IMG/VR virus record: IMGVR_UViG_3300043119_000535
Coordinates: 1 to 28,303 of that record
Length of the DNA: 28,303 nucleotides
DNA from: a virus
Strand: one strand, 5' to 3'
Below, in pieces: positions 1-28,303 of the stretch. The position numbers and the translations under genes are program-made. The notes under the pieces are model-generated. The model ran no database searches. It saw only the letters and a program-made list of their open reading frames with translations, and was not told the origin of the DNA. How positions within the stretch are numbered: the first letter of the stretch is position 1; each line of letters begins with the position of its first letter.

Positions 1-2
1 GT

Positions 3-440
3 GAGACCGTTGAACGAACCAGCAAGCCGCTATACGCTATGAAAGACGGTGAAGACTACGGTTATGAGTCAGCAAGTTCAGATGCAGATAAAGCCGCAGG
101 ACTAAAGGCTAAGCCGTTGGTGATTTTTAGATACCTTGGGCGCAAAGGTGACACCTATCAAGTCGTGCTGATAAACGATAAATTCAGAAACGTTTTTGAG
201 GTAACAAAGCCTTTTGAATTTGCAAAAATCCATTCGTTTTACGGCGACAGATATCAGGGCAAAGAAATGATGCGTTTAACTGACGGCACGCTGGCCGCTG
301 CCGCAGTGCGTGATGCCATGCTTGGGCATATGAAACAATTCACTCGAGTTGAAAAAGGCGTTGTTACAACGCTATGGGTTGATGGTGAAAAAAAATCACT
401 TGTCGTTGAGGCTGCTGCTACATCTGGCGTAGTCCAATAA
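3..440 (+). CDS. Hypothetical protein, 5' end outside window
   Basis: The frame is open from the left edge of the window, so the ATG at 39 is probably internal and the true start lies upstream. The visible part is about 146 residues, hydrophilic and mixed alpha/beta, with a KPLVIFRYLGRKGD segment and no transmembrane helix. I do not recognise the family. It lacks the helix-turn-helix look of Mor/C regulators, which often sit just before the lysis genes in Mu-like phages. Its DNA is visibly richer in A/T than the structural genes that follow, so it may be an accessory (moron) gene of different origin. It ends 59 nt before the endolysin, with a candidate late promoter between them. Confidence 0.6.
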   Translation, partial: ETVERTSKPLYAMKDGEDYGYESASSDADKAAGLKAKPLVIFRYLGRKGDTYQVVLINDKFRNVFEVTKPFEFAKIHSFYGDRYQGKEMMRLTDGTLAAAAVRDAMLGHMKQFTRVEKGVVTTLWVDGEKKSLVVEAAATSGVVQ

Positions 441-499
441 CTACAGCGACTTAAACCAATTTACTAGCCCCCTTCGCGCGCACGCGGGATCATCCCGCC
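436..499 (+). promoter_or_regulatory. Candidate late promoter and leader before the lysis cassette
   Basis: The block TTTACTAGCC at 460-469 recurs exactly at 10167-10176, in front of the protease gene. Aligned without gaps, the 34 nt ending in this block match at 23 positions. Both copies then carry CACGCG(A)GGAT and reach the ATG at nearly the same distance (40 and 41 nt from the start of the block). TACTAG could serve as a -10 hexamer, and there is no clear -35, as expected for an activator-dependent promoter. In Mu, the lys and I genes are each preceded by a C-activated late promoter. The sequence similarity is observed; the promoter role is inferred. Confidence 0.6.
484..498 (+). repeat. 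Perfect 7-bp inverted repeat over the endolysin ribosome-binding site
   Basis: GCGGGAT-C-ATCCCGC is a perfect palindrome around one central base, ending one base before the endolysin ATG at 500. It contains the only purine-rich Shine-Dalgarno candidate (GGGA, 486-489). If it folds in the mRNA it would hide the ribosome-binding site and could delay endolysin translation. The copy of the leader at 10191-10201 keeps the GAGGAT but not the right arm of the palindrome. Confidence 0.5.
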
Positions 500-1180
500 A
501 TGCTCGCAACATCCAACAGCCCCTCAGTAACTGTTCCGCTTGCCAAACAAGTCGGCCAGCTGCCCCCACGCCCGGTTGACCTGATCGTCATCCATTGCTC
601 GGCCACGCCAAGTGGCAAGCCGCTCACCCTTGGCAAACCGGGTCAGCCCGGCTACCAAAACGCACCCAAGATCATCAATGCCTGGCACGCTGCGCGGCAG
701 TTCAAGCGCCGCAGTGAAGACGTTCGGGCTTTCAGCTCGGCGCTGCCGTCCATTGGCTACCACTACGTCATTGACCTGAGTGGCGAGGTGTGGTCTGGCC
801 GGGGTTTAAACGAGGTGGGTGCGCACGCGCAGTTCTTTAATGCCCGCAGCATTGGCATTTGCCTGGTGGGTGGGTCTGAGCGCGACGCCAAGTACACCGC
901 CGCCCAATGGAAGAGCCTGGCCGAGGTGGTCACCATGCTGCTGGTGCAGTACGGTCTGCCAGCCGCAGCGCCAAAGCGCGCCAAGAGCGACTACAACCCC
1001 ACCGGCTACAGCGTCAGTGGCGGCGTGTGTGGCCACCGCGACGTGAGCCCCGACACCAACAAAGACGGAACGATTCAAGCCTTTGAGTGGCTCAAAACCT
1101 GCCCCGGCTTTGACGTGGCCGCGTGGCTCAAAAACGGCATGCAGCCCACGGCTGCGCAAATTTGTGAGGTGAAACCATGA
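500..1180 (+). CDS. N-acetylmuramoyl-L-alanine amidase (phage endolysin)
   Basis: A 226-residue amidase_2/PGRP-type enzyme that would cut the amide bond between N-acetylmuramic acid and L-alanine in peptidoglycan to release phage. Visible motifs are the first Zn-ligand histidine in VIHCSAT (about residue 32), the YHYVID core strand (about 88), and near the C-terminus GHRDVSPDTNKDGTI followed by KTCPGFD, which supply a second histidine and the cysteine ligand typical of the family. There is no N-terminal signal peptide, so export would need a holin. It heads the lysis operon, in the place of Mu lys. Its stop overlaps the next start (ATGA). Confidence 0.93.
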   Translation: MLATSNSPSVTVPLAKQVGQLPPRPVDLIVIHCSATPSGKPLTLGKPGQPGYQNAPKIINAWHAARQFKRRSEDVRAFSSALPSIGYHYVIDLSGEVWSGRGLNEVGAHAQFFNARSIGICLVGGSERDAKYTAAQWKSLAEVVTMLLVQYGLPAAAPKRAKSDYNPTGYSVSGGVCGHRDVSPDTNKDGTIQAFEWLKTCPGFDVAAWLKNGMQPTAAQICEVKP

Positions 1181-1386
1181 ACCCAACAACCCAAGATTCC
1201 AAACCCTGGTACTTGTCAAAGACGCTGTGGTTTAACGCCATCTGTCTGGCACTGGCTGCGGCTGAGACGCAGCTCAAGGTATTGCAAGGCGTATTGCCTG
1301 GCGGCGTGTATGCCTGGCTGGCTTTCGTGCTGCCAGTGGGCAATGCCGCGCTGCGCTTTGTGACCAGCACGGCGGTGGGCAAATGA
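1177..1386 (+). CDS. Small membrane protein, putative holin
   Basis: A 69-residue protein with two hydrophobic stretches (about residues 17-28 and 42-60) separated by a short polar link, and a basic C-terminus. A two-helix protein of this size, coupled by ATGA overlap to the endolysin upstream and to Rz downstream, fits a class II holin that opens the inner membrane to the amidase. A GAGGTG Shine-Dalgarno lies about 6 nt before the ATG. The holin role rests on size, topology and position; I see no diagnostic holin motif. Confidence 0.6.
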   Translation: MNPTTQDSKPWYLSKTLWFNAICLALAAAETQLKVLQGVLPGGVYAWLAFVLPVGNAALRFVTSTAVGK

Positions 1387-1964
1387 CTGCGATGGCCGTG
1401 CGCCTGTTGGTTGCGCTGGCGCTATTGGCTGGCGCGTACTGGGCGGGCGATCACAACCGCAATAACGCCTGGCTGGCCAAGCAGGCCAGCGTCGAGCGCG
1501 ATGCGCATGCCAAGTATGAAGCCGAGGTGATGCGCGGCAACGATGCATTTGGCGCATTCCTGGTCGAGCACCAGGCCATGCAAGGCAAGTTTGAAAACCT
1601 GACGGAGAAATTCAATGAACTTGGAAAACGTGCCCCTCTACTCGCTGCTCGCAGTCCTGGTGTTGTTTGCGGGCCTGCTCCTGGTGAAGCCGAAATGGGT
1701 GTGGCTGCTGTACCTGATGTGGGTGCTCCTGATCGCCTTACTACTGGTGCTGTCTGGATGTGGAACAGCGCCCTTACAGGTACAGACCAGCCCTCCGGTG
1801 CCTGCGGCCTTGCTGATACCTCCCAGGCCGCCTGTGCTGCTGCAACCACCGCCACCGTCGACGACGCCTGGGCCAACCACAAAACCAACGCCCAGCTCTG
1901 TGCCGAAGACCGGCTCGTACACCAGCGCCTTTTTGATTATTTAACCTCAAGGAAAACCAAATGA
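1383..1964 (+). CDS. Rz: Rz-like inner-membrane spanin (i-spanin)
   Basis: A 193-residue protein with an N-terminal signal-anchor (about residues 3-20, VRLLVALALLAGAYWAG) followed by a charged, helical periplasmic stretch (about 25-80) suited to coiled-coil formation, then an Ala/Gly-rich region and a polar C-terminus with several cysteines. I-spanins join an outer-membrane lipoprotein to fuse the two membranes in the last step of lysis. The Rz1 gene lies entirely inside it in another frame, the classic spanin arrangement. It is longer than lambda Rz (153 residues); the extra length covers the part that overlaps Rz1. Start and stop both overlap neighbours by ATGA. Confidence 0.8.
   Translation: MTAMAVRLLVALALLAGAYWAGDHNRNNAWLAKQASVERDAHAKYEAEVMRGNDAFGAFLVEHQAMQGKFENLTEKFNELGKRAPLLAARSPGVVCGPAPGEAEMGVAAVPDVGAPDRLTTGAVWMWNSALTGTDQPSGACGLADTSQAACAAATTATVDDAWANHKTNAQLCAEDRLVHQRLFDYLTSRKTK
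1615..1944 (+). CDS. Rz1: Rz1-like outer-membrane lipoprotein (o-spanin), embedded in Rz
   Basis: The sequence has a lipobox LSGC (cysteine at residue 49 from this start) after a hydrophobic stretch, followed by a proline-rich tail (PPRPPVLLQPPPPSTTPGP), the hallmarks of Rz1. The whole gene lies in another frame of Rz. Two starts are possible. ATG 1615 has a good Shine-Dalgarno (CGGAG, 8-9 nt upstream) but adds a second hydrophobic segment before the lipobox. ATG 1717 has no visible ribosome site but gives a textbook short lipoprotein signal with cysteine at residue 15. The mature protein is the same either way. The partner is the Rz product. Confidence 0.8.
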   Translation: MNLENVPLYSLLAVLVLFAGLLLVKPKWVWLLYLMWVLLIALLLVLSGCGTAPLQVQTSPPVPAALLIPPRPPVLLQPPPPSTTPGPTTKPTPSSVPKTGSYTSAFLII

Positions 1965-2488
1965 AAAACACCTTTAAAAGCACATTAATTTATGTGCTGA
2001 TGTGCATGGCCGTAGCGGCCTGCGCTGTGCTGGCCACCAAGCCCGCCCACGCCGTCGCCTTGAGCGACTACCTGGAAAACAAACTCACCGACCATGTCTT
2101 TCGCGGTCAGGTGTACACCGCGCCCACCACCATTTACGTGGCGCTGTTCACCAGCGCGTGCAGTGACGCGGCTGCTGGTACCGAGGTAACAGGCGGCAGC
2201 TACGCCCGGCCTGGTGTGACCACCACGCTGGCCAACTGGGCAGGCACACAAGCCGCAGCCAGCACCGCCGCCAGCAGCGGCACCAGCGGCACCACCAGCA
2301 ACAACGTGGTGGTGACCTTTGCCACGCCCAGCGCTGGCTGGGGATTGGTCACGCACATTGGCCTGATGGACGCGCTGACCAGCGGCAACATGCTGGTGTG
2401 TACAGCGCTCACGGTTGGCAAGACGATCAACAGCGGCGACACGGTCAGCTTCCCGGCTGCGTCCCTCACCAACCAGATTGACAACTGA
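1961..2488 (+). CDS. Gp80-type phage tail-fibre-like protein with N-terminal signal peptide
   Basis: Residues 32-175 look like the small 'phage tail fiber' domain seen in many phages: LSDYLENKLTDHVFRG, then PTTIYVALFTS, EVTGGSYARPGV, a Ser/Thr/Ala-rich link, and a C-terminal THIGLMDA...GNMLVCTALT...INSGDTVSF. In front is a typical Sec signal: a basic start (MKNTFK), a hydrophobic core and an AHA cleavage motif before VALSDY. AVAAC also makes a weak lipobox. The usual family start corresponds to about LSDYLEN, so the leader is extra. The ATG has a good AAGGA site and overlaps the Rz stop by ATGA, so the long form is probably what is made. The Gp80-like family name is from memory. Confidence 0.7.
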   Translation: MKNTFKSTLIYVLMCMAVAACAVLATKPAHAVALSDYLENKLTDHVFRGQVYTAPTTIYVALFTSACSDAAAGTEVTGGSYARPGVTTTLANWAGTQAAASTAASSGTSGTTSNNVVVTFATPSAGWGLVTHIGLMDALTSGNMLVCTALTVGKTINSGDTVSFPAASLTNQIDN

Positions 2489-2521
2489 TCCACCAGCTCG
2501 TCACCAGGCACAGCGCAAAAC

Positions 2522-3343
2522 ATGACCATCACCACACGCGACCAGCTTATTGACGGCCTTGGCAACAAGTCGACCCGGCTTGTGGTTGACAAGGCCAGCA
2601 TTGCAAACACGGCAGCCGGGCAAATCCACAGCCTGTGGCGTGCCACGGGCGTGCCCGGCCAGGGGGCCATACCGGCAGCCGCAGCGGTGTGTACCGGCGC
2701 GCTGCTGGGTGCAATGGGGTTTGCCGATGTGGTTGCACCCGTTGAGCAGTACCTGGGGCAGTTTCGCCTGACCACGGGTAACAACGCCACCAGTGTTGAA
2801 ATACACGACAGGCTGGCACACATGGGCGGCTTGAACGGCACGGTTCTTACCGCGCAAACCGTGGGTGTTGATGTATCAGGCGCAACGAACAACCTGCCCG
2901 ACCGCATTGGCGACACCAACTACAGCGACGTGCAGTGGTTCCTGGAGTGGTACACCGACACGGGCGCGACATCGGTCAATCACACCTTGGCCGTGACCTA
3001 TGACGACGATAGCACTGGCAATGTGGTGTTGACGGCGGTAGGTGCCACAGTACGCGCATCGCGCAAGATACCTATCCTGCCAGCCGTCTCGGGCCGCTTT
3101 ATCAAGCGCATAAACACCGATACGCTGTCAGCCACCACGGGCACGGCAGGCAACTTTGGCGTGACGGCCACCCGGCTGCGGGCAGGCATTGCCACCGACA
3201 TAGCCAACAAGACCGAGGTGTACGACTGGGCCAAGCTGGGCTTTCCCAATGTACCCAACCAGGCTTGCCTGTACATGCTCATGCTGTGCAGCACCACCAC
3301 GACTGGCGTGGTGCGTGGCGGCGGCAAGATTGTGTTTGGGTAG
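2522..3343 (+). CDS. Hypothetical phage structural protein, fibre cassette
   Basis: A 273-residue protein of no family I can name. The N-terminal half has an Ala/Gly-rich hydrophobic part (about residues 45-70) containing CTGALLGAMGFAD. The rest is beta-rich with many Thr/Val/Gly strands (DVQWFLEWYTDTGATSVNHTL; GNVVLTAVGATVRASRKIPILP), as in phage fibre or carbohydrate-binding domains. It has no signal peptide. It lies between the Gp80-type protein and the repeat protein and is transcribed with them, so a role in a fibre or other surface structure is inferred from context only. The Shine-Dalgarno is weak. Confidence 0.65.
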   Translation: MTITTRDQLIDGLGNKSTRLVVDKASIANTAAGQIHSLWRATGVPGQGAIPAAAAVCTGALLGAMGFADVVAPVEQYLGQFRLTTGNNATSVEIHDRLAHMGGLNGTVLTAQTVGVDVSGATNNLPDRIGDTNYSDVQWFLEWYTDTGATSVNHTLAVTYDDDSTGNVVLTAVGATVRASRKIPILPAVSGRFIKRINTDTLSATTGTAGNFGVTATRLRAGIATDIANKTEVYDWAKLGFPNVPNQACLYMLMLCSTTTTGVVRGGGKIVFG

Positions 3344-3349
3344 CCAGGT

Positions 3350-4381
3350 ATGGTTCGCTTTCCTGAAATTGACTTGCCAGGCGGCATTGGCGGCGGTGAT
3401 GACGTGTGGGACGAGGGCGGTGCGGGACTGCTGTTGGCCGACGACTACTTTGCCGCCGCGCTTGTTGACCTGGCAGCCAACGCCGCCAGCACGGCCAGCG
3501 CATCGGCAGCGCTGCAACTGTTCAAAAACCTGCAAGCTGCTGCACTGGGCCAGGCTACGGCCACAGCTGACTTGTCGGTGGTGGCTGGCAGTGGTGTGGT
3601 GGACCTGGCTGCCAACGCCCTGGGGCAAGCGGCTGCAAGCGCCGGCTTGTTCAAAGCCGCCAGCCTGGCAGCCAACGCACAAGGCCAAGCCGCTGCGACC
3701 GCCAACATAAGCAAGGGCGTGAGCTTGAGTGCCGCCAGCCTGGGTGTGGCCACGGCCACTGGGTCAATCAGCAAGTCTGTGCCGCTGGCTGCAAGCGCTG
3801 TGGGCGCTGCCGTGGCCGGTGGGCAGCTGTCTATCACCGTGGTGCTGGGCGCTAACGCTTTGGGCCAAGCCAGCAGCAACGCCACGCTGGCTTTGATGAT
3901 TAATTTAAGCGCTGCTGCTGTTGCCCAGGCACAGGCCAGCGCCGCGCTGCAAGTAGGCGGCGTTGCCGCGCTGGCGGCCAACGCCCAGGCACAGGCTACG
4001 GCGGGGGCCACGCTGATGCTGCAAGTGCCTTTAACTGCCGCTGCACTGGCACAAGCAGCCAGCACCGGGCACTTGGTTTTGACGGTGCCATTGACGGCCA
4101 CTGCACTGGCGCAGGCCAGCAGCTCGGCTGGGCTGGCGCTGACGGTTAACTTGGCCGCTGGTGCCTTGGGGGCCAGCACGGCCAGTGCGGCGCTGCAAGT
4201 ACTGCTGCCCAAACTGGTGACCACACCAGGCTACTTGGCGCGCAGCGCTGGGCGTTGCTGGGCAGCCAGCGGCAAGCCGCGCAACTATGCCGCCCGTGCC
4301 GTTGCTAGAGCCTGGTGCGCCAGTGGCAAGCCCCGCAGCTACCGCGCCAAGGCACTGCGCCGCAACTGGAGCGCCGCATGA
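3350..4381 (+). CDS. Ala-rich 20-residue tandem-repeat protein, putative fibre shaft
   Basis: A 343-residue protein. After an acidic, Gly-rich N-terminus (1-35) come twelve repeats whose leading leucines fall at residues 41, 61, 86, 106, 126, 146, 166, 186, 208, 228, 248 and 268. The spacing is 20 residues, with one insertion of five and one of two. The consensus is roughly LxANALGQAxASAxLxLxV. Such regular short hydrophobic/small-residue repeats suggest a beta-solenoid or other fibrous shaft. The C-terminus (295-343) switches to a basic repeat of 18 residues (Tyr295, Tyr313, Tyr331; WxASGKPR twice). The stop overlaps the next ATG (ATGA at 4378). The family was not recognised; the fibre role is inferred. 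Confidence 0.7.
   Translation: MVRFPEIDLPGGIGGGDDVWDEGGAGLLLADDYFAAALVDLAANAASTASASAALQLFKNLQAAALGQATATADLSVVAGSGVVDLAANALGQAAASAGLFKAASLAANAQGQAAATANISKGVSLSAASLGVATATGSISKSVPLAASAVGAAVAGGQLSITVVLGANALGQASSNATLALMINLSAAAVAQAQASAALQVGGVAALAANAQAQATAGATLMLQVPLTAAALAQAASTGHLVLTVPLTATALAQASSSAGLALTVNLAAGALGASTASAALQVLLPKLVTTPGYLARSAGRCWAASGKPRNYAARAVARAWCASGKPRSYRAKALRRNWSAA
3470..4210 (+). repeat. Coding tandem repeats, about 60-nt period, 12 copies
   Basis: The DNA encodes twelve diverged 20-residue units. At the DNA level they share pieces such as CTGGCAGCCAACGC and CTGGGCCAAGC, but copies differ at many synonymous sites. The array is therefore old or was selected for protein sequence rather than recently amplified. 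Confidence 0.8.
4232..4378 (+). repeat. Basic 18-residue coding repeat (2.5 copies)
   Basis: Two and a half copies of a 54-nt unit encode Y-x-A-R/K-A-(4)-W-x-A-S-G-K-P-R-x. The two full copies share GCCAG(C/T)GGCAAGCC. The unit is Arg/Lys-rich, unlike the uncharged shaft in front of it, and ends the protein. Confidence 0.75.
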
Positions 4382-4686
4382 TTGATGACATCACCTGGCC
4401 TGTTAAACACCCGGTTGAACGGGTAACGGCTGAGTTTGACTTTGGCCCCAGCATGCCAGCGGGGGACACGCTGGCCAGCGTGCAAATGAGCGTAACCACC
4501 TTACAAGGCGTTGACGCTGCGCCCGGTGCGCTTGTGTATGGCGCGGCCCAGCTCAAAGGAGCGCGGGCTTATCAGGCACTGACAGGTGGGCTTGATGGTT
4601 GCAGCTATCGGGTGGAATGCCGGGGCACCACCGCCAATAACAACTTGCTGCTGCTGGCGCGTGTGCTGCCAGTGGTGCTTTACTGA
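4378..4686 (+). CDS. Possible phage fibre-tail adaptor-like protein
   Basis: A 102-residue protein starting MIDDITWPVKHPVERV. The start at 4378 is chosen because it overlaps the stop of the repeat protein (ATGA). An in-frame ATG at 4315 lies deep inside the upstream gene and is less likely. The middle and C-terminus (TLASVQMSVTTLQGVD ... GLDGCSYRVECRGTTANN ... LLLLARVLPVVLY) resemble an immunoglobulin-like fold in small proteins annotated as phage fibre-tail adaptors, with a DGxxYxVxCxxxT core. It closes the fibre cassette. The adaptor call is a resemblance from memory, not a firm match. Confidence 0.6.
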   Translation: MIDDITWPVKHPVERVTAEFDFGPSMPAGDTLASVQMSVTTLQGVDAAPGALVYGAAQLKGARAYQALTGGLDGCSYRVECRGTTANNNLLLLARVLPVVLY

Positions 4687-4710
4687 TTTGACTTAACGGA
4701 GATGAAGCGT

Positions 4711-5079
4711 ATGGATCTGGATTACAACGCCGCCAAGTTTTGGCTCGACGTGGCGCAGTGGCTGTTTATTGGCGGGTTGGCCGTGTGGGCTTACCTGCGC
4801 GGCAAGGACAGTGACAACAAGCAAGCCATCAAGGCCGTGGCCGACGAACTGGCCGAGTTCATTGCGCAAAGCCGCTTGGCCAATGACGACCAAAACCACC
4901 GCCTGACCACGCTGCAAGAAAAAGTCAGCCACCTGCCGACCGAGCAGGACTTGACGCATTTGAGCAACGACATGAGCAGCGTCAAGGCGCAGATCAACGG
5001 CATGGCCAGCCTGCTGAGCCGGGTTGAGCATCAAACCAATTTAATCCACGACCACCTCTTGAACAACAAACAGCGATAA
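4711..5079 (+). CDS. DUF2730 family protein (Mu gp25-like)
   Basis: A 122-residue protein with one N-terminal transmembrane helix (about residues 9-26, FWLDVAQWLFIGGLAVWAYL) followed by a long charged, probably coiled-coil region with heptad-like Leu/Val spacing. This matches the small DUF2730/gp25 proteins that precede the terminase genes in Mu-like phages; their function is unknown. The start at 4711 is preferred over ATG 4702 because the Shine-Dalgarno CGGAG (4697-4701) abuts 4702 but is 9 nt from 4711. Confidence 0.75.
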   Translation: MDLDYNAAKFWLDVAQWLFIGGLAVWAYLRGKDSDNKQAIKAVADELAEFIAQSRLANDDQNHRLTTLQEKVSHLPTEQDLTHLSNDMSSVKAQINGMASLLSRVEHQTNLIHDHLLNNKQR

Positions 5080-5084
5080 GCCAC

Positions 5085-5378
5085 ATGAGCTACCAAACCA
5101 CCATCACTGAAGACCGCCGCCTGAGCCTGCTGCTGGTGCTGGCCGAGACGCCTGGCTACAGCGCCAACGCCTTTTTGCTGCGCGATGCGATCGACGGCAT
5201 TTATGGCCATAGCGCCAGCGTTGACCTGGTGCGCACAGATATTGCCTGGCTGGCCGAGCAGCAGCTGGTGACCAGCCGCAGCACCGGCGATGTGACGCTG
5301 GCCACGCTGACGGCACGCGGCGCAGATGTGGCCGCTGGCCGTGCCACTGTGCCAGGCGTTAAAAAGCCGATGCCCTGA
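5085..5378 (+). CDS. Winged-helix phage protein, VpaChn25_0724/Mu gp26 type
   Basis: A 97-residue protein. RRLSLLLVLAETPGYSANAFLLRDAIDGIYGHSASVDLVRTDIAWLAEQQLV is a winged helix-turn-helix, followed by a beta wing (STGDVTLATLTARG) and the family's characteristic C-terminal AAGRATVPGVKKP. Proteins of this kind lie directly before the small terminase in Mu-like phages. The role is unknown, though DNA binding is likely from the fold. It starts 6 nt after the DUF2730 gene. Confidence 0.8.
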   Translation: MSYQTTITEDRRLSLLLVLAETPGYSANAFLLRDAIDGIYGHSASVDLVRTDIAWLAEQQLVTSRSTGDVTLATLTARGADVAAGRATVPGVKKPMP

Positions 5379-5391
5379 AGGGCGGTTTCAA

Positions 5392-5964
5392 ATGACTGAA
5401 AAAAGCACCTTCAAAAGGAAGCCATCACGGCCCAGCCAGATCACCAAGCTTGACCCGTCCATCAAGCAGGCGGTAGACACCGCTGTGCGCGAAGGCCGCG
5501 CCACGATCGACGAGATCGTGCTGCTGGTCGACCAGCTCGGTGGCGAGGCCAGCCGCAGCAGTGTGGGCCGCTACGTCAAGAATGCCAGGGAGCGCATGGA
5601 AGACTACCGCCAGGCCACCCAGGTGGCAGCGGTGTGGGTGGACAAGCTGGGCAAAGAACCAGAAGGCGACGTGGGCCGCATGCTGCTGGAGATGCTGCGC
5701 GTGGTGGCGTTTAAAACCATTGGCGACATTGAGACCGCCAGCCCTGAAGACCTGATGTTCCTGGGCAAGGCATTAAAAGACTTTGCTGGCGCTGACAAGC
5801 TGGCGGTCGACAAAGCCTTTGCGCTGCGCAAGCTGATTGCTGCTGAAGCGGCCAAGGTGGCTGCTGATGTCACCAAGACGGCCAAAAAGGCCGGGCTGAC
5901 TGACGAGACCATTGAGATGATTCGTGCCAAGATTTTGGGCATACCCGAGGCTAAGAAGCAATGA
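5392..5964 (+). CDS. terS: DUF3486 family protein, putative small terminase (Mu gp27-like)
   Basis: A 190-residue protein with a basic N-terminus (KSTFKRKPSRPSQITKLDPSIKQAVDTAVREG) and a helix-turn-helix-like segment (TIDEIVLLVDQLGGEASRSSVGRYVKNARERM, about residues 38-68), then a helical region ending in Lys-rich helices. It is the DNA-recognition subunit that would pick the packaging site and hand DNA to the large terminase encoded directly after it, with ATGA overlap. The start at 5392 is chosen over an upstream in-frame ATG (5326) that falls inside the previous gene; GGGCGG lies just before it. Confidence 0.82.
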   Translation: MTEKSTFKRKPSRPSQITKLDPSIKQAVDTAVREGRATIDEIVLLVDQLGGEASRSSVGRYVKNARERMEDYRQATQVAAVWVDKLGKEPEGDVGRMLLEMLRVVAFKTIGDIETASPEDLMFLGKALKDFAGADKLAVDKAFALRKLIAAEAAKVAADVTKTAKKAGLTDETIEMIRAKILGIPEAKKQ

Positions 5965-7565
5965 GCCAGGAATCCGGTACCGGAATCATCACGCCTGAGA
6001 TGCGCGAGCTGGCAGGCAAGGCGGACTACCGCTTTGACCAGCGCGCCCCGGCTGTGCTGCTGCCCTACCAACAGCGTTGGCTGGCCGACAAGAGCCAGGT
6101 CAAGCTGGTTGAAAAGTCGCGCCGGATTGGCCTGAGCTGGGCCGAGGCCTGTGACTCGGTGCTGTGCGCTGCCGCCGCCAACGGACAAGACGTTTGGTAC
6201 ATCGGCTACGTCAAGGACATGGCCATTGAGTTCATCCTCGACTGCGCACAGTGGGCCGAGCACTTCAACAGTGTGGCCGACGCCATTGAGGTGAGCGAGG
6301 AGCTTTGGAGCGAGGGCGACGAGCGCAAGTCCGTGTTTGTCTTCAGCATCAAGTTTGCCAGCGGCAACCGCATCACCGCGCTGAGCAGCAAGCCACGCAA
6401 CCTGCGCGGCAAGCAGGGCCGCGTGATACTGGACGAAGCCGCCTTTCATGAAGCGCAGGGCGAGATACTTAAGGCGGCAATGGCGCTGCTGATCTGGGGC
6501 GGCGACCTGCGCATCATCAGCACGCATGATGGCGATGACAACCCTTTTAACCAGCTGATCAAAGACGTGCGGGCAGGCCGCTTGCCCTACAGCGTACACC
6601 GCTTTACCTTTAGCGAGGCGCTGGCTGAAGGCCTGTACAAGCGCGTGTGCCTGCGCACCGGCGAGGACTGGAGCCCCGAGGCACAAGCCGCCTGGGAGGC
6701 CAAGATACGCGCCAACTATGGCGACGACGCGGAGGAGGAGCTGGACTGCGTGCCCAAAAGCGGCACAGGTGCCTTCCTCACGCGTGAGCTGGTAGAGCGC
6801 AACATGGTCAAGGGCTTGCCAGTGCTGCGTGACCAGCGGGCACCGGACTTCACCTGGAAAACCGAACATGTGCGCAGCACTGAGGTGAACGACTGGTGTG
6901 AAGAGCACCTTGCCCCACTGCTGACCGCGCTGCCCAAAACCGAGGTGAGCTTTGTAGGCGCTGACTTTGCCCGCACAGGCGACCTGACGGTGCTGCTGCC
7001 GCTGCTGCAACGCCAAAACCTGACGCGCCATGCGCCCTTTGTGGTCGAGCTGCGGGGCATGCCGTTTACCCAACAGCAGCAAATACTCTGGTACATCATC
7101 GACCGCCTGCCGCGCTTTGCAGGCGCTGCGCTTGACTCACGCGGGCTAGGCATGCAAATGGCCGAGGCCACCGCGCAAAAGTATGGCGGGCCGGAGATTA
7201 TTTTGATGATCCAGGCCACCCAGCCTTGGTACCTGGAAAACCTGCCGCCCTACAAAGCCGCGTTTGAAGACAACCTGATTCAACTGCCAATCGATGCCGA
7301 CATCCTGGCTGACCACCGCGTGCCCCGTGTGATCAAAGGCATTCCGCAAATACCTGACCTGCGCACCGTCGACGCACAAAAGAAAAAGCGCCACGGCGAC
7401 AGCTTCATTGCTGGCGCGCTGGCCTGGCATGCCAGTCGCCTGCTGGCTGCGCCTGGCCAGTATGACTACCAGGCCGGGCCGGACGTGGCCACGCGCTGGG
7501 ACGCGCCCGCCAACAACCGCGACGACAGTGATGTATCCGTTTCCGATGGCGGTGGCGCCTGGTAA
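5961..7565 (+). CDS. terL: Terminase large subunit (Mu gp28-like)
   Basis: A 534-residue packaging motor. The ATPase half shows a modified Walker A (EKSRRIGLSW, residues 51-60), a Walker B (VILDEA, with D158/E159) and a coupling-type STHDGDDNPF motif. The nuclease half shows an RNase H-like arrangement of acidic residues: D335 in VGADFARTGDL, D392 in ALDSRGLG and an aspartate in HGDSFIAGALAWH. It cuts phage DNA and drives it into the prohead through the portal encoded next. Length is usual for the Mu gp28 family. Confidence 0.93.
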   Translation: MSQESGTGIITPEMRELAGKADYRFDQRAPAVLLPYQQRWLADKSQVKLVEKSRRIGLSWAEACDSVLCAAAANGQDVWYIGYVKDMAIEFILDCAQWAEHFNSVADAIEVSEELWSEGDERKSVFVFSIKFASGNRITALSSKPRNLRGKQGRVILDEAAFHEAQGEILKAAMALLIWGGDLRIISTHDGDDNPFNQLIKDVRAGRLPYSVHRFTFSEALAEGLYKRVCLRTGEDWSPEAQAAWEAKIRANYGDDAEEELDCVPKSGTGAFLTRELVERNMVKGLPVLRDQRAPDFTWKTEHVRSTEVNDWCEEHLAPLLTALPKTEVSFVGADFARTGDLTVLLPLLQRQNLTRHAPFVVELRGMPFTQQQQILWYIIDRLPRFAGAALDSRGLGMQMAEATAQKYGGPEIILMIQATQPWYLENLPPYKAAFEDNLIQLPIDADILADHRVPRVIKGIPQIPDLRTVDAQKKKRHGDSFIAGALAWHASRLLAAPGQYDYQAGPDVATRWDAPANNRDDSDVSVSDGGGAW

Positions 7566-7583
7566 CGCAAGAAAGAACTAACT

Positions 7584-9158
7584 ATGGCCATCCTTGACCA
7601 ATTCGGCAAACCCATTGAAAGCGCCCAGCTCCAGGAGCCGCAAACGGCCAGCCTGGCCAGCCTGCGCCATGAATATGACAACCACCCCAGCCGGGGTTTA
7701 ACGCCTGCCAGGCTGGCGCGCATCATGCAAGCTGCCGAGCAGGGCGACCTGACGGCGCAGCACGAGCTGTTTGCCGACATGGAGGAAAAAGACGGCCACC
7801 TGTTTAGCGTGATGGATCAGCGCCGCAGCGCTGTCAAGCGGCTGGACTGGGACGTGGTGCCGCCAGAGGGCGCAAGTGCCGCCGAGAAAGCCGACGCCGA
7901 GTGGGCCAAGCAGCAGCTGCTGGGCCTGGAGGACTTTGACGACGTGCTGTTTGACTTGACCGACGCTATTGGCCACGGCTTTGCCGCTTTGGAAATGACC
8001 TGGGGCCGAGTAGACGGTGTGCAGATGCCCATCAAGATTGAGCACAGGCCGCAGGGCTGGTTTAAGCTGGCGACCAACCCCGACATATCACGCAACGAAC
8101 TGCGCCTGCGTGACAACACAGCAGACGGCGCTGAGCTGTGGCCGTTTGGCTGGCTGCTGCACCAGCACCGGGCCCGTAGTGGCTACATCAGCCGCAGCGG
8201 CCTGTACCGCGTGATGGCCTGGCCGTTCTTGTTCAAGAACTACGCAATACGCGACCTCGCTGAGTTTTTGGAGATCTACGGCCTGCCGCTGCGCCTGGGC
8301 ACCTACAACCCAAGCGCCACCAAAGAAGACAAAGCCACGCTGCTGCGGGCGGTGGTCAACATTGGCCACGATGCAGCCGCCATCATTCCGCAGGGCATGA
8401 TGATTGACTTCAAGGACGCGGCCAAGGGTGACAACAAAAGCTTTGACGCGATGATCAACCTGATGGAGCGGATCCAGTCCAAGGTGGCACTGGGCGGCAC
8501 GCTGACCAGTGGCGAGGGCATGAACGGCACGCAAGCCCTGGGCAAGGTGCATCAGGACATTGCCCAGCACCTGCGTGATTCAGACGCCAAGCAGCTGGCC
8601 AACACCATCAGTCGCCAGCTGATCTACCCGCTGCTGGCGATCAACAAGGGTGTGACTGACCCACGCCGCGCACCACGCCTGGTGTTTGACACCCAGGAGC
8701 CAGAGGACTTGAAGCTGATGAGTGAGGCGCTGCCCGAGCTGGCCGACATGGGTATGCAGATACCCGTGAGCTGGGCGCACGGCAAGCTAAAGATACCGCT
8801 GGCCACCAAGGGCGAAGCCGTGCTGAACCGCAAGCAGGGCGATGCGCCGCAGCCAGGCGACAAGGCAAGCAAGCCTGGCAAAGCTGGCAGTGCCGCGCTC
8901 AAAGCCAAGCTGCCGACCGACGAGCCAGACGAGCTGGACGATTTAAGCGAAGCCATGCTGGACGACTGGCAAGAAGTGCTGGGCGAGACCATGCAGCCGA
9001 TCAACCTGGCCCTGGCCACCGCCAGCAGCCTGGAGGAATTCAGGGACATGCTGGACGGCGCGCTGGCCCAGGCCGACCCGGCCAAGTTGGCCGAGTTGCT
9101 GGCCAGGGGTCAGTTTGCCGCCCGCGTTTGGGGCCAGGCCAACCAGGTCAAAAAATGA
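7584..9158 (+). CDS. Portal protein, DUF935 family (Mu gp29-like)
   Basis: A 524-residue protein carrying the DUF935 hallmarks: GLTPARLARIMQAAEQGDL and a DMEEKDGHLFSVMDQRR block (about residues 38-80), DLTDAIGHGFAALEM, the VMAWPFLFKNYAIRDLAEFLEIYG stretch before LPLRLGTYN, and a Gln/Ala-rich helical C-terminus. Portals form the dodecameric ring at one capsid vertex for DNA entry and tail attachment. It follows terL by 18 nt. After it the tight gene packing breaks, with 142 nt of non-coding DNA before MuF. Confidence 0.93.
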   Translation: MAILDQFGKPIESAQLQEPQTASLASLRHEYDNHPSRGLTPARLARIMQAAEQGDLTAQHELFADMEEKDGHLFSVMDQRRSAVKRLDWDVVPPEGASAAEKADAEWAKQQLLGLEDFDDVLFDLTDAIGHGFAALEMTWGRVDGVQMPIKIEHRPQGWFKLATNPDISRNELRLRDNTADGAELWPFGWLLHQHRARSGYISRSGLYRVMAWPFLFKNYAIRDLAEFLEIYGLPLRLGTYNPSATKEDKATLLRAVVNIGHDAAAIIPQGMMIDFKDAAKGDNKSFDAMINLMERIQSKVALGGTLTSGEGMNGTQALGKVHQDIAQHLRDSDAKQLANTISRQLIYPLLAINKGVTDPRRAPRLVFDTQEPEDLKLMSEALPELADMGMQIPVSWAHGKLKIPLATKGEAVLNRKQGDAPQPGDKASKPGKAGSAALKAKLPTDEPDELDDLSEAMLDDWQEVLGETMQPINLALATASSLEEFRDMLDGALAQADPAKLAELLARGQFAARVWGQANQVKK

Positions 9159-9300
9159 CCCCGTTTTTAAGCCCCTGTGGGGCCGAGTGGCTATGGTGGG
9201 CAGGAAAAATCAAAACGGAGGCTGCTTAAAGGGTATTTAAAGGGTCAAAACGCCGTTTTGGGCGTAAGACACAACCGTACTTTGCAGAAAACCGCAGCCG
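9159..9300. promoter_or_regulatory. Intergenic region with stacked repeats, function unknown
   Basis: This is 142 nt without a gene inside an otherwise compact operon. It holds a short stem GCCCC-TGT-GGGGC (9171-9183), two direct repeats TTAAAGGGT at 9226-9234 and 9237-9245 spaced by 11 bp (about one helical turn), and directly after them a perfect inverted repeat CAAAACG-C-CGTTTTG (9246-9260). A related CAAAACGG occurs at 9211. There is no T-run for a terminator. The layout resembles an operator or protein-binding site; that is inference. Confidence 0.45.
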
Positions 9301-10089
9301 ATGGCCCAAAAGATTGATTTAAAGCCGGTTTTAAAAGCCGTCAACCCGGAGGAGGCGATTGCCTACTTTCGGCAGAAAAACCTGCGCATTGGCTTTGACT
9401 ACCGCGATGTCTGGCAGCAAGAACACCAGGCAGGCTTTACCGTGGCCAAGGCCATGCAGCTTGACCTGCTGACCGAGATCCGGGGTTTTGTGGACGATGC
9501 CCTGGCCAATGGCGGCACGCTGGCTGAGTTTCAAAAGCAGCTCACGCCGCTGCTGCAAAAGCGCGGCTGGTGGGGCAAGCAGGAAGTGCTTGACCCGGTA
9601 ACGGGCGACACCGTGCTGGCGCAACTGGGCAGCCCCAGGCGTCTGGAGGTGGTGTTTGACACCAACTTGGCCACGGCCTACAGCGAGGGCCAGTGGGAGC
9701 GCATACAGCGCAACAAAGAACTCTTCCCCTTCCTGGAATACGTGCGTAGCGCCAGCGTGAACCCGCGCCACACCCACCTGGCCTATGCCGGGCTGGTACT
9801 GCGGGCCGATGATGCTTTTTGGCAAAGCCACCTGCCCATTAAAGAGTGGGGCTGCAAGTGCAGCGTGGTGCAGCACAACCAGCGCATGCTCGACCGTGAA
9901 GGTTTGACGATCGGCAAAGCACCGCCCGAAGTGATGCGTGAAATGGTCAATAAGCGCACCGGTGAAGTGATGCAAGTGCCGACCGGCGTTGACCCGGCCT
10001 TTAACTACCCACCAGGTGGGCGGCGTGAGCATCTTGAAAAGATGCTGGCTGACAAGCAAGCAAACTTTAAAAAGCCTGCACCAAAATAG
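9301..10089 (+). CDS. F: MuF-like minor head protein (Mu gp30)
   Basis: A 262-residue minor head protein. The N-terminal part (PEEAIAYFRQKNLRIGFDYRDVWQQEHQAGFTVAKAM) is typical of the gp30 family. The MuF domain follows (about residues 118-195): FDTNLATAYSEGQWERIQ, ASVNPRHTHLAYAGLVL, ADDAFW and PIKEWGCKCSVVQH with its paired cysteines. Proteins of this kind sit at the portal vertex and help head assembly or DNA ejection. The start at 9301 gives the normal family N-terminus, but there is little Shine-Dalgarno. Mu gene G (gp31), which usually follows, is absent here and found at 13861. Confidence 0.9.
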   Translation: MAQKIDLKPVLKAVNPEEAIAYFRQKNLRIGFDYRDVWQQEHQAGFTVAKAMQLDLLTEIRGFVDDALANGGTLAEFQKQLTPLLQKRGWWGKQEVLDPVTGDTVLAQLGSPRRLEVVFDTNLATAYSEGQWERIQRNKELFPFLEYVRSASVNPRHTHLAYAGLVLRADDAFWQSHLPIKEWGCKCSVVQHNQRMLDREGLTIGKAPPEVMREMVNKRTGEVMQVPTGVDPAFNYPPGGRREHLEKMLADKQANFKKPAPK

Positions 10090-10108
10090 CCTGTGCCAGA
10101 ATAAGCAT

Positions 10109-10129
10109 TGGGCAGTGCAACGCTGCCCA
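10109..10129 (+). terminator. Possible terminator after MuF
   Basis: The stem TGGGCAG (10109-10115) / CTGCCCA (10123-10129) has a 7-nt loop and is followed by TCGCTTTGCTT, a weak U-rich tail. It lies between the MuF stop and the candidate late promoter at 10143-10207, so it could end the packaging transcript before the head operon starts. The T-run is poor, so termination would be partial at best. Confidence 0.4.
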
Positions 10130-10142
10130 TCGCTTTGCTTGA

Positions 10143-10207
10143 TTCAACTCCTACGAACTAAAGCTTTTTACTAGCCGCCCCGCTGCCGTCACGCGAGGAT
10201 AGCGGCC
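10143..10207 (+). promoter_or_regulatory. Candidate late promoter and leader before the protease/scaffold gene
   Basis: Second copy of the element described at 436-499. TTTACTAGCC (10167-10176) is exact, with AACT, ACGA/GCGA and TAAA matches upstream in register and CACGCGAGGAT downstream (GAGGA acts as Shine-Dalgarno, 9 nt before ATG 10208). Its position in front of the I gene corresponds to Mu promoter PI, as the first copy corresponds to Plys. Shared activation by a C-type protein encoded to the left of the window is inferred. Confidence 0.6.
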
Positions 10208-11395
10208 ATGAGTAAAGCCCACCTGAAAACCCAAACATTGCCTGGCAATGTGGCGGTGTTGACGTTTCAGATTGGCAGCGAGGCTGGCCCAAGGGCGCAG
10301 CTATTGCCCGCTGGCGAATTTAAAGCAACGGACGGCAGGCCGATGCCGTGGGGTGCATGGCGTCTGACTGATGAGAACGCGCCCGCTGTTGTGGCGCTGG
10401 CCAACAGTCGCGCCAATGAATTTGTCATCGACTACGAACACCAGACACAGCTCGCTGAAAAAAACGGTCTGCCTGCGCCCGCTGCTGGCTGGTTCAGCAA
10501 AGTTGAATACCTGCCCGGCAAAGGTTTGTTTGCCACGGATGTGCGCTGGACTGCGCGTGCCAAGGCGTACATAGGCGGCGACGAATACAAATACATCAGC
10601 GCCGTTTTTCTATTCGACAAAAACACCGGCGTGGTGCAAAAGCTGCTCTGCGCAGCACTCACCAATGACCCAGGACTTGACGGCATGGATGCCGTCCAGC
10701 TCGCGGCTTTGACCGCACGATTTTCAACCACCAACCCGGAGCCCACTGATATGAATCCATTACTTGCAAAGCTGCTTGCAGCTTTGAACCTGCCTGCTAC
10801 TGATGCGACCACCGAGGCGCAAGCCCTGGGCGCTGTTGCCACATTGAAGGCCGCTGTGCCTGCCGTGCCTGCTGCTGTGACCAAGGTGCTCGGCCTGGCT
10901 GACAAAGCCACCGAAGCCGAAGTGACCACGGCAGTGACCGCACTGAAGGCGAGTGCCGACAAGGCCGCTGAGCTGACCACCGAGGTTGCCACGCTCAAAG
11001 CGGCAAACCCAGGCGGCAACCCTGACCCCACCAAGTTTGTGGCGCTGGACAAGTTCACCGCGTTGAACAACGAAGTGGCAGCACTGAAGGCCGCTGGCGT
11101 TGACCGCACGGTTGACGAGCTGATTTCCGAAGCCCGCCTGGCTGGCAAATGCTCGCCAGTGGTTGAGGAAGTCTGGCGCGGCATTGGCAAGGTCGATGTT
11201 GCCCAGCTCAAGGCGCTGATTGAAAAGACGCCTGCCAACCCCGCCCTGGCTGGCTTGAGCCAGACGAACGGCAAGCAGATTGAAAAGCGTGACCCCAAGG
11301 CCGCTGCCACTGCTGACGAGCTGGCCATGTGCAAAAACATGGGCTTGACGCTTGAGCAGTTCCGCGCTGGCGCTGACGCTGAAGCGGCAGTCTGA
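10208..11395 (+). CDS. I: Prohead protease with scaffold (Mu gp32, I/Z)
   Basis: A 395-residue Mu I-type protein. Residues 1 to about 165 form the protease domain: AQLLPAGEF, NEFVIDYEHQTQ, AAGWFSKVEY, KYISAVFLF and a conserved LCAALTNDPGLDGM segment. Residues from about 182 are an Ala-rich, probably coiled-coil scaffold (repeated TLKAA/TALKA/AALKA stretches) ending in a typical DELAMCKNMGLTLEQFRAG tail. The scaffold shapes the prohead and the protease removes it during maturation. A strong internal start at 10751 probably yields the scaffold alone, as Mu gene Z. Confidence 0.9.
   Translation: MSKAHLKTQTLPGNVAVLTFQIGSEAGPRAQLLPAGEFKATDGRPMPWGAWRLTDENAPAVVALANSRANEFVIDYEHQTQLAEKNGLPAPAAGWFSKVEYLPGKGLFATDVRWTARAKAYIGGDEYKYISAVFLFDKNTGVVQKLLCAALTNDPGLDGMDAVQLAALTARFSTTNPEPTDMNPLLAKLLAALNLPATDATTEAQALGAVATLKAAVPAVPAAVTKVLGLADKATEAEVTTAVTALKASADKAAELTTEVATLKAANPGGNPDPTKFVALDKFTALNNEVAALKAAGVDRTVDELISEARLAGKCSPVVEEVWRGIGKVDVAQLKALIEKTPANPALAGLSQTNGKQIEKRDPKAAATADELAMCKNMGLTLEQFRAGADAEAAV
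10751..11395 (+). CDS. Z: Scaffold protein Z from an internal in-frame start
   Basis: ATG 10751 (MNPLLAKLLAALNLP) lies in frame inside the protease gene at codon 182, where the protease domain ends. A clear GGAG (10738-10741) sits 9 nt upstream, better than most ribosome sites in the window. In Mu, gene Z is likewise the 3' part of gene I, made from its own start. The product would be a 214-residue scaffold without the protease. The site is seen in the sequence; its use is inferred. Confidence 0.6.
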   Translation: MNPLLAKLLAALNLPATDATTEAQALGAVATLKAAVPAVPAAVTKVLGLADKATEAEVTTAVTALKASADKAAELTTEVATLKAANPGGNPDPTKFVALDKFTALNNEVAALKAAGVDRTVDELISEARLAGKCSPVVEEVWRGIGKVDVAQLKALIEKTPANPALAGLSQTNGKQIEKRDPKAAATADELAMCKNMGLTLEQFRAGADAEAAV

Positions 11396-11433
11396 GCCCA
11401 AACCACCACAACCCCTAACTACCAGGAACCAAC

Positions 11434-11850
11434 ATGGCATTCGCAACACAAGACCGCGACACGCAGCGCCGCGACGGCAATCAGGCCGTTTACCCCGTGG
11501 CTGCTGCCGCCCGGATTTTTGCAGGCTCCATTGTCTGCATTTCTACCGCCACCAACTTCGCCACCCGAGGCGCAGTCGCCACCACCCTGAAGGCCGTAGG
11601 CGTGGCTGACGCCCAGGCTGACAACACCGCGGGTGCCAACGGCGCTTTGACCGTGCCTGTGCGCCGCGATGGCTGGTTTCCGTTTGCCAACTCGGCAGCC
11701 GGTGACCTGATCGTGCTGGGCGATGTGGGCAGCGATTGCTTCATCGTTGACGACCAGACCGTTGCCAAAACCAGCGGCGGCGCAACGCGCAGCGTGGCTG
11801 GCAAGGTACGCGACGTGACGGCCACCGCCGTCTGGATTGAATTCGTCTGA
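11434..11850 (+). CDS. Small head protein, putative capsid decoration/cement protein
   Basis: A 138-residue beta-rich protein between the scaffold and the major capsid gene, the position of Mu gp33. MAFATQDRDTQRRDGNQAVYPVAAAARIFAGSIVCIS, GVADAQADNTAGANGALTVPVRRDGWFPFANSA and AVWIEFV at the end are reminiscent of DUF2190-type capsid cement proteins, which form small beta-barrels on the head surface. Good AGGAA Shine-Dalgarno. The decoration role is likely from position and fold character, not from a diagnostic motif. Confidence 0.72.
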   Translation: MAFATQDRDTQRRDGNQAVYPVAAAARIFAGSIVCISTATNFATRGAVATTLKAVGVADAQADNTAGANGALTVPVRRDGWFPFANSAAGDLIVLGDVGSDCFIVDDQTVAKTSGGATRSVAGKVRDVTATAVWIEFV

Positions 11851-11887
11851 CCTACCAACCCCAACCCCTTTACTCCTGGAGCAATTG

Positions 11888-12937
11888 ATGAAAACAAGTA
11901 TTTTTGGCCGCTTGATCGCGGTAGCAGCGCTGGCCCTGGTAGGCGCAAGCCTGGTGATGGCCGGGCACAACCCCGCGCTGGTGCCAATCGCACTGGCAAT
12001 GCCTGCACAAGGCGATTCAGTCTGGATGGCCATTGCCTTTGGTGGCCTGACATTGAACGCGGCCAACATGGCCATGCTGACGCAGGGCTTTAAAGCGGCC
12101 TTTAAAGGCGGCTTTGATGTCACCAAGCCGATGTGGAACCAGATCGCCATGCGCGTACCGTCCAGCACCGGCGAGGAGAAGTATGCCTGGCTGGGTGCGA
12201 CCACCAAGTTCCGCGAGTGGGTAGGCGACCGCATTTACCAAAACCTGAAGACGCATGGCTACGCCATCGCCAACAAGGATTTTGAGAACACGGTAGCCGT
12301 GCCGCGCAATGCGATCGACGACGACCAGTACGGCGTGTACACCCCGCTGATGACGCAACTGGGCCAAGACGCTGCATTGCACCCTGATGAGCTGGTGTTT
12401 GCCTTGCTGGCAGCTGGCTTTAGCACCACCTGCTATGACGGCCAGTTCTTTTTTGACACCGACCACCCGGTTGGCCCACAAGGCCAGGAGGCGAGCGTCA
12501 GCAACTTCCAGGCGGGCGGCGGCAGCGCCTGGTATTTGCTGGACACCAGCAAGGTGCTCAAGCCGATCATTTTGCAGATGCGCAAGGACTACCAGTTTGT
12601 CAGCAAAACCAACGTGACCGATGACAACGTGTTCAACAGCAAGGAATACGTGTACGGCGTGGATGGCCGCTTGAACGTGGGCTACGGCCTGTGGCAGCAA
12701 GCCTTTGCCAGCAAGGCCGCGCTGGACGTGACCAACTACGCTGCTGCGCGCACCGCCATGATGAGCTTCAAGTCTGATGCTGGCAAGCCGCTGGCCATCA
12801 CGCCCAAGCTGCTCCTGGTGTCGCCCAACAACGAAAAGGCTGCGCTGGATGTCGTCCAGGCTGAACGCCTGGCCAACGGTGCCACCAACACCTACCGCAA
12901 CACCGCCGAGGTGGTGGTTTGCCCTTGGCTGAGCTAA
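11888..12937 (+). CDS. T: Major head subunit, Mu gpT-like, with N-terminal hydrophobic extension
   Basis: Major capsid protein. From about residue 56 it follows Mu gpT closely: MLTQGFKAAFKGGFD, WLGATTKFREWVGDR, THGYAIANKDFENTVAVPRNAIDDDQYGVY, LHPDELVFALLAAGF, CYDGQFFFDTDHPV and VKSDAGKPLAIT-type C-terminal strands. ATG 12026 would give 303 residues, about Mu gpT's length (305), but has little Shine-Dalgarno. ATG 11888 has a strong one (CTGGAG, 7 nt away) and gives 349 residues, whose first part is signal-peptide-like (MKTSIFGRLIAVAALALVG, then VMAG), followed by a second hydrophobic run. Whether this leader is made and cleaved is open. Confidence 0.88.
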   Translation: MKTSIFGRLIAVAALALVGASLVMAGHNPALVPIALAMPAQGDSVWMAIAFGGLTLNAANMAMLTQGFKAAFKGGFDVTKPMWNQIAMRVPSSTGEEKYAWLGATTKFREWVGDRIYQNLKTHGYAIANKDFENTVAVPRNAIDDDQYGVYTPLMTQLGQDAALHPDELVFALLAAGFSTTCYDGQFFFDTDHPVGPQGQEASVSNFQAGGGSAWYLLDTSKVLKPIILQMRKDYQFVSKTNVTDDNVFNSKEYVYGVDGRLNVGYGLWQQAFASKAALDVTNYAAARTAMMSFKSDAGKPLAITPKLLLVSPNNEKAALDVVQAERLANGATNTYRNTAEVVVCPWLS

Positions 12938-12975
12938 GCAGCCACTAACCGTAAATACCCAGGAGTAAACAAGCA

Positions 12976-13206
12976 ATGGCAACAGCAGCATCAAAAACGA
13001 AAGCCGCAGGCGGTGCGGACAAGGGCCTGAAGGTCACTTCACGCCCAGCCACCTTCCGCCGTGCGGGCTTTAACTTCAGTAGCGAGGCGCGGGTGATTCC
13101 GCTGAGCGAGCTGACTGAAGAGCAGGTGGAAATGATCACCAATGAAACCAGCTTGGTTAGCCAGGTGGTGGACATCCCGCCTGAGCCAAAGGTAGATAAG
13201 AAATAA
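12976..13206 (+). CDS. Mu gp35-like / HI1506-related small protein
   Basis: A 76-residue protein: a basic Ala/Lys-rich start, then VTSRPATFRRAGFNFSSEARVIPLSELTEEQVEMITNETSLV, which matches the short FluMu/HI1506-type domain found directly after the major capsid gene in Mu-like phages. The function is unknown; a head or head-completion role is inferred from position. Shine-Dalgarno CAGGAG lies 9-10 nt upstream. It is the last gene before a strong terminator. Confidence 0.75.
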   Translation: MATAASKTKAAGGADKGLKVTSRPATFRRAGFNFSSEARVIPLSELTEEQVEMITNETSLVSQVVDIPPEPKVDKK

Positions 13207-13227
13207 CTCACTACGAAGTAGCGAAGC

Positions 13228-13264
13228 AAAAAGGGCGGCGGCCAGCCTGCCGCCCTTTTTTTTT
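13228..13264 (+). terminator. Rho-independent terminator after the head operon
   Basis: The stem GGGCGGC (13233-13239) / GCCGCCC (13249-13255), extended by flanking A/T pairs and a G-U pair, has a small loop and nine T residues (13256-13264). It is the strongest terminator in the window and separates capsid genes from the neck genes. Confidence 0.9.
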
Positions 13265-13274
13265 GCGAGGTTTC

Positions 13275-13328
13275 AGGAAATCGGCGTGCGCATCAGTTGC
13301 CTTGATTGGCACACGGCGCTGATTTCCT
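13275..13328. repeat. Imperfect inverted repeat downstream of the terminator
   Basis: AGGAAATC (13275-13282) pairs with GATTTCCT (13321-13328). The match continues inward imperfectly (GGCG-TGCGC against GTGTGCC-GGCGC read on the other strand), giving a long hairpin with a loop of about 20 nt. It lies just before the GTG-started neck gene at 13358, which has no obvious Shine-Dalgarno. It could be a binding site, a leader structure or a remnant of an insertion. Confidence 0.5.
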
Positions 13329-13357
13329 AAACCCTTTCAACCACCCGACACACCCAA

Positions 13358-13864
13358 GTGACCTACGCCACCGCCACCGAACTGCTGACCCGCTTTGACG
13401 CGGCTGAGATCGCCCAGCGGGTTGACCGTGGCGTGCCGCGCCTGGTCACAGCCGAGCTGCTGACCGCTATGGCTGCCGCTGGTGACTTGAGCGCCTACAC
13501 CGCACCCGAGATCGCCAGGGCCACCGTTGCCCTGGGCGTGTTGCAGCGCGCCTTGACGGACGCAGACGACACCATCAATGGCTACATCAGCGCCCGCTAC
13601 ACGCTGCCGCTTAGCCCCGTGCCTGCGGTGCTGGCAAGGGTGGCTTGTGAGCTGGCCCGGTTCTACTTATATGACGACCAGGTCACTGACCTGATCAAAG
13701 ACCGCCAGGCTGCCAACATGAAGTGGCTGGCCGAAGTGAGCAAGGGCACGGTTAGCCTGGGCGCAGATGCCGTGAGCGGCGTGCAACCCACCAGCAGCGC
13801 CGGTGCCGAGCTGGTGAGCGGCGAGACGGTGTGGAAGCGCGAGCGCAGCCAGGAGTTCATGTGA
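13358..13864 (+). CDS. DUF1320 family head-tail connector protein (Mu gp36-like)
   Basis: A 168-residue, mostly helical protein with the DUF1320 pattern: YATATELLTRFDAAEIAQ at the start, DADDTINGYISARYTLPLSPVPAVLARVACELARFYLYDD in the middle, and RQAANMKWLAEVSKGTVSLG. Members act at the neck between portal and tail. It starts with GTG, and no upstream ATG is in frame before non-coding DNA. The stop overlaps the next start (GTGA, 13861-13864). Confidence 0.85.
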   Translation: MTYATATELLTRFDAAEIAQRVDRGVPRLVTAELLTAMAAAGDLSAYTAPEIARATVALGVLQRALTDADDTINGYISARYTLPLSPVPAVLARVACELARFYLYDDQVTDLIKDRQAANMKWLAEVSKGTVSLGADAVSGVQPTSSAGAELVSGETVWKRERSQEFM

Positions 13865-14364
13865 CTGTCGCTGTCGAAGCTCACATTCAAGGCCTGAGCC
13901 AGCTTGGCGCTGGCCTGGCGCGCATGGTTGCCCTGGGTGAGCGCCCACGGCCCATTTGGGATGCGATCGGCCAGTATGGCGAGTCCAGCACGCGCCTGCG
14001 GTTTAAAAAACAAGTTGACCCGGATGGCGTACGCTGGAAACCCAGCATTCGTGCCCAGCAGGGCGGTGGCCAGACGCTGGTGATGAAGGCTCGCCTGCTG
14101 CGCAGCATCACCCACAACGCGGACAACAATGGCACAGCCTGGGGCACCAACGTGAAGTACGCCGCCATTCACCAGTTTGGCGGCACCATCAAGGCCAAAG
14201 GCAAAAACCTCCGCTTTCAGATCGGTGGGCGGTTTGTATCTGTCAAGGCCGTGACGATGCCCAAGCGCAGCTTTGTGGGCGTGAACGCTGACGACGCACG
14301 CGAGATGCTGGCCGTGGCCAACGATGTGATTGACCTGGCAGCGCGCAACCGGGGGGCTGCATAA
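13861..14364 (+). CDS. G: Virion morphogenesis/tail completion protein (Mu gpG, P2 gpS type)
   Basis: A 167-residue phage virion morphogenesis protein. WDAIGQYGESSTRLRFKKQVDPDGVRWKPS, then LVMKARLLRSITHN, GTNVKYAAIHQFGGTI and MPKRSFVGVNADDAREM are the family's conserved blocks. It would finish the tail end that joins the head. GTG 13861 is chosen as start: AGGAG lies 5 nt upstream and it overlaps the previous stop. An in-frame GTG at 13831 would add ten residues. In Mu this gene (gp31) follows F; here it has moved between gp36 and gp37. Confidence 0.85.
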   Translation: MTVAVEAHIQGLSQLGAGLARMVALGERPRPIWDAIGQYGESSTRLRFKKQVDPDGVRWKPSIRAQQGGGQTLVMKARLLRSITHNADNNGTAWGTNVKYAAIHQFGGTIKAKGKNLRFQIGGRFVSVKAVTMPKRSFVGVNADDAREMLAVANDVIDLAARNRGAA

Positions 14365-14907
14365 ATGCTGGCCCTTCACGAAAACGCTTTAGTCGCGGCG
14401 CTTGCTGATCACCGCGACATTAAAAACAAAGTCAAAACCGTTGGCAGCCTGCCCAATGTGTTGAGCGACAAGCTGCTGGCGCGCTATGTGGCCGATGCGC
14501 CTGCCTTGTACGTGGTGCCAGGCCGCATTACCGTTAAAGACGACGATGCCACGCTTGAATTTACCGTGGCGGGCATTGTGCGCAACGTGGCTGGCCAGGC
14601 GCAGGCGCGCAAGGGCGACGGCATAGACATCGGCTGCGACCACCTCTTGACGCTGGCCATTCGCGCCATCAACCGCCAGCGCCTGGGCGATTGCAGCTGG
14701 TCACTTGCGACCGCTGAGATGGCCGACGACGACCTGTTTTTGCAAGCTGGCATTGCCGTGATTGAAATGAAGTTTGTCAGCACTCCCGTTGAGTTGGACG
14801 CTGACTTTGGCGCTGACCAGATGAGCGAGCTGGACGACTTTGAGACCTTTCACGCTGACCTTGACCCAGCCATAGGCGCAACGCTTGAAGTTGCCCTGAA
14901 CACCTAA
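14365..14907 (+). CDS. DUF1834 family tail protein (Mu gp37-like)
   Basis: A 180-residue protein whose ATG directly follows the stop of G. The pattern HENALVAALADHRDIKNKVKTVGSLP, YVADAPALYVVPGRI, GIVRNVAGQAQARKGDGIDIGCDHLLTLAIRAI and a C-terminal strand WSLATAEMADDDLFLQAGIAVIEMKFVS corresponds to DUF1834/gp37 proteins. They are tail-terminator-like components made just before the sheath gene in Mu-like phages. Confidence 0.8.
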   Translation: MLALHENALVAALADHRDIKNKVKTVGSLPNVLSDKLLARYVADAPALYVVPGRITVKDDDATLEFTVAGIVRNVAGQAQARKGDGIDIGCDHLLTLAIRAINRQRLGDCSWSLATAEMADDDLFLQAGIAVIEMKFVSTPVELDADFGADQMSELDDFETFHADLDPAIGATLEVALNT

Positions 14908-14932
14908 ACCAACACCCAACCAGGAGCAACCG

Positions 14933-15145
14933 ATGGACAACCGCATTTTTGTCAAACCCACCCAGCCCGAGGGCGAGCCGCCTTTGAAGGTGCGCAAGCC
15001 CGTGAACGGCCACCTGGCCGAGGCCGGTGAATGGATGCCAAAGGGCAGCTACTGGCTGCGCCGCCTGGCTGATGGTGATGTGGTCGAGGTCGCAGCGCCC
15101 GCCCAGGACACACCCAAGCCCCCAGCCATCAAGGTCGTGAAGTAA
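14933..15145 (+). CDS. DUF2635 family protein (Mu gp38-like)
   Basis: A 70-residue protein: IFVKPTQPEGEPPLKVRKPVNGHLAEAGEWMPKGSYWLRRLADGDVVEV is a clear DUF2635 domain, a small beta protein always found directly before the sheath gene in Mu-like phages. The function is unknown. Shine-Dalgarno AGGAG lies 6-7 nt before the ATG. Confidence 0.85.
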   Translation: MDNRIFVKPTQPEGEPPLKVRKPVNGHLAEAGEWMPKGSYWLRRLADGDVVEVAAPAQDTPKPPAIKVVK

Positions 15146-15190
15146 GCGCCCTGAAACCAAGCTTAAAACCCCACTTAACAGGAGCATTAC

Positions 15191-16666
15191 ATGCCGGATA
15201 ACATCACGTTCAACACCATCCCGATCGACATTCGCACGGGTGGTCAGTTTCTAGAAATTGACAACAGCAAAGCCCTGGGCGGCGCGCTCATTGCCCAGCC
15301 ACGGCGCATGCTGTTTATTGGCAACAAGCTGGCCGCTGGCAGCCTGGCTGCCAACACCCTGACCCGTATCAACAACCCAGCCGAGGCGGCTGCGCTGTTT
15401 GGCCGTGGCTCGGTGCTGCATGAAATGCTGCGTGCTGCGCGTGTGGCCAACAAAGAAACCGATATGTGGGCGATTGCCCTGGACGATTTGGGCGGCGGCA
15501 CGCAAGCCACCAAAACGCTGACGTTGACTGGCCCGGCTACCGGCGCGGGCACATTGGCGCTGCGCATCAATGGCGAGCTGCTCAGCGTGGGCGTAACAGC
15601 TGGCGACACGGCCACGATCGTGGCGGGCAATGTGGTGACTGCTGTCAATGCGTTCCTTGATGGCCCAGTGACCGCCGCCAACGTCGCTGGCGTCGTGACG
15701 TTAACTGCACGCCACAAAGGCATATTTGGCAACGACATTGACGTGCGCGTGAACTACCAGAGCGACGAGTTTTTGCCAGCAGGCCTGGCTGCTGTGGTGG
15801 CTGATGGCGTGGTGGCCACTGGCAACCCTGACATTGCCACGGCGCTGGCTGCGATCGTGAGCGACAGCTACTACAGCATCGTGATGCCGTACACCGACAT
15901 TACCAACATGGACAAAATGAAGGTGGAGCTGGCCAGCCGTTTTAGCGGCATGGACATGCGCACCGGCCACTTGTTTGTAGGCCGAGCCGGCACACATGGC
16001 CAGCTGACCACCTTTGGCAGTGGCCGCAACAACGTGCATGAAACCATCTTCGGCGTGAAGCGCCCGCCCCAGGGTGCCTACAACTGGGCGGCACGCATGG
16101 CGGCAGTGGTTGAATTCAACGGCGCGATCGACCCGGCTCGACCTTTCAAAACCCTTGAGGTGCCCGGCCTGCTGGCACCACAAGAGGCCGACCGCTTTAC
16201 CCGCCCCGAGCGCGAGCTGCTGCTGCGCGACGGTGTGAGCACTTTTGAAGTGACGCAGGACGGCACGGTGCTGCTGGAGCAGGTGATTACCAGCTACCAG
16301 ACCAACCCGCAGGGCATTGACGACGTCAGCTACCTGATGCTGAACACCAAGTGGACGGTGGACTACATGCGCTACGCCTTTCGCGTGGACGTGGCGCTGG
16401 CCTTCCCACGCCACAAGCTGGCTGACGATGGCACCAACTTTGACGAAGGCCAGCCAATGGCTACGCCGCTGCTCATCAAGAGCGTGCTGATTGCCACCGC
16501 CCGCAAGCTGGAGAAGGTGGGCATTTTGGAGAACTTTGATACCTTCAAAAAACAGGTGGTGGTGGTGCGCAGCGACGTCGACCGCAACCGCGTGAACAGC
16601 ATCATTCCACCGAACTGCGTGAACCAGTTCAACGTGTTTGCTGCCGCTGTGCAATTTATTCTTTAA
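15191..16666 (+). CDS. L: Contractile tail sheath protein (Mu gpL)
   Basis: A 491-residue sheath subunit of the contractile tail. Family blocks include ITFNTIPIDIRTGGQFLEIDNSKA at the start, PRRMLFIGNKLAAG, PAEAAALFGRGSVLHEMLRAAR, a beta-rich domain inserted at about residues 110-200, YYSIVMPYTDITNMDKMKVEL, and a C-terminal region with VSYLMLNTKWTVDYMRYAFR. Subunits stack as rings around the tube and contract on host contact. Good AGGAG Shine-Dalgarno. Length matches Mu gpL. Confidence 0.94.
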   Translation: MPDNITFNTIPIDIRTGGQFLEIDNSKALGGALIAQPRRMLFIGNKLAAGSLAANTLTRINNPAEAAALFGRGSVLHEMLRAARVANKETDMWAIALDDLGGGTQATKTLTLTGPATGAGTLALRINGELLSVGVTAGDTATIVAGNVVTAVNAFLDGPVTAANVAGVVTLTARHKGIFGNDIDVRVNYQSDEFLPAGLAAVVADGVVATGNPDIATALAAIVSDSYYSIVMPYTDITNMDKMKVELASRFSGMDMRTGHLFVGRAGTHGQLTTFGSGRNNVHETIFGVKRPPQGAYNWAARMAAVVEFNGAIDPARPFKTLEVPGLLAPQEADRFTRPERELLLRDGVSTFEVTQDGTVLLEQVITSYQTNPQGIDDVSYLMLNTKWTVDYMRYAFRVDVALAFPRHKLADDGTNFDEGQPMATPLLIKSVLIATARKLEKVGILENFDTFKKQVVVVRSDVDRNRVNSIIPPNCVNQFNVFAAAVQFIL

Positions 16667-16675
16667 GGAACCGAC

Positions 16676-17023
16676 ATGGCAAAAGTAACAGGACGCATTT
16701 TTATCAGCATCAACGGCCAGCGCCTGCGCAGCAAAGAAGGCGCAAGCCTGGAGACTGGCGGCGTTGAGCGCGAGGCAGCTATCAGTGATGCAGGCGTGGA
16801 CGGCTACATGGAAAAGATCACAGCGCCCAAGGTGGACTGCAAGATCAATCACACCGACGTCACCAGCATGGCGGAGATTCAGGCCTTTACCGGCACCCTG
16901 ACGTTTGAGACAGACACGGGCCGCATTTACACCCTGCGCGAAGCCTGGAACGCCAAGCCGCCCAAATTGGAGAAGGGCGAGATCACGCTTGAGTTTCAGG
17001 CGGTTGAATGCCTGGAAGGCTAA
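16676..17023 (+). CDS. M: Tail tube protein (Mu gpM)
   Basis: A 115-residue tube protein: ITGRIFISINGQRLRSKEGASLETGG-type start, YMEKITAPKVDCKINH, LTFETDTGRIYTLREAW and EGEITLEFQAVEC-type C-terminal strands, as in Mu gpM. Hexameric rings stack inside the sheath to form the DNA channel. It follows the sheath by 9 nt with AAGGAA before the ATG and is followed by a terminator, which fits the need for many copies of sheath and tube. Confidence 0.9.
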   Translation: MAKVTGRIFISINGQRLRSKEGASLETGGVEREAAISDAGVDGYMEKITAPKVDCKINHTDVTSMAEIQAFTGTLTFETDTGRIYTLREAWNAKPPKLEKGEITLEFQAVECLEG

Positions 17024-17045
17024 GCCTGGCCAGACCCAAATGAAC

Positions 17046-17066
17046 GCCACCTTCGGGTGGCTTTTT
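17046..17066 (+). terminator. Rho-independent terminator after sheath and tube genes
   Basis: The perfect stem GCCACC-TTCG-GGTGGC carries a UUCG tetraloop and is followed by TTTTT (17062-17066). It would end part of the transcripts after the two abundant tail proteins and lower expression of the chaperones and tape measure, which are needed in few copies. Confidence 0.88.
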
Positions 17067-17114
17067 GGTTGAAACACCCCGCTTTAAAAGCACTTTAAAC
17101 ACCTGGAGAAATGC

Positions 17115-17411
17115 ATGAGCGAAACCGTCATCAAGAAACTTAAAAAGCCCTGGAAAGTGGGCGGGCAGATGGTCACCGAGATTGAAGTTCGCCCAGCCAC
17201 TATGAAGGATGTGTGCGATGCCGAGCAGGCCGCGTCTGCCTTCCAACCCAACAGCTTCAATGTGCAAATGGCCTGCCTGCAAGTGGTGCGCGCTGGCGAC
17301 ACATTTACTGGCCCGTTTGTGGCTGGCCACTTTACGGCTATGCGCCCCGCGCAGTTTGCTGAAATTTCGGCGGCGCTTCAGGAGGCTGACCGCCTGGGGG
17401 AAGGCGAGTAG
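17115..17411 (+). CDS. Tail assembly chaperone, short form (Mu gp41-like)
   Basis: A 98-residue protein: MSETVIKKLKKPWKVGGQMVTEIEVRPATMKDVCDAEQA and FTAMRPAQFAEISAALQEADRLGEGE fit the phage_TAC/gp41 family, the counterpart of lambda gpG. It binds the tape measure protein and recruits tube subunits during tail assembly. Its last codons run into five G residues (17396-17400), where a -1 shift would join it to the frame ending at 17554. Shine-Dalgarno TGGAGA lies 5 nt upstream. Confidence 0.85.
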   Translation: MSETVIKKLKKPWKVGGQMVTEIEVRPATMKDVCDAEQAASAFQPNSFNVQMACLQVVRAGDTFTGPFVAGHFTAMRPAQFAEISAALQEADRLGEGE

Positions 17412-17554
17412 CCAAAGGCCACGCCCTGCACAGCAGGGTGATGCTGCTGGCCATGAAGTTTGGCTGGAGCCGCGCCGAGATCATGGCGCTGCCTTTGGCA
17501 GAAAGTGAGTACTACATCAACCAGCTGACCGAACTGAGCAAAACCGAAACATGA
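17399..17554 (+). CDS. Frameshift extension of the tail assembly chaperone (gpGT-type)
   Basis: This frame is -1 relative to the gp41 gene. It reads GGRRVAKGHALHSRVMLLAMKFGWSRAEIMALPLAESEYYINQLTELSKTET and stops at 17552-17554, overlapping the tape measure ATG. The KFGWSRAEIMALPLAES part looks like the T domain of tail chaperones. There is no Shine-Dalgarno before its internal GTG/ATG (17438/17441), so expression by slippage is more likely: the P-site GGG codon (17397-17399) can slip to GGG (17396-17398) in the G5 run. The fusion would be about 146 residues. Slippage is inferred from the arrangement. Confidence 0.72.
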   Translation, partial: GRRVAKGHALHSRVMLLAMKFGWSRAEIMALPLAESEYYINQLTELSKTET

Positions 17555-19374
17555 GCACCACCTACACCGTTGGCGTACAGATCAACGGCAACTCAGCCAG
17601 CTACCTGCGTGCCACCCAGCAAGCGCAGCAGGCCACGCGCACGTTTGGTGCTGCGGCCAAGGCCGAGTTTGACAAGCTCAAGGGCTTTATGGCCAGTTAC
17701 CAGGGGCAACTGGCTGGGCTGGGTTTGAGTGTGGGCCTTGTGGCGGTGGCTAAAGATGCTGCGTTGCTTGAAAAGAAGATGACGCAGATCCGCCTGACGG
17801 CAGGCATGACGGCGGCTGAGCAGCAGCAGGCCGAAAAAACCATGTACGAGCTGATCAAAAAGAACGGCGGCGCAATCAGCGACACAGTGGCTGGTTATAA
17901 CAACCTGATTCAATCGGGACTGAAATACAAAGAAGCCATTGAGGCCACCAAGGCCGTCAGCCTGGCCAAGGCCGTCACCGGAGCCAGCGAAGACAACCTG
18001 AGCAGCTCACTGACCGTGGGCGCTGCCAACTTTGGCTTTGACCTGGCCAAGGCAGGCATGGCCACCAAAATGCTTGACCAGATGGCTGTGGCTGGCCGCT
18101 TGGGCAATGCAGAGCTGGAGAACTTGTCGAGCATCTTTCCGCGTGTAGCGCAGCGTGCCCAGTCAGCGGGCATGGGCTTTGAGACCACCCTGGCATTTAT
18201 TGAGGGCTTGTCCAAGATTGAACGCCAACCCGAACGCCTGGCCACGCTAGCCGACTCGACGGTGCGCCTATTTACCAACGCCAACTATGCCAAGGACGCA
18301 GAGGCCGCTACCGGCGTGAAGTTCTTTGACAAGCAAGGCGGCAGGCGCGACCCAATTTTGGTGCTGGAAGACATGCGCAAAGGCTTTGTGAAGCTGACCA
18401 CTGATGCGCAGCGCTTCCAGTACGTGAGCAAGGCATTCGGCAAGGCCGACCTGGACACGCAGCGCGGCCTGTTCGCGCTGCTCAATGGCGACGGCCTGAA
18501 AGACATCCGCAAGTTTGAGCAAGACATTCGTAGCGCTGGTGGCACCCTTGAGCGCGACTTGCCCACAGCGATCGCCAACGCAGCTGATCAGGCTTCACGC
18601 CTGAAAAACACTTTGAGCGAAGCGGCCAATGACTTTGCCAAGCCGATCAACGAAACTATTGCCAACGCCATCAAGTATTTGCTGAATAGCAAAGAACAAG
18701 GCGGGCTTGGCCTGGGCGGCGGTGCCATTGCAGGCGGCGCTGCGGCAGGTGCGGTGGGCGTGTATGCCGCCTCGCGCATTTTGCCTGGCGTGCTGGGCAA
18801 GCTGGCTGGCCGTACCGGTGGCCTGGCAGCTGGCGTAGCTGAAGGCAAGGCGCTCCAAGCCGCTGCGGGCGTGCAGCCTGTGTATGTGACCAACTGGGCT
18901 GAAATGCAGGGCGGCGGCGGTGGTGCTGGCCTGCTGGGCATGGGCGGCGCTGCCGCTGGTGGTGCTGCCGCTGTGGGGCTGGCTGCCAAGCTGCGCAACA
19001 TGGTGGGCGTTGCGTCGCTATTGGGTATGGCTCCGGTTGGCATTGCCGGTGCGGCTGCAACCGCAACGGGCGTGGGCCTGGCAGGCGCTGCGGGCGCAGG
19101 CATAGGCACCGGCATTTACAAATACGGCCTCCAGGGCAACAAGGCTGGCGAGGGCATTGGCGAGCTGGTGGCACGCTTTATGGGCATGCTGGGCAGCGAG
19201 GAGGCCAAGCGCTCCGTAGCCATTAACGATGCGCTAAAGAACAGCAAGGTGGGCGGCGAGATCACGCTGCGTGTGCTGGGCAACCCGAACGTCGCGGTAC
19301 AGACTGAAACCCGGCCACTGAACGGCACGCGCATGAATGCCCTGGGCCAAACCAACCTGGCGGCGGGGTACTAG
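17551..19374 (+). CDS. Tape measure protein (Mu gp42)
   Basis: A 607-residue TP901-type tape measure. The N-terminal part is helical (TQQAQQATRTFGAAAKAEFDKLKGF). The conserved core runs from about residue 70: AALLEKKMTQIRLTAGMTAAEQQQAEKTMYELIKKNGGAISDTVAGYNNLIQSGL, through VSLAKAVTGASEDNLSS and LENLSSIFPRVAQRAQSAGM. Gly/Ala-rich hydrophobic stretches at about 385-420 and 455-535 could be the membrane-active segments used in DNA entry. It sets tail length and is chaperoned by gp41 and its fusion form. ATGA links it to the frameshift frame. Confidence 0.92.
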   Translation: MSTTYTVGVQINGNSASYLRATQQAQQATRTFGAAAKAEFDKLKGFMASYQGQLAGLGLSVGLVAVAKDAALLEKKMTQIRLTAGMTAAEQQQAEKTMYELIKKNGGAISDTVAGYNNLIQSGLKYKEAIEATKAVSLAKAVTGASEDNLSSSLTVGAANFGFDLAKAGMATKMLDQMAVAGRLGNAELENLSSIFPRVAQRAQSAGMGFETTLAFIEGLSKIERQPERLATLADSTVRLFTNANYAKDAEAATGVKFFDKQGGRRDPILVLEDMRKGFVKLTTDAQRFQYVSKAFGKADLDTQRGLFALLNGDGLKDIRKFEQDIRSAGGTLERDLPTAIANAADQASRLKNTLSEAANDFAKPINETIANAIKYLLNSKEQGGLGLGGGAIAGGAAAGAVGVYAASRILPGVLGKLAGRTGGLAAGVAEGKALQAAAGVQPVYVTNWAEMQGGGGGAGLLGMGGAAAGGAAAVGLAAKLRNMVGVASLLGMAPVGIAGAAATATGVGLAGAAGAGIGTGIYKYGLQGNKAGEGIGELVARFMGMLGSEEAKRSVAINDALKNSKVGGEITLRVLGNPNVAVQTETRPLNGTRMNALGQTNLAAGY

Positions 19375-19375
19375 C

Positions 19376-20635
19376 ATGGCCTGGCGTGATGAGCTGACGC
19401 AAACGTCATTTTTCGTCAACGGTCAAAGCGTGCAGCTGGTGGGCGGCAGCTTCAGGGGTGTTTCATTCCGCACGGTCAATGCCGAGCTGAAAGTCGGCAG
19501 GCGCAACCAGGTCAATGAATACCCGCAGCGGGACATACCGTATGTTGACGACCTGGGCCGCAAGGCGCGGCGCATTGTGGTTGAAGCCTATGTGCTGGGG
19601 GCCAACTACCTGCAAGAGCGTGATGCACTGATTGAGGCGTTTGAAACCGAAGGCCCAGGCGAGCTGCTGCACCCGCGCTACGGCGCGCTAACCGTGTCGC
19701 TTGACGGTGAGGTGAGCATCAAGGAAACGCCAGAGCAAGGCGGCATGGCCCGGATATCGGCCACGTTTGTTGAGCATGGTGCCAACACCTTTCCGGCTGC
19801 GCGGGAAAACACGGTGGCTGCGGTTGAGGTGGCCACCAATGCGGTGGACGAGGCTGCGCAAACTGACTTTGCCGATAACTTTAGCGTTGACGGTGCGAGC
19901 GTGCTGGCAGCCCAGGCGCTTGAAGGTTTAAATGGCCTTAAAAACACGGTTAAAAATGTGCTGGGCTTTGCCCGCCAGGTGACCAGCGTTGCCGGGCTGG
20001 CCACGATCGTGGGGCTGGCGGGCGGCTTGGCCCGTGACCTGGCGCAGCTGATACGCACGCCGGTTGTGTTAGTGCAAAGCCTGCGCAGCATTTACGCAGA
20101 GCTGGTGACCAGCCTGGGCAGGCCGCTGGCGGCGTTTGCCGAGTTGCAAACCCTGTTTGCCAGCAACACGCGGCCTGTGGCGGTAAGCACCGTTGTGCCA
20201 GGCTCAACCCGCGCCCGCAGCCTGACCAATGACGTGGCGCGCAGCGACCTGCAACGCCGCCTGGCGCTGAGCAACCAGGCGCGTGTGCTGGCTGTGGCGC
20301 TGGCCGATACCACGGTGGTGGCCACTGCAAGCCAGGCTAAAGACCTGCGCAATGCCCTGGTGGCGCAAATTGACACGGAGCTGGAAGTCAACGACCCGCC
20401 GCTTGAAGTGGCCACGGCGCTGACAACACTGCGCGCTGCGGTCGTGCGCGACGTGGCGGCACGGGCTGAATTTTTAAAGCAGCGCAGCAGCTACACGCCG
20501 CAAACCGTACTGCCTGCAGTTGTACTGGCCCATCGTGTTTATGGCGATGCAACTCGGGCTGATGAGCTTGCCGATCGCAATGCGGTACCGCACCCGGCGT
20601 TCGTGCCTGCGCGGGCGCTGGAGGTGCTGGTCTGA
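19376..20635 (+). CDS. N: DNA circularisation/tail protein N (Mu gp43)
   Basis: A 419-residue protein beginning MAWRDELTQTSFFVNGQSVQLVGGSFRGVSF; the N-terminal domain (to about residue 130, with YPQRDIPYVDDLGRKARRIVVEAYVLG and HPRYGALTVSL) is the 'DNA circularisation N-terminal' family. In Mu this is gene N, a baseplate/tail protein at the tape measure end. The long Ala/Val-rich helical C-terminal part is typical. ATG 19376, one base after the tape measure stop, is chosen over an ATG at 19337 inside the upstream gene. It ends in a TGATG overlap with P. Confidence 0.88.
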   Translation: MAWRDELTQTSFFVNGQSVQLVGGSFRGVSFRTVNAELKVGRRNQVNEYPQRDIPYVDDLGRKARRIVVEAYVLGANYLQERDALIEAFETEGPGELLHPRYGALTVSLDGEVSIKETPEQGGMARISATFVEHGANTFPAARENTVAAVEVATNAVDEAAQTDFADNFSVDGASVLAAQALEGLNGLKNTVKNVLGFARQVTSVAGLATIVGLAGGLARDLAQLIRTPVVLVQSLRSIYAELVTSLGRPLAAFAELQTLFASNTRPVAVSTVVPGSTRARSLTNDVARSDLQRRLALSNQARVLAVALADTTVVATASQAKDLRNALVAQIDTELEVNDPPLEVATALTTLRAAVVRDVAARAEFLKQRSSYTPQTVLPAVVLAHRVYGDATRADELADRNAVPHPAFVPARALEVLV

Positions 20636-21807
20636 TGGACGCGCAAAACATTTGCACACTGCTGGTGGACGGCAAAGAACACGGCGGCTGGACGCGCCTG
20701 GAGGTGCAGCGCGGCATTGAGCAAATAGCGGGCGGCTTTGTGCTGCAACTGACCCAGCGATACCCTGGTGTGGACGCGCCCATGCAATTGCGCGAAGGCT
20801 TGAGCTGCGTGGTCAAGCTGGGCGATGACGTGGTAATTACCGGCTACATCGACGACTACGAGACCGACGACACCGCCACCAGCAGCAGCGTGCGCCTGGC
20901 AGGCCGCGACCGCACCGGCGACCTAGTGGACTGCTCGGCCATTTACAAAACCGGGCAGTGGCGCGGCGTGAAGCTGGAGCAGATCGTGGCCGACATTGCC
21001 AAGCCCTTCGGCATTGCGGTGGTGGTGGCACCAGGCACTGACACAGGCGAGCCGTTCAAACGCTACTCCCTGGAAGAAGGCGAAAAAGCTTTTGATGCGA
21101 TCGACCGGGCGTGCCGCCTGCGGGCCGTGCTGGTGACCAGCACACCTGACGGTAACCTGCTAATCACCGGCGCCAGCAGTGCCGCCAGCGGCGTGGCGCT
21201 GATTGAAGGCGTGAACATGACAAAGTTCAACAGCAAGCACAGCTGGAAGGAAAGGCACAGCGAGGTGCTGCTCAAAGGCCAGGTGCCGGGCGACGACCAG
21301 GAGAATGGCGCGGCAGCGGCCCACCTGAAGGCTGCGACCACCGATGCTGAAATAAACCGCTACCGCCCGCTGGTGGTGGTGGCTGAGCATGGCACCTCGA
21401 CCAAGTCAATGACGGACAGGGCCGCATGGGAAGTCAAAGTGCGCATGGGCCGGGGCAAGCGCGGTGGCTGCACGGTCGTGGGCTGGAGGACTGGGTTAAA
21501 TGGGCAAGAAGGAAATTTGTGGCAGCCCAACACGCTGGTGCAGGTGACCAGCAGCCGCATGAACATTGACCGCGAGCTGCTGATTGTGGGCGTGACTTAC
21601 CAGCTGACCGAGCAGGGCCGCATGTGCGACCTGACGTTTGCGCGGCCAGAGGCTTTTGCGTTGATTGAAGGCATTGGCAAAAGCCGCCTGAACGCCAAGC
21701 TGAACGACAAAACCCAAAAAGAGAAAAAGAAAAAAGGCGACGGCTTTACTCCGAGCTGGGAATTGAGCCCGCCTAACCCACGCGACCTGCGAGGGAGTGA
21801 GCGATGA
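20635..21807 (+). CDS. P: Baseplate hub protein P (Mu gp44)
   Basis: A 390-residue hub protein of the Mu gpP/T4 gp27 class: WTRLEVQRGIEQIAGGFVLQLTQRYPG, VITGYIDDYETDDTATSSSVRLAGRDRTGDLVDCSAIY, IVADIAKPFGIAVVV and LIVGVTYQLTEQGRMCDLTFARPEAF. It forms the trimeric centre of the baseplate between tube and spike. The C-terminus is Lys-rich (KTQKEKKKKGDG) before a short polar tail. ATGA couples it to the spike gene. I saw no internal promoter corresponding to Mu PP in front of it. Confidence 0.92.
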   Translation: MDAQNICTLLVDGKEHGGWTRLEVQRGIEQIAGGFVLQLTQRYPGVDAPMQLREGLSCVVKLGDDVVITGYIDDYETDDTATSSSVRLAGRDRTGDLVDCSAIYKTGQWRGVKLEQIVADIAKPFGIAVVVAPGTDTGEPFKRYSLEEGEKAFDAIDRACRLRAVLVTSTPDGNLLITGASSAASGVALIEGVNMTKFNSKHSWKERHSEVLLKGQVPGDDQENGAAAAHLKAATTDAEINRYRPLVVVAEHGTSTKSMTDRAAWEVKVRMGRGKRGGCTVVGWRTGLNGQEGNLWQPNTLVQVTSSRMNIDRELLIVGVTYQLTEQGRMCDLTFARPEAFALIEGIGKSRLNAKLNDKTQKEKKKKGDGFTPSWELSPPNPRDLRGSER

Positions 21808-22499
21808 GCGACAAACTCGCTGCCCGCGTGCGCGGCATGATCAGCCGGGCGGTGGTGAGCCTGGTCAATGACGCTTTGAAAATGCAGGCGCTGCAAGTCA
21901 CGATGATGGCTGGCCAAACGCCTGATGATGCTGAGCACTTTCAGCACTACGGCTTTACCAGCGTGCCACTGCCAGGCGCAGAAGGCATTGCGCTGGCCGT
22001 GGGTGGCAGCACCGGGCACACGGTTGTGATCAACGTGGACGACCGCCGCTACCGTATCAAACCAATGCCAGGCGGTGAGGTGTGCCTGTATGACGACCTG
22101 GAGCACAAAGTACACCTGACACGTGACGGCATTGTGATTGACGGTGCTGGCCAGATAGTACGCATTACCAATACACCGCTGACCAAGGTTGAGAGCGACA
22201 TGCAAGTAACGGGCAATTTGCAAGTTGACGGCGACACAGCCATCACCGGCGACACCAACATGACAGGCAAGCTCGACGTGATTGGCGACACCACTTTGGG
22301 CAATACGGTTATTGGTGGAACCTTTGGCTTGGGTGGCGGCTTGAACGTGCCGGGGAACCTGGTGGTTGGCGGCAGCATTGATGCAACGCTTCACATCAGC
22401 ACGCCTGCTGATGTGAATGCCGGGGACATCACCCTCGGCACGCACAGGCATGAGCTTGTGACTACCGGTACAGATCCGTCTGGCGGGCCGATTGTTTAA
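21804..22499 (+). CDS. Baseplate spike protein (Mu gp45, gpV-like)
   Basis: A 231-residue membrane-piercing spike. The N-terminal OB-like domain has QHYGFTSVPLPGAEGIALAVGGSTGHTVVINVDDRRYR and EVCLYDDLEHKVHLTRDGIVI. From about residue 125 come short Gly/Asp-rich strands (TGNLQVDGDTAITGDTNMTGKLDVIGD, split by turns) typical of an intertwined triple-stranded beta-helix. The tip has GTHRHEL (H214-R-H216), the HxH motif that holds an iron ion at the apex of P2-type spikes. It follows the hub gene with ATGA overlap. Confidence 0.92.
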   Translation: MSDKLAARVRGMISRAVVSLVNDALKMQALQVTMMAGQTPDDAEHFQHYGFTSVPLPGAEGIALAVGGSTGHTVVINVDDRRYRIKPMPGGEVCLYDDLEHKVHLTRDGIVIDGAGQIVRITNTPLTKVESDMQVTGNLQVDGDTAITGDTNMTGKLDVIGDTTLGNTVIGGTFGLGGGLNVPGNLVVGGSIDATLHISTPADVNAGDITLGTHRHELVTTGTDPSGGPIV

Positions 22500-22556
22500 A
22501 CCGCCCATTAAACCGATTTAAAAGACCCAACGCGGCACACCACAGAAACTGCTCAG

Positions 22557-23021
22557 ATGGACTTAGCCCTGACTTACGACCCCAAGCTGCAAGCCTTTGA
22601 CCTTGGTGTGAAAGGCGCTGACCTGGCTGGCGACGACACGCTGGCCAGCGCAGTGCTGGTGTCGCTGCTGAGCGATCGACTGGCTGAAACACACGAGGTT
22701 GCACCCGGCCAGGATCGCCGGGGTTGGTGGGCTGACAGCTACGCTGACAACCAGCACAAAACAGGCTCACGCCTGTGGCTGCTCGACCGTGAAAAGCAAC
22801 TACCGAGCGTGGTGCAACGCTGCAAACGCTACTGCGAAGAGGCGCTGGCCTGGTTCATTGAAGACGGCCTGGCCAGCTCGATTGTGGTGACTGTGTTTAC
22901 GCCGCGCATGGGCTGGCTGGTGGCCATGATCAACTTCGTCATCAACGGCGCAGCGCGCAGCTACCGCTTTGAGTTTGACCAAAACACGCAGGTGTGGCGG
23001 CTGGCTGGGGAGGCTTTTTAA
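22557..23021 (+). CDS. Baseplate wedge protein (Mu gp46, T4 gp25/P2 gpW-like)
   Basis: A 154-residue protein matching the GP46 family: LASAVLVSLLSDRLAE, the strongly conserved RRGWWADSYADNQHKTGSRLWLL, and LAWFIEDGLASSIVV. It joins baseplate and sheath and triggers sheath polymerisation. It is separated from the spike gene by 57 nt containing two TTAAACCG copies (near 22503 and 22509-22522), with no clear Shine-Dalgarno. Confidence 0.9.
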   Translation: MDLALTYDPKLQAFDLGVKGADLAGDDTLASAVLVSLLSDRLAETHEVAPGQDRRGWWADSYADNQHKTGSRLWLLDREKQLPSVVQRCKRYCEEALAWFIEDGLASSIVVTVFTPRMGWLVAMINFVINGAARSYRFEFDQNTQVWRLAGEAF

Positions 23022-23046
23022 ATGCCCGTGAACTGTAAAGGTCACC

Positions 23047-24096
23047 ATGCCACTTGAACGCCCCGACCTGCCGCGCCTGATTGACCAGGGCGCAGCCGAA
23101 TTTGAAACCCGCCTACCGGGCGTGCTCGCACGTGTGCGTAACAGTGTGGTGGGTGTGCTCAACCGCGTGCTGGCCGCTGGGTTGAGTGCGTTGTACAAGT
23201 ATGTTGAATATCTGGCCGCGCAGTTTTGGCCAGACACCTGTGATGCTGATTACCTGGTGCTGCATGGTGCGCGCTGGGGCAAGCCCCGCCTGCCAGCGGC
23301 AGCTAGCACGGGTACGGTGCAATTCACTGGCATCAATGGCGCGGCTGTGCCGCTGGCCACGGTGGCGCAGCGCTCTGATGGTGTGCAGTACATCACCACC
23401 GCTGCGGGCTTGATAGCGGCTGGCGTGGCCAACGTGCCTGCTGTGGCTGTGGTGGCAGGGCAAACCAGCAACGCATTGGTGGCAACGCCACTAACGCTGA
23501 CCACACCTGTCAACAATGTGAACGCGGTGGCTACGGCGTTTACCGCGCTGGTGGGCGGCGCTGATGTTGAGGCGATTGAGCCGTGGCGGGCCCGCATCCT
23601 GGCGCGCATACGCAAGCCGCCGCAAGGCGGTGCTGACTTTGACTATGTGGCCTGGGCGCTTGAGGTGCCGGGCGTGACGCGCGCCTGGGTGTATGCAGGT
23701 GAGCAAGGCGCTGGCACCGTGGTGCTGCGCTTTGTGCGTGACGATGATGCAACCCAGATACCTGACGCGGGCGAGGTGGCGGCGGTGCAAAGCTACATTG
23801 ACGCGCTGCGGCCAGTTACCGCTACCTTCTTTGCCGTTGCGCCTGTGGCCGTGGTGCAAATGTTCAGCATTCAGGCGCTGCCAGACACGCCAGCCATTCG
23901 CGCAGCGGTTGAGGCCGAGCTGCGCGAGCTGTACCGGCGTGAGGCCAAGCCAGGCGGCACGATGCTCATCAGCCAGCAGCGCGAGGCCATCAGCAGCGCA
24001 GCGGGCGAGACCGACCACGTGCTGACCGTGCCCAGCGCCAACCAGGTTTACACGGTGGGGCAAATGCCCACCTTTGGAGGCGTGATATGGCTGTAG
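23047..24096 (+). CDS. Baseplate J-like protein (Mu gp47)
   Basis: A 349-residue baseplate wedge component of the gpJ/T4 gp6 type. It shows DLPRLIDQGAAEFETRLPG, LHGARWGKPRLPAAASTGTVQFTGINGAAVPLATVAQRSDGVQY, NVNAVATAFTALVGGADVEAIEPWRARILARIRKPPQGGADFDYVAWALEVPGVTRAWVY and a C-terminal SQQREAISSAAGETDHVL. Wedges surround the hub and move on host contact. Shine-Dalgarno AAAGGT lies close upstream. The 3' end overlaps the next gene by ten bases. Confidence 0.93.
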   Translation: MPLERPDLPRLIDQGAAEFETRLPGVLARVRNSVVGVLNRVLAAGLSALYKYVEYLAAQFWPDTCDADYLVLHGARWGKPRLPAAASTGTVQFTGINGAAVPLATVAQRSDGVQYITTAAGLIAAGVANVPAVAVVAGQTSNALVATPLTLTTPVNNVNAVATAFTALVGGADVEAIEPWRARILARIRKPPQGGADFDYVAWALEVPGVTRAWVYAGEQGAGTVVLRFVRDDDATQIPDAGEVAAVQSYIDALRPVTATFFAVAPVAVVQMFSIQALPDTPAIRAAVEAELRELYRREAKPGGTMLISQQREAISSAAGETDHVLTVPSANQVYTVGQMPTFGGVIWL

Positions 24097-24680
24097 ACCA
24101 ACAAGGCTGGCTGGCTGCCTTGCAGGCGCTGCTGCCACCAGGCCGCGCCTTTACCCGCGAGCCTGGCAGCGTGCTGACCAAAGTGCTGGGAGCCATAGCC
24201 GCCATGCTGCTGGCCGCGCAATTAAAGTTTGAAGACTTGATTGACCAAGCCGACCCACGCCGCGCCAGCACCTTGCTACCTGACTGGGAGCGCGCCTTTG
24301 GCCTGCCTGACAACTGCACACCCGCAGGCCAAATAGTGCTTGACCGCCAGCGCGCCGTGTACCAGCGGTTGACTGAGCAAGGCGGTCAATCACGCGCCTA
24401 CTTTATTGACCTGGCCGACAAACTGGGTGAGGCAGGTGTAACGATTACCGAGTTCTTGCCCATGACGTGCAACAGCCATTGCAATGATGCGCTGTACAGC
24501 GTGGCTGACAAATTTACCTGGCGCACCAACATACCGCACCCGGCCCTGAATGTGCGCGTGATGAGCTGCAACAGCCACTGCAATTCGGCGTTGCAAGAGT
24601 ACACGCCATCACCGATTGAATGCGCATTTAAAGAGCGCAAGCCTGCGCATACCAACGTTATTTTTGCCTACGCGGCATAA
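24087..24680 (+). CDS. DUF2313/YmfQ-type baseplate protein (Mu gp48), duplicated Cys-His motif
   Basis: A 197-residue protein of the family linking the baseplate wedge to tail fibres (P2 gpI analogue): LQALLPPGRAFTREPGSVLTKVLGAIA, DPRRASTLLPDWERAFGLPD and RQRAVYQRLTEQGGQS. The C-terminal half has CNSHCNDAL and again CNSHCNSAL, about 44 residues apart. The four cysteines and two histidines could bind metal or form disulphides. GGAGG lies about 7 nt before the ATG, inside the end of gp47. Confidence 0.9.
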   Translation: MAVDQQGWLAALQALLPPGRAFTREPGSVLTKVLGAIAAMLLAAQLKFEDLIDQADPRRASTLLPDWERAFGLPDNCTPAGQIVLDRQRAVYQRLTEQGGQSRAYFIDLADKLGEAGVTITEFLPMTCNSHCNDALYSVADKFTWRTNIPHPALNVRVMSCNSHCNSALQEYTPSPIECAFKERKPAHTNVIFAYAA

Positions 24681-24692
24681 AGGAAAAACACC

Positions 24693-25994
24693 ATGCAACG
24701 CATCGATACAGCGACCAAAGCCACCGACCTGTTCGGCGCGGGCAAGCACGGCTTTAGAGACGGGAATCTAGGGCTTGGCATTAACCCGACTCAATTTTCG
24801 GCTGACTACTGCAACGACATTCAAGAAGAGTTGATGGCCATTATTGAGGGCGCAGGTGTTGCGCCGAATACGGCAGTGGTAACGCAAGTCCGGCAAGCCA
24901 TCAACCGTATGTTTGGCGGCAATATCACGACCGTCAACTTTGATGCCAGCCCGTTTGCCTTGACGGCTGACCACGCAGGCCTGGTGCTGATTGATGCAAC
25001 GGCTGGCAACGTGGTACTGAACCTGCCAGCTGCCAACCTGGTCACCGCGCTGCCGATTGAGTATGTGTTTGAAAAAATCGATGCGACTGCCAACACTGCG
25101 ACCGTCAACCGTGCAGGCGCAAACACCATTGACGGTGTAACGGCATTTGCCTTGAGTGGTCAATTTAGTGGCCGGACTATTCGCGGCAACGCTGTTGATA
25201 CCTGGTTAACGCTGTCTTCAAACAGCACAACCGCTGCCCTGGGCCAATGTCGCCTGTCCAAGTCTGGTGCCAACCTGGTGCTGCGGCCTGTCGGCGGCAA
25301 CCAGCTGACCATTGCAGGCGTGGCGCAAACCATACCCGACGCGGGTGTGACGCTTGCGCCCACAGCGTTAGCAGCCAACACCAGCTATTTCATCTACGCC
25401 TACATGGTCGGCGCAGTGATGACACTGGAGGCCAGTGCGACCGGGCATTCAACGTCAACCACAGACGGCAACAAGGGCGTTCAAATCAAGACAGGTGACA
25501 ACACGCGCACGCTGGTTGGCCAGGCTCGCATCATCACGGGCATTGCCTGGCAAGACACCCGGGCACAGCGCTTTGTGCGCAGTTGGTTTAACGACCCTAG
25601 ACCAGAGGCGGGCAACTTCTTTGCTGCAAACAGGACCACCGCCAGCGCCACTTATGTAGAAATGAGCAGTACAGAGCGCGTTGAATTTTTATGCTGGGCA
25701 AACGAACGCATCGCAATGGCGTCGTCGGGTCGTATGGCAAACAACAATGTTGGTGGCGCAATCGCTGAGATGTCGCTTGGAATCGACTCTGCCGCCGCCA
25801 TCGACGTATGGGCATGGACAAGCTTCGGCGGGGGCATTGTGTATGCACCCGCAAGCCTGGCAGCGACGGTATCAAATCTTCCTGAGGGCTACCACTACGT
25901 CACCATTTTGGGCAGAGCCAGCGCTGCTGACGCAGTTTTTTTTGGCAGCGCCACAGCAGGTTCGCGCACCACTTTGTCATTAACTTTGGGGTAA
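24693..25994 (+). CDS. Tail fibre protein (Mu-like)
   Basis: A 433-residue fibre directly after gp48, the standard fibre position. Residues 1 to about 75 form the attachment domain common in Mu-like phages of this group (RIDTATKATDLFGAGKHGFRDGN, then FSADYCNDIQEELMAIIEGAG). Residues 80-200 are a beta-rich shaft domain (FALTADHAGLVLIDATAGNVVLNLPAA). The C-terminal third (about 290-433) is probably the trimeric receptor-binding head. No collagen-like repeats are present, and no variable-repeat/reverse-transcriptase system is nearby. Good AAGGA Shine-Dalgarno. Confidence 0.88.
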   Translation: MQRIDTATKATDLFGAGKHGFRDGNLGLGINPTQFSADYCNDIQEELMAIIEGAGVAPNTAVVTQVRQAINRMFGGNITTVNFDASPFALTADHAGLVLIDATAGNVVLNLPAANLVTALPIEYVFEKIDATANTATVNRAGANTIDGVTAFALSGQFSGRTIRGNAVDTWLTLSSNSTTAALGQCRLSKSGANLVLRPVGGNQLTIAGVAQTIPDAGVTLAPTALAANTSYFIYAYMVGAVMTLEASATGHSTSTTDGNKGVQIKTGDNTRTLVGQARIITGIAWQDTRAQRFVRSWFNDPRPEAGNFFAANRTTASATYVEMSSTERVEFLCWANERIAMASSGRMANNNVGGAIAEMSLGIDSAAAIDVWAWTSFGGGIVYAPASLAATVSNLPEGYHYVTILGRASAADAVFFGSATAGSRTTLSLTLG

Positions 25995-25997
25995 AAC

Positions 25998-26471
25998 ATG
26001 CTCAACACAAAAAAGCCAGTAGGATCGAATTTTTCATCCGAACTCAAAGCCGCAGGTCTGCTGGGCTTGCCATTTAGCTGGGGGGAAGACGGCCAGTTAA
26101 CGTTTGGCGAGGACATGAGTGAACAGCAGATCACGGCTGTTGAGGCGGTGTTGGCCGCGCATGTAGCCGTCCTGCCCAGCGCGGCGGAGCTGCAAGCCAA
26201 GCAGCTTGAGCAAAGCTTGACGCAGGCAGTGCAGCATCACCTCGACGCCACGGCGCAAAGCCTTGGCTACGACGATATCCGATCGGCTGCGACATACGCG
26301 GACGAACCGGCTGTTGCCAACTTTCAAAGTGAAGGTAAAGCGCTGCGTGCTTGGCGGTCGCTACTTTGGGCCGCCGCCTACGCCAAAATGCAGCGCGTTA
26401 AAACTGGCCTTGAGCCTTTGCCGACCAGTGAGGTGTTGATAGCCAGCCTTCCGGCTTTCACGCCACCATAA
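25998..26471 (+). CDS. Tail fibre partner/assembly-like protein (DUF4376-type C-terminus)
   Basis: A 157-residue protein three bases after the fibre gene. The C-terminal half (QAVQHHLDATAQSLGYDDIRSAATYADEPAVANFQSEGKALRAWRSLLWAAAY, given here in pieces of a longer domain) matches the helical module often found at the end of fibre-assembly or fibre-tip proteins. The N-terminal half (GLPFSWGEDGQLTFGEDMSEQQITAVEAVLAAH) is less conserved. It is probably a fibre chaperone or accessory, by position and domain; it is not a clear Tfa homologue. Confidence 0.78.
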   Translation: MLNTKKPVGSNFSSELKAAGLLGLPFSWGEDGQLTFGEDMSEQQITAVEAVLAAHVAVLPSAAELQAKQLEQSLTQAVQHHLDATAQSLGYDDIRSAATYADEPAVANFQSEGKALRAWRSLLWAAAYAKMQRVKTGLEPLPTSEVLIASLPAFTPP

Positions 26472-26559
26472 AAAACAGGGCGAAGGCCTGCGGTGAACCA
26501 ACACCTCAAGCCCCCGCCTCCTCCGTGAATGCACACGGTATCGACCGAAGACCCTGCTA

Positions 26560-26569
26560 CCTGTACAGG
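26560..26569. promoter_or_regulatory. Palindrome CCTGTACAGG upstream of the methyltransferase
   Basis: This perfect 10-bp palindrome lies in the 121-nt gap before dam, about 24 nt from its ATG, with an AT-rich CTTAAATACC just downstream. It might be an operator or part of a promoter for dam. The site is short enough to arise by chance. Confidence 0.25.
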
Positions 26570-26592
26570 CCGGGTCATCTTAAATACCAACC

Positions 26593-27429
26593 ATGCACAA
26601 AAACTTACAAGCTGATCTCAGCTCGCCAACGTTCATTAACAACCAACTCCCAACGGCCAAGCCGCTCATCCCCTGGGTGGGCGGCAAGCGCCGCCTGGCG
26701 CAGTTCATACTGCCCACATTCCCTGAGCACACCTGCTACGTTGAGCCGTTTTGCGGTGCTGCTGCGCTGTTCTTTTTGAAGCCCCCGGTCAAGGTCGAGG
26801 TGCTCAATGATGTCAACAGCGACCTGATCTGTTTGTACCGTGTGGTGACCCATCACCTCGAAGAATTTATTAGGCAATTTAAGTGGGCTTTAAACAGCCG
26901 TGAAATGTTCAAGTGGCTGCAAGACACGCCGCCTGAAACGCTGACCGATATCCAGCGCGCTGCGCGGTTTTATTACCTGCAAAAGTCGGCCTTTGGCGGC
27001 AAGGTGCAGGGCCAGTCCTGGGGCACGGCCACCACGGCTAAAGCCAGCATTAATTTGCTGCGGATGGAGGAGGACTTGAGTGCCGTCCACCTTCGGCTGC
27101 ACCAGGTGTTTATTGAGCACCTGGACTGGGCCACCTGCATCGCCAAATATGACCGCCCACACAGCCTGTTTTACCTTGACCCGCCATACTACGGCACCGA
27201 GGGTTACGGCGTTGATTTTGGGCTGGAGCAATACGACCAGATGGCCGATCTGCTGCGCAGCATGAAGGGCAAAGCGGCGGTCAGCGTGAACGACATCCCA
27301 GCCATGCGCAAAGCCTTCAAAGGACTGCACATGAAGGGGCTGACGACCAACTACACGGTGGGCAATTCAGGCGCTGGCAGGCAGGCCAAAGGCGAGCTGC
27401 TGATTGCCAACTTCAAGCTGCCCGCTTGA
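26593..27429 (+). CDS. dam: DNA adenine methyltransferase (Dam/D12 class)
   Basis: A 278-residue N6-adenine methyltransferase. It shows PWVGGKRRL (residues 27-35), the SAM-binding motif VEPFCGAAALFF (50-61), NDVNSDLI and the catalytic DPPY (196-199), in the order of the D12/Dam alpha group. It would methylate adenines in phage DNA, probably to evade host restriction. It lies after the fibre genes where Mu has its DNA-modification gene mom, so it may fill the same role by different chemistry. The target site cannot be read from sequence; GATC is only a guess. Weak Shine-Dalgarno. Confidence 0.92.
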   Translation: MHKNLQADLSSPTFINNQLPTAKPLIPWVGGKRRLAQFILPTFPEHTCYVEPFCGAAALFFLKPPVKVEVLNDVNSDLICLYRVVTHHLEEFIRQFKWALNSREMFKWLQDTPPETLTDIQRAARFYYLQKSAFGGKVQGQSWGTATTAKASINLLRMEEDLSAVHLRLHQVFIEHLDWATCIAKYDRPHSLFYLDPPYYGTEGYGVDFGLEQYDQMADLLRSMKGKAAVSVNDIPAMRKAFKGLHMKGLTTNYTVGNSGAGRQAKGELLIANFKLPA

Positions 27430-27519
27430 CTGTCCGACTGGGGTGGTCTGGCACTGCAAATAGCGCTTGCTGGAAGGCGCGAACAGAGCGGTACTGGGTG
27501 CATCAACAAAAGGACTGAA

Positions 27520-27711
27520 ATGAGCACCCAAAACCAAACCATCCAAGCCATCGCCGCCAAGCACCTGCGGGTCGAAACCCTGACCGCCCAAAGGCGTGAC
27601 AGCCTCGACTTTCACGAGCTGGCGGTATGGTCGATCGAGGCGGCTTTGAACGCCGCTTTTGAGGCTGGCAAACAGCAGGCTTGCAGCAGCTGCAAAGGCG
27701 GTGCCAAATGA
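27520..27711 (+). CDS. DUF6900-type small protein
   Basis: A 63-residue protein: IAAKHLRVETLTAQRRDSLDFHELAVWSIEAALNAAFEAG fits the short DUF6900-type domain found in phage and plasmid genes of unknown function. The C-terminus has CSSC, which could bind metal or be redox active. AAGGA lies 7 nt before the ATG. It overlaps the next gene by ATGA, so the two probably form a pair made from the same message as dam or from its own promoter. Confidence 0.7.
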   Translation: MSTQNQTIQAIAAKHLRVETLTAQRRDSLDFHELAVWSIEAALNAAFEAGKQQACSSCKGGAK

Positions 27712-27929
27712 CCGCCGCCCTGGCCGATTACGCCGCCCGCAAAGCCCAGGCCCAAAGCCTGATTGAGCGGCTGTCAACAGCCCTTGAGGCCCACCAGGTC
27801 AAGGCCAGCCAAAACCCCACAAACTGGGGCTACGCAGGCGACCTGGGAGCCTTCAACAGCGAGCTGATCAATGCCCTCGACCGGGTAGGTGGGCTGACAG
27901 CCAGCGAGCGCGAGCAGCACCGCCTGTAA
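27708..27929 (+). CDS. Hypothetical small helical protein
   Basis: A 73-residue protein, largely alpha-helical (LADYAARKAQAQSLIERLSTALEAHQ; FNSELINALDRVGGL) with a NWGYAGDLG turn in the middle. I do not recognise the family. ATG 27708 is chosen because it overlaps the stop of the previous gene; an earlier in-frame ATG (27681) lies inside that gene. It is the last gene of the prophage and is followed by a terminator. Confidence 0.65.
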   Translation: MTAALADYAARKAQAQSLIERLSTALEAHQVKASQNPTNWGYAGDLGAFNSELINALDRVGGLTASEREQHRL

Positions 27930-27952
27930 CCCCGCCAGACCCCAGCAACAAG

Positions 27953-27979
27953 GCCAGCCACAGCGCTGGCTTTGCCTTT
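27953..27979 (+). terminator. Terminator at the end of the prophage transcript
   Basis: The stem GCCAGC (27953-27958) / GCTGGC (27965-27970) has a 6-nt loop and is followed by TTTGCCTTT. It lies 23 nt after the last phage gene and would stop late transcription before the phage end. The U-tail is interrupted, so strength is uncertain. Confidence 0.65.
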
Positions 27980-28075
27980 GGGGCTCTAGAATGCCCCTGA
28001 CCACCAGGGCAGCTGCCACCGCCTCAACCAGGGCTAAACAGCGCAGCCAAGACGGTTTTGAGAGGTCGTTTTTGA

Positions 28076-28097
28076 GGCTTAAAGCCCCGTTTAAGCC
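28076..28097. repeat. Perfect 8-bp inverted repeat near the right end
   Basis: GGCTTAAA-GCCCCG-TTTAAGCC is a perfect hairpin-forming inverted repeat about 100 bp from the putative right end, with no T-run after it. It may be a protein-binding site or a recombination structure; a terminator is unlikely. Confidence 0.6.
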
Positions 28098-28157
28098 GAT
28101 TGTGAGCAAATTGTGGACAACCCAGCACTAACCCCCAGCCTATCCTTGCTCCAATAT

Positions 28158-28190
28158 CGTGGCCCGTTTGCTCCACGAACGTGGCCGTTT
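28158..28190 (+). repeat. 22-bp-spaced direct repeats, putative transposase end-binding sites
   Basis: CGTGGCCCGTTT (28158-28169) and CGTGGCCGTTT (28180-28190) are direct repeats 22 bp apart, two helical turns, with a TCGTGG/CCACGA inverted pair (28157-28162, 28173-28178) between them. In Mu, the right end carries adjacent 22-bp MuA sites in the same orientation. The sequence then reads ACA, giving a CA terminus at 28192-28193, exactly where transposase homology on the other side ends. Alternatively this is the end of another IS (for example IS21 type) inserted in the IS3 element. Confidence 0.5.
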
Positions 28191-28192
28191 AC

Positions 28193-28303
28193 AAGACAGT
28201 CCACGCAGAACACCGCCTCCATGGTGTTGCTGATACGCCAGCTCAACACCCGCCTGGAGTACCAGTCGATGATGGCCACCAGATAGGCAAAGCCGCTTGC
28301 CAG
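28193..28303 (-). pseudogene. IS3-family transposase OrfB fragment (interrupted)
   Basis: Read on the minus strand from the right edge, the frame gives GFAYLVAIIDWYSRRVLSW, then RISNTMEAVFCVDCL, typical of the rve integrase core of IS3-family OrfB. Homology stops after FCVDCL, where EEAL or similar would be expected. The reading frame runs on to 28091 but with unrelated residues, so the second catalytic aspartate and the glutamate of the DDE triad are missing. The 5' part lies outside the window. The gene was probably broken by insertion of the prophage (or another element) at about 28190-28196. Confidence 0.75.

Follow-up and report, generated by a model that had tools for sequence, protein, structure and literature searches.

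A predicted Mor-type late promoter class with transcription starts on or near the start codons of lys, I and gp46 in Mu-like phages

The stretches upstream of lys, I and gp46 in a Mu-like phage probably form one class of late promoter, used by a Mor-family activator and starting transcription on or near the AUG, with leaderless or nearly leaderless mRNAs as the product. The window analysed here, meaning the whole stretch of DNA at its full length of 28,303 bases, is a late-arm fragment of this phage, and the left arm lies outside the fragment. In the mechanism we propose, a dimer of the activator would bind a dyad centred at about -43 in place of a -35 contact, and host RNA polymerase, presumably with sigma-70, would open the DNA at a degenerate -10 hexamer, gAnnnT. 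Transcription would then begin on the AUG or within about 3 nt of it, and lys, I and gp46 would be translated from leaderless or nearly leaderless late mRNAs.

Three copies of the element in the window

The preliminary description had recognised a shared element in front of the endolysin (lys) and protease (I) genes, and matches to an amidase endolysin and to a Mu-like protease I bear out both gene assignments. The window contained the exact shared block, TTTACTAGCC, at two sites only, 460-469 and 10167-10176. The lys and I stretches were identical at 23 of 34 positions up to and including this block, and the CACGCG(A)GGAT reported further down was recovered as CACGCGGGAT and CACGCGAGGAT. The distance from block to ATG, described as the same, proved near-equal but off by one base (30 nt for lys, 31 nt for I).

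The element is not limited to two copies, as had been thought. A scan of the window and its relatives for a loosened version of the shared core revealed a third copy, TAAACCGATTTAAAAG (22509-22524), before gp46 (ATG at 22557), and this copy was kept in the related records that reach gp46. Promoters at Mu-like places were correctly foreseen for lys and I but not in their number, which is three, with the third before gp46 rather than P; as described, no copy was seen before P or dam in the window scan. A matrix was built from all copies of the related elements, the three window ones included, and with these copies in its training set it scored 31.3 (gp46), 31.2 (I) and 27.9 (lys), against 14.2 for the next-best window site. 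The motif search proposed for the window and related phages showed the element conserved in relatives, the match is far beyond chance, and the idea of a late-promoter class shared by lys and I holds. The features of the three promoters are listed in Table 1.

Table 1. Genes and predicted promoter parts in the window
Feature	Position	Strand	Basis
lys, amidase endolysin, predicted leaderless	500..1180	+	Amidase_2; PHROG amidase/endolysin
lys promoter, putative activator dyad TAAA-ccaa-TTTA (452-463) with conserved flank CTAGCC (464-469)	452..469	+	kept in 10/10 lys copies
lys promoter, candidate -10 hexamer GATCAT	488..493	+	A26/T30 rule
lys, predicted transcription start, on ATG	500/501	+	Mu Pm geometry
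Inverted repeat GCGGGAT-c-ATCCCGC around lys -10, 3' arm adjoining ATG	484..498	+	9/9 lys copies
I, Mu-like head maturation protease	10208..11395	+	Mu-like_Pro, E 2e-91
I promoter, putative activator dyad TAAA-gctt-TTTA (10159-10170) with conserved flank CTAGCC	10159..10176	+	alignment of related copies
I promoter, candidate -10 hexamer GAGGAT; predicted start 10207/10208	10195..10200	+	column alignment, A26/T30 rule
gp46, baseplate wedge gene	22557..23021	+	PF07409 GP46
Third (gp46) promoter, putative dyad TAAA-ccga-TTTA (22509-22520), flank AAAGAC	22509..22526	+	relatives keep same before gp46
gp46 promoter, candidate -10 hexamer GAAACT; predicted start 22557/22558, on ATG	22545..22550	+	column alignment, A26/T30 rule

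Several other genes of the window were noted. A gene at 3-440, on the same strand and directly 5' of lys, has no family match and occupies the same place in two relatives; read-through from it would enter lys. Directly after lys, one frame is nested in another reading frame (1383-1964 and 1615-1944), with a proline-rich, lipoprotein-like product, and the pair has the appearance of embedded spanins. Between the lysis genes and the terminase (1961-4381) lie three frames, one of which matches a podophage fibre protein (Gp80) and two of which have no Pfam match; the frame at 3350-4381 is alanine-rich and repetitive. Towards the right end, a D12-class adenine methyltransferase (26593-27429) has no promoter of this class ahead of it. 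An open frame on the minus strand (28091-28303) continues past the end of the window and resembles an integrase-core (rve) transposase, the match falling just under the Pfam cut-off; an insertion sequence seems to lie at this end of the fragment.

Anatomy of the promoter class

We aligned 32 copies (10 lys, 12 I and 10 gp46) from 12 records including the window, taking the last A of TTTA as position 0. The near-invariant columns were TAAA (-11 to -8), TTTA (-3 to 0), A at 3, G at 4 and C at 6, and no conservation was found upstream of TAAA. The results revealed a fixed layout consisting of the dyad TAAA-N4-TTTA, the flank nWAGnC, a degenerate -10, gAnnnT, at positions 25-30, and an ATG 6-10 nt further on. 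A at 26 and T at 30 stood out in all three classes, and other downstream similarity was confined to single classes, so that the dyad, the flank, A26, T30 and the ATG are all that the three have in common. Of 28 non-redundant copies, 25 had A-NNN-T at position 26, and all 28 had it when a 1-nt slip was allowed; the best other position reached 3. Every aligned copy had ATG as its start codon, at position 37 or 38 in lys and gp46 and at 38 to 41 in I. The gap between candidate -10 and ATG in the window was 6 nt for lys, 7 nt for I and 6 nt for gp46.

The bases that sigma-70 reads most strongly are -11A and -7T, and the gAnnnT hexamer retains both. The window hexamers GATCAT, GAGGAT and GAAACT match TATAAT at 3-4 of 6 positions, with no TGn ahead and no -35 consensus. 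A Shine-Dalgarno sequence was missing at gp46, whose N-terminus, MDLAL, is conserved starting at Met1. There was a weak GGGA at lys and GAGG at I, neither of them conserved; in several I copies the upstream GAGG could act as a weak Shine-Dalgarno. This test is not decisive, because a Shine-Dalgarno is also missing from many ordinary genes of the window.

Predicted position of the transcription start

Pm, the middle promoter of Mu, lacks a -35 and is bound by Mor as a dimer; the 16-bp Mor element, centred at -43.5, consists of 5-bp arms separated by a G/C-rich spacer of 6 nt (PMC4287176, PMC4390567). In the Mu record, the element that we read as the Mor site, AGTAA-AGCCGG-TTAAT, lies at 9173-9188, and the annotated promoter span puts +1 at 9224; by the same reading of the coordinates, Pm has +1 at position 38 on the ruler used here and the last base of its -10, TATCCT, at position 30. 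The window class resembles Pm in its TAA..TTA-armed dyad with a G/C-rich centre, in the lack of a -35, in a -10 ending 30 nt past the arm and in a +1 at about position 38. Its dyad-to--10 spacing equals that of Pm, which places the predicted starts at position 37/38, that is, at the ATG. The dyad is present in all three window copies and would be centred at about -43 if transcription starts there. In all three promoters, transcription is accordingly predicted to start on the start codon, and the I transcripts may carry leaders of up to 3 nt. The class differs from Pm in what follows: Pm drives the middle operon, with the first gene 24 nt downstream and provided with a Shine-Dalgarno, whereas the window promoters precede late genes with the ATG at the predicted +1.

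This placement departs from the preliminary description, which had expected transcription to begin about 7 nt past TACTAG, taken as the -10. TTTA is an arm of the dyad, nothing is conserved on its upstream side beyond TAAA, and the conserved bases resembling a -10 come 25-30 nt past TTTA, so the predicted start falls at the ATG. Taken as a -10, TAnWAG would put a G at -7 in 31 of 32 copies, and TTTAnW would lack A at -11 throughout; TACTAG and TTTACT were ruled out as -10 elements by these column statistics of the 32-copy alignment. Judged by the aligned copies, TTTACTAGCC is half of the putative activator site and not a -10. It is accordingly unlikely that TACTAG (or TTTACT) sets a start about 7 nt downstream and that what follows up to the ATG forms a 5' leader, perhaps one containing a functional hairpin. 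TTTAAT and TTTACT do look similar to a -10, the would-be lys leader contains a covarying hairpin and some I promoters have a hairpin as well, but this reading gives no account of the TAAA arm, of A26/T30 or of the fixed distance to the ATG, and the gp46 promoters are mostly without a hairpin.

The candidate regulator and cultured BcepMu-like phages

The preliminary description had also expected a late-promoter regulator encoded to the left. The window fragment itself contains no Mor/C-family gene; in relatives one does lie at the left end, though on the strand opposite the late genes. Close relatives covering the left arm carry a single Mor-domain gene (PF08765), far left and on that opposite strand, and MuA, where found in relatives, is on the same opposite strand. 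A single left-end Mor gene on the opposite strand is the BcepMu-like arrangement. The Mu match of such a regulator in the phage collection is Mor, not C, suggesting that one Mor-type protein seems to perform the job of Mu's Mor-C cascade.

Cultured BcepMu-like phages provided a natural control. In Komp_PAO1_1, PhiKM and KP12, the class also precedes a lysis gene, the protease gene, a tail gene and gp25. In genes starting at position 56 or beyond, the stretch from the predicted start to the ATG usually contained a Shine-Dalgarno, GATGCT-gtctcc-accagatAAGGAGacacacATG being one case; examples with such a leader are the PhiKM holin and the Komp_PAO1_1 lys and tail genes, and the PhiKM and KP12 protease genes had only a weak one. 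Genes starting at 37-39, by comparison, directly follow the -10, as in CATTAT-tgggcgc-ATG. This pattern of leader versus no leader fits transcription from position 37/38 and shows the predicted leaderlessness to be a property of particular genes and not of the promoter as such.

In Komp_PAO1_1 (PQ287647), a hypothetical gene annotated on the minus strand at 5112-7241 overlies a 376-aa plus-strand frame (5163), which begins right after a promoter of the class and looks like the missing protease I. In PhiKM (32249/32260) and KP12 (24023/24034), matrix matches on both strands use one dyad, and each side has a -10 and a downstream gene with a Shine-Dalgarno; these are possibly divergent promoter pairs on one activator site. 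Such two-strand use, together with the symmetry of the dyad, would also suit an operator bound by a repressor or some other DNA-binding protein, with the promoters elsewhere and the -10-like bases incidental. We regard this as very unlikely, since A26/T30 at fixed spacing (28/28) and a fixed ATG distance are unexpected for a plain operator and the geometry is that of the activator site at Pm.

Independent scans

We scanned for a strict pattern composed of the dyad, the flank, A26, T30 and the ATG. The IMG/VR scan gave at least 98 distinct matches. Among the matches listed, 39 opened long frames in GC-rich DNA, nearly all of them lys, I, gp46 or gp25-type wedge genes; the gap from T30 to ATG in these 39 was 6 nt in 22, 7 nt in 16 and 9 nt in one. 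The remaining IMG/VR matches listed were chance-like, with the gap spread over 6-9 nt. A search of 401 host-family bacterial genomes with the strict pattern gave two matches, one of them at a prophage lys promoter, and the reversed control gave 0 matches. The genome of the closest relative contained exactly one match, at its own lys promoter.

For gp25-type genes, a single-protein query was too narrow; the genes were fetched by protein alignment and their upstream regions screened for the dyad core alone. This yielded 29 distinct dyad-bearing regions, with A26 in 29/29, T30 in 28/29, and the ATG at 37 in 27 and at 38 in 2. By the strict core, no dyad was found at 23 of the 52 tabulated gp25 loci. 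The gp25 copies also bear on a highly improbable alternative, namely that the promoter is as proposed but starts transcription upstream of the -10 and the mRNAs are read through an upstream GAGG/GGGA Shine-Dalgarno of which A26/T30 form part: GAGG does stand at suitable spacing in the window I promoter and some relatives, and GGGA in lys, but gp46 and most gp25 copies keep A26/T30 without either motif, and the variants GACG, GAGC and GAAA destroy the Shine-Dalgarno yet retain the A and T.

Applied to Mu, the matrix of the window class recovered neither Pm nor any late promoter, and in KS10 it gave no convincing match. The sites therefore differ from those of Mu, and the reach of the matrix is limited.

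Inverted repeat around the -10

The candidate -10 of the lys promoters sits within the loop of an inverted repeat, and the 3' arm of this repeat extends to the ATG or stops beside it. The repeat was present in 9 of 9 lys copies, swapping arms among copies weakened it (p 0.002), and the covariation of its pairs exceeded that of shuffles (4/500) and slid controls; most of the individual lys hairpins were not significant against dinucleotide shuffles. The gp25 promoters of related phages had the same arrangement, as in GGGGC-AATACT-GCCCC-ATG (13/18, p < 0.001). The I promoters placed their hairpin differently, and the gp46 promoters mostly had none. The hairpin was rejected as a core feature of the class on these grounds (mostly missing in gp46, shifted in I, most lys copies at shuffle level) and, after the arm-swap and covariation tests, was kept as a secondary feature of lys and gp25.

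At lys and gp25, we hypothesise that the repeat may silence read-through RNA. RNA reading in from upstream could fold at the repeat and hide the start codon, and a late mRNA starting at the AUG would be without the fold.

Discussion

Activator-dependent late promoters are already known in Mu-like phages, as are leaderless genes with an ORF-adjacent -10 in Deinococcus-Thermus (PMC12340547). The late promoters of Mu (Plys, PI, PP and Pmom) are C-dependent with poor -10 elements (PMC4461284). The window class is like them in its predicted dependence on an activator, in its place before lys and I and in its poor -10. It differs in the activator site, and in the Mu annotation a ribosome-binding site follows the promoter span at lys, I and com. 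The Mu late set comprises lys, I, P and mom, while the window has its third copy at gp46 and none at P or at a mom-like/methyltransferase gene.

The BcepMu-like phages Komp_PAO1_1, PhiKM and KP12 share with the window class the dyad, the -10 spacing, a predicted leaderless gp25 start and one Mor-family gene on the early strand; they differ in having more copies, some genes with a leader and Shine-Dalgarno, and a flank of ATATC or AAGCC. In the open-access literature, we found no published description of BcepMu-like late promoters of this class, no report of Mor-type late promoters starting on the codon or of a lys/I/gp46 set, and no transcript or binding data for this phage group.

Leaderless genes of Deinococcus-Thermus have a -10 motif just 5' of the ORF and no ribosome-binding site (PMC12340547). 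TANNNT alone suffices there, whereas the window class conserves a putative activator dyad and has G or C at -12. In the T4 lysozyme gene e, a helix hides the start in early read-through RNA, and the late promoter is so placed that the late RNA is without the 5' strand of the helix (PMC3014915). The T4 late RNA retains its ribosome-binding site, in contrast to the window late RNA, which would be leaderless and whose switch is conjectural.

Extending the scheme, we put forward tentatively, as a possibility we would not rate as probable, that across a wide class of Mu-like phages a Mor-type activator sets late mRNA starts on the AUG and that, at lysis and baseplate genes, an inverted repeat encloses the -10 in its loop; folded read-through RNA and active leaderless late RNA would then make up a built-in transcription-translation switch.

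If this reading is right, a simple rule (dyad, 24 nt, gAnnnT, 6-9 nt, ATG) would locate late promoters and true start codons across a large and little-explored group of Mu-like and BcepMu-like phages. It would also predict activator-set leaderless late phage mRNAs in proteobacteria, and the lysis control of these phages would be directly testable in a cultured P. aeruginosa PAO1 phage.
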